The notes under the pieces were generated by a model, which made no database searches, had not been told where the DNA came from, and saw only the letters and a list, made by a program, of their open reading frames with translations. The position numbers and the translations under genes are program-made. This document shows positions 1-64,000 of a DNA stretch of 64,000 nt, in pieces. Origin of the DNA: Candidatus Meridianibacter frigidus (GTDB lineage: Bacteria > Vulcanimicrobiota > Vulcanimicrobiia > Vulcanimicrobiales > Vulcanimicrobiaceae); NCBI GenBank assembly GCA_003243975.1, contig QHBJ01000040.1:1-64000 (forward strand), given 5' to 3'. Within the stretch, counting starts at the first letter, position 1. Every line of letters begins with the position of its first letter.

Positions 1-3
1 CAT

Positions 4-201
4 TCAGGTTTTTAGCATCAAATGTGAGGCTCTTACCACAGGTCCAAGTCCGTGATGCTGCGCGCTACGCTGGATCAGCGCTCGCGTCTTACGTGCCAAA
101 TCTGGCGTGAAATCTGGTTTGTTGGCGTAAGCGACTCGGATCGTTTGTATTGTCGCGGTGCCAGGCAAATCGATGCAAGTCTTGCCGTAGCGTCGCGCGA
201 T
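4..201 (-). other. Possible C-terminal gene fragment, function unknown
   Basis: On the minus strand a 65-codon stretch is open from a TAG at 204-202 to a TGA at 6-4, with no plausible start codon. The peptide contains VAYANKPDFTPDLARKTRAL followed by an amphipathic end, which reads more like real protein than a random frame. It could be the 3' remnant of a larger gene. The phrase PDLARKTRALIQ faintly recalls helices near the end of type I restriction R subunits, but I cannot establish that. The rest of positions 1-275 shows nothing else I can support. Confidence 0.22.
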
Positions 202-275
202 CTAAGAGTGCTGCTCTTCGATGGGCCCTACGGCAAACCAGATGTGGGAGCTGAAGCCGCCCACGCTTCGCATAT

Positions 276-310
276 AAGGAAAGGCCCCGAGTTTTTCGGG
301 GCCTTTCCTT
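276..310. terminator. Perfect 15-bp hairpin, bidirectional intrinsic terminator
   Basis: Positions 276-290 and 296-310 form a perfect 15-bp inverted repeat with a 5-base loop (GTTTT). A T-rich tract follows when read on the minus strand. It lies 20 bases past the stop of the minus-strand holin-like gene and is its natural rho-independent terminator. The A/T-flanked symmetry would also let it stop transcription on the plus strand. Confidence 0.85.
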
Positions 311-330
311 TCGAAACTTTCGAGAGCGGG

Positions 331-705
331 TTAGGCGGCCAGTTTTTCCTCGCGCGGCGCCCAGATCTGCTGCAGGACGGTGGAAACCAGCATCATGATG
401 ACGGCGCCAATGAGCAGCGCGAGCCACGGACTGATTTCTCCAGTTGTGCGGAAGTTCGGGGCGATCAACACGGTGAGCCAGAACAGAACGAAGTTGACGA
501 CGATGGAAAATAATCCATGGGTGATCCAGGTGATCGGCAACGAGATGAGGCGCAGAATGGGGCCGATGATCGCATTGACCAATCCGAAGACCAAAGCCGC
601 GATCAGCGCGGTTCCCGCCCCGACGTCGTGATTGAAACCCGGCACAAATTTCGCGATTAAGTATAGAACGATTGCATTTACGATGAAGCGTATGAGAAGG
701 TGCAC
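331..705 (-). CDS. Phage holin family 4-like small membrane protein (PF04020 type)
   Basis: A 124-residue protein with four hydrophobic segments (roughly residues 1-18, 28-50, 58-80 and 92-112). The family signature is present: an N-terminal RFIVNAIVLYLIAKFVPGF and a central ALVFGLVNAIIGPILRLISLPI. This matches the widespread 110-130 aa phage-holin-IV/YvlD-like family of chromosomal membrane proteins. Despite the name these are usually not phage genes, and the surroundings show no prophage. The cellular role is unknown. The gene is monocistronic, ending at the terminator at 276-310. The ATG at 705 lies 8 bases after AAAGGAGCC, a good ribosome-binding site. Confidence 0.8.
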   Translation of the reverse strand: MHLLIRFIVNAIVLYLIAKFVPGFNHDVGAGTALIAALVFGLVNAIIGPILRLISLPITWITHGLFSIVVNFVLFWLTVLIAPNFRTTGEISPWLALLIGAVIMMLVSTVLQQIWAPREEKLAA

Positions 706-750
706 GTTGTTTGGCTCCTTTGGATAAGGCGAGCCGAATATAGCGACCGC

Positions 751-3700
751 CTACCTGGTAAGCTTTGAGTTGCCGGGCGCCGTTTCCCCCCGCGGACGGC
801 GCGCTCGCTCCTTCGCCACCTCGATGATGACGTAGAGTACCGGGATGATGAAGAGACTCAGCAGCGTTGAAACGATCATGCCGCCGAAGACCGCAGTTCC
901 CAGCGACCGGCGCGCGGCGCTGCCTGCCCCCGTCGCCAGAACCAATGGGAAAACCCCCAGCGTGAAAGCCAGCGAAGTCATTAAAATCGGGCGTAACCGC
1001 GTTTCGGCGGCGGTTATTACGGCGCTTACAATATCGGCGCCGCGCGCGCGTAACTGATTGGCGAATTCAACGATCAAGATGCCGTTCTTGCTCGCCAGAC
1101 CCACGAGCATGACGTAGCCGACTTGCGCGAAGACGTCGCTCTGGAGCCCGCGCACGCGCAGTCCCAGCAATGCACCTAGAATCGCCAGGGGGACGGCCAG
1201 CAGAATGACCAGCGGATCAGTGAAGCTTTCATATTTGGCTGAGAGCACCAAGAACACGAAGACGATGCCCAAGAAGAAGATGATCAGCGTTTGGTTGCCA
1301 GACTGAATCTCGTCGAGCGATAGGCCCGACCATTCGTATCCGACGCCGGGCGGATTAAGCCGTTCGGCCAATTGTTGCATCGCGCTAATCGCTTGGCCCG
1401 AGCCATGGCCGCCCGCGGCCGTGCCGTTCAGCTCGATCGACCGGTAGAGATTATAGTGGTCGATGATCGGCGCGGTTTTTTCTTCGCTTACCGAAACCAG
1501 CTGCGTGAGGGGCATGACGTCACCGTTCGCGTTGCGCACGTACAGCTGGTTCAAATTGCCGACGTTGGCGCGGTACGGCGCTTCGGCCTGAACATAGACG
1601 CGGTACGAACGGTTTAGATAATCGAAGTCGTTGACGTAGGCGGAGCCCAAGTCCACCTGCAGGGTGCTGAAGATGTTTGCGAGCGGGACGTGCAGCGCAA
1701 GGGCCTTGCCGCGGTCCACATTGACAACCACCTGCGGGCTGTTCAAACGAAACGTCGTGAAGACGCTCGTGAGCGCCGGATCCTGATTTGCCACGCGCAT
1801 GTACCCGAAGGCCGTACCCATCAGCGCAGGCATCCCGACGTTCCCTTGATCCTCCAGCTCGTATTGAAAGCCGCCGATCGTGCCGACGCCCTGCACCGGC
1901 GGCGGATTGAACGCGAAGACCTGCGCATTCGGAATCATGAAGAGCGGTCCACGCAGGCGCCCGAGCACGGAGTTTAACGTATGATCGTTTCCGCCCCGTT
2001 CGCCCCACGGCTTGAGACGAATGAACATGATGCCGCGGCTCGGACCGGAACCACCGAAACTAAAGCCGGCCACCGCAAACGAAGCACTCACTTCCGGCTG
2101 CTGATCTAGCAGTGTCTGCACGCGCTTGAGGACAGTGACCGTCTTTCCGATGGCGCTGCCTTCGGGCGTTTGCACGGTCACGATGAAGAAGCCCTGATCT
2201 TCGTCCGGAATAAACGCGGTCGGCGTGCTGCGGAAGAGCAAGAACGTTGCAAGCATACCCACGGCAAACAATCCAACCCAGAAGGGTTTACGCGTGAGAA
2301 CCGTCGGCAGGCCGCGATGGTACGCCGCACGCGTAGCGGCGATCATGCCATTAACCGCATTGAAGAACGAGCCGCCCGGGCGCTGCACTCCCTTGCTTAG
2401 GAAGAGTGCCGCGAGTGCGGGCGTGAGGGTGAGCGCGTTAAAAGCGGAGATTGTAATCGAACATGCGATGGTTAGCGCGAACTGCTTATAGAGTTGGCCG
2501 GTGGTTCCCGGAAAAAATGCCACCGGAACGAAGACCGCCAGCAAGACCAAAGACGTAGCGACGACGGCGCCGGTTATTTCGCGCATCGCATCGGCAGCCG
2601 CACGGTGCGACTCCTCACTCTTATCTTCCACGAAACGCGAAATATTTTCAATAACTACGATGGCATCGTCAACCACCAAACCGGTGGCGAGCGTCAATCC
2701 AAAGAGCGTGAGCGTGTTGATAGAGAAACCGAAGAACTTCATCAGGCCGAACGTCCCGATGAGCGAGATGGGGATGGTGATAAATGGGACGAGCGTCGTG
2801 CGCCAGTTCTGCAAGAACAAGAAGATGACGATAACCACCAGCAGAATAGCGATGAGCAGCGTGATAAGCACTTCGCGAATCGATTCATTCACGAAGTCGG
2901 CCGTGTCGAATCCGACCGACCACGTCACGCCGGGCGGAAACTTCTTTGCGAGCTCCGTCATCGCGGAACGCACGCCTTGGGAAAGCTGCAGTGCGTTGGC
3001 GGTGGAAAGCTGTAGAACGCCCAAACCGATCGCCGTGCGTCCGCTGTAAAAGAGCTGCGAGGCATAGTCTTCGGCCCCTAGCTCGACGCGGCCAACTTGC
3101 GAGAGCCGCACGAAACCGCCGTCGGGATCGGCGCGAAGAATCATGTCGGCAAACTGCTGCGGCGTGCTCAGCCGGCCCACGGCGCGCACGCTCAAGGTGT
3201 ACTGCTGATTGGCCGGAGCGGGCGCTGCGCCCAGCGAACCGGCCGCAACTTGCACGTTCTGTTCTTGCAATGCGGAGATGACATCGCCGGCGGAGAGGCG
3301 GTACTGCGAGAGCTTGACGGGGTCCAGCCACAAGCGCATCGCGTACTTGCGCTCGCCGAAGATGAGGATGTTACCGACCCCCGGGACGCGCTTGAGCGCG
3401 TTGGTGATCTGCAAATCCGCGTAGTTGCTTAAGAAGAGCGAGTCGTATTTCGGGTTCGTCGATGTGAGCGCCAGCGCCATCGTGAAGGACCCCGAATTCT
3501 TGCTGACCGTGACGCCGGTCTGCTTCACTTCATTCGGCAGCCGGCCCAGCGCAGCGTTCACTGCGTTCTGCACGTCGTTGGCGGCCTGGTCTAGGTCCAC
3601 GCCCAGATTGAACGTGCACGTAATTTGACTTTGCCCGTTGTTGGCGCTGGTGGACTGGATATATCGCAACCCCTGTACGCCGTTGATGGCTTGCTCCAAC

Positions 3701-3897
3701 GGAGTGGTAACGCCCGTCTCCACGGTTTCCGCGCTGGCTCCCGTATAGTAGGCGTTCACCGTTACCACGGGGGGCGCAATCTTCGGATACTCTGCGATCG
3801 GCAGCGTTGGAATAGACACCAGTCCGATGAGCAAGATGATCGCCGAGCACACGATGGCAAAGACCGGCCGGTTTATGAAAAAATTGTTCAAGCGCAT
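751..3897 (-). CDS. RND multidrug efflux transporter, AcrB/MexB (HAE1) family
   Basis: About 1048 residues, the normal AcrB length. The N-terminus is the canonical NNFFINRPVFAIVCSAIILL first transmembrane helix. Two periplasmic loops alternate with two six-helix bundles. The TM4 proton-relay pair is visible in ATGLVVDDAIVVIENI and the TM10 lysine in VGLASKNGILIVEFAN. The family is an inner-membrane proton-drug antiporter that works with a periplasmic adaptor and an outer-membrane channel. Neither partner is encoded nearby, so it must recruit them from elsewhere. I prefer ATG 3897 over the in-frame TTG at 3918 because family members start two or three residues before NNFF; neither has a strong ribosome-binding site. 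The C-terminal tail is basic (KERARRPRGET). Confidence 0.95.
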   Translation of the reverse strand: MRLNNFFINRPVFAIVCSAIILLIGLVSIPTLPIAEYPKIAPPVVTVNAYYTGASAETVETGVTTPLEQAINGVQGLRYIQSTSANNGQSQITCTFNLGVDLDQAANDVQNAVNAALGRLPNEVKQTGVTVSKNSGSFTMALALTSTNPKYDSLFLSNYADLQITNALKRVPGVGNILIFGERKYAMRLWLDPVKLSQYRLSAGDVISALQEQNVQVAAGSLGAAPAPANQQYTLSVRAVGRLSTPQQFADMILRADPDGGFVRLSQVGRVELGAEDYASQLFYSGRTAIGLGVLQLSTANALQLSQGVRSAMTELAKKFPPGVTWSVGFDTADFVNESIREVLITLLIAILLVVIVIFLFLQNWRTTLVPFITIPISLIGTFGLMKFFGFSINTLTLFGLTLATGLVVDDAIVVIENISRFVEDKSEESHRAAADAMREITGAVVATSLVLLAVFVPVAFFPGTTGQLYKQFALTIACSITISAFNALTLTPALAALFLSKGVQRPGGSFFNAVNGMIAATRAAYHRGLPTVLTRKPFWVGLFAVGMLATFLLFRSTPTAFIPDEDQGFFIVTVQTPEGSAIGKTVTVLKRVQTLLDQQPEVSASFAVAGFSFGGSGPSRGIMFIRLKPWGERGGNDHTLNSVLGRLRGPLFMIPNAQVFAFNPPPVQGVGTIGGFQYELEDQGNVGMPALMGTAFGYMRVANQDPALTSVFTTFRLNSPQVVVNVDRGKALALHVPLANIFSTLQVDLGSAYVNDFDYLNRSYRVYVQAEAPYRANVGNLNQLYVRNANGDVMPLTQLVSVSEEKTAPIIDHYNLYRSIELNGTAAGGHGSGQAISAMQQLAERLNPPGVGYEWSGLSLDEIQSGNQTLIIFFLGIVFVFLVLSAKYESFTDPLVILLAVPLAILGALLGLRVRGLQSDVFAQVGYVMLVGLASKNGILIVEFANQLRARGADIVSAVITAAETRLRPILMTSLAFTLGVFPLVLATGAGSAARRSLGTAVFGGMIVSTLLSLFIIPVLYVIIEVAKERARRPRGETAPGNSKLTR

Positions 3898-4012
3898 CTC
3901 CCGCGAGTTGAGGCCCAAAACCGCGGCATGTGCGCGCGGGTTTCGCGGTGATACGACGCAAGGACGCCGACCCCCGGCGTTGAAGGCAGGGCGTTCCCGA
4001 TGGTCTGTGTGC

Positions 4013-4085
4013 GCCGAGATAGCTCAGTTGGTAGAGCACACGCCTGAAAAGCGTGGTGTCCCGTGTTCGATTCACGGTCTCGGCA
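4013..4085 (+). tRNA. tRNA-Phe (GAA)
   Basis: A complete cloverleaf. The acceptor arm GCCGAGA (4013-4019) pairs with TCTCGGC (4078-4084), with discriminator A. The D arm is AGCTCAGTTGGTAGAGC. The anticodon stem CACGC/GCGTG encloses CTGAAAA with anticodon GAA at 4046-4048. The T arm contains TTCGATT. CCA is not encoded (AATT follows), unlike the two tRNAs at 12 kb. It is divergent from the RND gene. Confidence 0.97.
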
Positions 4086-4094
4086 AATTACATG

Positions 4095-4134
4095 AGGAAG
4101 CTCGTCATGTGGAAATCTTGGCGAGCTTTTCCTT
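4095..4134 (+). terminator. Likely terminator after tRNA-Phe
   Basis: AAGCTCG (4098-4104) and CGAGCTT (4122-4128) can pair across a 17-base loop. A T-rich run (TTCCTT) follows at 4129-4134. Ten bases after the tRNA, this is a plausible rho-independent terminator. The loop is long, so confidence is moderate. Confidence 0.5.
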
Positions 4135-4137
4135 AGG

Positions 4138-4638
4138 TCAACACGGTGTGCGGCCCGGATGTGCGCGGAATACGGTGATACGCAGCTGGGCATTTTGCTG
4201 GGACTGTAAATGTGGTGGGTTGCTGACGGTGACCGCCGGGCCGCCGGTGCGGCAGAAGATCACGCTTCCAATCGCAGCTGTAGGGCTCTGCTGCCACCCT
4301 GCGCGCTGCAAGGCCGATATGTACGTGGCGATGCTGCCTCCCGGTAGGAAGTCATAGTACAGCTCAATCGTACCCGGCGTGCCGTGCTCGGCGTAGTACT
4401 GCAGCGGCGTGAAGACAACGCTACCGATCAGCGCCGCCTGTTGGGGAAGGGGCACGCGCTTGTCGAGCTCGGCCGGTAGCGACCCAACAAAGAGCTGCGC
4501 AAGCTGGCCGGTCTGAGATTCAATCGCGCGCTGTGCGAGCACAGTGGTCGCGATCACGTCAGTGGCTTGCGCGGACGCGTGCGCAGCTGAGTTTGCGAAA
4601 AGCGAGGCACAGAAAGTTAATGTAAGGATTCGCTTCAT
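4138..4638 (-). CDS. Secreted protein of unknown function
   Basis: A 166-residue protein with a clear signal peptide: MKRI, a hydrophobic core, then cleavage near AHASAQA at about residue 25. The mature part has a mixed alpha/beta pattern (VVFTPLQYYAEHGTPGTIEL, then ALQRAGWQQSP). I recognise no family. The phrase ISALQRAGWQ resembles small periplasmic proteins that bear a single folded domain. It faces the tRNA-Phe terminator, and its end lies within 4 bases of that hairpin. Confidence 0.6.
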   Translation of the reverse strand: MKRILTLTFCASLFANSAAHASAQATDVIATTVLAQRAIESQTGQLAQLFVGSLPAELDKRVPLPQQAALIGSVVFTPLQYYAEHGTPGTIELYYDFLPGGSIATYISALQRAGWQQSPTAAIGSVIFCRTGGPAVTVSNPPHLQSQQNAQLRITVFRAHPGRTPC

Positions 4639-4765
4639 TCGAACGGCCTTCCGAAGTTATGTAAAGAGGAGCGGTGGGTACACCGGACTCTGGTAACGTC
4701 TTGCCAATCTGCGACGGTTCCACTTGAGCAGAGATAGGCCGCCGGTGGAGTTATTGAGGTCAACT

Positions 4766-5689
4766 GTGAGGCGCGAACAAACCGAAGAGTACGACGTCAT
4801 CGTTATCGGCGGGGGTGCCGCCGGCTTGAGTGCGGCTGTGGTGCTAGGCCGCGCGCGCAGGCGAGTGCTGCTGTGCGATGCCGGCGCTCAACGAAACTCG
4901 TGTGCCGAGAAGATGCATGGCTTCCTGTCTCGTGACGGGGAGAGTCCGGGCGAACTCCTAAAAATCTGCAAAGAGCAATTGGCGCAGTACCCCTCGGTCG
5001 GATTTGAAGCCAGTGTGGTTCAAGCGGTTGAGAAATCGTCGAGCGGCTTTCGTGTTGAGCTGACAAGCGGAACAGCTCCCGTAGCCGACCTCCTTCTCTT
5101 GGCAACCGGCATGGCCGATGCATTACCGGAAATTGACGGCCTACGCGAGGCCTGGGGGCGCAGCGCGTTCGTTTGCCCATACTGCGATGGATGGGAGATC
5201 CAGGATCGGCCGATTGCCGTTTCAGGTGGCGGCGTTCGTTCCGCCATCGACCTGGCGCAAGAGCTATACGGCTGGACGCGCAAAATTACGGTGTGCGGTC
5301 ATACTGAGAGCCTTTCGACGGCGCAGACCACCTGGCTACACGCCAGCGGTGTGCGGGTGGACGCGCACCCGATACGCCGCATCGTTCATGATAACGGGCA
5401 CGTGCGTTCGGTGCAGTTGGAAGGTGGCGACTGCATTGACTGCGATGCGGTCTTCTTTAGCGTACCGCTCAAACAGGGGTCGGACATTGCAGAACGTCTC
5501 GGCTGTAAGATGAACGGCGCGCGAATCGAAGCCGACGATTGTAACCGCACCAGCGTTCCGGGTTGCTTTGCAGCGGGCGACAATGTGACGCACGTTCATC
5601 AGGTAATCGTGGCGGCGGCCAGCGGCGTGCGTGCGGCGATCGCAATCAACGACGAGCTCGTGTGCCGCGACGTGCGGCAACTGGTCTAA
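4766..5689 (+). CDS. FAD-dependent pyridine nucleotide-disulfide oxidoreductase, thioredoxin-reductase-like
   Basis: About 307 residues, thioredoxin reductase size. An N-terminal FAD Rossmann motif DVIVIGGGAAGLSAAVVLGR is followed by a CPYCDG redox motif near residue 135, where true TrxB has CATCDG. A second nucleotide-binding segment (IAVSGGGVRSAIDLAQEL) and the C-terminal FAD motif CFAAGDNVTHVHQVIVAAASG follow. It probably moves electrons from NAD(P)H to a disulfide substrate. The CPYCDG motif places it with the TrxR-like oxidoreductases whose partner varies. GTG 4766 is chosen because GAGG sits 6 bases upstream; TTG 4724 and TTG 4754 are alternatives. It ends one base before the convergent gene's stop. 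Confidence 0.88.
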   Translation: MRREQTEEYDVIVIGGGAAGLSAAVVLGRARRRVLLCDAGAQRNSCAEKMHGFLSRDGESPGELLKICKEQLAQYPSVGFEASVVQAVEKSSSGFRVELTSGTAPVADLLLLATGMADALPEIDGLREAWGRSAFVCPYCDGWEIQDRPIAVSGGGVRSAIDLAQELYGWTRKITVCGHTESLSTAQTTWLHASGVRVDAHPIRRIVHDNGHVRSVQLEGGDCIDCDAVFFSVPLKQGSDIAERLGCKMNGARIEADDCNRTSVPGCFAAGDNVTHVHQVIVAAASGVRAAIAINDELVCRDVRQLV

Positions 5690-5690
5690 C

Positions 5691-5915
5691 CTATTTCCGC
5701 GCGCGCCTCGCCGGCAGATTCCTTTCCGCCATGGAATCCAAGAATGCCGCGCCCTTTTGAAGCAATTCACCCGCTGTAATCATGGCTGCAGCGAGTTCGC
5801 GCGCCCGGTCCGCGTTGGCCTGTACGCCCTCGACGGCTTTCTTCACCGTCCGTTTCGCCGACGTTTTTTTTGCAGTTGTGCCGATCTTTTTACGTCCGCC
5901 CGACTTCTTAGCCAT
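5691..5915 (-). CDS. Small lysine/alanine-rich basic protein
   Basis: A 74-residue protein. The first 27 residues are a histone H1-like tail (KKSGGRKKIGTTAKKTSAKR). A helical stretch NADRARELAAAMITAGELLQ and a basic end follow. It could bind nucleic acid or polyanion, which is inference from composition only. A good ribosome-binding site (GGAGGAGAC) precedes ATG 5915. It is convergent with the reductase with no terminator between them. Confidence 0.6.
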   Translation of the reverse strand: MAKKSGGRKKIGTTAKKTSAKRTVKKAVEGVQANADRARELAAAMITAGELLQKGAAFLDSMAERNLPARRARK

Positions 5916-6015
5916 GTCTCCTCCGCTTAAATCTTAAGGAATTGAGATTCCCGAAAGGCGTGCGCTCCAAACCGCCGCGGAACGGGTATAGTCAGTTGGC
6001 TCTTAGGGAGGAGAT

Positions 6016-6432
6016 ATGACTCAATCACAAGATCGCGGCGACAACGACTCGCTTCCACAAACCCTCAAGCATCTCGCAGAAGATCTAGGCGTCCTCGTCC
6101 GCAAAGATTTGGAATCGGCTCGGGCGGAAATGATGGAGAAGGTCAAGACGGCGGGATTAGGTGCCGGCATGCTGAGCGGTTCGGCGGTTACGGCAATGCT
6201 GACTCTGTTCTCGCTTACGGCCCTGGCAATGGTGCTGCTTTCCGCGGTTGTAAAGCTTTGGATTGCAGTCATGCTCGTTACGCTGTTTTGGGCAATTGTC
6301 ACGGGCATCTTGGCCCTGGTTGGCAAGCAGAAGATTCAGGATGCCGGTCCACCGATACCTGAAGAAACGATCGCCAAACTCAAAGACGATATCGAAACCG
6401 CCAAACGCGAGGTGGAGTCGGCTCGCAAGTAA
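6016..6432 (+). CDS. Holin-X/PF07332-like membrane protein with amphipathic tails
   Basis: 138 residues. A soluble N-terminal helix (LKHLAEDLGVLVRKDLESAR) precedes two transmembrane helices at about residues 50-75 and 80-105. A charged coiled-coil tail ends in EETIAKLKDDIETAKREVES. This is the architecture of the putative actinobacterial holin-X/DUF1469 family, a common chromosomal envelope protein of uncertain role. A very strong ribosome-binding site (AGGGAGGAGAT) leads directly into ATG 6016, suggesting high expression. No phage genes are near. Confidence 0.75.
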   Translation: MTQSQDRGDNDSLPQTLKHLAEDLGVLVRKDLESARAEMMEKVKTAGLGAGMLSGSAVTAMLTLFSLTALAMVLLSAVVKLWIAVMLVTLFWAIVTGILALVGKQKIQDAGPPIPEETIAKLKDDIETAKREVESARK

Positions 6433-6497
6433 GAGCATTCAGAGGCTTTTCAGATTTTCTGCGTACGCTGCGTCATAAATCATTTGGAGGTAATAAC

Positions 6498-7100
6498 ATG
6501 ATGCGCAGCGCTGTTCTTTGCACCATTCTTGTTCTGGCAGGATGCGGGGGAACGACCAACCCGGTTCCTCCGGGAGGGATCAGTTTTCAGTTTACGCGAC
6601 CACCTGGTCACGTCTATGCGTTGTATACTGGCCCGGTCCGTCCGGCGCTGGATGCGATCGGCGTTAAGGGAACGTTTTCGCAAGCTTCCAACACGCTGAC
6701 CTTCACCGCGCAAATGGCGGGTCCGATCGTCGTGGGAGCACCAAATTACTATGTTTGGGGAATCAATCGCGGAGGCGCAACCAACGCGCCGTTTCCCGGC
6801 GAGCCGAACATCGTCTTCAACGCGGTCGTCGTGGTCACGGTGAATCCCGACGGAACGGCGAGCGGGTCCGTCGTCCTACTGCCCGGCGGGGCCACGCCCC
6901 TGGATTCCTCGGCGATCAGCATCTCGCAGAACTTCATATCCGAAACGTTTCCCGCCAGTTTGCTTCCGTCGACCGGAGCGCAAATAAGCGGATACATGTG
7001 GAATCTGTGGCCTCGCAGCGGCTTGGGAGGCACGCCGCAAGCGCAGATTCAAACATTCGCACCGGAGAATGCCGAGCTGCCATTCCTGCTTATACCATAG
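6498..7100 (+). CDS. Predicted lipoprotein, unknown function
   Basis: 200 residues with a type II signal peptide: MMRSAVLCTILVLAGCGG, with the lipobox LAGC and lipidation predicted at Cys16. The mature part is a low-charge beta-rich domain rich in glycine, proline and threonine (e.g. NTLTFTAQMAGPIVVGAPNY). GGAGG lies 7 bases upstream of the ATG. I do not recognise the family. It is likely anchored to a membrane facing the periplasm. Confidence 0.7.
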   Translation: MMRSAVLCTILVLAGCGGTTNPVPPGGISFQFTRPPGHVYALYTGPVRPALDAIGVKGTFSQASNTLTFTAQMAGPIVVGAPNYYVWGINRGGATNAPFPGEPNIVFNAVVVVTVNPDGTASGSVVLLPGGATPLDSSAISISQNFISETFPASLLPSTGAQISGYMWNLWPRSGLGGTPQAQIQTFAPENAELPFLLIP

Positions 7101-7112
7101 TGCAGAGGCGCG

Positions 7113-7727
7113 CTAGCGAACCAGTTGCGGAAACTTCTGCCTGAGGTTTTCGACCTTCGGCCGGTCGTTGATGACGATGTAGGGATAGAGTGGATTCTTC
7201 TGCATGAAGTGCTGATGGTACGCTTCGGCCGGATAGAAGGCATGAAATGGTACGACCTGCGTGACGATGGGAGCTGAGTAGGTTTTCTTCGTACGCAGGT
7301 CGTTGATGTAAGCCAGGGCTTCGCGGCGCTGCGCATCGGTGGTGTAGAAGATTGCCGAGCGGTATTGCGGGCCGTCGTCGGGACCCTGACGGTTCAGTTG
7401 CGTTGGATCGTGCGCAACCAAGAAATAAACATCCAAAAGCTGGTGAAACGAAATCTTGCCGGGGTCGTAGGTGATGTCCACCGATTCGGCGTGGCCCGTG
7501 GTCCCGGTGCTTACCGTCTCGTAGTGCGCGGCATCTTTGCTGCCGCCGGAGTAGCCGGAAACCACACTCGAAACGCCTTTCAGACTCTCGAAAACGCCTT
7601 CCATACCCCAAAAGCAGCCGCCGGCCAGGAGGATGTGCGCGCGATGGTTTTGCGCGGCCGCGCCGGCCTTCGGTTGACCACCCAGCAGAACGGCTGCGAG
7701 CAAGAGAACTCCAATTCGGTACATCAT
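7113..7727 (-). CDS. msrA: Peptide-methionine (S)-S-oxide reductase, exported
   Basis: 204 residues. A hydrophobic N-terminal signal (YRIGVLLLAAVLLGG) precedes the MsrA domain. The active site is GGCFWGMEGVFESLKGV, with the catalytic Cys in GCFW. Other family motifs are GYSGG, HYETVSTGTTGHAESV and FHAFYPAEAYHQHF. The enzyme reduces methionine-S-sulfoxide in oxidised proteins. The signal suggests a periplasmic location. The start codon (ATG 7727) overlaps the end of the upstream minus-strand hydrolase gene by 4 bases, so the two are probably cotranscribed. Confidence 0.95.
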   Translation of the reverse strand: MMYRIGVLLLAAVLLGGQPKAGAAAQNHRAHILLAGGCFWGMEGVFESLKGVSSVVSGYSGGSKDAAHYETVSTGTTGHAESVDITYDPGKISFHQLLDVYFLVAHDPTQLNRQGPDDGPQYRSAIFYTTDAQRREALAYINDLRTKKTYSAPIVTQVVPFHAFYPAEAYHQHFMQKNPLYPYIVINDRPKVENLRQKFPQLVR

Positions 7728-8539
7728 GGCGGTTGTGTAACGCGGGGGGGCGGGAAATAGATTCGCCGCAGGAACGTTTCGTGCGCAAAACTCTTGCTCT
7801 GAGCGAAGTGCACGATCGCGGTCTGCTCGGACGGCAGCACGTAGAGCGCCTGTTTCCCCGAGCCGGATGCGTACGCCACGAACGGGCCATCTTTCAATGT
7901 CGCAAGCCAGAATCCCAATCCGTAACGCGGATTGATCGTGTTCGGCGTAAAGCACCTTGCCACCAAAGGACCTCCGCCTAAGAGGTAGACCCCGTATTTC
8001 AACCAGTTGGCGGCGGTCAGTTCGGCCCCGGTTGGCAGCGTGTGAGTTCCGTCGGGTAAGGTTCGCCACCGTGCGTACTGCAAATCGATGAGTTCGAATA
8101 GGCGAGTTTGCAGATAGGAGAGCGGCGTCATCCCTAGGGGCGCCAAGCGCTGCGCGAATATCGCGCCGAAGATTTGAAACGGTATGCCGCTGTAGGTGAA
8201 TTTTACGCCCGGCGCGGCAACGGTCTGTGACGCAAGGGCCTTTTGAAACGCTGGCACGGCTCTTCCCAAGCCACCGAACGGTGCGCCGGCCGTCATCGAA
8301 AGCAGTTCGGAAACGGTCGCGCCGCTCCACACCCGCTCGTCCAGCTCGAGCAGCGCTTCCCGTTGCGCCAAGCATGCGGCAATTCCCCAGAAGCTCTTGG
8401 TACCGCTGTAGAGCGCGTGCGGACGCTCGCGGTTGTACCCGCCGGCATACTCTTCATGTATGAGCTCGCCGGCGCGCCAAACCAGCAGAGCGTGGAGATC
8501 ATGCTTTCGAGCGTAGTCCGCAGCGGGTGCGAGATTCAT
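7724..8539 (-). CDS. Serine beta-lactamase-like/penicillin-binding protein family hydrolase
   Basis: About 271 residues from ATG 8539. The nucleophile motif is LYSGTKSFWGIAACLAQ (S-x-x-K as SGTK). A serine-hydrolase layout follows: VSELLSMTAGAPFGGLG, then FTYSGIPFQIFGAIF with the YSG/YSN-type second motif. This is the class C beta-lactamase/esterase-like fold, shorter than true AmpC (about 360 aa). No clear signal peptide is seen from this start; an upstream extension to 8608 is possible but would overlap the divergent gene. The substrate is unknown: esterase, peptidase or D-aminopeptidase. Confidence 0.8.
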   Translation of the reverse strand: MNLAPAADYARKHDLHALLVWRAGELIHEEYAGGYNRERPHALYSGTKSFWGIAACLAQREALLELDERVWSGATVSELLSMTAGAPFGGLGRAVPAFQKALASQTVAAPGVKFTYSGIPFQIFGAIFAQRLAPLGMTPLSYLQTRLFELIDLQYARWRTLPDGTHTLPTGAELTAANWLKYGVYLLGGGPLVARCFTPNTINPRYGLGFWLATLKDGPFVAYASGSGKQALYVLPSEQTAIVHFAQSKSFAHETFLRRIYFPPPRVTQPP

Positions 8540-8560
8540 CTGCTTCGAAGTGCGGCGCGT

Positions 8561-9247
8561 ATGACCAAGGATCCGCAGAGCATCGGCAACGACGAACCGC
8601 GGTGGCATGCCTCGCTGGGCGTGCTTGCGATTCTGGGTTTGTACATCACCCTGCCGCCGAAGGTCACCTTTGGCCCGCTGTGGCTCTTTCCACTCCTCGT
8701 GCTGGCGATACTAGTGCCGCTTTCGGTCATTTCTCCGATTCGCCGGCACGAAAACGCGGCCCAGCGGATCGCATCGATCGGGCTCATTGCCTTATTGAAT
8801 CTCTTCAACATTCTCTCGCTGGTGCTGCTGATCGCGTCCATCGTTCATCGCGCCGGGGTGACCCACTTCTCAACGGGCGCGCCTTTGCTCTTGGCCGGTG
8901 TGCAGATTTGGTTGACGAACACGCTGGTGTTCGCACTCTGGTATTGGGAACTCGATAGCGGGGGGCCCGAAGCGCGTGCCCACGCGATATCCGCTCAGAA
9001 ATTCAGCCGCGCTGACTTCCTGTTTCCACAGATGGCCTCCCAAAATGACCTCGAATGCGTCGACCCCGGCTGGAAGCCGCTCTTTATCGACTATCTCTTC
9101 CTGGCGTTTACGAACTCGACAGCTTTTAGCCCTGCGGACACCTTTCCGTTGACGCGCCTGGGTAAGGTTCTCATGATGGCCGAAGCGTTCGTTTCATTCA
9201 CGACGATCGGCATCATTATTTCACGGGCGGTAGGCATTCTCGCCTGA
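8561..9247 (+). CDS. DUF1345-like integral membrane protein
   Basis: 228 residues from ATG 8561, with about six hydrophobic segments. The C-terminal region DYLFLAFTNSTAFSPADTFP, followed by LTRLGKVLMMAEAFVSFTTI, resembles the two-helix plus pore-like loop of DUF1345 proteins, which recalls ion-channel architecture. Only 21 bases separate it from the divergent hydrolase, so the promoters must lie inside coding DNA. Its 3' end overlaps the convergent DUF4239 gene by 27 bases. Function unknown. Confidence 0.7.
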   Translation: MTKDPQSIGNDEPRWHASLGVLAILGLYITLPPKVTFGPLWLFPLLVLAILVPLSVISPIRRHENAAQRIASIGLIALLNLFNILSLVLLIASIVHRAGVTHFSTGAPLLLAGVQIWLTNTLVFALWYWELDSGGPEARAHAISAQKFSRADFLFPQMASQNDLECVDPGWKPLFIDYLFLAFTNSTAFSPADTFPLTRLGKVLMMAEAFVSFTTIGIIISRAVGILA

Positions 9248-10021
9248 GGTGGCCATCTCGTTCTGAAAGCGGATAAACGCATCAGGCTCGACACGCGTGT
9301 TTCCGCGAAACGGCAGATCGAGCTGGATGATCAGCGCGAACATGATCGCAATCAGCGCAGCGAGGCCGCCGGTCATAATCAACTGGGCTCCGCCATTCTT
9401 CGTGCCGAAGAAGAATGTAAAGCCGATCGTGATCACCGCACCCAAGATGAGGGTAAACCACAGGATGTTGGGGACGCTGGTGGCGTTGGCGTTCAGGCGA
9501 TCGTGCCGGGCATCGAAGAAGACTTGAATGTTGCGCAGCGCTTCGGAGCGGATTTGGCGTTCGTCTTCGGTTTTGGGCGTAAGCGAAATAACCTCTCGCA
9601 GTATGTCGTTGCCGACCAAGTCGCCGCGTGCGCTCTCCAAACCGCGTTTCATCCGAGGCCATTCATCGTCGATCATCACATTGGTGTACGTTCGCAGGCG
9701 CAGCTGCAGAAGCGCGCGCTGCTTCGGCGGCAATCCGTAGGCCAAATGGTAGAGATCGGTCACAGCGCTGGCCTCGCGCTGGACGTAGGAGCTGGCATTG
9801 TCGAATTCTTGCCATACGACAATGACGACGAAGGAGAGCAGCACCGCATAAACGGTTCCAACGATGGCAGCGATGAAGCCGGCAACGTCGTTGTGACCTT
9901 TGAGCAGCTCGGTTGGAAAATGCCGGCGTATGAGGCTGTGCCCCCCGCAGGCGATCGCTACGAACGCGGCCATGATAATGACCCCGAAAATCCAAGAAGG
10001 CAGATCGTAGATCCACTGCAC
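9221..10021 (-). CDS. DUF4239 (bestrophin-like) membrane protein
   Basis: 266 residues. An N-terminal membrane pair (FGVIIMAAFVAIACGGHSLI and VAGFIAAIVGTVYAVLLSFV) is followed by VIVVWQEFDNASSYVQREAS. A cytoplasmic helical region and two C-terminal transmembrane helices (NILWFTLILGAVITIGFTFF; LIMTGGLAALIAIMFALIIQ) complete it. The order and the WQEFDNA..V..EA motif are typical of DUF4239, compared by some with bestrophin channels. Function is not established. The start lies 17 bases from the divergent ligD-type polymerase gene. Confidence 0.82.
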   Translation of the reverse strand: MQWIYDLPSWIFGVIIMAAFVAIACGGHSLIRRHFPTELLKGHNDVAGFIAAIVGTVYAVLLSFVVIVVWQEFDNASSYVQREASAVTDLYHLAYGLPPKQRALLQLRLRTYTNVMIDDEWPRMKRGLESARGDLVGNDILREVISLTPKTEDERQIRSEALRNIQVFFDARHDRLNANATSVPNILWFTLILGAVITIGFTFFFGTKNGGAQLIMTGGLAALIAIMFALIIQLDLPFRGNTRVEPDAFIRFQNEMATSGENAYRP

Positions 10022-10038
10022 GTGCAGGACGTTCGCCC

Positions 10039-10992
10039 ATGAGCATTAGCATCCCGCGCTCGGGCAACGTAACGGTGCGCGCCGCCCAGCGCCCGGTTCC
10101 GCTGACCAATCTCGGCAAGCCGTTTTGGCCGGCGCTGAATATCGTCAAGGGCGACCTACTTCAGTACTATACCGATGTTGCGGCGATGTTACTACCGCAC
10201 ATCAAGGACCGCGCCATGGTAATGAAGCGATACCCGCACGGCGCGGCCGGAGAGTTCTTCTTCATGAAGCGCACGCCTTCACCGCATCCGGAGTGGCTTC
10301 AGACGTGCCGCATCGAGCACGGATCGGGGAACGTGATCGACTTTCCTATGATCAACGACGTTGCGGCGCTGCTCTGGGTGGTGAATCTCGGCTGCATCGA
10401 CCTCAACCAATGGTACGCGCGCTGCGACGATATCGACCGTCCAGATTACTTGCACTTCGACCTGGACCCGGGCAACGCGCCTTTTTCCGCGGTGCGTGAG
10501 GTGGCGTTAATCGTGCGCGATGGCCTGCAGGCGCTCGAGATCCCCGCTCATGCAAAAACCTCGGGATCGAAGGGCATTCACGTGTACGTGCCTATCGTGC
10601 GCGGGCCGCTGCAGAAACACGTGTGGACTTTTGCCAAAGCGTTCGCGCAGACGGTGGCGCGCAATTACCCCGAGCTGGCGACGGCCGAATATAAGAAGGA
10701 GAAGCGCCCTGCCGGGCGCGTGCTCGTGGACTACAATCAAAACCGGTGGGGCAGCACGCTGGCCTCCGTGTACTCGGTTCGGCCGACCGCGAGTGCGTCG
10801 GTTTCGGCGCCCGTTCGCTGGGAAGAGGTGGAGACCGGATGCGAGATCGATGATTTTCGCATCGACAACATGCGCGAGCGCATCGCAAGCGTGGGCGACA
10901 TGTGGGCGGTGATGGCCGCGAAGACCGGCCGCTTCAATCTCGCTCCGCTGCTTGGCGAGGAAGCGCCGAAGCGCCGGTCACGGCGAGCGTAA
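10039..10992 (+). CDS. Stand-alone LigD-type polymerase/primase domain (NHEJ)
   Basis: 317 residues, covering just the polymerase (PolDom/eukaryotic primase-like) module of LigD. Landmarks are VPLTNLGKPFWPALNIVKGD at the start, MVMKRYPHGAAGEFFFMKR, the catalytic metal site YLHFDLDPG (D-x-D) near residue 138, SGSKGIHVYVPI, and DYNQNRWGSTLASVYSVRP. In mycobacteria this activity fills gaps with ribonucleotides during non-homologous end joining. Here it is separate from the ligase, which lies convergently with a 59-base 3' overlap. No Ku gene is in the window. Confidence 0.93.
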   Translation: MSISIPRSGNVTVRAAQRPVPLTNLGKPFWPALNIVKGDLLQYYTDVAAMLLPHIKDRAMVMKRYPHGAAGEFFFMKRTPSPHPEWLQTCRIEHGSGNVIDFPMINDVAALLWVVNLGCIDLNQWYARCDDIDRPDYLHFDLDPGNAPFSAVREVALIVRDGLQALEIPAHAKTSGSKGIHVYVPIVRGPLQKHVWTFAKAFAQTVARNYPELATAEYKKEKRPAGRVLVDYNQNRWGSTLASVYSVRPTASASVSAPVRWEEVETGCEIDDFRIDNMRERIASVGDMWAVMAAKTGRFNLAPLLGEEAPKRRSRRA

Positions 10993-12022
10993 AGGGCGAC
11001 TTTCCGCGCGGCTGTTGCAACTGATGCGTCGTGCATTGTTCGGGCGCCTTGTCGGGCCGAAAGCGCAGCGGCTTGGTCCCATGCCGAAAGCGCCCGCCCG
11101 AAACGTGATCGAACTCGACCTCAATCACCAGTTTCGGGAGCAGCGGTATCCACCGCGATTCCTTCCCGCGGTTCCAGCGGCTGGCCCCGCCCGGGGCGCG
11201 CACCGTAAACGCGGACGGGCCTTCCAAGTCGTGCAGCTCCTTGAGAAGATGGCGCTTCTCGGTAGCGGTCATTCCGGATGTGAAGCCGACATAATCGAAG
11301 CCGCCGCTTTCGTCGTAGAGTCCCAAGAGTAGAGAGCCAATGGAACGTCCGTCTTTGCCCAGGCGGTAGCCGCCGATGACGCAGTCGGCCGTGCGCATTT
11401 TCTTTACCTTAACGGCCGCCGTTCGCTCACCGCCCGCGTAGCGCGCATCCAGGTCTTTGGCGATGATGCCGTCGAGCGCGCTGCCAACCGATTTCAGCCA
11501 ACGCTTCATTACTGCGGGGTCGGTTGTTGCCGGAGAGAGCCGCACACTTTTCCGTCGAAAGAAGCGCCGCGCGAAATCTTCGAGATGCTCGCGCCGGACG
11601 CGCAGTGGCTCTTTCAATAGCGCGCGCCCGTTTTCGTCCACTAAGATATCGAAGACCAGAAACGTTGCAGGAAATGTTTGCGCCAGCATGCGCACGCGCG
11701 AAGCCGCGGGATGGATGCGCTGCAACAGCTGATCAAAATCCAGCCGGTCCTTGAACGGAACGACCAATTCGCCGTCGAGAACAAATTGGGCAGCTTCGAG
11801 GTGCGACAGCGCATCGGCAATCTCGGGAAAGTAACGCTCCAGCGGCTGGCCGGATTTGGATTGGAGCGCGATCTGCGCGCCGTCGCGAAAGGCAACGCAA
11901 CGAAAACCATCCCACTTGGGTTCGTATTGGACGGCGCCGGTGGGCAATTCGCGCTCCAAGCGCGCATCCATCGGGGCGAACGGAGGAGATATCGGAAGCT
12001 TCACGCGCACTCTTGTACCCAC
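10934..12022 (-). CDS. ATP-dependent DNA ligase, LigC/LigD-ligase type
   Basis: 362 residues. The adenylation motif is EPKWDGFRCVAFRDG, with the nucleophilic Lys near residue 36. FVLDGELVV (motif III), FLVFDILV, DGIIAKDLDARYAGG (motif IV) and AVKVKKMRTADCVIGGY (motif V) follow. The C-terminal OB domain contains VEFDHVSGGRFRHGTKPLRF, typical of NHEJ ligases. GTG 12022 is taken as start, but GTG 12010, GTG 12004 and a later ATG are possible; none has a clear ribosome-binding site. It is probably the partner of the adjacent polymerase. Confidence 0.92.
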   Translation of the reverse strand: MGTRVRVKLPISPPFAPMDARLERELPTGAVQYEPKWDGFRCVAFRDGAQIALQSKSGQPLERYFPEIADALSHLEAAQFVLDGELVVPFKDRLDFDQLLQRIHPAASRVRMLAQTFPATFLVFDILVDENGRALLKEPLRVRREHLEDFARRFFRRKSVRLSPATTDPAVMKRWLKSVGSALDGIIAKDLDARYAGGERTAAVKVKKMRTADCVIGGYRLGKDGRSIGSLLLGLYDESGGFDYVGFTSGMTATEKRHLLKELHDLEGPSAFTVRAPGGASRWNRGKESRWIPLLPKLVIEVEFDHVSGGRFRHGTKPLRFRPDKAPEQCTTHQLQQPRGKSPFTLAVTGASALPRQAAERD

Positions 12023-12071
12023 GGTGCGTAGGACGCCTTGCGGAAGGCACCGAACCGGAGGTGCGCCGGTT

Positions 12072-12146
<75 letters not shown>

Positions 12147-12166
12147 AGATGAAAGCTTCTCAAGTC

Positions 12167-12241
12167 GGCGACGTAGCCAAGTGGTAAGGCAGAGCTCTGC
12201 AAAAGCTCCATTCCCCAGTTCGAATCTGGGCGTCGCCTCCA
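12167..12241 (+). tRNA. tRNA-Cys (GCA), CCA encoded
   Basis: The acceptor GGCGACG (12167-12173) pairs with CGTCGCC (12231-12237), followed by T and CCA. The anticodon loop CTGCAAA carries GCA at 12199-12201. The T arm is CCCAG-TTCGAAT-CTGGG. It is 17 bases upstream of the following coding gene. Confidence 0.96.
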
Positions 12242-12258
12242 AATTCCGAGGTGAGTGA

Positions 12259-13215
12259 ATGCGCGTAGCGGTCTTAGGAGCCGGCGCTATCGGCGGTTTC
12301 ATTGCGGCCATGCTGGCGCGCAAATTCAGCGATGTCGCGGTCGTGGCACGGGGAGCGCACCTGGAGGCCATTCGTTCGCACGGGTTGCGTGTTCAGCATT
12401 CGGATGCTGGCTCTTTCACGGCGTCCGTGCGCGCGGTCGCCGATCTGCGCGAACTGCTGCCGCTCGATGTGGTCCTGCTGGCCGTCAAGGCCCAGCAATT
12501 GCCCGCAGCTTTGGAGCAAGTCAAACCGGCTATTGCGGCCGGCGTCCATTTCGTGACCATGCAGAACGGCATTCCGTTTTGGTATTTTCCAGAGCGTGCG
12601 CTGCGTTCAGTGGATCCAAATGGAGAGTTGCGCGCGAGCTTTCCGCAAGCACAGATTATCGGCAGCGTCGTGCATGTTTCCGGACATGTCGTAGAGCCTG
12701 GCACCATCGCGCAATCGGGCGGCATGCGCTACATTGTCGGCACGCCCGAAAACGGCGACCCGACGGTGGTGGATAGCATCGTGCGGCTTTTCGAGGAATG
12801 TGGACTGGCGCCGGAACGCTCCGTGCACATTCGCAAGGACATTTGGAATAAGATGCTGGGTAACGTGTCGCTCAATCCGGTGAGTGCGCTGACCCGGTTC
12901 ACGATTCGCCCGATGCTGCAAGACGATACTCTGCGCGCCCTGATCGCCGCGATGATGCGGGAAGCCATCACCGTTGCACGCTCGACGGGGGTTCACATCG
13001 AAGTGATGCCGGAGGAACGCATTGCCTATGCCGCGCGCCTGAGCGACGTGAAAACCTCGATGCTTCAGGATGTCGAAGCGGGCCGGGCGTTGGAACTGGA
13101 ACCCATTGTGGGCGCCGTGCTGGAGCTTGCGCGAGACGCGCACCTCTGCGTTCCACATCTGGAAACGGTGTACGCGCTCACCAAAGGGCTGGAGAGCAGC
13201 TACTTGCTGGAATGA
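12259..13215 (+). CDS. Ketopantoate reductase family protein (PanE/ApbA)
   Basis: 318 residues. The N-terminal NADP Rossmann motif is MRVAVLGAGAIGGFIAAMLA. The central VVLLAVKAQQLPAALEQV and TMQNGIPFW match the family's VKAxQ and QNG motifs. The catalytic Lys is in KDIWNKMLGNVSLNPVSAL, followed by the C-terminal helical domain (MLQDVEAGRALELEPIVGAV). 2-Dehydropantoate 2-reductase makes pantoate for coenzyme A. Paralogues act on other 2-oxo acids, so the substrate is not certain. The ribosome-binding site GAGGTGAG precedes ATG, and recG starts in the ATGA overlap. Confidence 0.88.
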   Translation: MRVAVLGAGAIGGFIAAMLARKFSDVAVVARGAHLEAIRSHGLRVQHSDAGSFTASVRAVADLRELLPLDVVLLAVKAQQLPAALEQVKPAIAAGVHFVTMQNGIPFWYFPERALRSVDPNGELRASFPQAQIIGSVVHVSGHVVEPGTIAQSGGMRYIVGTPENGDPTVVDSIVRLFEECGLAPERSVHIRKDIWNKMLGNVSLNPVSALTRFTIRPMLQDDTLRALIAAMMREAITVARSTGVHIEVMPEERIAYAARLSDVKTSMLQDVEAGRALELEPIVGAVLELARDAHLCVPHLETVYALTKGLESSYLLE

Positions 13216-15257
13216 AGCATGCCGCCGTCTTCGACGGACTTTCGGGAGTCGGCAAAGAGACCGCCGCGCGCCTGGCCGAACTCGGAATTTCGACTTCCGC
13301 CGATCTGCTAAACCACTTCCCGTATCGCTACGAGGACTTACGTTTTCCGACGCCATCCAACTTGCTGGGCGCCAGCGAGGGCGAGGAGAATGCCGTCGGA
13401 CACGTCGTTTCCGTGCGCGAACGGCGCACGCGTCTCGCGATTATCGAAGCCACGATTGCCGACGCTGCAGGCACATTCACCGCGAAGTGGTTTGGGCGCC
13501 CGTATCTGATCGGCGCGCTCAAGGCCGGCATGCGCGTCTTCGTGCGGGGCCGGGTCACGCGCACCTTTAGCGGGGTCGCTATGAACGTAAGCGCGCACCG
13601 CATTCTAACGGAAGAAGAAGAGTACCGCGGCGAGCTGGTTCCCATCTATCCCGCAACCAAGAGACTGGCCTCGCGCCGCATCCGCCAGATCGTGGCTCGC
13701 AATCTGCCGAAACTATTGCCCGCAGCTGCCGACCCGCTGCCGCCGGCGCTGGCATCTTCCTTTGACTATAGCGACATTCGCGCGTCGTATCGCTCGGTTC
13801 ACGCCCCCGTAACCTTGGAAGAGGCCGCCCGCGCGCGCGAACGGTTCGTATTCACCGAGTTCTTGACCCTTGCGCTCGCTGCGAAACTCAAGCGCAACCG
13901 GCGAGAGACTCAACACGCTCGAGCGCTCTCGGTCCCGCCAGGCCTGCTCGCCGAGTTTCAAGGGATCCTGCCCCATTCGATGACCGGTGCGCAGCGTCGT
14001 GTAATCGTTGAAATTTGGAACGACATGGCGCGCGAATCGCCCATGAACCGCCTGCTGCAAGGCGACGTGGGCAGCGGCAAGACGCTGGTTGCCGCCGCCG
14101 CGATTGCGATGGCGGCGCGCAGCGGAGTGCAAAGCGCGCTAATGGCTCCCACCGAGATTCTGGCGTCGCAACACGCGCAGAAGCTGACGCCGCTGCTGCT
14201 GCCGCTTGGCATTACCGTTGAGGCCGTTTTCGGCAGCCAGGGTGCGAAGGCACGCGCGCAAGCCGTTTCAAGATTAGGCACGGGCGAAGGGCGCCTGGCC
14301 GTCGGCACTCACGCTCTGTTGACCGAGGGTGTGGACTTTGCCGAACTGGGCTTGGTCATTATCGACGAGCAGCACCGCTTCGGAGTGGAACAACGCGCGA
14401 GCTTACGCGCCAAGGGCGTGACGCCGCACACCCTGCACATGACCGCGACCCCGATTCCGCGGACGCTCGCGCAATCGGTGTACGCCGATCTCGATATCTC
14501 GACCATTGACGAGCTGCCGCCGGGACGAACCCCCGTCGAAACATTTGCTCTGCGTCGAAGCCGGTTGGCCAGAGCACACGAGTTCGTTCGCCAGAATGTC
14601 GCGGCCGGCCACCAGGCGTACATTGTCGCGCCGGCGATCGAAGAGTCTGACGCGGGGCTGACAAGCGTGCGCGCGGAGTTCGAACGCTTACAACGCACGG
14701 CTTTCTCGGAATTGCGGTTGGGCCTCTTGCACGGCCGGCTTACCCCCAAAGAGAAAGACGCGGTCATGCTTCGTTTCGTTCGCGGTGAAACTGACGTGCT
14801 GGTCGCCACCACGGTGATTGAGGTAGGCGTTGACGTTCCGAATGCAAGCGTCATGATGGTGCTCGATGCGCAACGGTACGGCTTGGCGCAGTTGCACCAG
14901 TTGCGCGGCCGAGTCGGACGCGGCGCAGCGCGCTCATTCTGCCTCTTGATCGCTCCCGATGAAGCCGGTGAAGTAGAACGCTTGGACATTCTCACGCGAA
15001 CCTCGGATGGGTTTGCGATCTCCGAAGAAGATTTACGGCTGCGCGGTCCCGGGGAGTTTTCGGGGACGGCCCAGTCGGGACTGGCGGGCCTGAAATTCGG
15101 GGACCTGGTAGCCGACATTGAAGTCTACCGCCGCGCAAAGGCGGCCGCGGAGCAGATCATTGCAAAGGACTCGGGTTTGAGCGCCGCAGAGCACGGCGGC
15201 TTGCGCGGTTTGCTGGAATCGCAGTCGAGTGCCCGCGCGATGCTGCTATCGTCCTAA
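13212..15257 (+). CDS. recG: ATP-dependent DNA helicase RecG
   Basis: 681 residues. The N-terminal wedge/OB region (HFPYRYEDLRF, then GHVVSVRERRTRLAIIEATI) precedes the superfamily 2 core. Walker A is LLQGDVGSGKTLVAAAA near residue 283, the DEQH box is VIIDEQHRFGVEQRA near 382, and motif III is HMTATPIPRTLA. The C-terminal motifs include ATTVIEVGVDVPNASVMMV and QLHQLRGRVGRG. It regresses stalled replication forks and processes recombination intermediates. It overlaps the upstream gene by 4 bases. Confidence 0.98.
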   Translation: MKHAAVFDGLSGVGKETAARLAELGISTSADLLNHFPYRYEDLRFPTPSNLLGASEGEENAVGHVVSVRERRTRLAIIEATIADAAGTFTAKWFGRPYLIGALKAGMRVFVRGRVTRTFSGVAMNVSAHRILTEEEEYRGELVPIYPATKRLASRRIRQIVARNLPKLLPAAADPLPPALASSFDYSDIRASYRSVHAPVTLEEAARARERFVFTEFLTLALAAKLKRNRRETQHARALSVPPGLLAEFQGILPHSMTGAQRRVIVEIWNDMARESPMNRLLQGDVGSGKTLVAAAAIAMAARSGVQSALMAPTEILASQHAQKLTPLLLPLGITVEAVFGSQGAKARAQAVSRLGTGEGRLAVGTHALLTEGVDFAELGLVIIDEQHRFGVEQRASLRAKGVTPHTLHMTATPIPRTLAQSVYADLDISTIDELPPGRTPVETFALRRSRLARAHEFVRQNVAAGHQAYIVAPAIEESDAGLTSVRAEFERLQRTAFSELRLGLLHGRLTPKEKDAVMLRFVRGETDVLVATTVIEVGVDVPNASVMMVLDAQRYGLAQLHQLRGRVGRGAARSFCLLIAPDEAGEVERLDILTRTSDGFAISEEDLRLRGPGEFSGTAQSGLAGLKFGDLVADIEVYRRAKAAAEQIIAKDSGLSAAEHGGLRGLLESQSSARAMLLSS

Positions 15258-15306
15258 AGGTATCGATGCGAGGGAGGTGAAGAGGGCCCGGTCCTTTTCC
15301 CCCTTC

Positions 15307-17985
15307 ATGAGGTGTACCTTGCGTTTCGCTCGTTTTGTCGCGGTAATTGCCGCATTCGCCCTGCCGATCGCGCTGCCCGCTGCGGCGCGCGCACAGACAT
15401 TGCCCGTGACACGCGCAACGCTTTCCAACGGCCTGCAGGTCGTCGTCGTGCACGATCCGCTGGCACCCGTGGTGACAGCGGTTCTCAATTACAAGGTCGG
15501 CTCGAACGAGCAGCAGTTCCCGGGGCAAGCTCACGCGCTCGAACACATGATGTTCCGCGGCAGCCAAACCGTCAGCGAGTCGCAGTTGGCCGACATCAGC
15601 GAGTTGATGGGCGGCAACAGCGATGCCGACACGCAAGGTGAGATCACGCAGTATTTCTTCTCGACGCCTTCGCAGTATCTAGACGTTGCGCTGCGGCTCG
15701 AAGCGGCGCGCGCCCGGGGTCTCCTCGTTCCGCAAAAAAGTTGGCTGATCGAACGCGGTGCGATCATGAACGAGGTAACACAAGACGACAGTATTGCGAT
15801 CGCCAAGCTGTTTCAGCGCACCATTCTCCCGGCGCTTTTTGCGGGTACGGCCTACGCTCACGACACGCTGGGAACGGTTTACAGCTTTAAGAACCAAATC
15901 CATGCGCCCGTCTTATTGAACCTGTACCACGCGTGGTATCACCCCAACAACGCGGTGTACGTCATCGCGGGTGATGTCGATGGACCCTCCACCGTGGCGC
16001 TAGTTCGCAAGTATTTCGGATCGGTTCCCCGCGCCACGCTGCCCGCTCGCTCAAAGATTGCGCTGCGGCCCATCACGCCGAAAACCTATCACGTCGATTC
16101 GGACCAGCCGTACACGATCATCGCACAAGCATTCCGCATGCCGGGGTTTAGCTCGCGCGATTACGCTGTCGGCCAGATCCTGCAATCGGTGCTGAACAAT
16201 CAGCGGGGGAATCTGTACGGCCTTGTTGCTTCAGGCAAAGCGCTTTATGCGGGCGTACAGGTCTTTGAATCGCATCCGTTGGCGTCGGCGGGAGCAGCGT
16301 TTATGATCGTGCCGGTAACGGCGAACGCGCAGAACGCAGTGGCGGCCATGGACGACGTGCTGGCGGCGTACCGGAGCACCGGCGTCCCGCCGGGACTGGT
16401 TGCGGTTGCCAAAGAGCGCGCCATCGCCGATGCGGAATTTCGAGGAAATTCGATCGACGGGCTTGCGTTCGAGTGGAGCGATGCAGTAGCCAAAGAGGGA
16501 CGCAGTTCGCCCGATCAGATCCTGGATGAGATCAAGAACGTTAGCGCCGGCGATGTGAATCGCGTGTTGCGCACGTACATCGTGCCCGAGCACATGATCA
16601 CGGCTTTCGCCACGCCGAAGAATCTCGGCAAGATCAACAGCAATCCGCCCAGCGGCCCCGCCAAAGAGAACAATAAGGTCACGATCTTGCACCACGATCC
16701 CTTGCCGCCCTGGGCCACCGCCGCCTTTGCGCACATCAGCGTGCCCGCATCAACAATCCACCCCGTGGACATGGTGCTGCCCAACGGCCTTCGCTTGATC
16801 GTGCAGCCCGAGCACGTAACGCATACGGTGGTCGTGCGCGGCGAAGTTCAGTCCAATGAAAACATCCAAGCCGCGCCCTCCAAATTGGGCGTCGACGATA
16901 TTAGCAGTGGGCTCTTTTCGTTCGGAACCACCACGTTGGACCGCCTCGCATTGCGAACCGAGCTGGACAAAATTGCCGCCGAGGTAAACGCCGGAACCTC
17001 GTTCTCACTGAACGTCTTGAGCAATCAATTCGAGCGCGGCATGCAGCTGCTTGCTGATGAAGAGCTGCACCCCGCATTTCCGGCCAAGGATTTCGAGACA
17101 GTCAAAGGACAGGAAGTGGGACAGCTCACGGGTCAGATGACCGCGCCCGACCACCTAGCCGAAGTGGCATTAAACAAAGGTCTGTATCCATCCGGCGACC
17201 CCAGCCAGCTCTTCGCTACGCCGCAGACCGCCGGCGGCGTTACACTGAGCGATGTAAAGTCGTACTACAGCAACGTGTATCGGCCCGACATGACGGCGAT
17301 CGTCGTCATCGGCGATACGACGCCAGCCGCGGCGCGCGCGCTGGTGGAAAAGTATTTCGGTCAGTGGGGCGCTCAAGGGGCAAAACCCGACGTGTTCTTA
17401 CCGGCTGCTCCCAATAATAAAGCCAGTGACATAAACGTCCCGGATCAAGGTCGCGTGCAGTCGCAAGTGCGCTTGGAAGAGGTCATCGGGCTGCAGCGCG
17501 CTGACTCGGACTGGGCGACGCTGCAGCTGGCCAACGCAATCCTGGGCCGGGGCGGAAGCTCGATACTCTTCCACGATCTGCGCGACGTGCACGGATACGT
17601 CTATAGCGCGGGCTCGGGCCTCTCCTCGCACAAGCATCGCAGCGAATTCTCCATTCAGTTTGCGTCGGACCCCGACAAAATCGTTCCCGCGCAGACGCTT
17701 GCGATTACCGACTTGCGCCATCTGGCGAGCGCGCCGGTGGACGCCGCGGAACTGCAGCGTGGCAAGGCGATGCTGATCGGTGACATCCCGCTGGGAATGA
17801 CCAGTTACGATGCCGTTGCCGGAAAGCTGCTTAACTTTGCGCTGCTAGGCCTGCCGCTGGATCAAAGCACCATCGATGCGCAGCGCGAGCTGGCATCGAG
17901 CGCGTCGAGCATTCGCGCGGCGGTTCGCCGGTGGATTCGCCCGAACGATCTCGTGCGCATCATTCAAGGCCCGCCGCCGAGGTGA
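15307..17985 (+). CDS. Exported tandem-domain M16 zinc peptidase
   Basis: 892 residues from ATG 15307. A signal peptide (FARFVAVIAAFALPIALPAA..ARAQ) is followed by an active M16 half with the inverted zinc motif HALEHMMFRG (H76, E79, H80) and the distal Glu in IERGAIMNEVTQDD. A second M16 repeat begins at MVLPNGLRLIVQPEHVTHTV. It lacks HxxEH and so is likely the structural half that closes the chamber. Such proteins resemble pitrilysin/PqqL-type periplasmic peptidases. GTG 15277 is an alternative start. The stop overlaps the next gene's GTG. Confidence 0.9.
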   Translation: MRCTLRFARFVAVIAAFALPIALPAAARAQTLPVTRATLSNGLQVVVVHDPLAPVVTAVLNYKVGSNEQQFPGQAHALEHMMFRGSQTVSESQLADISELMGGNSDADTQGEITQYFFSTPSQYLDVALRLEAARARGLLVPQKSWLIERGAIMNEVTQDDSIAIAKLFQRTILPALFAGTAYAHDTLGTVYSFKNQIHAPVLLNLYHAWYHPNNAVYVIAGDVDGPSTVALVRKYFGSVPRATLPARSKIALRPITPKTYHVDSDQPYTIIAQAFRMPGFSSRDYAVGQILQSVLNNQRGNLYGLVASGKALYAGVQVFESHPLASAGAAFMIVPVTANAQNAVAAMDDVLAAYRSTGVPPGLVAVAKERAIADAEFRGNSIDGLAFEWSDAVAKEGRSSPDQILDEIKNVSAGDVNRVLRTYIVPEHMITAFATPKNLGKINSNPPSGPAKENNKVTILHHDPLPPWATAAFAHISVPASTIHPVDMVLPNGLRLIVQPEHVTHTVVVRGEVQSNENIQAAPSKLGVDDISSGLFSFGTTTLDRLALRTELDKIAAEVNAGTSFSLNVLSNQFERGMQLLADEELHPAFPAKDFETVKGQEVGQLTGQMTAPDHLAEVALNKGLYPSGDPSQLFATPQTAGGVTLSDVKSYYSNVYRPDMTAIVVIGDTTPAAARALVEKYFGQWGAQGAKPDVFLPAAPNNKASDINVPDQGRVQSQVRLEEVIGLQRADSDWATLQLANAILGRGGSSILFHDLRDVHGYVYSAGSGLSSHKHRSEFSIQFASDPDKIVPAQTLAITDLRHLASAPVDAAELQRGKAMLIGDIPLGMTSYDAVAGKLLNFALLGLPLDQSTIDAQRELASSASSIRAAVRRWIRPNDLVRIIQGPPPR

Positions 17986-18680
17986 CCGGGATCGGAGTCG
18001 GATTCGACTTCGACCATACCCTCGGAATCGATAACAAACTAGAACGAGTTGCATTCCTGCGACTCCTTGAGTTCCTGCTGGGCGAAGGCGGGCGCGCGCT
18101 TGGGACGCTTGCGGAGGAGTCGGCACGCATCGATGCACTGCTAGCATTGCAACGCTCCGGCGCGTTTCCAATCGACGAGGCCGTCGGCCGGTTCGTGCGG
18201 GAGCGGGCACCCGCTTCCAATGTGGCGCAGTGCGTCGAACGTTACAAATCTATGGCCGTCCACAGCGTCGGCGACTTCGTCATTCCGATGCCTGGGGCGC
18301 GCGAGCTGTTCGACACGTTGGCCTCGCGCGGAATTCCAAGCGCGATCCTGACCAACGGTTGGGATCCGCTGCAAAAGAAGAAGGCTGAGCGAATCGGCTT
18401 TATCGGCCCGGTCGTTGTTAGTGAAACGATCGGCGCTCAGAAGCCGTCGCGTCGCGCCTTCGACATGCTAAGCGAAGCGCTCGGCCGGCCGGACGCAATC
18501 TGGTATGTTGGGGACAATCCAGCGACCGACGTTGTCGCCAGCATTGGCGCTGGAATGAACGGCGTGTGGTTCGATGCGGAGCAGGCCGGCTACCCGAGCG
18601 GCGTGTCGAAACCGACGGCCACTATCCACGCTTTGGCGGATCTGCCCGCGTTGTTTCCAGGGGCCCTCACGCAGGCGTAG
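17982..18680 (+). CDS. HAD-superfamily hydrolase
   Basis: 232 residues from GTG 17982, which overlaps the previous stop (GTGA). Motif I is VGFDFDHTLGI (DxDxT). Motif II lies in PSAILTNGWDPLQ, motif III Lys in IGAQKPSRRAF, and motif IV in IWYVGDNPATDVVASIGAG. The helical cap lies between residues 20 and 110. It is most like phosphatase-type HADs of the YjjG/REG-2 group. The substrate is unknown. Confidence 0.87.
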   Translation: MTGIGVGFDFDHTLGIDNKLERVAFLRLLEFLLGEGGRALGTLAEESARIDALLALQRSGAFPIDEAVGRFVRERAPASNVAQCVERYKSMAVHSVGDFVIPMPGARELFDTLASRGIPSAILTNGWDPLQKKKAERIGFIGPVVVSETIGAQKPSRRAFDMLSEALGRPDAIWYVGDNPATDVVASIGAGMNGVWFDAEQAGYPSGVSKPTATIHALADLPALFPGALTQA

Positions 18681-18691
18681 AAGGCGCGCGA

Positions 18692-20434
18692 ATGTTCCCG
18701 CGCATGGCCCGCGCCCTAACAGCGGCACTCTTGTTCGTTGCAGCCGGCACGTCGGCTGCAGTTGCCGAGCAGCCCTTCTATCACGGGGCGCTCGAAGATT
18801 TCGCCCGTCGCTTTACCGAGTATTCATACAGCGTGGCCCCGGGAGCGGCAACCGATGCCGGATTGCACACCGCGGATGATCGTCTCCAGGATTTCTCACC
18901 CGCAGCTCACTTAGCATACATGCAGAAACTGCACGACTTCCGTGAGGAGTTGGTGCGATTGGTTCCGCCCGCCGGAACGCCCATCCACGACCGCGTGAAC
19001 TATCTGTTGATGCGCGCAAACCTGGAAGGTGCGTGGTGGCAGCAAACCTATCTGAAACCGGACCAGCGCGACCCCAGCCAGTACGAGGGTGAATGCAGCA
19101 ACGGCATATTCAGCTTGATCAAGAAGCCGTTTGCTGCCGATGAGGTGCGCGTTGCGGATGCCATCGGCCGCCTGCACGCCTGCCGCGGCGTGCTGGAGCA
19201 GGCAAAGAGCAACCTTACGGATCCGGTGCGCGAGTTTGGCCAAGTTGCCTCGGAAGATATCGCATCCGGAGATGCGCTCTTTACCACGAGCTTGGACGCA
19301 ATTGCAGTGCACGCCACACCGTCCACGCGAGCACGTCTGAAAGCCGCGCAAACGGACGCGCTGGCCGCCTTGCACGCCTACAAAGGTTGGGTCGATGCCC
19401 ATCTCTCCTCGTGGCATCCGGGCGGTTTTGCCGTAGGCAAAGAACAGTACGATTGGTATCTGCGCCGCGTTCTGCTGCTGCCGTTCACGAGCGATCAAGT
19501 ACGCGCCATCGGAGAACTAGAACTGCAACGCGACCGTGCGTTGGAAGGATGGGAAGCCAACCATCAAAGATTCGCACCGCGCGGATTCGTTCAACCCGCG
19601 TTCGCAAACAAAGCAGCGTTCCTAAAGTACTACGAGAACCGCACCGCTTACGTCCGGGGATTTCTGCGCTCGCATCAGATCGTCACGGTGCCGTCGTACA
19701 TCGGTCCATTCCATATTGTGGAATTGCCCAGAGCGCTGGCTGCGGTAAATCCGGGTGGCTTCATGAATCCGCCGGGTGTCTTCGACAAAGACCCGAGCGG
19801 ATTCTATTTCGTGCCCGACTACGATCCGAAAAATACCAGCTTCTTTGCGGCGCAAGCGCGCCAGGCCGTGCTGCCGGTTCTCGCGCACGAGGGGATTCCG
19901 GGCCACTTTATGCAGTTTTCCATTGCATATCACAATCCGGACTACATCCGTCACGTCCAGGGCGACGGCGTATTCGCTGAGGGGTGGGCATTCTACGGCG
20001 AAGAGATGCTTATGCGCAATGGGTTGTACGACAACGATCCGGCGGGACGCACGGCCGTCATTCATCTGATGCGGCATCGCGCTACGCGCGTCGGCGTGGA
20101 CGTGGGGCTGGCAACCGGTGAGATGAGCTTACCGCAAGCGATCGACTACTTCAGCCGCAACGCCGGTATCGACCATGCGACGGCCTACGGTGAAGCAACG
20201 CGTTTCGCGCAGGGTCCGGGACAGGCCATCGATTATCTGATCGGCAAAACGCAGATTGAAACGCTCTTAGGCTTGGTACGCGATCGGGAGGGCGCGGCAT
20301 TTACCTTGCGCGGTTTTCACGACAAGTTGCTTTCGTTTGGGACCGTCCCCTACTCCACGGTCCGCTGGGAATGGTTAGGCGACTCGGCCTGGATCGACCG
20401 GGTTGCAGATCCCATCGAGCCGGTGGACTTCTGA
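18692..20434 (+). CDS. Exported DUF885 family protein, probable metallopeptidase
   Basis: 580 residues from ATG 18692. A signal peptide (ALTAALLFVAAGTSAAVAEQ) is followed by a large helical domain typical of DUF885. The conserved metal-site segments are VLAHEGIPGHFMQFSIAY (H-E-x3-H-like, near residue 399) and FAEGWAFYGEEML (near 430). DUF885 proteins are related to M3/M32-type peptidases by fold comparison. A role in periplasmic peptide breakdown beside the M16 peptidase is inference. It starts 11 bases after the HAD gene. Confidence 0.85.
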   Translation: MFPRMARALTAALLFVAAGTSAAVAEQPFYHGALEDFARRFTEYSYSVAPGAATDAGLHTADDRLQDFSPAAHLAYMQKLHDFREELVRLVPPAGTPIHDRVNYLLMRANLEGAWWQQTYLKPDQRDPSQYEGECSNGIFSLIKKPFAADEVRVADAIGRLHACRGVLEQAKSNLTDPVREFGQVASEDIASGDALFTTSLDAIAVHATPSTRARLKAAQTDALAALHAYKGWVDAHLSSWHPGGFAVGKEQYDWYLRRVLLLPFTSDQVRAIGELELQRDRALEGWEANHQRFAPRGFVQPAFANKAAFLKYYENRTAYVRGFLRSHQIVTVPSYIGPFHIVELPRALAAVNPGGFMNPPGVFDKDPSGFYFVPDYDPKNTSFFAAQARQAVLPVLAHEGIPGHFMQFSIAYHNPDYIRHVQGDGVFAEGWAFYGEEMLMRNGLYDNDPAGRTAVIHLMRHRATRVGVDVGLATGEMSLPQAIDYFSRNAGIDHATAYGEATRFAQGPGQAIDYLIGKTQIETLLGLVRDREGAAFTLRGFHDKLLSFGTVPYSTVRWEWLGDSAWIDRVADPIEPVDF

Positions 20435-20989
20435 TTGCCGCTTCGGATAACGGGAGGGAATTTGCGCAGCCGAAAGATGTCCTCGCCAAAGGGTGAGAAC
20501 GTGCGCCCCACGCCCGGGCGCGTCAAGGAGGCGCTGTTCTCCATTCTTTCTCCCCGGCTGGAGGATGCGCGCTTTCTGGATCTTTTCTCAGGAACGGGCG
20601 CAATTGGCCTGGAAGCGGCCTCGCGCGGCGCAAGCGAGGTTGTGTGCGTGGAAGCGCACCGCGAAACCGCGGCCGCCATCTCCGAAACCGTCGACGAGCT
20701 ACGGGTTGGGAAAACCGTTAAGGTGGTAGCAGCGCCGTTCGAGCGCGCGCTCTATCGGTTGGAAGGCACGTTCGATATCGTCTTTGCCGATCCACCGTAC
20801 GCGAGCGAGATTCCACTCAAAATGTTCGAGCTGCTGCGCGAGCGCAAGCTGCTGGATCCCGAAGCGGTCGTTGTCTTCGAGCACAGCGCGCGCACCATTC
20901 TCCCTGAGATACCGGGGTACCGCTGCACGCGCGAAGAAGTCTACGGTGATGTGGCGTTGGCGTTCTTTGACCCTGTGGATAGATCTTGA
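20435..20989 (+). CDS. rsmD: 16S rRNA (guanine(966)-N2)-methyltransferase
   Basis: 184 residues. It has the family start LRITGGNLRSRKMSSPKGEN, then VRPTPGRVKEALFSIL. The SAM site is FLDLFSGTGAIGLEAASRGA and the catalytic motif is FDIVFADPPYAS (DPPY). It methylates G966 of 16S rRNA in the 30S subunit. The TTG start lies immediately after the DUF885 stop. Its own end overlaps coaD by 4 bases (TTGA), the common rsmD-coaD arrangement. Confidence 0.96.
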   Translation: MPLRITGGNLRSRKMSSPKGENVRPTPGRVKEALFSILSPRLEDARFLDLFSGTGAIGLEAASRGASEVVCVEAHRETAAAISETVDELRVGKTVKVVAAPFERALYRLEGTFDIVFADPPYASEIPLKMFELLRERKLLDPEAVVVFEHSARTILPEIPGYRCTREEVYGDVALAFFDPVDRS

Positions 20990-21504
20990 ATAACGGCACG
21001 GTCCGTTCGCCGCGGGCGATTTATCCGGGATCCTTCGACCCACCCACCAACGGCCATCTGGACGTCATCGTGCGCGCCTCGAAAATTTTCAGCGAGCTGA
21101 TCGTGGCGGTGGTCGTGAATCCGCAGAAGCGCGAACCGATGTTCGGCTTGGACGATCGCAAGGAGATGATTCGCGCTTGCGTTGCGCATTTGCCCAACGT
21201 GCGAGTGGAACATTTCCGCGGGCTGCTGGCGGATTTCGTGCAGGAGAAGCACGCGGACGTCATCATCAAGGGCCTGCGCGTGGTTTCCGACTTTGAGAGC
21301 GAGATGTCGACGGCGCTGATGAACCGTTCACTCTCCGACGTGGATACGATGTTCTTGATGTCGGACGGAAAGTACTCATTCGTCAGCTCCAGTATCGTCA
21401 AGGAAGTCTTCTTTCTGGGAGGCGACGTCGGGGCACTCGTGCCCGATGGTGTCATGAAGTTCATGTCGCGCAGGCGCGAAACACTTCGAAGTTCTACTAC
21501 GTAG
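20986..21504 (+). CDS. coaD: Phosphopantetheine adenylyltransferase
   Basis: 172 residues. The nucleotidyltransferase motif is AIYPGSFDPPTNGHLDVI (HxGH-like, as NGH). VVVNPQKREPMFGLDDRKEM, KGLRVVSDFESEMSTALMNR and SDGKYSFVSSSIVKEVFFLG are all characteristic. The enzyme makes dephospho-CoA from 4'-phosphopantetheine, the penultimate step of CoA synthesis. TTG start, translationally coupled to rsmD. Confidence 0.97.
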   Translation: MNNGTVRSPRAIYPGSFDPPTNGHLDVIVRASKIFSELIVAVVVNPQKREPMFGLDDRKEMIRACVAHLPNVRVEHFRGLLADFVQEKHADVIIKGLRVVSDFESEMSTALMNRSLSDVDTMFLMSDGKYSFVSSSIVKEVFFLGGDVGALVPDGVMKFMSRRRETLRSSTT

Positions 21505-21515
21505 CGGAGGTATCA

Positions 21516-22073
21516 ATGTCGGTCTATCGCGTTCTGGACAAACTCGAAACGTACGTGCACGAAGGCACGTGGCTACCCGCCGGTCACCGCATTCTAAGCG
21601 AGGAGCGGCTGATCGAATTCGTCGAGAAGATTCGCTCGACGTTGCCCGAGGAAGTCGGTCGCGCAAAGACCATTGCGAAGGATCACGACCGCATGATCCG
21701 CGCAGCGCAGGAGAAGGCGCAGGCAATCGTGAGCGAAGCGAGCAGCACGCACGAGAGCTTGGTCGATCAGAACGAAATAGTGCAGCGGGCTCGCATCACT
21801 GCGGAGACGGTCTTGCGTGAAGCCGAAGCCCGCGCGCTGAAGATCCGCGCCGGGGCGGACCAATATGCGGCGCAGCTGCTCGGCGAGCTGGAAGCGCGCT
21901 TGAATAATGCCATCGGCTCGGTGCGCAAGGGCCGCGAGGCGCTCGGGGGGCGTCACCAGACGGTTACGGAGCCGCTTGCCGAGGCAGCGGCAAAGAGTAA
22001 ACGCGCTGCCTTCGACGCTCGCGCTTCCGAGGAAACCTCCGCGCTGGAATCTGTGGAACTGATCAACAAGTAG
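21516..22073 (+). CDS. Coiled-coil protein of unknown function (coaD-ylbL spacer gene)
   Basis: 185 residues, largely helical. The N-terminal MSVYRVLDKLETYVHEGTW and RLIEFVEKIRSTLPEEVGRA precede a long coiled coil. Alanine/glutamate-rich repeats such as AQEKAQAIVSEASSTHES and TVLREAEARALKIRAGAD resemble the stalk of F-type ATPase b subunits, but there is no membrane anchor. It is placed between coaD and the Lon/PDZ protease gene, where related short coiled-coil genes occur in other phyla. A role in division or envelope regulation is possible but unproven. Confidence 0.65.
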   Translation: MSVYRVLDKLETYVHEGTWLPAGHRILSEERLIEFVEKIRSTLPEEVGRAKTIAKDHDRMIRAAQEKAQAIVSEASSTHESLVDQNEIVQRARITAETVLREAEARALKIRAGADQYAAQLLGELEARLNNAIGSVRKGREALGGRHQTVTEPLAEAAAKSKRAAFDARASEETSALESVELINK

Positions 22074-22078
22074 CGCCG

Positions 22079-23050
22079 ATGCGCTACCCCTCGAGAACGC
22101 GATTGACATGGTACATCGCGGCCGCCATCCTGGCGGCCGTGTTTGCATTCGTGCGCACTCCATACTCCTTGATCATGCCCGGCAGCGCGATCGACGTGCG
22201 CGACATCGTGCGGGTGGATGGGCATGAACCGCCGCGCGAACGCTACTATATGACGGATGTTACCTTGCAAGAAAGTGCGACTCCGGCCGTCCTTCTGGCG
22301 GCGTTCCTGCCGGGAACGCGCGTTTTGCCCACGCGCGGATTGGTTCCTCAAGGCATCGGGCTCCAACAGTACGACAAGCTCATGGTCCATGCGATGACGG
22401 AAAGCCAAACGATCGCCGCCTTCGTCGCGGAGCGCGCGGCTCAATTACCGGTAGGCATTCTGCGGTCGCACGTCAGCATCGCGACGCTGGACCCGGTTTC
22501 GCATGCGAAGGATCTGCTGCGAGTCGGGGATGCGATCGTGGCAGTCAATGGAAAAACTGTCTCAGCAACCATTGAGATCCAGAACATTCTGTACAAGATC
22601 AAGCCGGGAGCGCTCGTTTCGCTAACCTTTGAGCGCGGCGGCGAACGTCACAATGCACGCTTTGCTACGGTCGAATTGCAGGGCAAATCGCGCCTGGGCG
22701 TCTATCTGCTTGCGCACCTGGAGGCGCCCAAGTTGCCAGTCCCGGTGCGGTTCAAACGGTTCGACGTTTCAGGCAGCTCTGGTGGCTTGATGTTCGCCCT
22801 CGATATCTACCGCTCGATCCATCCGTACCCGGCGATCCCGCTTCAGCGCATCGCGGGCACCGGGACGATCGACTACGGAGGCGTCGTGGGCGAGATCGAG
22901 GGTACTCAGCAGAAGCTCATAGCCGCGCGAAAAGCGGGCGCGCAAGTGTTCTTGGTTCCCCGGGAAAACTATCACGAAGTAGCCGGTACGCGCGATATAA
23001 AGATTGTACCGGTTCACACCTTTGCGCAGGCTCTCGGTGCGCTGCTCTAG
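22079..23050 (+). CDS. PDZ-containing Lon-type serine protease, YlbL/SepM family
   Basis: 323 residues. A single N-terminal membrane anchor (WYIAAAILAAVFAFV) precedes a PDZ domain (about residues 130-210, DLLRVGDAIVAVNGKTVSAT). A C-terminal Lon-like proteolytic domain has the catalytic Ser in FDVSGSSGGLMFALDIYR and Lys in VGEIEGTQQKLIAARKAGA. The family has the catalytic domain outside the cytoplasm. In streptococci SepM trims a pheromone; here the substrate is unknown. The rsmD-coaD-...-ylbL order matches that seen in Bacillus. Confidence 0.9.
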   Translation: MRYPSRTRLTWYIAAAILAAVFAFVRTPYSLIMPGSAIDVRDIVRVDGHEPPRERYYMTDVTLQESATPAVLLAAFLPGTRVLPTRGLVPQGIGLQQYDKLMVHAMTESQTIAAFVAERAAQLPVGILRSHVSIATLDPVSHAKDLLRVGDAIVAVNGKTVSATIEIQNILYKIKPGALVSLTFERGGERHNARFATVELQGKSRLGVYLLAHLEAPKLPVPVRFKRFDVSGSSGGLMFALDIYRSIHPYPAIPLQRIAGTGTIDYGGVVGEIEGTQQKLIAARKAGAQVFLVPRENYHEVAGTRDIKIVPVHTFAQALGALL

Positions 23051-23081
23051 GACAAATAACCGGTTTTAGGAGTAGTGACTC

Positions 23082-23435
23082 ATGTGGAAGTATATTTTCG
23101 TCCTTGGTGTGCTCACGTCGATTCTGAGTTGCATTTCTTCGGCAGATGAGAGTACGGGCGTCGTCCGCGGTTACGTGTATGCCGGCAGCAGGCCGGTTTG
23201 CGGCATTGCCGTGTATGCAGAGGCCAACAATCAGTACACCGAACGGGCTACGACCAGCAACAAGGGCTTCTTTGTGTTCCTCGCGCGTCTGACCGGAACG
23301 GTTCACGTGTTTGTGGATGACAGCAGTCCGTCGGCTTCGCGCGACGTCGAAATTCAACCCCGTTTCGTCGAACCGGTCACGCTGTACGTTACTTCCAAGG
23401 AGTACACCGGCCAGACCGACGCCTGCAAAAACTAA
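23082..23435 (+). CDS. Small exported carboxypeptidase-regulatory-like domain protein
   Basis: 117 residues. The signal peptide MWKYIFVLGVLTSILSCISS is followed by a single beta-sandwich: GVVRGYVYAGSRPVCGIAVY, then ATTSNKGFFVFLARL. This is the pattern of CarboxypepD_reg-like/Ig-like domains that decorate secreted proteins. Cys residues in the mature part (PVCGI and TDACKN) could form a disulfide. Cys17 lies in LSCIS and might alternatively be lipidated. Function unknown. Confidence 0.65.
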   Translation: MWKYIFVLGVLTSILSCISSADESTGVVRGYVYAGSRPVCGIAVYAEANNQYTERATTSNKGFFVFLARLTGTVHVFVDDSSPSASRDVEIQPRFVEPVTLYVTSKEYTGQTDACKN

Positions 23436-23440
23436 ATAAA

Positions 23441-23504
23441 GTGTCATGCTGAGCCTGTCGAAGCATGAGCTTGTCGAAGCGAGCCGAGGGGCTCGCGGTG
23501 ACAC
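23441..23504. repeat. Dispersed palindromic repeat, copy 1
   Basis: The element starts GTGTCATGCTGAG and ends CTCGCGGTGACAC, so its ends are inverted. Inside are a near-perfect direct repeat (GAGCCTGTCGAAGCAT, GAGCTTGTCGAAGCGA) and a hairpin GCGAGCC-GAGG-GGCTCGC at 23479-23496. It fills the gap between two convergent genes and probably also acts as a bidirectional terminator. The core GTGTCAnnCTGAG..GTCGAAG recurs at 39752-39844. Confidence 0.7.
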
Positions 23505-23510
23505 ACCTTG

Positions 23511-24065
23511 TCAGCGGAGCTGTGCTGCCGCGTTGGCCATATTCAGTTCGACGGCCGGATTGAAACCGGGCCAGGTGGCGCGCACCAGCCCTTTGCGGTC
23601 CACCACAACCATGGTTGGAAATCCAATCACACCGAACCACGCAGCGGCGAGCGACTTGTTGTCGAGCGCAACGTGATCGATGCCATGTTGACCGGCGTAC
23701 TGCGCTACGAGACCGCGCGGCTCGCCGACGTCAACGGGGATCACGTCAACTTCGGGATGCTTGCGGGCAAATCGCTCGACCATCGGCATCGAAAGCCGGC
23801 ACGGCTCGCACCAGGTGGCCCAGAAATCCAAGAACACGATACGTCCGTGGTGCTTGGCTAAGGTAAACTGCGGGCCGTGCAACGTCGCCAGTTGAATCTG
23901 CGGCGCGGGATGCGCGTCCGCTTCCCGCAGCGAGCGTGGTGCGATGAGAAGCTTCCAGATAACAAACCCAATGACGAGCAGGGCGAGCACATCGAATGCT
24001 CGTCCCCAGCTCAACCAGCGCTTCTTAGTCGGTGGTGAAGACTGCTGCAATTCCCTGTCCGCCAC
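23511..24065 (-). CDS. Membrane-anchored TlpA/ResA-like thioredoxin
   Basis: About 184 residues from GTG 24065 (TTG 24050 is an alternative preceded by AGGGA). An N-terminal anchor (FDVLALLVIGFVIWKLLI) precedes a thioredoxin fold with the redox motif FLDFWATWCEPCRLSMPMVE (CEPC) and the cis-Pro loop VIGFPTMVVVDRKG. It probably reduces periplasmic disulfides, for example in cytochrome c maturation. The start lies inside the end of the thiolase gene on the same strand (41-base overlap), so the two are likely translated together. Confidence 0.88.
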   Translation of the reverse strand: MADRELQQSSPPTKKRWLSWGRAFDVLALLVIGFVIWKLLIAPRSLREADAHPAPQIQLATLHGPQFTLAKHHGRIVFLDFWATWCEPCRLSMPMVERFARKHPEVDVIPVDVGEPRGLVAQYAGQHGIDHVALDNKSLAAAWFGVIGFPTMVVVDRKGLVRATWPGFNPAVELNMANAAAQLR

Positions 24066-25227
24066 CGATGCAAGCCGACGCCACACCGTAACCACCGCGC
24101 TCGCGGCGCAGATCGTGCAGTGCAGTGAGCGCCAGGCGCGCGCCCGAAGCACCCAGTGGATGTCCGAGTGAGATCGCGCCTCCGTGCGGATTCAACCGGA
24201 TCGCGCCGGGCGTGCCCATCTCTTGCAAACACGCGAGAACCTGCGGCGCGAATGCTTCGTTGATTTCCATCACGGCGAGGTCTTTCTGTTCGATTCCCGC
24301 GTCCCGCAGCGCCTTGGGAATTGAGAACGCGGGGCCGATTCCCATAAAATCGGGATCGACGCCCACGACACTCGAACTTACCAAGCGTCCCATCCACTGC
24401 AGTCCATCTGTTTTTGCTTGCTTGACCGTTGTGAGGACGACGGCAGCCGCGCCGTCGGTGATTCCACTCGCGTTGCCGGGCGTGATCACACCCTCTTTGG
24501 TGAAGCGTGCCGGAAGTTTTCCTAATTTCTCTATCGATAATCCCGCGCGCGGCCCTTCGTCACGGTCCACGACGGTCGCGCTGCCCTTAGGCCCCGGAAC
24601 CGAGATCGGCTCGATCTCGTCTGCGTAGTAGCCATCGCTCTGGGAGGCGACCGCCCGTTCCTGCGACTGCAGTGCGAACTCATCGCAGGCCTCGCGCGAG
24701 ATTCCATACTTCTTTGCAAGGTTCTCGGCCGTGATGGCCATCGGCATCTGGTTGTAGGAGTCGGTGAGTGCTTCCCACAGTGAATCCTCGAGCTTACTCT
24801 GGCCAAGCACCAGCCCTTTGCGCGCTCCGCGAATAACGTGCGGTGCCTGACTCATGGATTCAGCTCCCCCGGCGAGTGCGTAGGTGCTTTGCCCGAGCAT
24901 CAATGAGTTAGCTGCTGTAAGAATCGCCTGCAGGCCGCTGCCGCAAAGACGGTTGAGTGTCAACGCCGGCGTGGTGATCGGAATGCCGCAGCGTAATCCC
25001 ACGTGTCGGGCGAGATAGATTGCGTCGGCGCTGGTTTGCATCACGTTGCCGAACACGATGTCGTCGATCGAGTCCGCCGCGACGCCGCTGCGTTTGAGCG
25101 CAGCTTGGCCTGCGTAAACGGCGAGATCCGTGGCGCTCAAGTCCGCGAGTGCGCCGTTAAAGTTACCGAATGGCGTCCGCGCGCCCGCGACGATCACCAC
25201 GTCGTGCTCGGATAAACCGTTGTTCAA
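24025..25227 (-). CDS. Acetyl-CoA acetyltransferase (thiolase)
   Basis: 400 residues, standard thiolase length. It starts VVIVAGARTPFGNFNGALAD. The nucleophilic Cys is in LNRLCGSGLQAILTAANS, the catalytic His in HGGAISLGHPLGASGARL, and the second Cys in ASACIGGGQGIAAVF. The enzyme condenses two acetyl-CoA or cleaves 3-ketoacyl-CoA. With the nearby dehydrogenase and hydratase genes it makes a short-chain acyl-CoA pathway. TTG 25227 is preceded by AAAGGGAG. GGGAG lies 5 bases before the start. Confidence 0.95.
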   Translation of the reverse strand: MNNGLSEHDVVIVAGARTPFGNFNGALADLSATDLAVYAGQAALKRSGVAADSIDDIVFGNVMQTSADAIYLARHVGLRCGIPITTPALTLNRLCGSGLQAILTAANSLMLGQSTYALAGGAESMSQAPHVIRGARKGLVLGQSKLEDSLWEALTDSYNQMPMAITAENLAKKYGISREACDEFALQSQERAVASQSDGYYADEIEPISVPGPKGSATVVDRDEGPRAGLSIEKLGKLPARFTKEGVITPGNASGITDGAAAVVLTTVKQAKTDGLQWMGRLVSSSVVGVDPDFMGIGPAFSIPKALRDAGIEQKDLAVMEINEAFAPQVLACLQEMGTPGAIRLNPHGGAISLGHPLGASGARLALTALHDLRRERGGYGVASACIGGGQGIAAVFTTD

Positions 25228-25286
25228 GGAAGCTCCCTTTGTTGCAAGTTGAAAGTGCCGGGCTTACTTCCGGGGACGGACTCGCC

Positions 25287-25305
25287 TGCCTGCGAGCGGC
25301 AGGCA
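25287..25305. promoter_or_regulatory. Small palindrome upstream of the DUF2249-CRP gene
   Basis: TGCCTG (25287-25292) and CAGGCA (25300-25305) form an inverted repeat with 7 bases between. It lies 32 bases before the regulator's ATG, in the 109-base divergent gap with the thiolase gene. It could be an operator for the CRP-like protein itself or an mRNA hairpin. It does not match the classic CRP/FNR half-site (TGTGA or TTGAT). Confidence 0.3.
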
Positions 25306-25336
25306 ACCACCCGCGCGGGTTCGTATGGAGGGAGCA

Positions 25337-26284
25337 ATGCCTATCTCCCGTCCGGCTGCGCTAACCCTTGATGCCCGGTCGCTTCAGCCTGCGACCCGTA
25401 CTGCCATCATCCTGGAGGCCTTCGATAAACTGTCGATGGGAGCGATTCTGGAGATCAACGAGGAGACCGATCCACGCGCGCTGCGTAACGAGATGGCGCA
25501 AGCGCGCCCCGGCCGTTTCTCGTGGGACGCGCGCAACTTGGGCTCCAACCGGTGGACGGTGCGCCTCGAACGCATCGACGAAAATGCGGCTGGCGAAACG
25601 CTCTTGCAACACGTTCCGCCGTTTGCCTCGGCGAAGGCCTCGACGATCAAAGAACTGGCAGGCCAGATGAGCGAGCGGAGCTACAAGCAGGGCGACACCA
25701 TCTTCGATGAGGGTGAGATCTGGCCGTATCTCGGGATTGTGAAGACCGGCAAAGTCATTCTAACGTTGCTATCGGCGGATGGTAAGACGCACACGCTGGG
25801 CGAGCGGCTTACGCACGATACGCTCAATGACAGCGGCACCTTCGACGGCGGTGGCGCCACAACGCGCGCCGAAGCGCTTACCGACACCACCATCGTGACG
25901 CTTCCCAGCGAAGCCGTGCTGCACGGAAACCGCAACGATTCCGAACTGGCGTTGGGTTTCTTGCAGAACGCTTCCCAAGCGCGCCGCCGCTCGATCGATA
26001 CCATTGCCGATTTGGCTTTCGCGCACGTGTTGCAGCGCGTCGCCAAATTCTTGCTCGGCTACGCGCCGGCTTCTGTCGGAATGGCTAAGGGGCTGCCGGG
26101 TGTCGAGAATCTTTCGCAAGCGCAGATTGCGGCGGCCGCCGGAACCGTGCGCGATATGGCCGCGCGTGCGCTCTTGCGTTTAAAGAATGCGGGCGCCGTC
26201 GAATTGGATCGCGGGCGAGTGCGCGCGATCGACCGCGCGCGACTGGAGGCCTTCGCGGCCAATGTCCAAGCGCCCCCCGTTTAG
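25337..26284 (+). CDS. CRP/FNR-family regulator fused to an N-terminal DUF2249 domain
   Basis: 315 residues from ATG 25337, preceded by GGAGGGAG. Residues about 10-80 match DUF2249: LDARSLQPATRTAIILEAFD, EINEETDPRALRNEM, FSWDARNLGSNRWTVRLERI. A cyclic-nucleotide-binding-like domain follows (about 95-205: YKQGDTIFDEGEIWPYLGIV, KTGKVILTLLSADGKTHTLG). The end is a Crp-type winged helix (SQAQIAAAAGTVRDMAARAL, RLKNAGAVELDRGRVRAID). DUF2249 domains recur in redox and nitrogen-oxide contexts, so a redox or NO sensor is possible. No iron-sulfur cysteines are seen. The target genes are unknown. Confidence 0.82.
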   Translation: MPISRPAALTLDARSLQPATRTAIILEAFDKLSMGAILEINEETDPRALRNEMAQARPGRFSWDARNLGSNRWTVRLERIDENAAGETLLQHVPPFASAKASTIKELAGQMSERSYKQGDTIFDEGEIWPYLGIVKTGKVILTLLSADGKTHTLGERLTHDTLNDSGTFDGGGATTRAEALTDTTIVTLPSEAVLHGNRNDSELALGFLQNASQARRRSIDTIADLAFAHVLQRVAKFLLGYAPASVGMAKGLPGVENLSQAQIAAAAGTVRDMAARALLRLKNAGAVELDRGRVRAIDRARLEAFAANVQAPPV

Positions 26285-26946
26285 GGGTCGCCGTCGATCT
26301 CCGCCATCACTTTTTCGCCCGGCGCGATGGTAAATGATGGGAGGACGAAGTGCAGCGTGTTTTGCGCAAGTGTTCCGAACACGGGCCCGAAGCTGCGATT
26401 ACCCCAGGTAAAGGTCAGCGAGTACTTCTTATCGTCGCGTAGCACGTGCGGGAACCAGACGTCCATGGTCGAGCCCGCAGGTATTCCTATGCGGCTTTTG
26501 ATCGCAAAGGAAAAACTGGCAAAATAGTAGCCGTCTCCACCGCGGGTGAGCGGACTCTCCGAGTCCGTCGGCATGCGCGCGTGGAACGTATCGACGTGCA
26601 CGTCACGCTGGCGATCGGGCGATGCGAAATGCATCTGCGTCCCATAGCCGTCATAGGGCGCCGGCCTTTGCGCGCCGGAACCCGAGAACCACCATTGGTC
26701 TCTGCGCCGCATAAAGTAGAGTGGTGTTCTCGTTTTGCCCTCAACGCCCATTGCCGACGCGTGATCGCCGTCAACAACGACATCGGATATCACGAGGGTC
26801 GGAAAAAGCATTTTGCCATTCGAACGTATCGCAGCCACATCCCGTGCCGGGCCGGCATCCGCCGCGCTTGCTAGCATCGGCATTCCGCAAAGCAGCGCGA
26901 ACGCAAACATGATGGCCATGCTCGCTACAAGGTCATTCCGTCGCAT
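26281..26946 (-). CDS. Exported protein of unknown function
   Basis: 221 residues with a signal peptide (VASMAIMFAFALLCGMPMLASAADA). The mature part is beta-rich (SDVVVDGDHASAMGVEGKTR, TMDVWFPHVLRDDKKYSLTF) and includes an ionizable-to-tryptophan cluster RRRDQWWFSGSG. I recognise no family. It is convergent with the CRP-type regulator (4-base overlap) and downstream of the enoyl-CoA hydratase gene on the same strand (35-base gap). Confidence 0.6.
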   Translation of the reverse strand: MRRNDLVASMAIMFAFALLCGMPMLASAADAGPARDVAAIRSNGKMLFPTLVISDVVVDGDHASAMGVEGKTRTPLYFMRRRDQWWFSGSGAQRPAPYDGYGTQMHFASPDRQRDVHVDTFHARMPTDSESPLTRGGDGYYFASFSFAIKSRIGIPAGSTMDVWFPHVLRDDKKYSLTFTWGNRSFGPVFGTLAQNTLHFVLPSFTIAPGEKVMAEIDGDP

Positions 26947-26981
26947 AATTCACAAACGCAGACGCGTCTTGCGGCGTGACG

Positions 26982-27782
26982 TTAGCTGCTGCGCCAGTTC
27001 GGCGGGCGCTTTTCGAGAAAAGCGCTGGTGCCTTCCTTAAAATCATTAGTGTTGACGAGCGTGCCAAAGTAGAGTGCTTCCACCGCCAAGGCCTGCGCCA
27101 GGGGCAGCGTGTCGCCTTCGTTGATCGCGCTCTTACAGGCCTGTATGGCTAACGGTGCTTTGGTGGCGATAACGCCCGCCAGCCGCTGCGCCTCCGAAAG
27201 AAGTTGCGGCTGCGACACGACCTTCTGAACTAGACCAATACGCAACGCCTCTTGCGCGTCGATGATTTCACCAGTTAGGCATAGGTACATGGCCATGCCG
27301 CGGCCCACGAGCCGCGTGAGGCGCTGCGAGCCGCCGTAGCCGGGAATGAGTCCCAAATTTACTTCGGGCTGACCGAACTTCGCGTTCGCGCTGCAGATGC
27401 GAATGTCGCCTGCCATCGCAAGCTCGCAACCGCCGCCAAGCGCAAATCCGTTGACCGCCATGATCACTGGCTTGCGCATTCGTTCGATCTGAAGCGTAAT
27501 CTCTTGACCCAGCCGCGCCTTGCGTGCGCCTTCAACCGCGTTGGGCAAGGCGTTGAGCTCGGCGATGTCGGCGCCCGCGGCAAAGGCCTTTTCGCCCGCG
27601 CCTGTGATGACAATCGCGCGAATCTCAGCCTCCTCGTCGAAGCGCGCCAGCTCCGCCGAGAGCGTTGCCAGCAACGACGCGTTGAGGGCGTTGAGCACTT
27701 GGGGCCGGTTCAGCGTAAGCATCGCCACATGGCCGCTACGCTCGCTTAGAATCTCGATTTGCGCGTCACCGGCGATAGTCAT
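26982..27782 (-). CDS. Enoyl-CoA hydratase/isomerase family protein
   Basis: 266 residues from ATG 27782 (AGGGG upstream). It has crotonase motifs: GAGEKAFAAGADIAELN, the oxyanion-hole region NGFALGGGCELAMAGDIRIC with the first catalytic Glu, and FGQPEVNLGLIPGYGGSQRL with the second Glu. Both acidic residues of true hydratases are present. It probably hydrates crotonyl-type enoyl-CoA. It overlaps the end of the upstream dehydrogenase gene by 17 bases. Confidence 0.93.
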   Translation of the reverse strand: MTIAGDAQIEILSERSGHVAMLTLNRPQVLNALNASLLATLSAELARFDEEAEIRAIVITGAGEKAFAAGADIAELNALPNAVEGARKARLGQEITLQIERMRKPVIMAVNGFALGGGCELAMAGDIRICSANAKFGQPEVNLGLIPGYGGSQRLTRLVGRGMAMYLCLTGEIIDAQEALRIGLVQKVVSQPQLLSEAQRLAGVIATKAPLAIQACKSAINEGDTLPLAQALAVEALYFGTLVNTNDFKEGTSAFLEKRPPNWRSS

Positions 27783-28623
27783 AGAACCCCTGTCCGCTCT
27801 TGCGGCCATACTGTCCGGCGAGCACCATGCGCTTGAGCAGTGTCGGGGGCGCCATCATTGGGTCCTTGAACTCGTCGAACATAATCTGCGCGATGTAGTA
27901 GGTCGTATCCAGCCCGACGAAATCGAGCAACTCGAGCGGGCCCATCGGATATCCGCATCCCAGCTTCATGGATTTGTCGATATCTTCGCGAGATGCCAGA
28001 CCTTGTTCGTAGGCGCGTATCGCATACAAGAGATACGGTACCAGCAGCCGGTTGACGATAAATCCAGGCGTGTCTTTCGCAAGCACCGGTTCCTTGCCCA
28101 GCTTCTGCGCGAAAGTGTAGAGGCGGTCGACCGTTTCCTGAGAGGTCGCGATCGTGCGCACGACCTCGACAAGTTTCATGATCGGCACCGGGTTGAAGAA
28201 GTGTAGGCCGGCCACCTTGTCGGGGCGCCGCGTAGCAGCCGCCATCTCGATCACGCACAAGCTGGAGGTATTCGAGCAGATGGTCGCTTCAGGGGCAAGC
28301 ATTTCATCCAATTGCCGAAAGAGCTGAAGCTTCGCATCCATATTCTCGATGATCGCTTCGACAACCAGATCGCAGTCCTTAAGGTCCTTAATATCGGTGG
28401 TCGGTTTGATGCGGTCCAGGACAGCGTCGCGCTCGGACTGCGAGAGCTTCTCTTTCTCGACAAACTTGTCGAGCGACTTCGTTATGTTGCCGACGCCTTT
28501 TTGTAATGGGGCTTGTGCTACTTCCATCAGCACCACGGGCAAGCCGGCTGCAGCGCATGTTTGGGCAATACCGTTGCCCATCAATCCCGCACCACAGACA
28601 CCGACCATACGAATTTCCGACAC
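27766..28623 (-). CDS. 3-hydroxybutyryl-CoA dehydrogenase
   Basis: 285 residues from GTG 28623, which has GAGG 6 bases upstream. The NAD site is MVGVCGAGLMGNGIAQTCAA. Catalytic-domain motifs are TICSNTSSLCVIEMA, VAGLHFFNPVPIMKLVEVV (catalytic His) and KDTPGFIVNRLLVPYLLYAI. The end is GRKSGQGFYDYRR. The length of about 285 fits the stand-alone HBD class. Together with the thiolase and hydratase genes it could run acetyl-CoA to crotonyl-CoA in either direction. Confidence 0.95.
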   Translation of the reverse strand: MSEIRMVGVCGAGLMGNGIAQTCAAAGLPVVLMEVAQAPLQKGVGNITKSLDKFVEKEKLSQSERDAVLDRIKPTTDIKDLKDCDLVVEAIIENMDAKLQLFRQLDEMLAPEATICSNTSSLCVIEMAAATRRPDKVAGLHFFNPVPIMKLVEVVRTIATSQETVDRLYTFAQKLGKEPVLAKDTPGFIVNRLLVPYLLYAIRAYEQGLASREDIDKSMKLGCGYPMGPLELLDFVGLDTTYYIAQIMFDEFKDPMMAPPTLLKRMVLAGQYGRKSGQGFYDYRR

Positions 28624-28654
28624 AAACAACCTCACGAATAGAATTGGGAGCGCA

Positions 28655-29344
28655 ATGCTTTACGAGTTCGGCTTGCAGCCCCCTTTCCGGGATGCTATGC
28701 TTGTCGTCGCAGTGCGTACCGCATATCACGAAGCCCTGGAAGCAACCCGCCTCGACGTCGTCCGTCTCGGGGCGCTCGTTGGCGATGCGATTCGGGTCGC
28801 CGTCGAAGCGCTTGAACGGCGCGACTCGTCGGCCGGTGCGCGCGTGGTGGCCGGAGATGATGTCGTCGACGATCTGCGCCGCAAGATCGAGAGCGCCTGT
28901 ATCGAGTTAATCTGGAAGCAGCAGCCCGTAGCGGGCGAATTGCGCGCCATCGCCGCTATGTTGGAGATTGCCACGGACTTGGAGCGCATCGGCGATTACG
29001 CGGTCGACATCGCCAAGAATGCCATCAAGCTGGCGGACGTGCCGCTGCGTCCAGCACGCGTGGAGATCGACCGCATCGGCGACACGGCTCATGCGATGCT
29101 GCTGGATGCGATGCGCGCCTATACCGATCAGGACGGCGTGTTGGCCGAACGCGTTATCGAGAGCGACGACGACGTGGATAAGCTCTACAAACGCGGCGTT
29201 AAAGCGCTCCAAGAAGAGATGCAGGCGGACCCGGCCTTAGTGCGCGCGGGAACACGCATGCTGTTCGTGCTCGCCGCGCTGGAACGCGTGGGCGACCGCG
29301 CGCAGAACATCGCCTGGCACACCAAAGACATGATCGGTTCTTGA
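28655..29344 (+). CDS. phoU: PhoU-family phosphate regulator
   Basis: 229 residues from ATG 28655 (GGGAG upstream). Two three-helix repeats carry the conserved metal-site pairs: EIATDLERIGDYAVDIAKNA and VLAALERVGDRAQNIAWHT. The LERIGD/LERVGD motif is diagnostic. PhoU restrains the Pst transporter and the PhoR kinase. No pst or phoBR genes lie in the window, so it is an isolated copy. It is divergent from the dehydrogenase gene, with only 31 bases between them. Confidence 0.93.
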   Translation: MLYEFGLQPPFRDAMLVVAVRTAYHEALEATRLDVVRLGALVGDAIRVAVEALERRDSSAGARVVAGDDVVDDLRRKIESACIELIWKQQPVAGELRAIAAMLEIATDLERIGDYAVDIAKNAIKLADVPLRPARVEIDRIGDTAHAMLLDAMRAYTDQDGVLAERVIESDDDVDKLYKRGVKALQEEMQADPALVRAGTRMLFVLAALERVGDRAQNIAWHTKDMIGS

Positions 29345-30483
29345 CCCAAACCCCACTCGACCGGGCGCAATTTTCGGGAACGCAGGAGTACACGTATCTC
29401 AATCACGCCGCAGTCGGCGTCTTGCCGTCGCGAACTCGCAGCGCGCTCCAAACATTTATCGACGCGCACGCTGGTAGCGGCGTCATGGGTGCATGGCCAT
29501 ACGAAGCACGGCTGCCGGAGTACCGCGCCGCGGTTGCCGCCTTCATCAACGCAAAGCCGGCTGAGATCGCACTGCTGCGCAATACGGGCGATGGCGCCAA
29601 CGTTTTAGCCCACGGGATCGACTGGCAGGAAGGCGATGAGATCGTCACCGCTGACAATGAATTTCCCGCCAATGTCTATCCGTGGCTGCAGTGCCGCCGC
29701 TACGGGGTCAACGTTCGCTTCGTAAGAACGGAGCGAGAGCGGATGACTCCGGACGTTTTGGCACGGACGATGACTTCACGCACGCGCCTGGTTTCGGTTT
29801 CCTGGGTGTCGTTTGCCGACGGCTACCGTCACGATCTGACGGCACTCGCCCAGGTGGCGCATCGCGGCGGCGCGCTTCTCTGCGTGGATGTCATTCAGGG
29901 GTTGGGCGCTTTGCCGATCGATGTCCAGGCGATGGGAGTCGATGCCGCCTACGGAGGCGGAGCCAAATGGCTGATGGCTCTGCAGGGTGTCAGTTTTCTG
30001 TACGTGCGCGAGCCCTTGCTGGACCGCTTGCGCTTGGCGTGGCCCGGATGGCGTTCCGCGGCCGACATGTGGGATTTCTTGGATTACGATCAGCCGGCGA
30101 CCGCCGCCGCCTCGCGCTTCGAAGGCGGCACACCCAACATTATCGGTGCGCTTTCGCTTGCTGAATCAATTGCTGAACTGAAGCGTCCGAATGTCGAGGC
30201 ACACGTGCTCGCACTGACCGACCAGCTAGCGGAAGGACTGCATTCAATTGGCGCGCGGATCCTCAGCCGTCGTGGCGCCGGCGTCTCATCCGCAATTCTG
30301 TTGTTTACGCTGCCCGGGTGCGACTCCATCGCCGTAGGCCGTGCTCTGCAAGAGGAACAAATCGTCACGACGTACCGTTCAAACGGTGTGCGCGTCGCGC
30401 CGCACGGCTACAACACGCCGGAAGAGATCGGGCGGCTGCTCGAGGTCACTGCGCGCGCGCGAACCTTCCTCAAATCCGCCTAA
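29341..30483 (+). CDS. Class V aminotransferase family PLP enzyme
   Basis: 380 residues from TTG 29341, overlapping the phoU stop (TTGA). The fold type I landmarks are YLNHAAVGVLPSRTRSAL, RNTGDGANVLAHGIDW, WVSFADGYRHDLTALAQV, and LLCVDVIQGLGALPIDVQAM with the PLP-binding Asp. The Schiff-base Lys is in YGGGAKWLMALQGVSFLYV. RFEGGTPNIIGALSLAESI follows. It resembles isopenicillin-N-epimerase/CsdA-like proteins; a cysteine desulfurase loop Cys is not evident. The substrate is unknown. Confidence 0.87.
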   Translation: MTQTPLDRAQFSGTQEYTYLNHAAVGVLPSRTRSALQTFIDAHAGSGVMGAWPYEARLPEYRAAVAAFINAKPAEIALLRNTGDGANVLAHGIDWQEGDEIVTADNEFPANVYPWLQCRRYGVNVRFVRTERERMTPDVLARTMTSRTRLVSVSWVSFADGYRHDLTALAQVAHRGGALLCVDVIQGLGALPIDVQAMGVDAAYGGGAKWLMALQGVSFLYVREPLLDRLRLAWPGWRSAADMWDFLDYDQPATAAASRFEGGTPNIIGALSLAESIAELKRPNVEAHVLALTDQLAEGLHSIGARILSRRGAGVSSAILLFTLPGCDSIAVGRALQEEQIVTTYRSNGVRVAPHGYNTPEEIGRLLEVTARARTFLKSA

Positions 30484-30495
30484 GGAGATCGTCAC

Positions 30496-31152
30496 GTGTT
30501 CCTGCCCCTCGCATTTTCGCTCGCGCTCGACAGCGCGGCACCTTCGGTACCGCCGCCGGCAAGATATCAATACGAAGGATTTATCGACGGGAAGACGGTC
30601 GGAAACAATTCGCTCACGCTAAAGCGCGGACCCGACGAGTACATCGTGGATGAGAAGGCAGATGCGCACTTGCCCACCGGCGACCAGAGCGCCGCGACCC
30701 ACATGACGCTGGATAATCAGCTGCGGCCCACCGACTACAGCGCTACGTACACGGTCTTCGATGAGCCGGCCAAAGCGACGGTCTCGTTCTCCGACCGAGT
30801 GGCCACCATGGTGATGGGCAGCGATACAAAGACCATTCCGATGGGCGGCAGCAGCAGGAGTTTCATCGTGCTGGACACCTCGCTCGTGTCAGGCTACTTC
30901 TTGTTGCCCGCGCAAGTGAGGGCATTTGCCGGCGCCGATTTGACCGCTATCATTCCGGGTCAAGGAGGAAGCGCTTTTCTGAACGTCATACCGAACGACC
31001 GGCCCGCGCGTCCGTCGGATGTCCCGGCCGGCGACGTAAGCATTTCTTTCGCGGGTGAAATCCCGTTCGTGGAATGGTACGAGCCGAGCACGCTGATCTT
31101 GGACGAGCTAAGCATGCCCGTCCAAAACCTGGTAGTCAAACGCCGGCGCTAA
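30496..31152 (+). CDS. Exported/periplasmic protein of unknown function
   Basis: 218 residues from GTG 30496, with GGAGA 7 bases upstream. It has a short hydrophobic N-terminus (FLPLAFSLALDSAAP). The mature part is a beta-rich domain with tandem strands (YQYEGFIDGKTVGNNSLTLK, THMTLDNQLRPTDYSATYTV, VEWYEPSTLILDELSMPVQN). This pattern is seen in several secreted proteins whose genes follow metabolic enzymes, but I cannot name the family. It is convergent with the next gene (4-base overlap). Confidence 0.6.
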   Translation: MFLPLAFSLALDSAAPSVPPPARYQYEGFIDGKTVGNNSLTLKRGPDEYIVDEKADAHLPTGDQSAATHMTLDNQLRPTDYSATYTVFDEPAKATVSFSDRVATMVMGSDTKTIPMGGSSRSFIVLDTSLVSGYFLLPAQVRAFAGADLTAIIPGQGGSAFLNVIPNDRPARPSDVPAGDVSISFAGEIPFVEWYEPSTLILDELSMPVQNLVVKRRR

Positions 31153-32582
31153 TTTCCTTGCTCGCTTAAGATACAAGAGGCCATGACCGCATCGGTCATG
31201 CCGTGAATGAGACGCTTGTCTGCGGGCGCGACCGTAGCTAAGATGCCGCCCAACTCCACGCGCTCACCGATAACGAAGAAGTACGGACACAAGCGCACTC
31301 GCCCATCAAAATTTCTTGTCTCGTCGGTTTGAGGGTCGTAGTAGTTTTGCCGCACGCGCTTCCCCTTGTAGAAGCGTTGCAAGATGCGCGGCGTCTTCGC
31401 GAAGTTTTCCAGCGCCTCAGTCAGCGTGGCGGCCCATTCTTCCTTAGGAAGATCGTTCGCGACGCGCACTCCCTTCGAACCCCAGGCCAGCTCTGAGAAA
31501 CCTGAGGGTTTGACCACGAAGTCGCGCTCGCTCTTGCCAAGTGCCGCCAATTGCATCCAGTCATTGACGGCTTCTCCGGCGACGGTGAGATTTGCAATGA
31601 CAGCCTGGGGCGGAAGTGGTCGCGGATCGATAACCCACGTTTCGGGAAACAGCAACTTTAAGCGCTCGTAGATATCGTTTCCCAGTTGGCCCTTCCAGAG
31701 ATTTCTTAGACCAGGGTGATGCAGCAGCGCGAACGCCAGCTTCTCCTCAAGCTGGGCTTTCGGTGGCGGCGTCATTCGCACTCGGTTATGACGCGCCGCG
31801 TACAAGAAGAGTTCTTGCTTGGGAACATTCATGAGATCGAAGAGTTCGAAATTGCGATAGATCGCGTCAAGCTTCTCTTCGCGACCATCCTCGAACCGTA
31901 GGAAAAGGGCTTCTTCCGTAAAGATGATGTCTTGGGGGGCACAGACATATGCCTTCACGACGGATTCCCGGGCGGTGGCCGCCGCCAGCCAGCGCAACTC
32001 CGCGCGGTAGTCTTTGCTCTCTTCCGAAACGACGATCGCTACGCTCGGATTCTCTTTCTGGGTTGCTGAAGCGAGCATCTGCGCAAAGTGTTTTGGAATG
32101 CCGAACGAGCCGCCGATCGATTCCAATCCGAGCTTGCAGTACGCCTCCGACATCGCTCCGACGAAGCCCATGCCACCGGGAACGCTATCGAGTTCGGACG
32201 CGATAAAGCCGTCGTCGGTAAGGATCAGGTCCGGGCGAATCACTGCCGGAATATCGCTCTTGAAGCGATTTTGACGCGCTAGGCGCACGATGTGTTCGGG
32301 CTTGCCCTGGTCTAAGTAGCCGGCGATGAATGCCGGTGCAGTCCCGCGGGCGCTGCGGTTGTACAGCGTGTTGAGCGCCTTGTAAAATGCCAGCAGGTCG
32401 TCGCCGATCCGCGTGATGCGTGCCAAGGTCGTGGGTGCCAGTGCGAAGGGCTCGGGAGCTACGCGCCAGGGAACCTTGCCCTGCTCGCCTTCAACTCGGA
32501 AGAGGCCAGGCGGAATCGTTTCGTAAAGAAACCGTGCTTTTTCGGGGGCGGTCAGGTTCGGCTGAAACGCCGTACAGGGCAT
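31149..32582 (-). CDS. Divergent ATP-grasp-like protein
   Basis: 477 residues from ATG 32582. The C-terminal half carries an ATP-grasp-like layout: RDFVVKPSGFSELAWGSKGV with a Lys in the nucleotide-binding loop, ILQRFYKGKRVRQNYYD as the next strand pair, and RLCPYFFVIGERVELGGILA near the end. Earlier, IRPDLILTDDGFIASELDSV, then PGGMG, recalls the R-x-D..E-x-N/D-x-x-P-x-G segment of glutathionylspermidine-synthase-type enzymes. I cannot assign a substrate. It is likely a peptide or amide ligase, unrelated in sequence to the two at 57-61 kb. Confidence 0.6.
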   Translation of the reverse strand: MPCTAFQPNLTAPEKARFLYETIPPGLFRVEGEQGKVPWRVAPEPFALAPTTLARITRIGDDLLAFYKALNTLYNRSARGTAPAFIAGYLDQGKPEHIVRLARQNRFKSDIPAVIRPDLILTDDGFIASELDSVPGGMGFVGAMSEAYCKLGLESIGGSFGIPKHFAQMLASATQKENPSVAIVVSEESKDYRAELRWLAAATARESVVKAYVCAPQDIIFTEEALFLRFEDGREEKLDAIYRNFELFDLMNVPKQELFLYAARHNRVRMTPPPKAQLEEKLAFALLHHPGLRNLWKGQLGNDIYERLKLLFPETWVIDPRPLPPQAVIANLTVAGEAVNDWMQLAALGKSERDFVVKPSGFSELAWGSKGVRVANDLPKEEWAATLTEALENFAKTPRILQRFYKGKRVRQNYYDPQTDETRNFDGRVRLCPYFFVIGERVELGGILATVAPADKRLIHGMTDAVMASCILSEQGN

Positions 32583-32640
32583 GCGTCTAAGATGCGCTGC
32601 CGCTTGCAAAGGTTGCACGGCGCCATTCGGCGCCGCGAGG

Positions 32641-33000
32641 TTACTTGATGGTAATCGCTCCGGGGGTGAGCAGAGCGGACTCGATGTAGACGCTGCCGGA
32701 CCGCATGACAAGGGTCAGGTGGAGGATGCCCGCCACGCCGAGGCGGTCGATCGCCACGTCTTCGATGACGCGCGATGGCTCGTCGCCAGGCAGAAACGAG
32801 AGTGGCGCCGTTTGGCCAAACGAGCCACGAGGCGAACTATACGTTTCGGCGACGTCCACGGTGCCCTCGTGTTCGGCCACCACGCAGTAGCCGACGGTCA
32901 CCGGCACGCTGCGAACCCTCAGCGTTTCGCGCGTGCAGCGGCTCGGGGCGCCATCGGCCGCGCCGATGCTCCAGAAGAGCAGCAATGCGCCGAGTGCCAT
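32641..33000 (-). CDS. Small exported protein of unknown function
   Basis: 119 residues from ATG 33000. The signal peptide is MALGALLLFWSIGAADGAPS. The mature part, APSRCTRETLRVRSVPVTVG, then CVVAEHEGTVDVAETY, has two Cys that could pair. It is beta-rich with the end LTLVMRSGSVYIESALLTPG. No family recognised. It lies upstream of the ATP-grasp-like gene on the same strand (about 58-base gap). Confidence 0.6.
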   Translation of the reverse strand: MALGALLLFWSIGAADGAPSRCTRETLRVRSVPVTVGYCVVAEHEGTVDVAETYSSPRGSFGQTAPLSFLPGDEPSRVIEDVAIDRLGVAGILHLTLVMRSGSVYIESALLTPGAITIK

Positions 33001-33089
33001 TGACCGCACCGAGAAAAGGTTCACAGTCCGACAACGTGCGCCGCGAGACAAAGGTTTCCCGCTTGCGGGCGCATTTGACGCTCGGGTAT

Positions 33090-33908
33090 ATGATCGAATT
33101 GATGACGATCGACCTTATCGCGCTGGATCTCGACGGTACGCTTTTGAATTCGCGCGAAGAGATCTCGCCCCGCAATCGCGCCGCAATCCGTACGGCGCTT
33201 GAGAACGGCGTGCGCATCGTGCTCGTAACCGGACGCGGGGCCGATGCGCCGATCCGCATCTCCAGGGAGCTCCGGCTCAACCTTCCGGTCATCTGCTGCC
33301 ATGGCGCCCTCACCAAAGACTTTGGCGCGAACAGAACGCTGGGTCACGTGCCGGTGACGCTCACATACGCCAAGCCCATGATCGAGTACGCTGAAAGGCA
33401 CGGGCTGCACGTCGCGGTGTACTCGGAAGAACTTTTCTACCACCTCGAGGGCAGCCATCTGCATTCGACCGACGTGAGCGGTCCGGCTTGGAAGCACGTG
33501 CGCTCGTTTTCGGATGTGCTGCACACCGCTCCGACGTTCATTCGGTTCCTGGGCGAGGATTCGGTAAACGCCATGCGCCGCGAGTTTGGCGATTATCCGC
33601 TGCACTTCAAGTATGAAAACTGGCTGAACTTTGTCGAGTGCGCCGTAACGAGCCGCGAGGCCAGCAAGAAGAATGCACTCGCACGTTTATGCGCTGACTT
33701 CCAGGTGCCGGCCGAGCGTGTCCTAGCCGTAGGCGACTCGCGCAACGACGTGCCGATGCTGCGGTGGGCCGGAATCGGCGTTGCAATGGGAAACGCACTG
33801 CCCGAAGTGCGCGAGGCAGTGCCATATGTGACGGGCACGAACGATGAAGACGGCGTCGCGGCAGCCATCGAGCGATTCGCCGCCCGAGGTCAGAAGAAAT
33901 CGGCGTGA
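33090..33908 (+). CDS. Cof-type HAD-IIB phosphatase
   Basis: 272 residues from ATG 33090 (ATG 33102 also possible). Motif I is LIALDLDGTLLNSREEISPR. Motif II is VRIVLVTGRGADAP, and the C2B cap lies between about residues 80 and 185. The C-terminal ASKKNALARLC gives the motif III Lys, and VLAVGDSRNDVPMLRWAGIG gives motif IV. These enzymes dephosphorylate sugar phosphates or flavin precursors; the substrate cannot be read from sequence. It starts a long run of overlapping plus-strand genes. Confidence 0.92.
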   Translation: MIELMTIDLIALDLDGTLLNSREEISPRNRAAIRTALENGVRIVLVTGRGADAPIRISRELRLNLPVICCHGALTKDFGANRTLGHVPVTLTYAKPMIEYAERHGLHVAVYSEELFYHLEGSHLHSTDVSGPAWKHVRSFSDVLHTAPTFIRFLGEDSVNAMRREFGDYPLHFKYENWLNFVECAVTSREASKKNALARLCADFQVPAERVLAVGDSRNDVPMLRWAGIGVAMGNALPEVREAVPYVTGTNDEDGVAAAIERFAARGQKKSA

Positions 33909-34141
33909 GCTACGACTCCGAACTCTCGGACGTTCTGATGCGCCGCGATTGGGAAGCGCTTCGCGAGTTCTGCCGGACACATAACCAGATTCCCGACGAT
34001 ATCTACGGCAAAGATGCGCACTTCTGGGAAGTGCTCATGCATAAGATCACATGCAATCGCCTCGAAACCCTGGGACTGCAAGCGGACTCGCGTTCCTGGC
34101 TGCAGCAACGTGGATACAGCACCGATCTTGCCGGGTACTGA
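33905..34141 (+). CDS. Small conserved-looking protein of unknown function
   Basis: 78 residues. The GTG start overlaps the HAD stop (GTGA). It is acidic and helical: LSDVLMRRDWEALREFCRTH, then YGKDAHFWEVLMHKITCNRL. No signal peptide, membrane segment or known motif. It sits between a HAD phosphatase and moaD, and its end overlaps moaD. Cotranslation with Moco genes is plausible but does not prove a related role. Confidence 0.6.
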   Translation: MSYDSELSDVLMRRDWEALREFCRTHNQIPDDIYGKDAHFWEVLMHKITCNRLETLGLQADSRSWLQQRGYSTDLAGY

Positions 34142-34388
34142 TACCACCGTTCGCCTGCACGTATTCGGGCGCATCCGCGAACTGCTCGGGACCGGCCGGC
34201 AAGAAGTGCGCGTGCCCGCGGACACCACCATTGAACAACTTTGGGACCGGCTCGCGGGAGGCGACGGTGAGCTCTGCGCCCTGCGATCCTCCACACGTTT
34301 CTTTCGCAACGGAGCGCTGGCCGGCGGGTCGAATATTATGGAGGACGGCGACGAGATCGGCTTTCTTCCGCCCGTAGGCGGCGGATGA
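34110..34388 (+). CDS. moaD: Molybdopterin synthase small subunit (MoaD)
   Basis: About 92 residues from GTG 34110 (TTG 34128 gives 86). The ubiquitin-like fold is seen in VRLHVFGRIRELLGTGRQEV and IMEDGDEIGFLPPVGGG, which ends in the diagnostic Gly-Gly that is thiocarboxylated. MoaD carries the sulfur for the dithiolene of molybdopterin. It overlaps the 78-residue protein's 3' end and moaE (ATGA). Confidence 0.92.
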   Translation: MDTAPILPGTDTTVRLHVFGRIRELLGTGRQEVRVPADTTIEQLWDRLAGGDGELCALRSSTRFFRNGALAGGSNIMEDGDEIGFLPPVGGG

Positions 34389-34822
34389 TTGCGTTGGTGC
34401 GCGAGCCCATCAACGTCGAGGCGCTGGTCAATTCCGTTCGCTCCGTTCAGTACGGAGCTGCGCTCGTGTTCCAGGGCGTCGTGCGCGCAGATGATCACGA
34501 CCGGAAGGTGCGAGCGCTTTTCTACGAAGCGTACGAATCCGCGGCACTCGCAGAGATGAATGTCATTGTCACAGAGGTGCAAGAGCGCTTCTCTCCCTGC
34601 GCAATTTCGATGCTTCATCGCCTCGGACACGTATTCGTGGGCGAGGTGAGCGTAGCGGTTACAGTTGCAACGCCGCACCGTTCTGACGCTTTCGACGCGT
34701 GCAGGTACGCCATCGATAACCTTAAGGCGCGCGTTCCAATCTGGAAGAAGGAAGAGTACGCAGACGGTGGCGCAAGCTGGCGTGCCAATCCTGTTGCGGA
34801 GAGCGCCGATCCTAAAGGTTGA
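34385..34822 (+). CDS. moaE: Molybdopterin synthase catalytic subunit (MoaE)
   Basis: 145 residues. FQGVVRADDHDRKVRALFYE matches the FxGxVR segment. MLHRLGHVFVGEVSVAVTVA and TPHRSDAFDACRYAIDNLKA, then PIWKKEEYADG with the catalytic Lys pair, complete the family signature. It forms the heterotetramer with MoaD that inserts both sulfurs into precursor Z. The start overlaps the moaD stop by 4 bases. Confidence 0.96.
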   Translation: MIALVREPINVEALVNSVRSVQYGAALVFQGVVRADDHDRKVRALFYEAYESAALAEMNVIVTEVQERFSPCAISMLHRLGHVFVGEVSVAVTVATPHRSDAFDACRYAIDNLKARVPIWKKEEYADGGASWRANPVAESADPKG

Positions 34823-35540
34823 ACTGCTCCGGGTCCGCGCGGCTCGCACAGAGGTTGCGGTGCTCGCCTACGAACCGCGACGCGCGCGCGGCGTTTCGCT
34901 CGTCGCGGGGCACGGCTACTCGAGCTCCAAGCATAACCTGGATTTCCTCTGCGCTTTTCTGGCTTCGCACGGTTATGGCGTCTACAGTTTAGATTTTCCA
35001 GGTCACAAGTTGGGTGCCAGCGGGGGCCGTCTCGCACGCGAGGCGGATCTGGTGGACGCGATGTCGGCGGTGGTAGAGCATGCAATGCAGCACGGGGCCG
35101 GGCAACTCTACACTCTTGGCCACAGCATGGGTGCCTTGACCGCGTTGCGCGTGGCGGCACAAGACGAGCGAGTCGTCGGCGTGGTGTCGATTGCGACGGG
35201 CTACGGTCGCGCCGCAGCCATCGATTCCTTGAAGGGAAAGGTCACCGTGGATTTCCGTTCCTCGTATGTCGATGGATTGACCCTGCCCGATCTTATGGTA
35301 AACGCCGATCGCCTTCTGGACGAGGCGCTGGTTGGGCTGGCGGGAAAATCCGCGCTCTACGTGGCGGCCGACCACGACCTTATGGTGAGTCTAGCCAGCG
35401 CCAGAGAACTTTTCGAGCGCGCCCCGGAAGCGAAGCGCTTCGTGCAAATCCAAAGCGACCATACATCGGCGGCCGATCATGCGCGCGCCCCCGTGCTCGA
35501 GTGGTTGAACCAGCGGCACGCACGCGCGGAAGCATCGTGA
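34782..35540 (+). CDS. Alpha/beta hydrolase
   Basis: About 252 residues from GTG 34782; the true start is uncertain because no ribosome-binding site is clear. The nucleophile elbow is LYTLGHSMGALTALRVAA (GHSMG). The acid is likely in YVAADHDLMVS and the His in QIQSDHTSAADHARAPV. The oxyanion strand is VSLVAGHGYSSSKHNLDFL. The fold is a lipase/esterase or thioesterase type with no lid evident. It sits inside the Moco run between moaE and the moeB-like gene. Substrate unknown. Confidence 0.82.
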   Translation: MPILLRRAPILKVELLRVRAARTEVAVLAYEPRRARGVSLVAGHGYSSSKHNLDFLCAFLASHGYGVYSLDFPGHKLGASGGRLAREADLVDAMSAVVEHAMQHGAGQLYTLGHSMGALTALRVAAQDERVVGVVSIATGYGRAAAIDSLKGKVTVDFRSSYVDGLTLPDLMVNADRLLDEALVGLAGKSALYVAADHDLMVSLASARELFERAPEAKRFVQIQSDHTSAADHARAPVLEWLNQRHARAEAS

Positions 35541-36646
35541 GCGGCTTCCAAGGGTTGCGCCGGTACAGCCGGCATCTGCTCATTCCGGAAGTCGGAGTGC
35601 AGGGACAGCGCCGCCTCCAAGAAACGCGCGCGCTCTGCATCGGCGCCGGCGGACTGGGTGCGCCTGTTTTGAGCTACTTGGCGGCGGCGGGAGTCGGCCG
35701 CATTGGAATCATGGACGCGGACGTCGTCGACGAAACAAACTTGCAGAGGCAAGTTCTCTTTGCGACTTCCGACATCGGCCGCGTCAAGGTTGAAGTGGCT
35801 GCCGAACGCTTGCGGGCGATGAATCCATTGATTTCGGTGGATCCGATGGCTGTCGAGTTCGACGAGCGAAACGGTCGCGAGCTGGTGCGGCTGTATGACG
35901 TTATCCTGGACTGCACGGACCGCTTTGAATCACGCTATCTCATCAACGATGCATGCGTGCTAGAGCAGAAGCCCGACGTGTACAGCTCGATCTTTCGTTT
36001 CGACGGCCAGGTCAGCGTCTTCGGCTTCCAAGGCGGCCCGTGCTACCGCTGCCTCTTTCCGGAGGCGCCCCCCGCGCACAGCGTGCCGACCTGTGCCGAA
36101 GGTGGCGTGCTGGGCGTGCTGGCAGGCATGGTGGGAAGCTTTGCCGCGAACGAAGCCCTCAAGTTGCTACTGGGAATCGGCGAGCCGCTGGCGGCCCGCA
36201 TGCTCTTGGTCGACGCGAGCGTCGGTGCGACCCAAGAAGTCCGCTTTGCTCGCGATCCGCAGTGCGTGCTCTGCGGAGATTCCCCAAGCCTTACCGATCT
36301 GCGATTAGAGACCGTTTCGGATTTTGCGCCACGCGTCGATGTTGAAGAGATCGGCGCGGCCCAATTGGATCGCGCGCTCGCGCAAGCACGGCTGTTGGAC
36401 GTGCGCGAGCCGCACGAAGCGGTCCTTGGAACCGTCGAGGGCGCGATCGCCATCCCGGCATCGCAACTGGAGGCACGCATGCACGAATTGGATACGGCCG
36501 ACCGCTACATCGTCGCGTGTCGCGTAGGCGAGCGCTCGCGCTGGGCGGTCGCGCGTTTGCGGGATGCAGGATTTAAGAAGCTCGGACACTTGGAAGGCGG
36601 CCTGCTGGCGTACGCGGTCTACGACCACGCATTGGAGATCTTTTAA
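35537..36646 (+). CDS. moeB: MoeB/ThiF-type E1 adenylyltransferase with C-terminal rhodanese domain
   Basis: 369 residues from GTG 35537 (GTGA overlap). The nucleotide motif is ALCIGAGGLGAPVLSYLAAA, followed by IGIMDADVVDETNLQRQVLF. Two CxxC zinc pairs are visible, PCYRCLF and QCVLCGD. The catalytic Cys lies in VPTCAEGGVLG. A rhodanese domain (about residues 270-369) ends in YIVACRVGERSRWAVARL with the persulfide Cys. It activates MoaD by adenylation and, through the rhodanese, may sulfurate it. The fusion is common, so a role in thiamine or other sulfur carrier pathways cannot be excluded. Confidence 0.93.
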   Translation: MSGFQGLRRYSRHLLIPEVGVQGQRRLQETRALCIGAGGLGAPVLSYLAAAGVGRIGIMDADVVDETNLQRQVLFATSDIGRVKVEVAAERLRAMNPLISVDPMAVEFDERNGRELVRLYDVILDCTDRFESRYLINDACVLEQKPDVYSSIFRFDGQVSVFGFQGGPCYRCLFPEAPPAHSVPTCAEGGVLGVLAGMVGSFAANEALKLLLGIGEPLAARMLLVDASVGATQEVRFARDPQCVLCGDSPSLTDLRLETVSDFAPRVDVEEIGAAQLDRALAQARLLDVREPHEAVLGTVEGAIAIPASQLEARMHELDTADRYIVACRVGERSRWAVARLRDAGFKKLGHLEGGLLAYAVYDHALEIF

Positions 36647-37156
36647 ATGCAGGTGCTCCCCACAAAGTTTGCGCCCGTAAAGATTGTCGTTCCCGATGTT
36701 TTCAGCGACGAACGCGGATACTTTCAAGAGATCTACTCAGCTCGCCGTTACGCGCAGGCAGGGATCGACGCGCAGTTCGTTCAGGACAACGTTTCGTTTT
36801 CGCGCAAGGGCGTGTTGCGTGGGATGCACTACGATTGGCGGATTAGCAAACTCGTTCAGGTACTGCGCGGCCGCGTCTTCGACGTGTTCGTGAACATGGA
36901 CGAGTCGTCACCCACCTACAAGCAGTGGGATGCCGTCGAACTCTCCGCGGACAACCACCGGCAGGTGTTTCTGCCGCCGGGCTTTGCCCATGGATTCCTC
37001 ACTTTGAGCGATAAAGCGGTTGTCGCTTACAAGCAGACCGCGCACTACGATCCCGCACACGAGCGCGGGATCAGCTGGTGCGACCCCGCGGTTGGGATCG
37101 ACTGGCCGTTGCTGGGCTCGCGACCCATTCTTTCATCCAAAGATGCGTCGCTGTGA
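36647..37156 (+). CDS. rmlC: dTDP-4-dehydrorhamnose 3,5-epimerase
   Basis: 169 residues. The cupin landmarks are DERGYFQEIYSARRYAQAGI, FVQDNVSFSRKGVLRGMHYD with the catalytic His, LPPGFAHGFLTLSDKAVVAY, and GISWCDPAVGIDWPL. The usual QxKLVRV segment reads WRISKLVQVLRGRVFDVFV. It epimerises dTDP-4-keto-6-deoxyglucose for dTDP-rhamnose. Its partners rmlA and rmlB lie 10 kb away on the other strand; rmlD is not in the window. It begins immediately after the moeB stop. Confidence 0.94.
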   Translation: MQVLPTKFAPVKIVVPDVFSDERGYFQEIYSARRYAQAGIDAQFVQDNVSFSRKGVLRGMHYDWRISKLVQVLRGRVFDVFVNMDESSPTYKQWDAVELSADNHRQVFLPPGFAHGFLTLSDKAVVAYKQTAHYDPAHERGISWCDPAVGIDWPLLGSRPILSSKDASL

Positions 37157-38004
37157 TTTCCAAGCCGCTTGGCAGCGCTGTTGGTCCCGTTTCGGCGATC
37201 GGACAGGGAACCTGGGACTTGCCCGAACGCGGGGCGCGACGCGCCGAAGCGTCTCGCGCTCTCTTGCGCGGAATCGAGCTCGGCATGACGCATATCGATA
37301 CTGCGGAGATGTACGGCAACGGCGCGGTCGAGGAGATGCTCGGCGACGTACTGGCCACCGTCGAGCGTTCGCAGCTGTTTGTTACGACGAAAGTCTTGCC
37401 GAGCAACGCGACCTTCAAGGGCACGCTGGCTGCGTGCGAGCGTTCTCTTAAACGCCTGCGCATGGATCACGTCGATCTGTACCTACTGCACTGGCCCGGC
37501 GAGGTTCCCGTGACCGAAACCGTCGGCGCGCTCGAAAAACTCGTCGACGACGGTAAGACACGCTTCATCGGCGTCAGTAACTTCGATGCCGAAGAACTGG
37601 AAACTGCGCTGGGTGCTGCGACCAAACATCCTCTGGTCTGCAACCAAGTGCTCTACCACTTGCGGGAGCGTGGCATGGAGAAACGCGTCTTTCCAGTGTG
37701 CGCGCAGAACAACATCGCAGTGGTGGGATATACGCCGTTTGGCCGCGGCAAGTTTCCGGCCCCCTCGAGCACCGGTGGACGCCTTTTGATGGAGATCGCA
37801 CAGAAGCACGGGCGCACGGTGCGCCAAGTGATGCTAAACTTCTTGATTCACGAACCGTTGCTCTTTGCGATCCCGAAAGCTTCGAGCGTCGAACACGTGG
37901 AAGAGAACGCCGGGGGCGCGGGATGGGAGCTCGACCCCGATGACATCGAGCGCGTGAACGCAATCTTTCCGGTGCCGAGCGATGGACGACTCGCTACCCT
38001 CTAA
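37153..38004 (+). CDS. Aldo/keto reductase
   Basis: 283 residues from GTG 37153 (GTGA overlap with rmlC). The catalytic tetrad is visible: Asp and Tyr in HIDTAEMYGNGAVEEML, Lys in LFVTTKVLPSNATFKG, His in VDLYLLHWPGEVPV. RFIGVSNFDAEELETAL and NQVLYHLRERGMEKRVFPVC follow the family pattern. The NADP-binding tail AIPKASSVEHVEENAG is present. The substrate is unknown; its link to rmlC suggests a sugar or its precursor, but this is weak. Confidence 0.93.
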   Translation: MISKPLGSAVGPVSAIGQGTWDLPERGARRAEASRALLRGIELGMTHIDTAEMYGNGAVEEMLGDVLATVERSQLFVTTKVLPSNATFKGTLAACERSLKRLRMDHVDLYLLHWPGEVPVTETVGALEKLVDDGKTRFIGVSNFDAEELETALGAATKHPLVCNQVLYHLRERGMEKRVFPVCAQNNIAVVGYTPFGRGKFPAPSSTGGRLLMEIAQKHGRTVRQVMLNFLIHEPLLFAIPKASSVEHVEENAGGAGWELDPDDIERVNAIFPVPSDGRLATL

Positions 38005-39124
38005 GCTGCGCGCTCGCGCGCGCGAGCTCGGCGCGCTATCGGTGCGCATTTCAGGGGCAGAATCCGATCAGCACACACGCGCCCGTCTCTCACGCGCCTT
38101 CGCGCGCGGCGATTTCCAAACGTGGCACTACGACGAGCGGTATGCAGCCGCGGCTACCATCCCGCAGATGCTTCTTTCCAAGGCCCGCAGCATCGTATGC
38201 GTGGCGATGCCCTACGCGCTCGGCCCACCGCCTGCCCACCTGCCGCTGCGAGGCCGCGTTTCAAATTATGCTTGGGGCGCCGATTATCATAAAACCATGC
38301 GGCCGCTTCTAGGCGATCTGTCAAGGCTTATTGATGACTACGCGGGTGCGCCCGCGACTGCAATAGCGTGCGATACCGCGCCGGTTGCCGAGCGCGCGTT
38401 TGCAGCGCGCGCGGGATTGGGATGGGTTGGAAAGCACACGAACTTGATCCATCCCGATCTCGGCTCGTTCGTATTTCTCGGCGAGATCGTGACGTCGGTC
38501 GCTTTGCCGGCAGACGAACCCCTGAAGAAACATTGCGGGGACTGCACTCGCTGCGTGGATGCCTGTCCCACCGGTGCGTTGCGCGGCGACTACACCATTG
38601 ATGCTGTACGGTGCATTTCAGATCTTACCCAGCGCACGGATTCGATTCCGCGCGAACTGCGCGCGCTGGTGGGCGATTGGATTTGGGGGTGCGACATCTG
38701 CCAAACCGTGTGTCCGCCGACTATGCGGGCGCCGTTTACCGCGCAGCGGCAACTTCCGCCGCGAGCGCACGGAATCGACCTACACGAACTGCTGCGGCTG
38801 CGCAGCGGCACGTTCAAGCGAGAGTACCGTACCTCCGCGATGGGGTGGCGCGGCGCGGCGGTCTTGCGCCGCAACGCCGCCGTGGCTTTGGGGAATGCGC
38901 TCGACCGCGCCTCGGTGCCGGCTCTCTGCGGCTCGCTGCAAGACGATCCGCATCCCATGGTGCGCGAACACGCGGCTTGGGCCCTGGGGCGCATCGGCTC
39001 CCCCACTGCCTTGACATTCCTAAAGAAAAGATTAAAGGAAGAGTCTGATCACACCGTGTGCCGCGAGATCGCTCTGGGCCTGGAACCCTTCCTTCCCCTG
39101 CAGGCGTTAAGGGGTGTGGTATGA
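37982..39124 (+). CDS. queG: Epoxyqueuosine reductase
   Basis: 380 residues. The N-terminal cobalamin-binding part has VSNYAWGADYHKTMRPLLGD and AFAARAGLGWVGKHTNLIHP. Two [4Fe-4S] motifs are HCGDCTRCVDACPTGALRGD and WGCDICQTVCPPTM. HEAT-like repeats close the protein (NPALDRAS.. then HPMVREHAAWALGRIGSPTA). It makes queuosine from epoxyqueuosine in tRNA and needs B12, which fits the cobalamin adenosyltransferase at 63 kb. It overlaps the aldo/keto reductase gene by 23 bases. Confidence 0.96.
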   Translation: MDDSLPSKLRARARELGALSVRISGAESDQHTRARLSRAFARGDFQTWHYDERYAAAATIPQMLLSKARSIVCVAMPYALGPPPAHLPLRGRVSNYAWGADYHKTMRPLLGDLSRLIDDYAGAPATAIACDTAPVAERAFAARAGLGWVGKHTNLIHPDLGSFVFLGEIVTSVALPADEPLKKHCGDCTRCVDACPTGALRGDYTIDAVRCISDLTQRTDSIPRELRALVGDWIWGCDICQTVCPPTMRAPFTAQRQLPPRAHGIDLHELLRLRSGTFKREYRTSAMGWRGAAVLRRNAAVALGNALDRASVPALCGSLQDDPHPMVREHAAWALGRIGSPTALTFLKKRLKEESDHTVCREIALGLEPFLPLQALRGVV

Positions 39125-39750
39125 GAGAGTTTAGATTCGGAATAGTTTTGGCCGCCTTCGTGATCGCGCTGTGCGCGGGTTATCAAGGCAGAGCCGGCGA
39201 GGACATGCTCACGCGCATGAAGGCGCTCAATCCGCACCTCAAGTCTTACGAGGCGCAGATTCACGTTGACATCGCGCTGCATACGTTTCCCTACATCAGC
39301 CCAAGCTTAGACGGCACGTACTACCACAAAGAGCCAAGCAAAGACAAGATTGCTTTCGACACCGTTCCCGCGCTGGCGCGCCAGTTCAACAAGGTGTATC
39401 CGCGCATCGAAAGCCCGTCGCGCTGGAATAAGATCTTCGTCGTCACCAACATGGGAGACGACGGCACGTTAACAACCTTCAAATTGGTGCCGCGTGTGCG
39501 CGGACGCATCGACCATATTACCGCGAAGGTTGACGACAAGACGGCGACCATTCCACAGCTGACCTGGAACTATAATGACGGCGGCTACGCGCAAGTGAAC
39601 CAAGAGTTCGCGGTGGTGAACGGAAACTACGTCGTCAAAGCGGCGAAGGGCCACGTTGAAGTGCCGGCTTACAAGGCCGACATCAGCTCATCGTTCACTA
39701 ACTTCAAGTTGAACCCAAATCTGCCGGACAGCGTCTTCAAACAAAACTAA
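39121..39750 (+). CDS. LolA-like exported protein
   Basis: 209 residues from ATG 39121 (ATGA overlap with queG). A signal peptide (FRFGIVLAAFVIALCAGYQ) precedes a MLTRMKALNPHLKSYEAQIH start. The beta-barrel-like strands SLDGTYYHKEPSKDKIAFDT, RWNKIFVVTNMGDDGTLTTF and AKVDDKTATIPQLTWNYNDG follow. The order resembles LolA/outer-membrane lipoprotein-sorting-like proteins. It could be periplasmic lipoprotein chaperone-like, but the sequence is divergent. Confidence 0.6.
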   Translation: MREFRFGIVLAAFVIALCAGYQGRAGEDMLTRMKALNPHLKSYEAQIHVDIALHTFPYISPSLDGTYYHKEPSKDKIAFDTVPALARQFNKVYPRIESPSRWNKIFVVTNMGDDGTLTTFKLVPRVRGRIDHITAKVDDKTATIPQLTWNYNDGGYAQVNQEFAVVNGNYVVKAAKGHVEVPAYKADISSSFTNFKLNPNLPDSVFKQN

Positions 39751-39751
39751 C

Positions 39752-39844
39752 CCCTTCGACCACGCGCCTGCGGCGCTTCGCTCAGGATGACACACATGTA
39801 TGGCTGGCATTTGCCTCGTGTCACCCTAAGTTTGTCGAAGGGCG
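39752..39844. repeat. Dispersed palindromic repeat, copy 2
   Basis: The left arm reads CCCTTCGACC.. to CTCAGGATGACACAC (39752-39794). The right arm is GTGTCACCCTAAG..GTCGAAGGG (39818-39842). The ends are inverted, forming a long imperfect stem. The left arm also contains CGCCTGCGGCG. The core matches copy 1 at 23441-23504. It sits between the LolA-like gene and moaA, so it may attenuate readthrough into moaA. Confidence 0.7.
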
Positions 39845-39877
39845 GGGCGTTTTGCATGCGTCCCGAAAGGGGCGTGA

Positions 39878-40888
39878 ATGCAGACGCTCGATCTGACGCA
39901 CGAGCTCCTCGCGGACCAATTCAACCGGCCGATCACCTATCTGCGCGTATCGGTTACCGACAAGTGCAACCTGCGCTGCATCTACTGTATGCCCGAAGCG
40001 GGCTTGCCCTGGTTGCCGAAAGTGGACGTGCTCTCGTACGAAGAGATTACCGTGCTAGCGCGCGCAGCGGCATCCGCGGGCGTTCGCAGCGTTCGTATAT
40101 CGGGCGGCGAACCGCTCATCCGGCGCGACATCGCCAACCTCGTTGCCAACCTAAGGGCGATTCCGGAAATCGAGGACATCTCGCTCTCTACCAATGGCTT
40201 GCTGCTTGCCGAGCAGGCGGAGGCATTACGTGCGGCGGGCCTCGACCGCGTTAATGTGTCGCTGGATACGCTGCGCGAAGAGCGCTTCTTCGAGATCGCA
40301 CGGCGACCCGGCTTGGATCGGGTTCTGGCCGGAATCGACGCAGCTTCTGAGGCCGGTATCTCTCCGGTTAAAGTAAACTGCGTGGTCATGCGCGGGAGAA
40401 ACGACGACGAGCTGATGGATTTTGCGCGCCTGACCATGCAACGCGAGGTGTACGTGCGCTTCATCGAAGTCATGCCGGTTCACGAGAATCTTGGCATGCA
40501 AAGAGACGCGTACATCTCGGCGGACGAAATGCTCGAGCGCTTGCATGAGGTCGGCGATTTACAGCCGGCCGCCGGCCCCGCCGGCAATGGTCCAGCACGA
40601 TACTTCGCCTTTCCGGACGCGCGGGGGGCGGTCGGGGTGATCAGCCCCTTGTCGCACGATTACTGCGAGCGCTGCAACCGGGTGCGGCTGACGGCGGACG
40701 GGCGGCTTCGCCTGTGCCTCTTCGGAAACCAGCAATTGGACCTGCGCACGCCACTGCGTCGCGGAGCCTCCGAATCCGAGATCGTCGGCCTGCTGCGCTC
40801 GGCGATGAGCATAAAACCCGAACGCCACCACCTCAAACTCGGAGAGGCCGCCAGCCGCATGCGGGCGCTTTCCGAAATCGGCGGATAG
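39878..40888 (+). CDS. moaA: GTP 3',8-cyclase (MoaA)
   Basis: 336 residues. The radical-SAM motif is LRVSVTDKCNLRCIYCMPEA (CxxxCxxC), with the SAM GGEP in VRSVRISGGEPLIRRDIANL. The second cluster is DYCERCNRVRLTADGRLRLC. KPERHHLKLG lies near the end; the canonical C-terminal Gly-Gly is present as SEIGG. It starts Moco synthesis by converting GTP to 3',8-cyclo-GTP. GGGGCGTGA precedes ATG. Confidence 0.97.
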   Translation: MQTLDLTHELLADQFNRPITYLRVSVTDKCNLRCIYCMPEAGLPWLPKVDVLSYEEITVLARAAASAGVRSVRISGGEPLIRRDIANLVANLRAIPEIEDISLSTNGLLLAEQAEALRAAGLDRVNVSLDTLREERFFEIARRPGLDRVLAGIDAASEAGISPVKVNCVVMRGRNDDELMDFARLTMQREVYVRFIEVMPVHENLGMQRDAYISADEMLERLHEVGDLQPAAGPAGNGPARYFAFPDARGAVGVISPLSHDYCERCNRVRLTADGRLRLCLFGNQQLDLRTPLRRGASESEIVGLLRSAMSIKPERHHLKLGEAASRMRALSEIGG

Positions 40889-40938
40889 CGGTCACAGCGG
40901 GGCGAAGGCCCGCGTTAGCTGACAAAGGGGGCCGCACG

Positions 40939-41460
40939 ATGGACCAGGTCTACCTCGCCGTGGCCGACGCGCCGGTCGCACATGCGCGGATTGAGAGTTT
41001 GGTCAAGGAGCACCAGACCAAGCTTTCCCGTTACGTGCGCCGCATGGTCGGGGACCCCGATGTCGCGCTCGACATCGCCCAGGATGTGTTCTTTGCCGCG
41101 TATCGCACGCTGCAGCACGATCCGGAGCGCCCGCTGACGGCCGGCTGGCTCTACAAAACTGCGACGAACAACGCGATATCGTTCTTAAGGAGAAAGAAAA
41201 TCGTCCGCTTTACCCCCTTGGACCGCGACTGGGAAGTGCGCGGCCTGCGCATCGATGAGCGCAGTGCGGCCTCGATCGATTTGCAGAGCGCAATGCGGCG
41301 CCTGCCGGGCGAGCAAGCCGCGGCAATTATGCTTACCAGCTACGCCGGCTACACCTCTCAAGAAGCTGCTTCGGTATTGGGGACGACGGCCGATGCGGTG
41401 CGGCAGCGTGTGTGCCGCGCGATGCGTACCTTACGCGCTGTAATGATGGAGAACGCGTGA
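40939..41460 (+). CDS. ECF-family RNA polymerase sigma factor
   Basis: 173 residues. Region 2 is HQTKLSRYVRRMVGDPDVAL, DIAQDVFFAAYRTLQHD (region 2.2 is the core RNA polymerase contact). Region 4 is RLPGEQAAAIMLTSYAGYTS, then EAASVLGTTADAVRQRVCRA (helix-turn-helix). The size fits sigma-24/ECF. GGGG lies 9 bases before the ATG. It is directly coupled (GTGA) to an anti-sigma-like gene, as is typical of ECF pairs. Confidence 0.94.
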   Translation: MDQVYLAVADAPVAHARIESLVKEHQTKLSRYVRRMVGDPDVALDIAQDVFFAAYRTLQHDPERPLTAGWLYKTATNNAISFLRRKKIVRFTPLDRDWEVRGLRIDERSAASIDLQSAMRRLPGEQAAAIMLTSYAGYTSQEAASVLGTTADAVRQRVCRAMRTLRAVMMENA

Positions 41461-42503
41461 ACGGTAACCTACACGCCCGCGCGGAGGTTTTAGCCGGCGC
41501 GATCGCGCTCGGCGAAGCCACCGACGAGCAGCGTATCGAGTACCGCGCGCACATTGCCTCCTGTGAGGGCTGTTTGCAATCTCTTGGAGGCGAGCGCGAA
41601 CTGGAGCGCACGCACGCGTATGTTGGGCTTGCGCGCGAGGCGGAGGTATGGGAGCCCGACGTGCGCGCACCGTTGCTGGATCGCATGAATCATGCGCCGC
41701 GCAGAGTCTTGCGCTACGGCTTGGGCTTCTTGGGCGTGTGCTTGCTGATTTCGCTTATCGGCCATGTCGTCATCGGATCGGGAATGGCGCTCAATCAAAT
41801 CAAGCCGACGTTGGACGATCCACTGGTCATCAATTACGAAGGCAACCGGGTTGTCATCGAACGCCGCTCGGTACGCGATCGCAAGCCGGCGGTGGCTGCG
41901 CCAGCGCTGCCGCGGATGGTCGTGAGTAATACGGTGGTCGTTCTACCGCGCGCGCCGCAAAAGCCCGCGCCGAACGCTCCCGTTTCGATCCGGATCAAAC
42001 CGCAGCGCGCGCACGTTACCACCACCCGGCGCGAGCTGGCGATGACGGCACCTGCGCCCGTCGCCGCGGTTACCAATAGTGGGAAACCGGCAAGTAACAT
42101 TCCGATTTGGCGGCGCTCACCACGTGCTGCTCTGGCTGAGGCCACGGTTGGCCCGATCGCCGCCCACGCTGAAGCGATTCACAACACACTTACGGTCGCG
42201 CCGGCTTACGCGACGCGCGATGCCGAGCCGGAAGGTGGGGAAGCCGCCATTATGCCGCGTCCCAATCAGATAGCGTACTCCGAAGGCGCAGAGGGCACGA
42301 CGGCATTCGAAGTGCTGGTTGACGAGCAGGGGAACGCGGTCAAGTGCGTGATCACCAAATCCTCGGGGTGGCCCGTTTTGGATGACGCCGCCTGCGCCGC
42401 CGCCAAGCGCGTGCACTATCGCGCCAAGACGACGAACGGCCGGCCCGTGCAAGGCGTTTATCGCGACGCCTTTACCTTCCGCGCAGCCCAACCGCCCGAA
42501 TAG
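41457..42503 (+). CDS. Anti-sigma factor fused to a TonB C-terminal-like domain
   Basis: 348 residues from GTG 41457. An N-terminal zinc-binding anti-sigma motif H-x3-C-x2-C is seen (H32, C36, C39 in AHIASCEGC). A single transmembrane helix at about residues 80-105 follows (LRYGLGFLGVCLLISLIGHV). A proline/alanine-rich periplasmic linker leads to a TonB-like domain (FEVLVDEQGNAVKCVITKSS, DAACAAAKRVHYRAKTTNGR). Cytoplasmic sigma control is thus fused to an envelope-contact domain. The TonB-like part has no canonical energising membrane helix motif, so transport coupling is unlikely. Confidence 0.78.
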   Translation: MNGNLHARAEVLAGAIALGEATDEQRIEYRAHIASCEGCLQSLGGERELERTHAYVGLAREAEVWEPDVRAPLLDRMNHAPRRVLRYGLGFLGVCLLISLIGHVVIGSGMALNQIKPTLDDPLVINYEGNRVVIERRSVRDRKPAVAAPALPRMVVSNTVVVLPRAPQKPAPNAPVSIRIKPQRAHVTTTRRELAMTAPAPVAAVTNSGKPASNIPIWRRSPRAALAEATVGPIAAHAEAIHNTLTVAPAYATRDAEPEGGEAAIMPRPNQIAYSEGAEGTTAFEVLVDEQGNAVKCVITKSSGWPVLDDAACAAAKRVHYRAKTTNGRPVQGVYRDAFTFRAAQPPE

Positions 42504-42538
42504 GAGGGAAAGCTCCACCGCCCGCCCGATGTTCTGGC

Positions 42539-42871
42539 ATGGCTATTCGACTCGTCCTGTTGATTGTGTCGCTTGCCCTCGCGGGAACCGGCTGCGGAAA
42601 GAAAACGTCTGCCACGAGGCCGGCCGACGATAGCGGCGTCTCCACTTCACGCGGCGCGACGATCTTTGCGGCAAACTGTCAGACATGCCACGGCGCAAAC
42701 GGTGCCGGAGGAGGCATAGGCCCGTCCTTACGCAACGAGCGAGGACGCAAGAATCTAGCGCAAACGATTGCGTGGATCAAGAATCCGGAACCGCCGATGC
42801 CCAAGCTCTTTCCCGGTACGCTGAACGATAAAGACGTGTCCAACGTCGCCACATACGTGCAGTCCCTCTAA
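42539..42871 (+). CDS. Lipoprotein class I cytochrome c
   Basis: 110 residues with a lipobox-like signal (LIVSLALAGTGCGKK). The heme motif is FAANCQTCHGANGAGGGIGP (CQTCH). A distal Met ligand is plausible in PPMPKLFPGTLNDKDVSNVA. It is a small monoheme electron carrier anchored outside the cytoplasmic membrane. It lies between the anti-sigma gene and the photolyase gene. Confidence 0.9.
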   Translation: MAIRLVLLIVSLALAGTGCGKKTSATRPADDSGVSTSRGATIFAANCQTCHGANGAGGGIGPSLRNERGRKNLAQTIAWIKNPEPPMPKLFPGTLNDKDVSNVATYVQSL

Positions 42872-42876
42872 GTACT

Positions 42877-44319
42877 TTGGCGCCGGTCCTTTTCCGTTTT
42901 TGCCGTGATCTGCGCGTTGAAGATCATGCCGGTTTAGCGCGCGCAGCGGCACTGGGACCGATCGTGCCCGTGCTCGTACTCGACGACGCACTCATTGCTC
43001 GCCTGAAGTATTCGTCCCGGCGCGCAAGTTTTTTTTGCCACGCCGTCGAGTCGCTGGATCGTGCTTTGCGAGAGCGCGGTTCCCAACTTACGGTGCGGCG
43101 CGGTCCGCTGGTTGCCACACTGAGGGCGCTGGCCAAAGGCGCTCAGGCACAGGGCGTCGTGTGGAGCTACTCGTACGACGCGCAGGGAATTCGCGACGAG
43201 GCCGAACTGCAATCCGCCTTCGAAGAGAGTGGGTTGCGTGCGATCGGCGTGCACGACGCTCCGGCGGTGCCGCCCGAGGAGACCACCGCGGCCAAGGCTT
43301 CGCCGGGCGATGGTTACGTTGCGCTGGCCCCGTATGCCGAAGTGTGGCGCGCCGCCGAGATGGCAAGCTACGAAGCTCCGCTGCTGCTGCGCTTCGCGCA
43401 GGCCGATTTGACGAACGAGCCCCTTCCGTCCCCGCACGAATTCGGATGCACGGATACGGAAGAACGCGCCTCGGCGGCGCTTGCGTCCGATCAACTGCGC
43501 CATTTTCTGGAGTACGATGCGCCGCAGTATACCGAGGCCGTAAACGTCCCGGCAGAGGACCGCACGTCGCGCCTATCGGCGCATCTCAGCTTCGGTACCA
43601 TTGCTGCGCGTAGCATCGTGCGAGAAACGCAACAGCGCGCCGAGAACGGGTTGCTGTTGGCGGAGGAGCGCGCTTCGTTCCGGCGCTTCCTGCGCTCGCT
43701 GGCGCAACGCGACTTCTTCCTGCAACTAGCGTGGTACCATTGTGCTGACGAGAAGCGGTCGCTTCAAGAGAAGATGCGGACCTTTCCGTTTGCAGAGAAG
43801 CACGCAGAGCTAGAATCGTGGAAGGAGGGGCGCACGGGTTACCCGCTGGTCGATGCGGGAATCCGGCAATTGCATCAGACCGGGTGGATGCATCCGCGCG
43901 TTCGTTCGGTGGCAGCGTCGTTCTTATGTTTTGACTTGGGCGTAGACTGGCGCGTCGGTTTGCAAGAGTGGGATCGCCACTTAATCGAAGACGACCCCGC
44001 GCTGGCGATCGGAAACTGGCAATGGGTCGCCGGTGTGGGCGCCGATCTTGCAGCGTATCCCCGAATCTACAACCCCATCAAACAAGCACGGCGCTTCGAT
44101 CCGCACGGCAAGTACGTGCGGCATTGGATTCCCGAACTCGCGCACCGCCCAGCAGTGCTCTTGAGGTCACCGGAGGCTTTGGCCTTGGAGCTGCCGTTGT
44201 ATGGCTCGGCGGGTTATCCGCAGCCGGTGCTCGACCATGCGCGCGAAGCCCGCGCATTTCTTTCGAGTTACAACGAGTTTATTGGGCAGGCAGGCGTTCC
44301 TCAATCCAGTCCGAGATGA
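42877..44319 (+). CDS. phrB: Deoxyribodipyrimidine photolyase
   Basis: 480 residues. It starts APVLFRFCRDLRVEDHAGLA (TTG 42877). The DNA- and FAD-binding C-terminal half contains WKEGRTGYPLVDAGIRQLHQ, TGWMHPRVRSVAASFL, and AIGNWQWVAGVGADLAAYPR, then IYNPIKQARRFDPHGKYVRH. It is a class I CPD photolyase-like enzyme that repairs cyclobutane dimers with blue light. Its end overlaps the next minus-strand gene by 41 bases. Confidence 0.95.
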   Translation: MAPVLFRFCRDLRVEDHAGLARAAALGPIVPVLVLDDALIARLKYSSRRASFFCHAVESLDRALRERGSQLTVRRGPLVATLRALAKGAQAQGVVWSYSYDAQGIRDEAELQSAFEESGLRAIGVHDAPAVPPEETTAAKASPGDGYVALAPYAEVWRAAEMASYEAPLLLRFAQADLTNEPLPSPHEFGCTDTEERASAALASDQLRHFLEYDAPQYTEAVNVPAEDRTSRLSAHLSFGTIAARSIVRETQQRAENGLLLAEERASFRRFLRSLAQRDFFLQLAWYHCADEKRSLQEKMRTFPFAEKHAELESWKEGRTGYPLVDAGIRQLHQTGWMHPRVRSVAASFLCFDLGVDWRVGLQEWDRHLIEDDPALAIGNWQWVAGVGADLAAYPRIYNPIKQARRFDPHGKYVRHWIPELAHRPAVLLRSPEALALELPLYGSAGYPQPVLDHAREARAFLSSYNEFIGQAGVPQSSPR

Positions 44320-44821
44320 TTGGGATGTTGACATCGTCGCCGTTGTAGGCCTTGATCCCGTACACGATGCTCATCACCATGTAAATGGGAACCAGCAGCG
44401 CCATCAAGATACCGGCGCTGATCATGACAAACGGTACCGATAGCAGCGCCCACAGCACCATGCCGAACCCAAACATCCCGGCATTGAAGGCCAGGGCTTG
44501 ATACGTCTGGCGTTTGAGGTAGCGCGATTGCTTGCGATCCAGCAGAGCTAAGAGCGCAAGCGGTGGGAGCGGAAAGCCCAGCGCAACCATGGCGCGGGAC
44601 TCCACGCTATCGTCCAGCGTGGCGACATTGGCGGTCGCGCGGCGCCGTTGCGGGACTCTTCCAGGTAGTTCGCCGCGCGCTGACGCGGCAGCATTCATCT
44701 TCGCAGCGAGACGACAACTCGGGCACGCCCCTTCGCCGGCGTGACAGGTTGCGCAAATGGGTTTTTGGCAGTCCGAACAGCGGGCTACCGATGGGACGTT
44801 CGAGTGAAAGTAGCAATCCAC
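44279..44821 (-). CDS. B-box-type zinc-finger membrane protein, DUF4870-like
   Basis: 180 residues from GTG 44821. The N-terminal zinc finger is CYFHSNVPSVARCSDCQKPI, then CATCHAGEGACPSC, with C-x2-H and paired CxxC. A linker leads to three transmembrane helices (FPLPPLALLALLDRKQSR; MFGFGMVLWALLSVPFVMIS; ILMALLVPIYMVMSIVYGIK). The membrane part resembles DUF4870. Function unknown. It converges on and overlaps the photolyase gene by 41 bases. Confidence 0.75.
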   Translation of the reverse strand: MDCYFHSNVPSVARCSDCQKPICATCHAGEGACPSCRLAAKMNAAASARGELPGRVPQRRRATANVATLDDSVESRAMVALGFPLPPLALLALLDRKQSRYLKRQTYQALAFNAGMFGFGMVLWALLSVPFVMISAGILMALLVPIYMVMSIVYGIKAYNGDDVNIPIISDWIEERLPAQ

Positions 44822-44917
44822 GGCATGTATGCTCCCAAGTGAGGTACGTTCAATAAGGAAGTACCGCCCAGCCGCTAAGAGGTTTCACGCCGCGGTGACG
44901 GCAAGCGAACGGGCCGG

Positions 44918-46666
44918 ATGACCCGACGGCAAACCCTGGCTCGACTGGCTCGCGACGCGCGGCCGTACTATGCGCGAATTCTCCTGGGGCTAGTTCTTAC
45001 CGGCATTGGGGGCGCGGTAGGGACGCTTGCCGTACCCCGCGGCGTCGGAATTATCTTCGGTCAGGTGCTTAGGCCCCGCGGCGACATGCACATGCTTTGG
45101 GTAGCGCTGCTCATCATCGCTGCCTCAATGGTCGTGGGCGCGTTTGCGACCTACGGCGGCACCTACCTTGGGGCTTGGAGCGGACAGCATCTGATTGCGC
45201 GCTTGCGCGTGCGGCTGTTCGAACGGGTTCTCAACCTTCCGCTGGGAGAATTCGACAAGTGGCGGCCCGGCGAACTGATCGCGCGCTTCACCAACGACCT
45301 CGGCCTGATGATCGACGCAGTGACGATTTCGATGCCGCAGCTCTTTCAGAACGCCGTACAGTTTACGGCCGCGATCGTCCGCATGTTCATGCTGGACTGG
45401 CTCTTAAGCTTGGCTCTCTTTGTCATCGCGCCGCTGCTCGCATACGTGGTAACGGTCTTTAATCGCCTGATTACGCAGAGCACGCTGCGCACCCAGCAGC
45501 GCATTGCGGATCTAACTTCCAACTTGAGCGAGGTGCTGCAGGGGCAGCGGATCGTGAAAGCGTTCCGTCGCGAAAAGTACGAGGTTGGGCGCTTTCGCAG
45601 GCGCAATGCCGATTTCTTCGCCACCTATATGAAGCAGACGCAATTCGTGTACACGCAGCCGCTGGTGATTACGACGGTAACCGTCATCGGCATCGTCTTC
45701 ATCCTTTGGCTCACCGTTCGTGAAGTGCTCACCGGTAGGTTGTCGAGCGAGCATGCGTTTGAATACATTACATTCATTGCGTTTTTGGTCAACCCGATGA
45801 ATCGCCTATCGGCCTTCGTTGGAGATATTGCCAAAGCGCTTGTGGGCACATCGCGGGTTTACGAGATCATCGATTTGCCCGTCGAGCGCGCGGACCCGCC
45901 GAATGCCTTACCGCTGCCCACAGTGCGGGGCGAAATCCGATTCGAGAATTTGAATTTCTCCTACAATCCGCCCGATGCAAAGGTGCTCGTCAACGTGAAT
46001 GCACACGTTGAAGCGGGTGAGGTCGTCGCCCTCGTGGGGCCGTCGGGGTCGGGCAAGACCACGATGGTAAACTTAGTGCCGCGCTTCTACGAACCGCAGA
46101 GCGGACGCATCACCATCGATGGGCTGGACTTAGCCAAGCTGCGGCTGGCCGATTTGCGGGACGCGATCGCCATCGTTCCGCAGGAGCCGCTGCTCTTTCG
46201 TGGATCGATCACCGACAATATCCGTTACGGCAGGCTAACCGCAACCGATGCCGAGGTTCGCTCAGCGGCGGGAGAGGCCAATGCGGAGGAATTCATCAAG
46301 GCGTTTTCCGACGGTTACGAAACGCAGGTGGGCGAGCGCGGGGCGCGCCTTTCGGGCGGACAGCGGCAGCGCATCTCGATTGCGCGCGCCATTCTGCGTG
46401 ACCCTCGGATTCTAATCCTGGACGAAGCGACCAGCGCGCTGGACAGCCATTCGGAAGCGCTCATTGAAGAAGCTCTCGACCGTCTACTGCCAGGGCGCAC
46501 CACATTGCTCATCGCCCACCGTCTTTCGACGATCAGGCGTGCCCATAAGATTCTTTACATTGAAGCCGGGGAAGTGCGCGAAATGGGGACGCACGAGAGC
46601 TTGCTGGAACTAGGCGGCGCGTATGCTCGTCTGCACGCGACGCAGTTCGGCACCGCTCCGGCCTAG
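44918..46666 (+). CDS. MsbA/BmrA-type ABC exporter (half transporter)
   Basis: 582 residues. Six transmembrane helices lie in residues 1-310 (LLGLVLTGIGGAVGTLAVPR, LLIIAASMVVGAFATYGGTY, and on). The ATPase has Walker A VALVGPSGSGKTTMVNLVP, the Q-loop IVPQEPLLF, signature LSGGQRQRISIARAIL, and Walker B ILILDEATSALDSHSEA with the H-loop in LLIAHRLSTIRRAHK. It works as a homodimer, exporting lipid or drug. csrA follows 17 bases downstream. Confidence 0.95.
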   Translation: MTRRQTLARLARDARPYYARILLGLVLTGIGGAVGTLAVPRGVGIIFGQVLRPRGDMHMLWVALLIIAASMVVGAFATYGGTYLGAWSGQHLIARLRVRLFERVLNLPLGEFDKWRPGELIARFTNDLGLMIDAVTISMPQLFQNAVQFTAAIVRMFMLDWLLSLALFVIAPLLAYVVTVFNRLITQSTLRTQQRIADLTSNLSEVLQGQRIVKAFRREKYEVGRFRRRNADFFATYMKQTQFVYTQPLVITTVTVIGIVFILWLTVREVLTGRLSSEHAFEYITFIAFLVNPMNRLSAFVGDIAKALVGTSRVYEIIDLPVERADPPNALPLPTVRGEIRFENLNFSYNPPDAKVLVNVNAHVEAGEVVALVGPSGSGKTTMVNLVPRFYEPQSGRITIDGLDLAKLRLADLRDAIAIVPQEPLLFRGSITDNIRYGRLTATDAEVRSAAGEANAEEFIKAFSDGYETQVGERGARLSGGQRQRISIARAILRDPRILILDEATSALDSHSEALIEEALDRLLPGRTTLLIAHRLSTIRRAHKILYIEAGEVREMGTHESLLELGGAYARLHATQFGTAPA

Positions 46667-46683
46667 CCAACCCAGGAGGCGCA

Positions 46684-46863
46684 GTGCTCGTTTTCAAACG
46701 CAAAGCCGGCCAAGCCATCAGCATCGGCGGGAACGTTCGCATCGTGGTCGTCGTGGTGGAGCGCGACCATGTCAAACTTGCAGTGGAAGCCCCGCGCGAC
46801 GTTGATGTGCACCGCGAGGAAATTCAAAAGAAGATCCAGCACGCGAAAGAGGAGACACCCTAA
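46684..46863 (+). CDS. csrA: Carbon storage regulator CsrA, GTG start
   Basis: 59 residues from GTG 46684, with the strong site AGGAGGCGCA just upstream. The protein begins VLVFKRKAGQAISIGGNVRI, then VVVVVERDHVKLAVEAPRDV, then DVHREEIQKKIQHAKEE. This is the normal CsrA size and layout: an RNA-binding beta1 strand and the VxxxR-E end. The dimer binds GGA in loops of mRNAs and blocks or stabilises translation. It follows an ABC exporter; no flagellar gene or fliW lies in the window. Confidence 0.93.
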   Translation: MLVFKRKAGQAISIGGNVRIVVVVVERDHVKLAVEAPRDVDVHREEIQKKIQHAKEETP

Positions 46864-46882
46864 ACGCCCGGAGGCTGCCCCA

Positions 46883-47620
46883 TCAACGTCGAGGGGTCGA
46901 AGCATGGCGTTCTGCGGCTACCAAATTCGTTGCTAGCTGCAAGCTCTCGAACTGTCCGGCGTCGGTCCACCAACCCCGTAAGATATCGTAGTAGAGGTCG
47001 CCGCTCTGAATGTAAGCGTTGTTCACGTCGGTGATCTCCAGCTCGCCGCGCGCAGACGGTTTGAGCCCCTTGGCAAATTCGAACACTCGCGCATCGTACA
47101 TGTAGATGCCGGTAACGGCGTAGCTACTCTTGGGCTGCGTCGGCTTTTCTTCAATGTTCACGATGCGCTCCCCATCGAGCTCCGGCACCCCGAACCGCTG
47201 AGGATCGGGAACCTCTTTTAGAAGAAGACGCGCGCCCGAAGGTTGTTCTTCGAACTTTCGCACGTAGGGGACAATATCGTCTTGGATGATGTTGTCGCCA
47301 AGGATCACCACGATGCGCTGCCCTTCGGAAAAGTGCTCGCAGAGCCGGAGCGCGTCGGCGATTCCGCCTTCGCCCTCCTGATACGTGTAGAAGATGTCCT
47401 GGAGGCCAAACGCCCTGCCATTGCCGAGTAGCTGCAAAAATGAGCCGGCCGAATTCCCACCCGTTACAATCATGATGTCTTTGATGCCGGCTTTGCACAG
47501 CGTTTCGATGGGATAGTAAATCATCGGCTTGTCGTACACTGGCAGTAGATGCTTGTTCGTGACTTTGGTGAGCGGATGAAGGCGCGTGCCCAACCCGCCC
47601 GCGAGAATAATGCCCTTCAA
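46883..47620 (-). CDS. rmlA: Glucose-1-phosphate thymidylyltransferase (short type)
   Basis: 245 residues. The nucleotide motif is MKGIILAGGLGTRLHPLTKV and the sugar-phosphate loop is HLLPVYDKPMIYYPIETLCK. RIVVILGDNIIQDD carries the metal Asp. VNIEEKPTQPKSSYAVTGIY and DILRGWWTDAGQFESLQLAT close it. The protein is shorter than E. coli RmlA (about 290 residues) because the C-terminal regulatory extension is absent. It makes dTDP-glucose. It follows rmlB on the same strand after a 120-base gap. Confidence 0.93.
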   Translation of the reverse strand: MKGIILAGGLGTRLHPLTKVTNKHLLPVYDKPMIYYPIETLCKAGIKDIMIVTGGNSAGSFLQLLGNGRAFGLQDIFYTYQEGEGGIADALRLCEHFSEGQRIVVILGDNIIQDDIVPYVRKFEEQPSGARLLLKEVPDPQRFGVPELDGERIVNIEEKPTQPKSSYAVTGIYMYDARVFEFAKGLKPSARGELEITDVNNAYIQSGDLYYDILRGWWTDAGQFESLQLATNLVAAERHASTPRR

Positions 47621-47648
47621 TTTGGAGGCGCTCCGCCTAGCTGCGCGC

Positions 47649-47669
47649 CCCCCAGCCGAGCTGGGGCCC
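47649..47669. terminator. GC-rich hairpin in the rmlB-rmlA gap
   Basis: CCCCAGC and GCTGGGG flank a CGA loop, with further pairing outward (about 10-bp stem with one mismatch). No T-run follows on either side. It lies between rmlB (upstream on the minus strand) and rmlA. It may be an RNA processing or stabilising hairpin rather than a true terminator. Confidence 0.4.
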
Positions 47670-47740
47670 CCAAACCGCCGAACGCAGCACTATGCAAACT
47701 GCGCGAGGATGCCCCGAGGGCGTTCGAAAGAAACATCATC

Positions 47741-48745
47741 TCACCGGTGTGCATACTGTCTTTGGTAGTACTGGAGGAACTCGCCGGACTTGAGCGGGCG
47801 CCACCACTCTTCGTGTTTTCGATACCAGGAGATGGTCGTAGCCAAGCCCTCCTCAAATGGAACGGTGGGCTTCCATCCCAGCGCCCGCGCCTTGGAGCTA
47901 TCGATCGCGTAACGGCGGTCGTGGCCTTCGCGGTCGGCTACATGGCGAACGTGACCCTCCATCGTTCGCGCGCACGCCTGCACCAGTGCTTGCGTAATCT
48001 GCAAATTCGTGCGCGAATCGCCGGCGCCCAAATTATAGACGTTGCCGGACTCGCCGTGTTCGAGCACGCGCATGATACCGCGAGCGTGATCCTCGACAAA
48101 CAGCCAGTCGCGGATTTGCCGGCCATCACCGTAGAGCGGTACCGGTTGGTCATCCAGCAGATTCGTAATGAAGAGGGGTATCAGCTTCTCCGGATACTGG
48201 TTCGGACCATAGGTGTTGCAGCCGCGCGTAATGAGCACCGGCGTCCGATACGTGGCCCAGTACGCCAATACCTGAAGGTCGCCGCCGGCCTTGCTCGCGC
48301 TATACGGGCTGCGCGGGGCGAGCGCGGTGTCTTCTCTTGACTCGCCCTGCAGGACTTCGCCGTAAACTTCGTCGGTTGAGACTTGCAGAAAGCGCGCAAC
48401 GCGCCGCTCGCGCACGGCTTCCAGCAGTATGTGCGTTCCGAGGATATCGGTCCGCAAGAATGCCTCCGGATCGAGTATTGAGCGGTCTACATGAGTCTCA
48501 GCCGCAAAGTTGATAACCGCATCTGTACCGCCCGCGAGCGCTTCGCGCACCGCTTTGGGATCCTCGATGTTTCCTTTGATGAAGTGGTAGCGGTCTTGCG
48601 CCTGGAGGTCCCGCAGATTCTCCGGGTTGCCCGCATAGGTCATGGCGTCCAGATTGACGATCTCAAGCCCCGGCCGCTCGTGCAGTGCCAGACGGATGAA
48701 ATGCGAGCCGATGAATCCGAGGCCGCCCGTGACTAACCAGCGCAT
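47741..48745 (-). CDS. rmlB: dTDP-glucose 4,6-dehydratase
   Basis: 334 residues from ATG 48745. The NAD motif is MRWLVTGGLGFIGSHFIRLA. FAAETHVDRSILDPEAFL is family-specific. The catalytic residues lie in VSTDEVYGEVLQGE (T-D-E) and SPYSASKAGGDLQVLAYW (YxxxK). It ends in WYRKHEEWWRPLKSGEFLQY. It makes dTDP-4-keto-6-deoxyglucose, the RmlC substrate. Its start is divergent from the rpsB operon (about 160-base gap). Confidence 0.95.
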   Translation of the reverse strand: MRWLVTGGLGFIGSHFIRLALHERPGLEIVNLDAMTYAGNPENLRDLQAQDRYHFIKGNIEDPKAVREALAGGTDAVINFAAETHVDRSILDPEAFLRTDILGTHILLEAVRERRVARFLQVSTDEVYGEVLQGESREDTALAPRSPYSASKAGGDLQVLAYWATYRTPVLITRGCNTYGPNQYPEKLIPLFITNLLDDQPVPLYGDGRQIRDWLFVEDHARGIMRVLEHGESGNVYNLGAGDSRTNLQITQALVQACARTMEGHVRHVADREGHDRRYAIDSSKARALGWKPTVPFEEGLATTISWYRKHEEWWRPLKSGEFLQYYQRQYAHR

Positions 48746-48766
48746 CCCCCCCGCTTCGGCGCGGAC

Positions 48767-48796
48767 TTGGGAATGCTTTGACGAGTGTGGTATACT
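48767..48796 (+). promoter_or_regulatory. Likely promoter of the rpsB operon
   Basis: TATACT at 48791-48796 is an excellent -10 element. TTGGGA at 48767-48772, 18 bases upstream, is a fair -35. The transcript would carry a leader of about 100 bases before rpsB. The nearer TTGACG at 48778 is only 7 bases from the -10 and so is not a -35. It is the only strong promoter-like site before the translation operon. Confidence 0.55.
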
Positions 48797-48865
48797 CTGG
48801 CGGTTGCCTTCCCGGCAAATTACTCCCCCGGCATGGAAGCGCGGGGCGGTCATGGTCTCACCGGA

Positions 48866-48884
48866 CGGCGCTAGGAAGGCGCCG
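48866..48884 (+). promoter_or_regulatory. Stem-loop in the rpsB leader
   Basis: CGGCGC (48866-48871) and GCGCCG (48879-48884) form a 6-bp stem with loop TAGGAAG, with further partial pairing outside. It ends 24 bases before the GTG of rpsB. In E. coli S2 controls its own rpsB-tsf leader, so an autoregulatory structure is possible here. No known leader motif is matched by eye. Confidence 0.4.
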
Positions 48885-48907
48885 GACCGAGGCCAGAGGA
48901 GCTATTC

Positions 48908-49693
48908 GTGTCCGTCATTTCAATGAAGGCCCTGCTTGAGGCAGGCGTCCACTTCGGTCACCAGACGCGGCGCTGGAACCCGAAGATGAAGCCGTTCATC
49001 TTTCAAGAGCGCAACGGCATCTACATCATCGACCTTTCCCAAACGGTTGCGCGCCTGCGCCACGTCTATGAAGTGCTGAAGAACATGGCGCGCGAAGGCA
49101 AAGTGGTCCTGTTCGTGGGCACTAAGAAGCAAGCGCAGGACGTCGTGCGTGAAGAGGCCGAGCGCGCCGGAACCTACTTTGTGAACCAGCGCTGGCTGGG
49201 CGGCACGCTGACCAACTTCTCGACTATCCAGAAGCGCATCGCGCGCCTGCGTGAGCTCGAAGGCATGAAGCAGCAAGGCAACTTCGAGCTTCTTCCCAAG
49301 AAAGAAGTCAGCAAACTCCAAGACGAGCTCACCAAACTCGAACGGTTTCTGGGCGGCATCAAAGACATGCACCGCCTTCCAGACGCGATCTTCATCGTGG
49401 ATCCGAAGAAGGAACGCATCGCAGTCCTGGAGGCTCGCAAGCTGAAGATCCCGATCATTGCGGTGGTTGACACCAACTGCGACCCCGATGAGATCGACTA
49501 CTTGATTCCGGGCAACGACGATGCGATTCGCGCAGTAAAACTTATGGTCAGCAAGATTGCCGATGCCATCATCGAGGGGAAGACCGAAACCGAGAGTTCG
49601 CTGGACGTCGAGGGCGACGAAGGTCAAATTGACTACACCGGCTACGAAACACCGCAAGCGGCGGTCGCGACGGCAGATCAGGTGGGGGCGTAG
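48908..49693 (+). CDS. rpsB: 30S ribosomal protein S2
   Basis: 261 residues from GTG 48908 with GAGGAG upstream. The start [20 protein letters not shown], then [20 protein letters not shown], is diagnostic. [40 protein letters not shown] and [20 protein letters not shown] follow. The acidic C-terminal tail (about residues 225-261) is longer than usual. First gene of the translation operon. Confidence 0.98.
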
Positions 49694-49696
49694 GCC

Positions 49697-50305
49697 TTGT
49701 CGGCGACGATGACTTATCAACCCAAAGCCGACGAGATCAAGCGACTGCGCGAAGACACGCAAGCGCCGATGATGGACTGCCGCAAGGCGCTCGTTGAGTC
49801 GGTCGGCGATTTTGCCAAAGCCAAGCAGGTGCTGATCGAGCGCGGCGCAGCCAACCTCGAAAAGAAGGCCGAGCGCACCGCCAACGAGGGTATGGTGACC
49901 TCGTACATTCACGCGGGCGGAAAGATTGGCGTGCTGGTCGAGGTCAACAGCGAGACCGATTTCGTAGCGCGCAACCCGAAGTTCGGCGAACTGACGCGGG
50001 ACATTGCGATGCACATTGCCGCGATGTCGCCCCAGTACATCGACCGCGAGAGCGTTCCCGCCGATGTCGTACAAGGCGTTCGCGACGATCTAGCTGCTAA
50101 CGTCCCTGCCGGCAAGCCGCCGGAGGTTGAGCGCAAGATCGTCGAGGGCAAACTGAACAAGTGGTACGAAGAACACTGCTTGCTGGACCAGCCCTTCGTC
50201 AAGGACGATTCGATGAGCATTAGCGACCTTATCGCGAGCGCTGCTGGCGTACTGGGCGAACGCATTCGCGTGCGCCGCTTCACCAAATATGCCCTGGGAG
50301 AGTAG
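49697..50305 (+). CDS. tsf: Elongation factor Ts (short form)
   Basis: About 202 residues from TTG 49697 (GGGGG 8 bases upstream); ATG 49709 is an alternative. The signature is KADEIKRLREDTQAPMMDCR, then KALVESVGDFAKAKQVL. EVNSETDFVARNPKFGELTR is the core contact with EF-Tu. It is a short EF-Ts with one core subdomain, about 200 residues against 283 in E. coli. It is 3 bases after rpsB. Confidence 0.97.
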   Translation: MSATMTYQPKADEIKRLREDTQAPMMDCRKALVESVGDFAKAKQVLIERGAANLEKKAERTANEGMVTSYIHAGGKIGVLVEVNSETDFVARNPKFGELTRDIAMHIAAMSPQYIDRESVPADVVQGVRDDLAANVPAGKPPEVERKIVEGKLNKWYEEHCLLDQPFVKDDSMSISDLIASAAGVLGERIRVRRFTKYALGE

Positions 50306-50308
50306 CAC

Positions 50309-51061
50309 ATAGCCAGCAAGCCCAAATACTCGCGCGTTCTGATCAAAATTTCCGGCGAAGCGTTCTCGGGAACCGAGACGGGCGTGGATGTGGAAACCAC
50401 TCAAACGATGGCCAAACAGATTGCCGAAGTGGCGCGCGACGGCGTTTCGGTAGCAGTGGTCGTCGGCGGCGGGAATATTTGGCGCGGCAAACTGCACGAA
50501 GAGCACGGAATGGACCGCGCAACCGCCGATTACATGGGTATGCTCGCGACGGTCATCAATGCGCTCGCGCTGCAGGATTCCTTGGAGAATATGGGCGTCC
50601 CTTCGCGTGTGCAGACCGCGATCGCCATGCACCAGATTGCCGAGCCGTACATTCGGCGCCGTGCGATCCGCCATTTGGAAAAAGGGCGGGTCGTAATCTT
50701 TGCAGCGGGAACCGGTAACCCATATTTTACGACCGACACAACCGCCGCGCTACGCGCGGTCGAAGTCGACGCGCAGGCGATCCTCAAGGCCACGAAGGTG
50801 GACGGCATCTACTCCGCCGACCCGCTCAAGGAACCCGCCGCTACCCGCTTTGAAGAGCTGAACTACCTTGAAGTTCTCCAGCGCGGCTTGGAAGTGATGG
50901 ACAACACGGCGCTGACGCTGTGCATGGACAATAATCTGCCCATCATCGTCTTCGACATGGCTGTACTGGGGAACATCCGGCGCGTCGTTTGGGGCGAGCC
51001 GATCGGTACCTTCGTCGGAAAATCCACCCGCGAGAATCAACCGGAGCTACTAAAAACATGA
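50309..51061 (+). CDS. pyrH: Uridylate kinase, apparent ATA start
   Basis: 250 residues. The conserved core [20 protein letters not shown] begins at about residue 14 when read from ATA 50309. The N-terminal peptide [18 protein letters not shown] matches the usual UMP-kinase start. No ATG, GTG or TTG lies between the tsf stop (50305) and this core, so translation must begin at ATA 50309 or at another unusual codon (CTG 50342). A site GGGAG is 8 bases before [36 protein letters not shown] and [20 protein letters not shown] confirm the family. It makes UDP from UMP. Confidence 0.9.
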
Positions 51062-51624
51062 CCCAACAAGCGGCCGACCTGCTGAAAGACGCCGAGGCGA
51101 AGATGCAAAAGGGCGTTGAAGCGACGCGCACGGAGTTTTCTGCCGTACGCACGGGGCGAGCGACGCCGGCGCTTCTGGACCGCTTGCACGTGGAAGCGTA
51201 TGGGACCGCGGTGCCGCTCAAACAAATGGCGAGCATTAGCGCACCCGATGCTCGCTCGCTCCTGATTGCGGCGTTCGACCGCGGTACCGTTGGCGAAATT
51301 CGCAAGGCCCTCGAGAAGAGCGACCTGGGCCTGACACCGAACGTGGATGGTAGCAACATCCGTCTGAACATCCCCCCGCTTACCGAAGATCGGCGCAAAG
51401 ATTTGGTCAAGGTCGTGCGCAAGAAAGCCGAGGACGGAAAAATCGCCGTGCGCAACGTGCGCCACAAGATTCACGACGACATAAGACTGCAGCTCAAAGA
51501 GCACAAGATAAGCGAAGACGACAGCAAGCGTTTTCAAGAGCAACTGCAGAAGACCACCGATAAGTACATCAAGGAGATTGATTCCCTGGTCGCAAGCAAA
51601 GAGAAAGAGATCATGGAGGTCTAG
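51058..51624 (+). CDS. frr: Ribosome recycling factor
   Basis: 188 residues from ATG 51058 (ATGA overlap with pyrH). The family pattern is [40 protein letters not shown], and [20 protein letters not shown], then [20 protein letters not shown]. It dissociates ribosomes from mRNA after termination with EF-G. Confidence 0.98.
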
Positions 51625-51633
51625 ACGGCCACC

Positions 51634-51828
51634 ATGAAAACCGATCTCATTCTTGCGGACTACTTGGCGGCGCGTGCACAACTTCGCGATATGCGGTTTT
51701 CGGTCTTACACCCGGTGTATCCATCGCTCGGGTGCGGCAAGCTGCGCGTTTTGCGCGTGCGGCAGGAAGCCGACGGCCCGTGCGAAGTGCTTGCCGGCTA
51801 CGAATCCTACGAACGGATAGAACAGTAA
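51634..51828 (+). CDS. Small protein of unknown function between frr and uppS
   Basis: 64 residues from ATG 51634; a GGAGGT is 12 bases upstream. The sequence MKTDLILADYLAARAQLRDM, then RFSVLHPVYPSLGCGKLRVL, is compact with one Cys pair region (GCGK and GPCEV). No known family. It occupies the frr-uppS gap within the translation/isoprenoid operon. Confidence 0.55.
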   Translation: MKTDLILADYLAARAQLRDMRFSVLHPVYPSLGCGKLRVLRVRQEADGPCEVLAGYESYERIEQ

Positions 51829-51833
51829 CCGCC

Positions 51834-52574
51834 ATGTCGATGCAGGCGCACCGCAGCGCAAGCCGCCTCGATCTGGCGCACCTTCCGAAGCACGTCGCCA
51901 TCATAATGGATGGGAACCGGCGGTGGGCCAAAGCGCATCGCCTGCCGGCGGTCGAAGGGCACCGCCGTGGCATCGTCGCGCTGCGCGGGATCACCCAATA
52001 CTGCCGCGAGATCGGAATACCGATTCTTACGGTCTACGGTTTCTCCACCGAAAATTGGCGCCGAGATTCGAAGGAAATCTCGCTCCTGCTTGACTTGTGT
52101 CGGTTCTTTGCGCGGAGCGAGCTTGCCGAGTTGCAGCGTAATAACGTTCGTGTAAAGGTCATCGGCCGCTATCAAGCGCTTCCGCAGGCCTCGTATCAAG
52201 CGCTCGAGGAGTTGGTTCAGCAGACGGCCTCCAACGACGGCTTGCTGCTGAATTTGGCGGTCAACTACAGCGCTCGCACGGAGTTGCGCGATGCCATTGC
52301 CGCCATTGCACGGGACGTTAAAGCCGGGACGCTGGACGCTCGCGACATTGACGACGACGCCATCGCGCGCTACCTCTATACCGCCCAAATACCCGATCCC
52401 GACATGCTGATCCGGCCGGGGGGAGAGCACCGTCTCTCGAACTTCCTGCTCTATCAGGTGGCCTACACCGAGCTCTATCTGACCGACGTGTACTGGCCCG
52501 ACTTCTCAAAGGAAGACTTCAAACGAGCGCTGATCGACTTTCAGAACCGGCAACGACGCTTCGGGGGAGCCTAA
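51834..52574 (+). CDS. uppS: Isoprenyl transferase (undecaprenyl diphosphate synthase)
   Basis: 246 residues from ATG 51834. The cis-prenyltransferase motif is HVAIIMDGNRRWAKAHRLPA with the catalytic Asp. VYGFSTENWRRDSKEISLLL, NLAVNYSARTELRDAIAAIA and PDPDMLIRPGGEHRLSNFLL, then QVAYTELYLTDVYWPDFSKE, complete it. It makes the polyprenyl carrier for peptidoglycan and glycans. Confidence 0.97.
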   Translation: MSMQAHRSASRLDLAHLPKHVAIIMDGNRRWAKAHRLPAVEGHRRGIVALRGITQYCREIGIPILTVYGFSTENWRRDSKEISLLLDLCRFFARSELAELQRNNVRVKVIGRYQALPQASYQALEELVQQTASNDGLLLNLAVNYSARTELRDAIAAIARDVKAGTLDARDIDDDAIARYLYTAQIPDPDMLIRPGGEHRLSNFLLYQVAYTELYLTDVYWPDFSKEDFKRALIDFQNRQRRFGGA

Positions 52575-52636
52575 ACTCCTTCACCCTGCGCCGCGTCGGT
52601 GCGGGCTTCATTCTCGCTGCGCTCGGCATCGCCTGC

Positions 52637-53383
52637 GTGTTTTCGATCTATGCTTTCGATGCATTGGTCTTGGTAATTGGCTTAATCGCGTTGCACGAAC
52701 TTTCGCAGTTGTGCGATCGCAAGGGGCAGCCCTTGGAGTATCCCGTCGCGGTGCTCGGCGTGTGCGCGTACGTCATACTCGCGGCCTTCGGATTGTTGCA
52801 GAAGTGGGAGGGAGCGCTGCTGACGGCCGTTATCATTGCAACATTCTGGCTCGGCATGTACGGCGCGCAGATCGGCTACTTTGCGCGCACCGCATACACG
52901 CTTTTGGGAGTCCTCTACGTCGGCAAGCTCCTGTCGTACTTTGTGCTTACGCGATCCATTCCCGTTATCGGCTTGGCGTGTACGCTCTACGTGATCATCC
53001 TGGTAGCCATGACCGATATCATGGGCATGCTCATCGGTTCGCTCGTCGGGCGAACGCCACTTACGAAGATTTCTCCCAAGAAAACCATTGAGGGTTCGGC
53101 CGGCGCGTTGCTCGTGGTCGCGGGCCTGGGCGTGGCCGGAACCTTCTATGCGCCCTTTCATTTGTTGTGGTGGCAAGGAATGTTGCTGGGTGCGATGACC
53201 AGCGTGGCGGCGCAGGCCGGCGACTTGGCAGAGTCGGCGCTGAAGCGCGATGCTGGCGTGAAGGACACCGGCACGGTTATTCAAGGACACGGCGGCGTTT
53301 TGGACCGCTTCGACTCATACTTCTTCGGCGGGATGGCATTCTACGGGGGGTTGCACGTGCTGGGCGTGCTGGCGATGCCATGA
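52637..53383 (+). CDS. cdsA: Phosphatidate cytidylyltransferase (true start likely upstream)
   Basis: 248 residues from GTG 52637, but the conserved frame extends upstream: LRRVGAGFILAALGIACVFS from CTG 52586 gives the first transmembrane helix. No canonical start codon lies between 52440 and 52637 in this frame. The C-terminal signature is LTKISPKKTIEGSAGALLVV, AQAGDLAESALKRDAGVKDT, then GTVIQGHGGVLDRFDSYFFG. It makes CDP-diacylglycerol, with several membrane helices. The dxr start overlaps the stop (ATGA). Confidence 0.92.
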   Translation: MFSIYAFDALVLVIGLIALHELSQLCDRKGQPLEYPVAVLGVCAYVILAAFGLLQKWEGALLTAVIIATFWLGMYGAQIGYFARTAYTLLGVLYVGKLLSYFVLTRSIPVIGLACTLYVIILVAMTDIMGMLIGSLVGRTPLTKISPKKTIEGSAGALLVVAGLGVAGTFYAPFHLLWWQGMLLGAMTSVAAQAGDLAESALKRDAGVKDTGTVIQGHGGVLDRFDSYFFGGMAFYGGLHVLGVLAMP

Positions 53384-54528
53384 AACGGCGCAAGATCGCG
53401 ATTCTGGGTTCCACGGGTTCGATCGGCACGCAAGCGCTGGAGATCCTTGCGGCAAACCCCGAGCGTTTCGAGGTTGTCGCGCTGGCCGGCGGGCGGAAAA
53501 TCGATCTGCTGGCGCAGCAAGCTGCCAAATTCGGCGTCTCCGTCGTGTCGAGCGTGAACGACGGTTCAGCCGGCCTGATGCGAGTTGCGACGCAGAGCGG
53601 CGCGCAGGTAGTCCTAGCAGCCACGGACGGTTTTGTGGCCTTTGAAGCGATCTTTGCTGCGGTCGAACGCGGCATCGATATCGCCGCTGCCAACAAAGAG
53701 TTAATCGTAGCCGCGGGCGAGTTGCTGATGCAGCGCGCCGAGCGCAGCGGGTCGAAAATCATTCCCGTCGACAGCGAGCACAGCGCCATTTTTCAGTGTT
53801 TGCAAGGCGAGAGTATCGGCCGCGTGCGCTGCGTGGTGTTGACGGCGTCCGGCGGTCCGTTTTGGCGCAGCCATCCCGACGACATGGCGCGAGCGACCGT
53901 GCGCGAGGCGTTGGCGCATCCCACGTGGCGGATGGGTTTGAAGAATACGGTCGACTCGGCTTCGATGATGAACAAGGGGCTCGAAGTCATTGAAGCGAGC
54001 CGCCTCTTCGCTTTACCGGTTTCGAAGATCGAGGTGATCGTGCATCCGCAAAGCATCGTGCACGGATTCGTGATCTTTACCGATGGCAATCTGAAGGCCC
54101 AGATGGCCGCTCCCGACATGCGCTTGCCAATCGGGTACGCGCTTGCGTACCCCGACCGGCTGGCTTCCGATGAGCCGCAGATTTCAGATACTTTGCACGT
54201 GCTGGGAGCACATCCCGAGGCGTCGGCGCTGCGTTATGATTTCGAACGTCCGGACTTCGAGCGATTTCCGTGCCTGCACCTGGCTTACGAAGCGGGAGCC
54301 AAAGGCGGAGTCGCTCCAACGGCCCTGTCGGCCGCCAACGAAGTGGCGGTCGCCGCCTTTGTTCGCGAGGAGATCGGTTTTTCGGACATCCCGCGGGTTA
54401 TAGGAAAAGTCATGCGGGAGCTGCCTGATGCCGACTTAACATTGCAGAGTCTTTTGCAGGCTGATGGGGATGCCCGCGATGCGGCGGCCAAAGCCATCGA
54501 ATCCGAAAAAACTCACGCCGAGGTATGA
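53380..54528 (+). CDS. dxr: 1-Deoxy-D-xylulose-5-phosphate reductoisomerase
   Basis: 382 residues. The NADP motif is KIAILGSTGSIGTQALEILA. The catalytic segments are AANKELIVAAGELLMQRAER, IIPVDSEHSAIFQCLQGESI and TASGGPFWRSH, then LAHPTWRMGLKNTVDSASMM and NKGLEVIEASRLF. It makes MEP for isoprenoids. It overlaps cdsA and rseP by 4 bases each. Confidence 0.98.
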   Translation: MKRRKIAILGSTGSIGTQALEILAANPERFEVVALAGGRKIDLLAQQAAKFGVSVVSSVNDGSAGLMRVATQSGAQVVLAATDGFVAFEAIFAAVERGIDIAAANKELIVAAGELLMQRAERSGSKIIPVDSEHSAIFQCLQGESIGRVRCVVLTASGGPFWRSHPDDMARATVREALAHPTWRMGLKNTVDSASMMNKGLEVIEASRLFALPVSKIEVIVHPQSIVHGFVIFTDGNLKAQMAAPDMRLPIGYALAYPDRLASDEPQISDTLHVLGAHPEASALRYDFERPDFERFPCLHLAYEAGAKGGVAPTALSAANEVAVAAFVREEIGFSDIPRVIGKVMRELPDADLTLQSLLQADGDARDAAAKAIESEKTHAEV

Positions 54529-55652
54529 TGGTCGCTCAAATCGAGAAAACGTTGCTCTTTCTGCTTACACTGTCGGTTCTAATCGTGCTGCACGAGCTGG
54601 GCCACTTCATTCTCGCGCGTCGCAACGGGGTGCGCGTGAACGAGTTTGCCATGGGTTTCGGTCCGAAGCTTCTCAAATGGACCAGCAAGCGCAGTGGCAC
54701 GACCTACGCGCTAAACCTTTTTCCGATCGGCGGATACTGCGCGATGCAGGGCGAGGACGGCAAGAGCAGCGAGGCCGAGCAGCAACGCAAAGCGCAGGCC
54801 GAGGGGCTCACGCACTACGAGCAGGACAACTTTCAGGCCAAATCCGTGTGGCAACGCCTGGCCATCATCGTGGCCGGACCGGCAGCCAACTTTCTGCTGG
54901 CGTTCGTCATCTTGTTCGTAGCCGCGTTCTTCTTCGGTGTAGCCGACCTGAAAGCCCAACAATCCATCGTTGGCCCACTGACCCAAGGGTATCCGGCGCA
55001 GAAAAGCGGTTTGCAGACGGGCGACCGGCTCATCGCCATCAACGGCAAGTCTGCCGCCGGAGGCAAGCAGTTCGTCGATATCATCCATGCGTCGCGCGGC
55101 AAGACGCTGGCATTGACCTATTCGCATGACGGGCGAGTTCGAACAATACCGATTACGCCGATTCGTTGCCCGGCGGAAACCGGCCATCCTGAGCAGGGAT
55201 GCATCGGCTTCGCTCCCATTCCGGTTTTCCAGCGCGCCGGCTTTGGGGAAGCCATGTCGACCGCGGCTTTCGGCGTTGTCGACCTGACGAGACAGACCGC
55301 GACCCGCATTCTTTTGATGATCCGTCACCCGCGTCAATATGCCGGTAGCGTAACCGGCCCCATCGGTATCAGTCGCGCCGCCGCAGTGGTACAGGATTTT
55401 GGCTGGGCACCGTACCTGAATTTGGCAGCGATTATTTCGCTGTCGCTGGGGTTCTTTAACCTGCTTCCCATTCCGGCACTGGATGGCGGGCGCGCCGCCT
55501 TCATCGTCGCCGAATTACTGCGCGGCAAACCGGTCGCGCCCGAAAAAGAAGCGCTCGTGCACTTCGCGGGCTTCGCAGTGCTCATGTTGCTGATGATCGC
55601 CGTTGCGTATCACGATGTGGCCAACATCGTTGCAGGCAAGGGAGTATTCTAA
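54525..55652 (+). CDS. rseP: Site-2 metalloprotease RseP/RasP
   Basis: 375 residues. The zinc motif is LIVLHELGHFILARRNGVRV (HELGH) in the first transmembrane helix. YALNLFPIGGYCAMQGEDGK, a PDZ domain (QKSGLQTGDRLIAINGKSAA), and NLLPIPALDGGRAAFIVAEL (third metal ligand Asp) complete it. It cuts membrane-bound anti-sigma factors and leftover signal peptides. The anti-sigma factor at 41.5 kb is a conceivable substrate. Confidence 0.96.
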   Translation: MMVAQIEKTLLFLLTLSVLIVLHELGHFILARRNGVRVNEFAMGFGPKLLKWTSKRSGTTYALNLFPIGGYCAMQGEDGKSSEAEQQRKAQAEGLTHYEQDNFQAKSVWQRLAIIVAGPAANFLLAFVILFVAAFFFGVADLKAQQSIVGPLTQGYPAQKSGLQTGDRLIAINGKSAAGGKQFVDIIHASRGKTLALTYSHDGRVRTIPITPIRCPAETGHPEQGCIGFAPIPVFQRAGFGEAMSTAAFGVVDLTRQTATRILLMIRHPRQYAGSVTGPIGISRAAAVVQDFGWAPYLNLAAIISLSLGFFNLLPIPALDGGRAAFIVAELLRGKPVAPEKEALVHFAGFAVLMLLMIAVAYHDVANIVAGKGVF

Positions 55653-55657
55653 ACAAG

Positions 55658-56797
55658 ATGCTACGCCTGCGCCGCGAGAGCAAAGCCGTCTTTCTAAAAA
55701 ACAAGTGCTCCGAATCGGACGCCAAAGGCGTTTGGATTGGCGGGGACCATCCGATCGTCGTCCAGTCGATGACCACCACCGACACTGCCGATTACGAAAA
55801 GACGCTCACGCAAGTTTATGCCTTGGCGATGGAGGGTTGCGAGGTCGTCCGCTGCACGGTCAAAGATGTGCCCGATGCGGCAGGCATTCCCCACATCGTC
55901 AAGCGCTCGCCGGTTCCTATCGTGGCCGATATACATTTCGATCATAAGATGGCGCTCGCGGCGTTGGACGCCGGGGTCGCCAAGCTGCGCCTGAATCCGG
56001 GCAACATTAGAGACTACGCAAAAACCAAGGAAGTCGTAGAGCTTGCCAAGAGCACGGGAACGCCGATTCGCATCGGCGTCAACATGGGTTCGCTGGCACC
56101 CGATCTCGAGCGGACCATGGGGCACACGGCGGAGGCCATGGTTGAGTCGGCGATGCGCCACGTGCAGATTCTTGAGGATCTGGGTCACACCGACATCGTG
56201 ATTTCATTAAAAGCACACGATGTAACGACCACAGTATTCGCATACCGCCTTATGGACCAACGCTTGGCGGCGCGCAACACGCCGTACGCCTTGCACTTGG
56301 GGATCACCGAGGCGGGCATGCTGCGCGACGGGACCATCAAGTCGTCGATGGGGATGGGCATTCTGCTTTTTGAAGGCATCGGCGACACGTTGCGAACGTC
56401 ACTAGCCGCCGATCCGGTGGAAGAAGTGCCGGTTTGCTGGGGGATTCTTAAAGCGCTCGGACTGCGCGAGAAGGGCTTCGAGATCACGGCTTGTCCCTCG
56501 TGTGGCCGCGCCGAGATCGACGTCCTAGAACTGGGCCAGCAAGTTGAGGCGATCGCCAAGGAGTACACCGCGCCTGTGAAGGTGGCGGTAATGGGCTGCG
56601 TCGTCAACGGCCCGGGTGAATCCAAGATGGCCGACGTTGGCGTAGCGGGCGGAAAGGGCAAAGGCGCGATCTACCGCAAGGGCGCGCTCGTTGGAACATT
56701 TCCCGAGGAGCGGCTGCTGGGCGCGCTGCGCATCGAGATCGAGAAGGTTATTGCCGAGCAGTATCCCGAGTTCATCGGCGAATTGCAACTGACGTGA
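55658..56797 (+). CDS. ispG: (E)-4-hydroxy-3-methylbut-2-enyl-diphosphate synthase
   Basis: 379 residues. WIGGDHPIVVQSMTTTDTAD and DIHFDHKMALAALDAGVAKL, then RLNPGNI, are diagnostic. The [4Fe-4S] ligands are in ITACPSCGRAEIDVLEL and KVAVMGCVVNGPGESKMADV. It performs the penultimate MEP-pathway step. It follows rseP by 5 bases, and the next gene's GTG overlaps its stop. Confidence 0.98.
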   Translation: MLRLRRESKAVFLKNKCSESDAKGVWIGGDHPIVVQSMTTTDTADYEKTLTQVYALAMEGCEVVRCTVKDVPDAAGIPHIVKRSPVPIVADIHFDHKMALAALDAGVAKLRLNPGNIRDYAKTKEVVELAKSTGTPIRIGVNMGSLAPDLERTMGHTAEAMVESAMRHVQILEDLGHTDIVISLKAHDVTTTVFAYRLMDQRLAARNTPYALHLGITEAGMLRDGTIKSSMGMGILLFEGIGDTLRTSLAADPVEEVPVCWGILKALGLREKGFEITACPSCGRAEIDVLELGQQVEAIAKEYTAPVKVAVMGCVVNGPGESKMADVGVAGGKGKGAIYRKGALVGTFPEERLLGALRIEIEKVIAEQYPEFIGELQLT

Positions 56798-57276
56798 CAA
56801 CGCATCGCGCCGGCTGGCGCGCGCTCGCCGTTACTGCGGTACTGGGGCTCGCCGTGTCGGCGCTGCTCAATGCTTCACGTCCGGTGCAACTGCGAATCGA
56901 TGGTGAGAATGTCGTTTCCGATGTAGCGCCCGTGACGGAGGGCCATGAGGTTTTTGTTCCGTTGCGAGCCGTGGCCGATGCCCTCGGCGCGGATACTCGC
57001 TTTGATCCGAAAAGCGGACAGATCGAAGTGATCCGAGGCGATGAGCAGCTGAACCTACGGATGGGCGCGCGTGGGGCCGCGCTCGACGGCGCAAAGATGA
57101 CTCTGCAGAAAGCACCCTTTCGCGTTCGCGGCCGGATTATGATCGGCTTGCATGCAATCTCTCGTGCATTCAGCGTGAAGACGCATTACGACGCGCGAAC
57201 CGCGCGCATCGACGTCGATACTCCGGGCGTCATTGAGGGCTCGCTGCAGGACAGTTCCGAGAACAACACGCCGTAG
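56794..57276 (+). CDS. Exported copper-amine-oxidase N-terminal-like domain protein
   Basis: 160 residues from GTG 56794 (GTGA overlap with ispG). A signal peptide (ALAVTAVLGLAVSALLNASR) precedes a domain with LRIDGENVVSDVAPVTEGHE, VFVPLRAVADALGADTRFDP, and KSGQIEVIRGDEQLNLRMGA. This is the stalk/CuAO-N (PF07833) repeat seen in many exported proteins, where it probably binds cell-wall components. It has no oxidase domain. The gene links the ispG end to the ligase cluster, 45 bases downstream. Confidence 0.8.
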   Translation: MTTHRAGWRALAVTAVLGLAVSALLNASRPVQLRIDGENVVSDVAPVTEGHEVFVPLRAVADALGADTRFDPKSGQIEVIRGDEQLNLRMGARGAALDGAKMTLQKAPFRVRGRIMIGLHAISRAFSVKTHYDARTARIDVDTPGVIEGSLQDSSENNTP

Positions 57277-57320
57277 CATCGGGGACCAGGTGGCGGGCCA
57301 AATGCAGCTAAGATGGCCAT

Positions 57321-58271
57321 GTGGCAAAACGCATCGGCGTCCTGTTCGGAATGGAAGATACGTTTCCGTGGGCGCTCATGGAAGCGATTACATCCCGCAG
57401 CGAGGGCGAAATCGAGGGCGTTGCGGTCGAGTTATCGGCATTGCGCGACGATGCCGAGATTCCGTACGCCCTTATCTTCGACCGTATCAGCCACGAGGTC
57501 GAGTTCTATCGCGTCTTTCTCAAAACCGCGGTGGCGCGCGGAGTGGATGTCGTCAACAACCCATTCTGGGTTTCTAGTGACGATAAATTTTTCGATAATG
57601 TAATCGCAGAAGCTGCAGGCGTCGCTGTGCCGAAGACGGTGCTGTTGCCTCAGAAGGATTATCCACCGCGCACGGAAGGCAAGTCATTTCGGAACTTGAA
57701 GCCAATTGATTGGGATCAAGTTTTCGAGTATCTGGGCTTTCCCATCTTCATGAAGCCGGCCTACGGCGGGGGTTGGCGCGACGTGCACAAGTGCGTAGAC
57801 CGGGAGAGTTTTTTCGCCGCGTACGCGCAGACGCGCGATCTGAGCATGATGGCGCAAGAAGCGATCGATTTTAGCTCATACTATCGCTGTTATGTGCTTG
57901 GCCGCGCGCGGGTGCGTGTAATGCATTATGACCCGCGCGTTCCGCATGAAGAGCGCTACCGCACCGAGCATCTTGAGCGGGATGTGGAAATGGAGAAGCG
58001 CGTTGAGCGGGACGCGGTAACGCTCTGCAATGCTCTTGGCTACGATTTGAATACGGTTGAGTTTGCCGTGCGCGACGCTACCCCATACGCCATCGATTTC
58101 ATGAATGCAGCGCCGGACGCGGACCTGGCCTCGGTTGGTCGGGCGAACTTCGACTGGGTGATTTCCAACATGGCTGATGTGCTGATCGAACGCGTTCGCA
58201 ACCCGAAGCCCTTTCAGGCGACGGGCAATTGGCCGGCTATCATGCAGCAGCGCAAGCCGGCACGAACGTAA
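57321..58271 (+). CDS. RimK-like ATP-grasp ligase (cluster gene A)
   Basis: 316 residues from GTG 57321. The RimK-like pre-ATP region is YALIFDRISHEVEFYRVFLK, then ARGVDVVNNPFWVSSDDKFF. The ATP-binding Lys is K145 in FPIFMKPAYGGGWRDVHKCV. E180 lies in MMAQEAIDFSSYYRCYVLGR. The metal site is VEFAVRDATPYAIDFMNAAP (D259, N262). The protein would activate a carboxylate as acyl phosphate and form an amide. The acceptor and substrate are unknown. Next gene overlaps by one base (TAATG). Confidence 0.9.
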   Translation: MAKRIGVLFGMEDTFPWALMEAITSRSEGEIEGVAVELSALRDDAEIPYALIFDRISHEVEFYRVFLKTAVARGVDVVNNPFWVSSDDKFFDNVIAEAAGVAVPKTVLLPQKDYPPRTEGKSFRNLKPIDWDQVFEYLGFPIFMKPAYGGGWRDVHKCVDRESFFAAYAQTRDLSMMAQEAIDFSSYYRCYVLGRARVRVMHYDPRVPHEERYRTEHLERDVEMEKRVERDAVTLCNALGYDLNTVEFAVRDATPYAIDFMNAAPDADLASVGRANFDWVISNMADVLIERVRNPKPFQATGNWPAIMQQRKPART

Positions 58272-59389
58272 TGGGTTCGGAGAACGCGCGGCCCACGTTC
58301 ACCCTGGGGATCGAGGAAGAGTTCCAAGTCATCGATCCGCAGACGTTCGAGCTGCGTTCCCACGTAGCCGAACTCTTCGCCGAGGGCCAACTGCGGCTGA
58401 AAGATCAGATGAAGCGTGAGCTGCACCAGCCGATCATCGAGATCGGCACGGTGATCTGCGCCGACATCGCCGAAGCGCGCCGCGAGGTTACCAAGCTGCG
58501 ACGTGAGATCATCCATCTCGTTCACGAGAATGGCTTGCGCATTGCGGCGGCGGGATCACATCCGTTCACGCACTGGTCCACGGTGCCGCTGACCGAGCAT
58601 CCGCGCTACGAGAAGCTCCTGCAAGACTTGCAGATGGTGGCCCGCGCGAATCTTATTTTCGGCTTGCACGTCCATGTAGCAGTGGAAGACAACGAGGCGC
58701 GAATCGCGATCATGAACGCCGCGCGCTACTTTCTACCCCACGTGTTCGCGCTCTCGGTCAACTCGCCGTTCTGGCTAGGCGAGAACACCGGATGGAAGAG
58801 CTACCGAACCAAAGTCTTCGAGCGCTTCCCGCGTACCGGCATCCCGGATTACTTCGACTCCTGGCGCGCGTACGATGAGTTCGTACAAACGCTGATCGTG
58901 ACCGGTTGCATTGACGACGGGAAGAAGATTTGGTGGGACCTGCGCGCGCATCCACACTTTCCCACCCTTGAGTACCGGATTTGCGATGTCCCGATGCGCG
59001 TGGACGAAACGATTTGCCTGGCGGCGCTCTTTCAGGCAATCACCTACAAGCTTTGGAAGCTCTATGACACCAACCAGGGCTGGCGGCTGTACCGCCGTTC
59101 GCTTATCACCGAAAATAAGCAACGCGCCGCGCGGTGGGGCCTGGACGGAAAGCTGATCGATCTTGGCAAACGCCGGGAAGTTGCAACCGAAGTACTGCTG
59201 GATGAGTTGATGGAGTTCGTCGATGACGTGCTGGACGAACTTGGATCGCGCCCCGAAGCCATGTACTATCGGGAAATCATTTCGCACCGGCCCGGTGCGG
59301 ACCGCCAACTGCGCGTCTTTGCCGAAACCAACAGCTTGCCGGCGGTCGTTGAGTACATCATCAAGGAAACCGAAACAGGAGTGACCTGA
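58271..59389 (+). CDS. Carboxylate-amine ligase, GCS2/YbdK family (cluster gene B)
   Basis: 372 residues. The signature is TFTLGIEEEFQVIDPQTFEL, then ELHQPIIEIGTVICADIAEA, NLIFGLHVHVAVEDNEARIA, and SVNSPFWLGENTGWKSYRTK. WWDLRAHPHFPTLEYRICDV is the family's active-site region. YbdK-type enzymes are related to gamma-glutamylcysteine synthetase and show weak glutamate-cysteine ligase activity in E. coli. Here the operon context suggests a specific amide-bond step, with glutamate as a possible carboxylate donor. Confidence 0.93.
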   Translation: MGSENARPTFTLGIEEEFQVIDPQTFELRSHVAELFAEGQLRLKDQMKRELHQPIIEIGTVICADIAEARREVTKLRREIIHLVHENGLRIAAAGSHPFTHWSTVPLTEHPRYEKLLQDLQMVARANLIFGLHVHVAVEDNEARIAIMNAARYFLPHVFALSVNSPFWLGENTGWKSYRTKVFERFPRTGIPDYFDSWRAYDEFVQTLIVTGCIDDGKKIWWDLRAHPHFPTLEYRICDVPMRVDETICLAALFQAITYKLWKLYDTNQGWRLYRRSLITENKQRAARWGLDGKLIDLGKRREVATEVLLDELMEFVDDVLDELGSRPEAMYYREIISHRPGADRQLRVFAETNSLPAVVEYIIKETETGVT

Positions 59390-59393
59390 GAAA

Positions 59394-60374
59394 TTGTTTG
59401 AAATCCTTCGGCCGGAGAGTCTTTCGGATGTTCCTCCGCAAGACGATCGCGCGCTGGATCTCGCGTTGTTGGATATGCATCACGGCTGGCCGAACGTCGG
59501 TCACGACGCCATCGTCACCGTGCTGCGCGAATTGGCCGCCGAGCTGTGTGCTGCCGATGAGATTGGCCTGCGTGTAATTGCGTTTGATGTGCGCGATCGT
59601 ATGCTGGTCCCGCAGCATGACGGCCGGTTTCAGCTCTATGTAGGCACGGGAGGCCCAGGCCACTTGGATCCTCGAGAAAACCGCGGCCGGTGTGATGCGG
59701 AGATCGAAGCGGAGGACCCATCGTGGGAAACGCCGCTGTTTTCCTTGTTCGATGCGATTGCCGCCGATCGAAACGCGGCGCTCCTTGGTGTTTGCCACAC
59801 CTTCGGCTTGCTTTGCCGGTGGGCGGGAATTGCGCGACCGCTCTTGCGCTCGGAAAAACGTGGCAAAAGCACGGGGGTACAACACAATACCCTGAGCGAA
59901 GCAGCCGCGGTTCATCCGTGGTTTTCGCGGTTGGCCAACGCCGTTGGCCGGGCGATTCCGGTGGTAGATTCGCGCTACTACGATCTGGTTGCCCTAGCGC
60001 CGCCACCGCCGGGTGTCTGCATCATCGCTTCTGAAGATTCCGAGGACGGCGAGGTGTACACGATGGTTGAATTCGCCCGAAATCCCGGCGACGACGTCCC
60101 GCGCATCTTCGCTTCGAATCATCATCCGGAGATTCCGGATGCGGAAACACTGCGACGCATCTTGGCCCAGAAGGTTCACTCGGGCGAGGTGACTCCTTCG
60201 TGGCACGATGAGCGCGCGGAACTAATCGCCATATTTCAGAATGGAACGCACGACGAAGCTGCGCGTCTGTTGACCGCCCGCTATGCGTTTAACGCGATAC
60301 TGCGGACGCATTTGGAGCGACTGCTGGCGCTAAAATCCGAAGGTCATGGATCTCCGGTTCCGTCCGCACTTTAA
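59394..60374 (+). CDS. Divergent class I glutamine-amidotransferase-like protein (cluster gene C)
   Basis: 326 residues from TTG 59394. A flavodoxin-like amidotransferase fold is suggested by RFQLYVGTGGPGHLDP near residue 82, a nucleophile elbow AALLGVCHTFGLLCRWAGIA with Cys134, and RIFASNHHPEIPDAETLRRI with His244 and Glu246. The usual GVCLGHQ elbow reads GVCHTFG. Such proteins release ammonia from glutamine or hydrolyse gamma-glutamyl bonds. The extra C-terminal 75 residues (DERAELIAIFQNGTHDEAAR) are helical. The end overlaps the next gene by 29 bases. Confidence 0.78.
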   Translation: MFEILRPESLSDVPPQDDRALDLALLDMHHGWPNVGHDAIVTVLRELAAELCAADEIGLRVIAFDVRDRMLVPQHDGRFQLYVGTGGPGHLDPRENRGRCDAEIEAEDPSWETPLFSLFDAIAADRNAALLGVCHTFGLLCRWAGIARPLLRSEKRGKSTGVQHNTLSEAAAVHPWFSRLANAVGRAIPVVDSRYYDLVALAPPPPGVCIIASEDSEDGEVYTMVEFARNPGDDVPRIFASNHHPEIPDAETLRRILAQKVHSGEVTPSWHDERAELIAIFQNGTHDEAARLLTARYAFNAILRTHLERLLALKSEGHGSPVPSAL

Positions 60375-61578
60375 CGCCGCATTTACCCCCGCACTGTACG
60401 ATCGTTACCAAAGGTCGCTCGAAAGGCGCCTCGGTGCTTCGGTCGCCTTTCGCCTAGCCGAAACGCCGGTATTTCTGCCGGCAGCTTTACGCCGCCGCTG
60501 TGCGGTAGCCGCGACCGAAATAATCTCGCAGCTGTGCGATCCGGCTCGCATTGCTCGCATGCGAGAGGCCATTCCGGAAAACTATCGGGGAGCGGACAGC
60601 GATGGGCTGCCGCAGTTCTTGATTCTGGACTTCGCCGTGGTTCGAGATGCCGACCAGACGCTCAACCCGCGACTGATCGAGTTGCAGGGGTTCCCCTCGC
60701 TTCTGGCTTTTGAAACAATGCAGCGCGATGCGTGGGCAGAGACGATGCGGGACATCCCGGGCCTGCAAGAAGATTGGTCCTGCTGGTATTCGGGCTTGGG
60801 CCGTGAGGGTTTCTTGGACCTAACGCGCCGGGCGATTGTTGGCGATCACGATCCGAAGCATGTGGTCTTGCTAGACCTTGATCCGCCCACCCAAAAGACG
60901 GCCGCGGATTTCTTTGCAACTAACAAGTTCTTCGGTGTGGACGCGGTCGATCCGTCGGAGTTCGTTCAGCGCGGCCGCAGGCTCTATCGCAGGGCTAGCG
61001 GAAATGGCGGCTTGATTCCGATCAAACGAATCTATAACCGCGTCATCATGGATGAAGTCGAGCGTAAGCAAATTTCGCTGCCCTTCGATTTGCGCGACGA
61101 TCTCGAGGTCGAATGGGCACCGCACCCCGACTGGTTTTTTATTTGGTCCAAGTACTCGCTGCCGTTCTTGGACCATCCTGCCGTCCCAAGAACGGTGCTG
61201 GTTAGCGATGTCGCTGCGACCCCCGAATCCTTGGGGGAGCGATACGTCCTCAAGCCGCTGTTTTCATTCGCCGGCGGAGGCGTCAACGTCAGACCCAGCG
61301 CGAGAGATCTCGCGGCAATTCCGCGAGCAGAACGTTCCGATTGGTGTTTGCAGGAGAAAGTCGAGTATTCGCGCGTCTTGGAGACCACGCAAGGCGAGTC
61401 CGCGAAGGTCGAGCTGCGCATGATGTTTTTGCGCCCCGATAATGAGGCGCGGTTTATTGCGGCGGAAAATCTGTGCAGACTTTCGCGCGGCGACATGATC
61501 GGGGTCGATTTCAACACTGCAGCCGGGTGGGTAGGCTCGTCGGTCGGCATTTGGCCGGCCGGCGAAGTTATGGACTGA
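60346..61578 (+). CDS. Atypical ATP-grasp-like ligase (cluster gene D)
   Basis: 410 residues from ATG 60346 (AAGG upstream). The core-like segment LNPRLIELQGFPSLLAFETM (about residues 107-126) is followed by RVIMDEVERKQISLPFDLRD, and the ATP-grasp-like loop ERYVLKPLFSFAGGGVNVRP with K303 near residue 303. WCLQEKVEYSRVLETTQG and KVELRMMFLRPDNEARFIAA follow. The order, with the nucleotide loop near the C-terminus and the acidic ELQ segment early, is like circularly permuted ATP-grasp proteins. The product is unknown. Confidence 0.75.
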   Translation: MDLRFRPHFNAAFTPALYDRYQRSLERRLGASVAFRLAETPVFLPAALRRRCAVAATEIISQLCDPARIARMREAIPENYRGADSDGLPQFLILDFAVVRDADQTLNPRLIELQGFPSLLAFETMQRDAWAETMRDIPGLQEDWSCWYSGLGREGFLDLTRRAIVGDHDPKHVVLLDLDPPTQKTAADFFATNKFFGVDAVDPSEFVQRGRRLYRRASGNGGLIPIKRIYNRVIMDEVERKQISLPFDLRDDLEVEWAPHPDWFFIWSKYSLPFLDHPAVPRTVLVSDVAATPESLGERYVLKPLFSFAGGGVNVRPSARDLAAIPRAERSDWCLQEKVEYSRVLETTQGESAKVELRMMFLRPDNEARFIAAENLCRLSRGDMIGVDFNTAAGWVGSSVGIWPAGEVMD

Positions 61579-63094
61579 CGGTTAGGCCTTCGGGCTCAAC
61601 GACCGGACCGATCTCATCCGGATTCGATTTACGGAAACCGTAGCAGAAGAAGAAGATCAGACCCACGAGCAGACAGCCGGTGAACCAGATCCAGGTGGTT
61701 TTCGAAAGCCCGAAGACTGCCAAGAAGAGCGAGCAAACGATGCCCAAGATCGGAAAGACCGGCACAAAGGGGACGCGGAAACTCCGCTGCATGTCGGGCT
61801 TGCGGTGCCGCAGATAGAGCACGCCCGCGCATACCACCGTGAAAGCGATCAGCGTTCCGATGTTCACTAGGTTCAAGAGCTGGTTGAGCGGGACGACCAA
61901 AGTCAGCAGCGCGACGACAACACCGGTAAACATGGTCGTGTTCAGCGGCGTCTTGAATCGCGGATGCACTTTGGCAACCACGGGTGGCAGCATCTTGTCG
62001 CGCGCCATGACGTAGAAAATTCGCGATTGGCCCAGCAGCGAACTGAGGGCGACGCTGGTCGTTCCGGCCAGAACGCCCATTACGATGATCGCGCTCACGA
62101 ATGGTAAGTGAAGCGGGGCAAGGGCGTATACCAGCGGATCTTTCAGCGGCACGTGCGACCACGGAACTGCGCCCACCAAAACAATCGCCGTCGCGCAGTA
62201 GATCACGGTGCCGATGGCAAGCGCGCCCAACACGCCCAACGGGACGTCTCGCTGGGGGTTCTTGCACTCTTCGGCAGTGGTGGTCGCTGTGTCAAATCCG
62301 ATGTAGCTGAAGAAGACGTAGGCGGAAATCGCGATGATTCCAAAGGGCTGCAGCGAGGACGTGTAGTCCGCCATTCCACCAAACGGCGAGAGCCTTCCCC
62401 ACCCCATTGGGTTGAAGTCGTGCAGATTGGCGGCATGGAACAAGAAAATGCCGGCCACGATGAAGACCATCAGCGCTGAAATTTTGAGAACCACGAAAAT
62501 GTTGTTGGTGGTCGCCGACTCCCGAATTCCAATGGAGAGCAAAGCGCTCAAAGCCAGCACGAAAAGGGCGCCCACCAAGTCAACCTGCGTGTGCGCGAAG
62601 TCGTATCCGGCCAGGTTCCACCACGCGCCGTGCATGACCAAATTCGATGTCTGTGCCCACACGGGAAGTGCGATGCCGACGGACTTCAGTACGTCTTGAA
62701 AGGCGGCAGAAAACTGCTGCGCTACCGGCGCCGCGCTGATCCCATACTCGAAGATCAACGCGAAGCCGATGATCCACCCGAAGAGCTTCCCGAGCGTCGC
62801 GTATGCGTAGGTGTAAGCGCTGCCGGCCACGGGTACCATCGATCCCAATTCGGCGTAGCAGAGCGCTGCAAAGAACGACGTCAATCCCGCCAGCAGATAC
62901 GAGATGATGACCGCCGGTCCCGCGCCCTTGACGCCGGTGCCGATGGTGGTAAAGATGCCGCCGCCGATCATCGTCCCCAGCCCGATAGCGACGAGGTCTT
63001 TCGCCGTCAGCGCCCGGCGCAGGATCTTGCCTTGGCCCAAGGCGCGTAGTTTCTCGACCGAACTGGTGGCGAAGAGCTGCTGCACAAACGACAT
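61568..63094 (-). CDS. Amino-acid permease, APC family
   Basis: 508 residues. The N-terminal LVAIGLGTMIGGGIFTTIGT is the APC substrate-loop signature. GLTSFFAALCYAELGSMVPV, AGSAYTYAYATLGKLFGWII and FFSYIGFDTATTTAEECKNP, then QRDVPLGVLGALAIGTVIY, follow. About 12-14 transmembrane helices are expected, the cationic amino acid transporter-like subgroup. It converges on cluster gene D with an 11-base overlap, so it may import a precursor, but it is on the other strand. Confidence 0.94.
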   Translation of the reverse strand: MSFVQQLFATSSVEKLRALGQGKILRRALTAKDLVAIGLGTMIGGGIFTTIGTGVKGAGPAVIISYLLAGLTSFFAALCYAELGSMVPVAGSAYTYAYATLGKLFGWIIGFALIFEYGISAAPVAQQFSAAFQDVLKSVGIALPVWAQTSNLVMHGAWWNLAGYDFAHTQVDLVGALFVLALSALLSIGIRESATTNNIFVVLKISALMVFIVAGIFLFHAANLHDFNPMGWGRLSPFGGMADYTSSLQPFGIIAISAYVFFSYIGFDTATTTAEECKNPQRDVPLGVLGALAIGTVIYCATAIVLVGAVPWSHVPLKDPLVYALAPLHLPFVSAIIVMGVLAGTTSVALSSLLGQSRIFYVMARDKMLPPVVAKVHPRFKTPLNTTMFTGVVVALLTLVVPLNQLLNLVNIGTLIAFTVVCAGVLYLRHRKPDMQRSFRVPFVPVFPILGIVCSLFLAVFGLSKTTWIWFTGCLLVGLIFFFCYGFRKSNPDEIGPVVEPEGLTVSP

Positions 63095-63141
63095 GCGGCG
63101 GGCGTTCGCAGAGGCGCCCCGCGCGCCCTACTCGCTTGCGT

Positions 63142-63744
63142 TTAGCGCGGTTGCGGAGGTTGGCTCTTCGCGTTCCAGAGATGCTCGGGTTCACCTAGCG
63201 CGTTGTTGCTCCACCGCGCCCACACGAAGAGCGCGTCCGAAAGCCGGTTGACGTAGATCAACACATCGGGGGAGATCGTCTCGCTCTCCGAGAGCGTAAC
63301 CAGTAGCCGTTCGGCGCGGCGACAGACCGTGCGCGCCACGTGAAGCTGCGCTCCGCAAGCGGAGCCGCCGGGATGGATGAAGTTCGCGAGCGGCAGAAGA
63401 TCGCGTTGTGCTTCGTCGATCGCGCGTTCGAGAGCAGTTGCCTCGGCAGCAGAGATGAGCGGCATCCCTTCCCAGCGGTTCTTCGGCAGCGTGGCCAAAT
63501 CCGAACCCAAGTTGAAGAGCATATCTTGCGTCCACCCCAACCACGCATCCAGCCGTGATGCGCGCTCGCTTCGCTCGGTACTCGCAAGCAGCGCGTTGCG
63601 TGCCATGCCGACTACGCTGGAAAGCTCGTCGATCGTGCCGTAGGCATCGATGCGCAGCGCATTCTTTCTCAGCCGCTGGCCTCCGACCAGCCCGGTGGTG
63701 CCGTCGTCGCCGGTGCGCGTGTAAATGCGAGTGAGCTTGGGCAT
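63142..63744 (-). CDS. Cob(I)alamin adenosyltransferase, PduO type
   Basis: 200 residues from ATG 63744. The motifs are IYTRTGDDGTTGLVGGQRLR, RIDAYGTIDELSSVVGMARN, LPLANFIHPGGSACGAQLHV, and ARTVCRRAERLLVTLSESET. This is the PduO/MMAB family, which adds adenosine to cob(I)alamin. It is about 47 bases downstream of the permease gene's start. A B12 need also fits QueG at 38 kb. Confidence 0.95.
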   Translation of the reverse strand: MPKLTRIYTRTGDDGTTGLVGGQRLRKNALRIDAYGTIDELSSVVGMARNALLASTERSERASRLDAWLGWTQDMLFNLGSDLATLPKNRWEGMPLISAAEATALERAIDEAQRDLLPLANFIHPGGSACGAQLHVARTVCRRAERLLVTLSESETISPDVLIYVNRLSDALFVWARWSNNALGEPEHLWNAKSQPPQPR

Positions 63745-63818
63745 GTGGTCCGTTTCGAGCAATCACCGAGCGACACTTGCGAGGGGCACACCGCCGAAGA
63801 GGCAAACGTAGGGCCGCT

Positions 63819-64000
63819 ATGTCCCAAGCCGACTTCAAGAATGAGGACGTACCGCCTAAAGCGGACGACCTCTCTGCGTGGTATACCGCAGTAACCCTGC
63901 GAGCCGAATTGGTTTCGTACTCACCTGTCCGGGGCTGCGTCGTGCTGCGCCCCTATGGTTTCGGCTTGTGGGAAAACCTCCAAAAGGAGCTGGACGCGCG
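63819..64000 (+). CDS. proS: Proline--tRNA ligase, N-terminal part (runs off the window)
   Basis: The first 60 codons are present. DDLSAWYTAVTLRAELVSYS, then PVRGCVVLRPYGFGLWENLQ, are the N-terminal landmarks of the archaeal/eukaryotic-type (type 3) ProRS. The usual bacterial type with the editing insertion starts differently. The ATG at 63819 is preceded by a weak GGG. It follows the ligase cluster, where Firmicutes put proS directly after ispG or rseP. Confidence 0.93.
   Translation, partial: MSQADFKNEDVPPKADDLSAWYTAVTLRAELVSYSPVRGCVVLRPYGFGLWENLQKELDA

What the first reader, a model, noticed from the sequence alone, without database searches (positions are those of the whole stretch)
25337..26284. 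DUF2249 fused to a CRP/FNR regulator
Seen: DUF2249-like residues 10-80, a cyclic-nucleotide-like domain and a Crp-type helix-turn-helix in one chain, with no obvious Fe-S cysteines. Known: DUF2249 is found in redox and nitrogen-oxide-linked proteins. Inference: DUF2249 is the sensory input to the regulator. Adjacent to it are a thiolase set and a small palindrome upstream.
Basis: partly seen in the sequence, partly recalled or inferred. Interest (0 to 1): 0.55.

Follow-up and report, generated by a model that had tools for sequence, protein, structure and literature searches.

The report
DUF2249-CRP regulator without its histidines
A gene regulator of the CRP/FNR type carries a real extra DUF2249 domain at its front end and is conserved across a little-studied bacterial group, but this copy lacks the two histidines found in its nitric-oxide-linked cousins, so it probably responds to something else.

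Summary
In detail: 25337-26284 encodes DUF2249 (53.4 bits, cut-off 29.5), cNMP_binding and HTH_Crp_2 in one 315-aa chain without cysteine. The genome is, by its relatives, an Eremiobacterota MAG. The fusion is old there: orthologues of families f1, f2 and f3 form one supported branch, and f1 proteins are 65-88% identical to the window's. Many genomes also carry paralogues of the fusion.

The inference (DUF2249 as redox or nitrogen-oxide input) is partly supported. Of 21 sampled paralogues, 13 of 20 readable ones have both histidines of the RH and DHEP motifs, and 15 of 21 lie near oxidase, DUF2249 or FeS-assembly genes; a similar gene set in Shinella sits beside norD and NnrS. The window's protein and all 75 sampled f1 orthologues lack both histidines, and 0 of 77 core loci show such neighbours in the fetched flanks.

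The upstream palindrome is not a conserved operator: its right arm, CGGCAGGC, recurs in 34 of 75 upstream regions, mostly as part of a promoter-like element.

Most likely it is a housekeeping CRP-type regulator with a TusA-like N-terminal module retuned to another signal. Ligand and targets are untested.

The parts
25337..26284 (+). DUF2249-cNMP-HTH_Crp regulator gene, 315 aa (an in-frame ATG at 25325 would give 319 aa)
   Evidence: Pfam; orthologues align from 25337
25364..25573 (+). DUF2249 domain; the two His positions of cluster-linked DUF2249s are Thr22 and Thr44 here (315-aa numbering)
   Evidence: domain model pLDDT 88.8
25673..25921 (+). cNMP_binding domain with a non-canonical phosphate-binding cassette (LNDSGTFDGGGATTRAEA)
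26033..26251 (+). HTH_Crp_2 DNA-binding domain (GTVRDMAARALLRLK)
25284..25305 (.).
25297..25304 (+). CGGCAGGC, right arm of the repeat, found upstream in 34 of 75 regions (window included)
25327..25334 (+). Putative ribosome-binding site GGAGGGAG
   Evidence: read
24025..25227 (-). Divergent acetyl-CoA acyltransferase (thiolase)
   Evidence: divergent in 48 of 73 relatives
23511..24152 (-). Redoxin/thioredoxin-like protein (gene call: 23511-23990); the divergent neighbour in 16 of 73 relatives

Best explanation
It is the core, probably vertically inherited copy of a DUF2249-CRP fusion. The C-terminal part should work as a CRP-type dimeric DNA-binding regulator. The N-terminal DUF2249, predicted to have a TusA-like fold, is a regulatory module whose ligand or partner binding shifts DNA binding through the beta-roll domain. 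In family f1 the site was retuned: both histidines of the cluster-linked DUF2249 type were replaced while the rest of the domain stayed conserved, so this copy is probably not a His-based metal, heme or NO sensor. It probably acts as a broad housekeeping regulator (one of two CRP-like genes found in the genome), may control its own promoter, and in lineages where thiolase is divergent may act on thiolase. Shown: domain architecture, conservation, lack of the histidines, orthology, neighbours, promoter-like element. Inferred: dimerisation, regulatory role of DUF2249, autoregulation, thiolase control, direction of the change from His to no His.
For: Three Pfam domains above cut-off. In a tree of 69 rows, f1 (35), f2 (3) and f3 (10) form one branch with support 100/99; f1 100/99 and f3 100/100. 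DUF2249 in f1 is under constraint: mean pairwise identity 0.713 and 23 of 70 columns invariant, against 0.574 and 4 of 33 in the adjacent linker (49 sequences). Histidines: H1 0 of 76 and H2 0 of 76 in f1; f3 6 of 8 and 7 of 10; paralogue group 16 of 21 and 17 of 22; cluster-linked small DUF2249 of type c11 7 of 7 and 7 of 7. By my count rows, 48 of 99 f1 genomes have exactly one DUF2249 match, so the fusion persists without a DUF2249 operon. Two CRP-like genes above cut-off in the genome by both profiles. CGGCAGGC in 34 of 75 upstream regions against shuffle mean 0.5, max 3 of 50 shuffles; 29 of 32 intergenic copies in 851 kb of these loci lie just upstream of this gene; 35 of 64 hits of the extended element in 99 genomes lie directly upstream of it (one search places compared by eye).
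Against: No DNA-binding or ligand evidence. The AlphaFold model of the whole chain is weak (pLDDT 69.8, residues 216-269 under 50), so dimer helix and HTH placement are untested. Another cluster-linked DUF2249 type (sm1) also lacks both histidines, 0 of 17, so lack of His is not proof of a different role. The promoter-like element may be an ordinary promoter type: the same element precedes a different gene in 3 genomes, the reversed control pattern has more hits in the 99 genomes (about 138 by my addition against 64), so only position speaks for it, and the window itself lacks the -10-like part. The upstream neighbour changes between lineages, which weakens thiolase control.
Confidence: 0.5

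Rival explanations
1. One reading: DUF2249 is a redox or nitrogen-oxide sensor in this very protein.
For: COG4309 genes occur in NnrR and NsrR nor regulons (passage of PMC1274295) and DUF2249 genes are induced in haloarchaeal denitrification (PMC11218638); DrpA and DrpB of Thermus carry DUF2249 and act in nitrate respiration (PMC6282519). Paralogue fusions sit near such genes in 15 of 21 cases. A cluster-linked DUF2249 type without the histidines exists (sm1, 0 of 17).
Against: Both shared histidines absent in 76 of 76 f1 sequences, no cysteine in this protein, no other DUF2249 match in the genome, 0 of 77 core loci with the respiratory families in the fetched flanks.
Confidence: 0.15
2. It is an ordinary cAMP-type CRP (GlxR-like) and DUF2249 is only a structural appendage.
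For: Best solved relatives by sequence and by fold are GlxR and M. tuberculosis CRP. The genome has 5 Guanylate_cyc (cyclase) matches above cut-off.
Against: The cAMP-binding cassette is altered: in the phmmer alignment to GlxR, FGELSIFDPGPRTSSA faces LNDSGTFDGGGATTRA. N164, T175, T176 and R177 are the same in 49 of 49 aligned sequences, so it is a conserved but different pocket. DUF2249 is itself conserved.
Confidence: 0.15
3. DUF2249 acts as a docking module for a partner protein (as TusA does with IscS) rather than binding a small molecule, so the regulator reports sulfur transfer, FeS assembly or another carrier state.
For: TusA-like fold: Z 8.2 to 9.5 with TusA and the YeeE-YeeD complex. 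A small DUF2249 next to a paralogue also scores weakly against TusA (23.4 bits, cut-off 28.6), and FeS_assembly_P genes lie beside several paralogues.
Against: Fold similarity is modest (Foldseek best E 3.9e-3, to a methylase; Alba and others follow at Z 7.3 and below); the TusA catalytic cysteine (recalled CPxP motif) is absent; no hit to the FeS_assembly_P query in 77 core loci.
Confidence: 0.15
4. It is a local regulator of the divergent thiolase and of the butyryl/PHB-type set around it.
For: Thiolase divergent at 47-144 bp in 48 of 73 relatives and in the 3 f2 loci fetched (cluster c29). In the window the Trx-thiolase-regulator block stays together although it is inverted relative to its flanks.
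Against: In 25 of 73 relatives the regulator persists with a different upstream neighbour; in 7 of 10 f3 loci the upstream gene is another one (c14), on the same strand as the regulator.
Confidence: 0.2

Closest known systems
GlxR / M. tuberculosis CRP (CRP/FNR family, PDB 4byy, 4cyd, 3d0s)
   Same: cNMP beta-roll and Crp-type HTH, best sequence (E 2e-15) and fold matches
   Different: extra N-terminal DUF2249; altered phosphate-binding cassette
DNR / NnrR NO-responsive CRP/FNR regulators without Fe-S cysteines
   Same: CRP/FNR fold without FNR cysteines (PMC1274295, passage); DNR among the fold matches (3dkw, 2z69)
   Different: known ones have no DUF2249 (recalled); this copy has no NO-cluster neighbours in the fetched flanks
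DrpA/DrpB of Thermus thermophilus (DUF2249 proteins in nitrate respiration)
   Same: DUF2249 domain with a regulatory role (PMC6282519, passages and section 5 read)
   Different: separate small proteins (DrpB: DUF1858 + two DUF2249), not fused to a DNA-binding domain; PMC11218638 (passage) says DrpA has conserved histidines, which this copy lacks if they are the same ones (not checked)
COG4309/DUF2249 genes of nor operons (NnrR, NsrR regulons)
   Same: DUF2249 family (that COG4309 is DUF2249 is recalled); the paralogues sit in a similar gene set
   Different: stand-alone genes; the window copy is outside any such operon
TusA/SirA family
   Same: predicted beta-alpha-beta-alpha-beta-beta order and best VIA-align rows
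   Different: no cysteine; no TusA match listed by Pfam at E up to 1

Membership tests
CRP/FNR regulators | cNMP-type beta-roll domain plus Crp-type HTH in order | tested here: met
   46.1 and 39.6 bits, both above cut-off; fold matches
CRP/FNR regulators | long dimerisation helix between the two domains | tested here: inconclusive
   helices predicted at 202-219 and 223-240, but pLDDT under 50 from 216 to 269
cAMP-binding CRP subgroup | canonical phosphate-binding cassette (GEL ... R[ST]A, motif recalled) | tested here: not met
   LNDSGTFDGGGATTRAEA, the Arg displaced; binding itself not tested
FNR (4Fe-4S) subgroup | cluster-ligating cysteines | tested here: not met
   0 cysteines; 0 to 3 per sequence in the 49 aligned
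DUF2249 (PF10006) | profile match above the curated cut-off | tested here: met
   53.4 bits against 29.5
His-type cluster-linked DUF2249 (type c11) | two shared histidines (RH/KH and DHDP/DHEP) | tested here: not met
   Thr22 and Thr44; 0 of 76 f1 sequences
His-type cluster-linked DUF2249 (type c11) | gene neighbours: oxidase-like, FeS_assembly_P, further DUF2249 | tested here: not met
   0 of 77 core loci in the fetched flanks, at most 6 kb and often shorter; own genome has one DUF2249 match only
TusA family | TusA fold | tested here: inconclusive
   Z 9.5 to 8.2 for the top four rows; the tool notes that a best Z of 7 to 8 is common without a clear match
TusA family | catalytic cysteine (CPxP, recalled) | tested here: not met
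   no cysteine in the protein

The most novel reading that the evidence does not exclude
DUF2249-CRP fusions are an unrecognised class of regulators in Eremiobacterota in which a TusA-fold domain, not the beta-roll heme of DNR, is the sensor. His-bearing paralogues sense NO or a related redox signal through a His pair near the old TusA active site. In family f1 an ancestral His-type sensor was turned into a His-less housekeeping sensor for another signal.
Probability: 0.3. Interest if true: 0.6.

Novelty: new variant of a known kind. Interest (0 to 1): 0.4.

Why it matters
DUF2249 has been tied to NO and denitrification without a known molecular role. A natural fusion to a DNA-binding regulator, with His-bearing and His-less versions in sister lineages and often in one genome, gives a direct way to ask whether DUF2249 is a sensor and whether the histidines are its ligand site. 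It also gives a candidate housekeeping regulator for a bacterial group with few cultivated members.

Tried and rejected
Palindrome as conserved operator: rejected as a whole. With up to 2 mismatches it occurs 14 times in the own genome against 20 for the control pattern. Of 75 upstream regions, only the window's and L003's best inverted repeats sit here in the same registers, L003's with one mismatch; several others have different imperfect repeats that overlap CGGCAGGC. One sub-clade has another 22-bp repeat, CGCAGGG-N8-CCCTGCG, close to the start codon: perfect in 6 loci, one mismatch in 2 more. I left it as a clade-specific candidate operator.

General regulon from the CGGCAGGC element: none clear. 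29 of 64 genome hits lie elsewhere. I read 8 of these 29 places: 3 precede one gene (888 aa; cut at 485 aa in one contig), 4 lie inside called frames, 1 (own genome) is intergenic without a near start.

Distribution outside the phylum: only plasmids were searched. There were 155 records matching a paralogue and 31 matching the window protein, none covering 80% of the query. Chromosomes of other phyla were not reached, apart from what the scan of genome contigs with close-relative patterns returned, so the wider distribution is open.

Structure of the whole chain: too poor in the HTH to place DUF2249 relative to DNA. One small DUF2249 query found no solved relative (only an E 0.39 match).

Literature: searches for DUF2249 (2 papers), TusA with DUF2249 (0), COG4309 (1) and PF10006 (6, apparently gene identifiers of Plasmodium, not opened) showed no DUF2249-CRP fusion in what I saw. 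Papers outside the library are not covered. PMC9758169 (first cultivated Eremiobacterota): search listing only.

Full report
What is there. The frame 25325-26284 (+) encodes DUF2249, a cNMP-binding domain and a Crp-type helix-turn-helix in one chain, all above Pfam's cut-offs.

Where it is. The search for related loci returned 77 loci, most titled Candidatus Eremiobacterota or Eremiobacteria; about a dozen are titled only 'bacterium' or the like and two Rhodospirillales, with proteins 72-74% identical. That the window is Eremiobacterota is inferred from these. The own genome is 1.95 Mb and 96% complete. In the phylum set, 139 of 149 genomes have a protein match at E <= 1e-3, but distant ones may be plain CRPs; 120 of 149 have a DUF2249 over cut-off. 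In family f1, 98 of 99 genomes match (the miss, G104, is 56% complete), though in a few, such as G069, only at paralogue level. I treat the named loci as f1 because of their identity (65-88% for the 48 aligned); the tool does not label them so.

Orthologues and paralogues. A tree of 69 fused proteins puts f1 (35 rows), f2 (3) and f3 (10) on one branch, support 100/99, with the 21 sampled paralogues on the other side. The branching f3, then f2, then f1 fits the kinship labels, so the core copy is probably vertical. The root is not known, several paralogue branches are long, and the tool warned of long-branch joins.

The histidines. I aligned 135 DUF2249 domains. Stand-alone DUF2249s of type c11 have both histidines in 7 of 7. 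The paralogue group (22 rows, one of them a DUF2249-hemerythrin protein) has the first His in 16 of the 21 rows with a letter and the second in 17 of 22; of the 21 fused to CRP, 13 of 20 readable ones have both. f3 has 6 of 8 and 7 of 10. f1 has 0 of 76 at both, with T, S, N or A at the first and T, S, G, N or R at the second, while neighbouring D, R, P and L stay nearly fixed. f2 has Asn at the second place (3 of 3) and a His two columns on, where others have Pro; the first is legible in one row only (His). A second small DUF2249 type in the clusters (sm1) lacks both histidines (0 of 17), so lack of His does not by itself exclude a role near NO genes. The f1 domain is not decaying: identity 0.713 and 23 of 70 columns invariant, against linker 0.574 and 4 of 33, though less than cNMP 0.797 and HTH 0.875.

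Neighbourhoods. Of 21 sampled DUF2249-CRP paralogues, 15 have an oxidase, COX1-like, FeS_assembly_P, small or fragmentary DUF2249, or cytochrome b561/molybdopterin gene within 5 kb; 6 do not (my count; gene labels come from Pfam scans of one member per cluster). Four of these 6 lie by a gene that I label seryl-tRNA synthetase by eye (no profile run), and all four lack the first histidine. The sample is biased: many paralogue loci were picked from a capped list ranked by DUF2249 score. The layout DUF2249, 400-450-aa membrane protein, DUF2249, FeS assembly factor also occurs in Shinella, between norD/hemN and an NnrS gene; the two membrane proteins share 27% over 186 columns, E 1e-7 for the single comparison. 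Rodionov et al. already linked COG4309 to NO reductase (passage of PMC1274295). At the core locus none of 77 loci hit the oxidase, FeS-assembly or molybdopterin queries, with flanks of at most 6 kb and often shorter.

Thiolase. It is divergent at 47-144 bp in 48 of 73 loci with at least 500 bp upstream; in 16 the thioredoxin-like gene is divergent instead, in 6 an ECH gene lies upstream on the same strand, and 3 are other. In the 3 f2 loci fetched the thiolase cluster is divergent. In 7 of 10 f3 loci the upstream gene is cluster c14 on the regulator's own strand; the member scanned has no Pfam match. So the regulator is more stable than its neighbour.

Upstream DNA. CGGCAGGC occurs in 34 of 75 upstream regions, window included (shuffles: mean 0.5, max 3 of 50). 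The core GGCAGG occurs in 37 of 75, and in 28 of those 37 an [AC][ACT]TAA follows at exactly 17 bp; 2 more have 16 or 18 and 7 have none, the window among them. This looks like a -35/-10 pair with an odd -35. Among 99 family genomes the pattern CGGCAGGC-N15-17-MMTAA has 64 hits in 46 genomes, 35 of them directly upstream of this gene (one search compared by eye). The reversed control pattern has more hits (about 138 by my addition), so position, not number, is the evidence. Three g12 genomes have the same element before another gene. It may be an autoregulatory site or simply a promoter type.

Structure and pocket. The DUF2249 domain alone models well (pLDDT 88.8) as beta-alpha-beta-alpha-beta-beta. 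Foldseek gives no match at E <= 0.001. VIA-align ranks the YeeE-YeeD complex and TusA first (Z 9.5 to 8.2, 74-76 residues, 2.0-2.6 A), with SirA-like rows at 7.8 and Alba-type DNA-binding proteins from 7.3 down. I take this as a probable TusA-like fold, not proof. The range match to TusA (model 3-80, chain 4-80) would place Thr22 just after the TusA active-site loop; the cysteine position is recalled. The cNMP pocket keeps N164, T175, T176 and R177 in 49 of 49, a conserved but non-canonical set. The genome has five cyclase matches, so cAMP may exist, but canonical binding is not supported.

Mechanism. My best reading is a CRP-type dimer with DUF2249 as an N-terminal regulatory module, of the His type in most f3 and most sampled paralogues and retuned in f1. 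That DUF2249 is an input at all is inferred from fusion and conservation; no experiment was possible. The bold reading, that this is a new class of TusA-fold sensor regulators, is given as the novel case at 0.3.

Noticed in passing
window 23511-26284: The block thioredoxin-like, thiolase, regulator is inverted relative to its flanks: in 44 of 52 relatives with at least 5 kb downstream, DivIVA-like, CoaD and RsmD lie convergent downstream of the regulator, whereas in the window they lie beyond the thiolase.
   Followed up: partly
L220-L222 (G067, G064, G063): The same CGGCAGGC-N16-MMTAA element ends 13 bases before the called start of an 888-aa gene (485 aa in a cut contig; no profile run), so the element may be a promoter type used by more than one gene.
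   Followed up: partly
upstream of the regulator in L050, L051, L053, L057, L061, L062: Perfect 22-bp inverted repeat CGCAGGG-N8-CCCTGCG with a varying spacer, starting 26 to 29 bases before the position aligned to window 25325; a candidate operator in that sub-clade.
   Followed up: no
L148:7768-10944 and similar sets in L139, L142, L147, L149, L151: Recurrent gene set of small DUF2249s, a COX1-like 400-aa membrane protein, FeS_assembly_P and a DUF2249-CRP; the COX1-like protein is only a weak Pfam match (E 0.006) and one small DUF2249 also scores against TusA below cut-off.
   Followed up: partly
L157:8952-9647: DUF2249 fused to hemerythrin, both domains above cut-off, in a more distant genome of the phylum.
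   Followed up: no
L145, L146, L155, L141 (about 1-10 kb): Paralogues of the fusion that lack the first histidine lie near a probable seryl-tRNA synthetase gene (label by eye) in four genomes.
   Followed up: no
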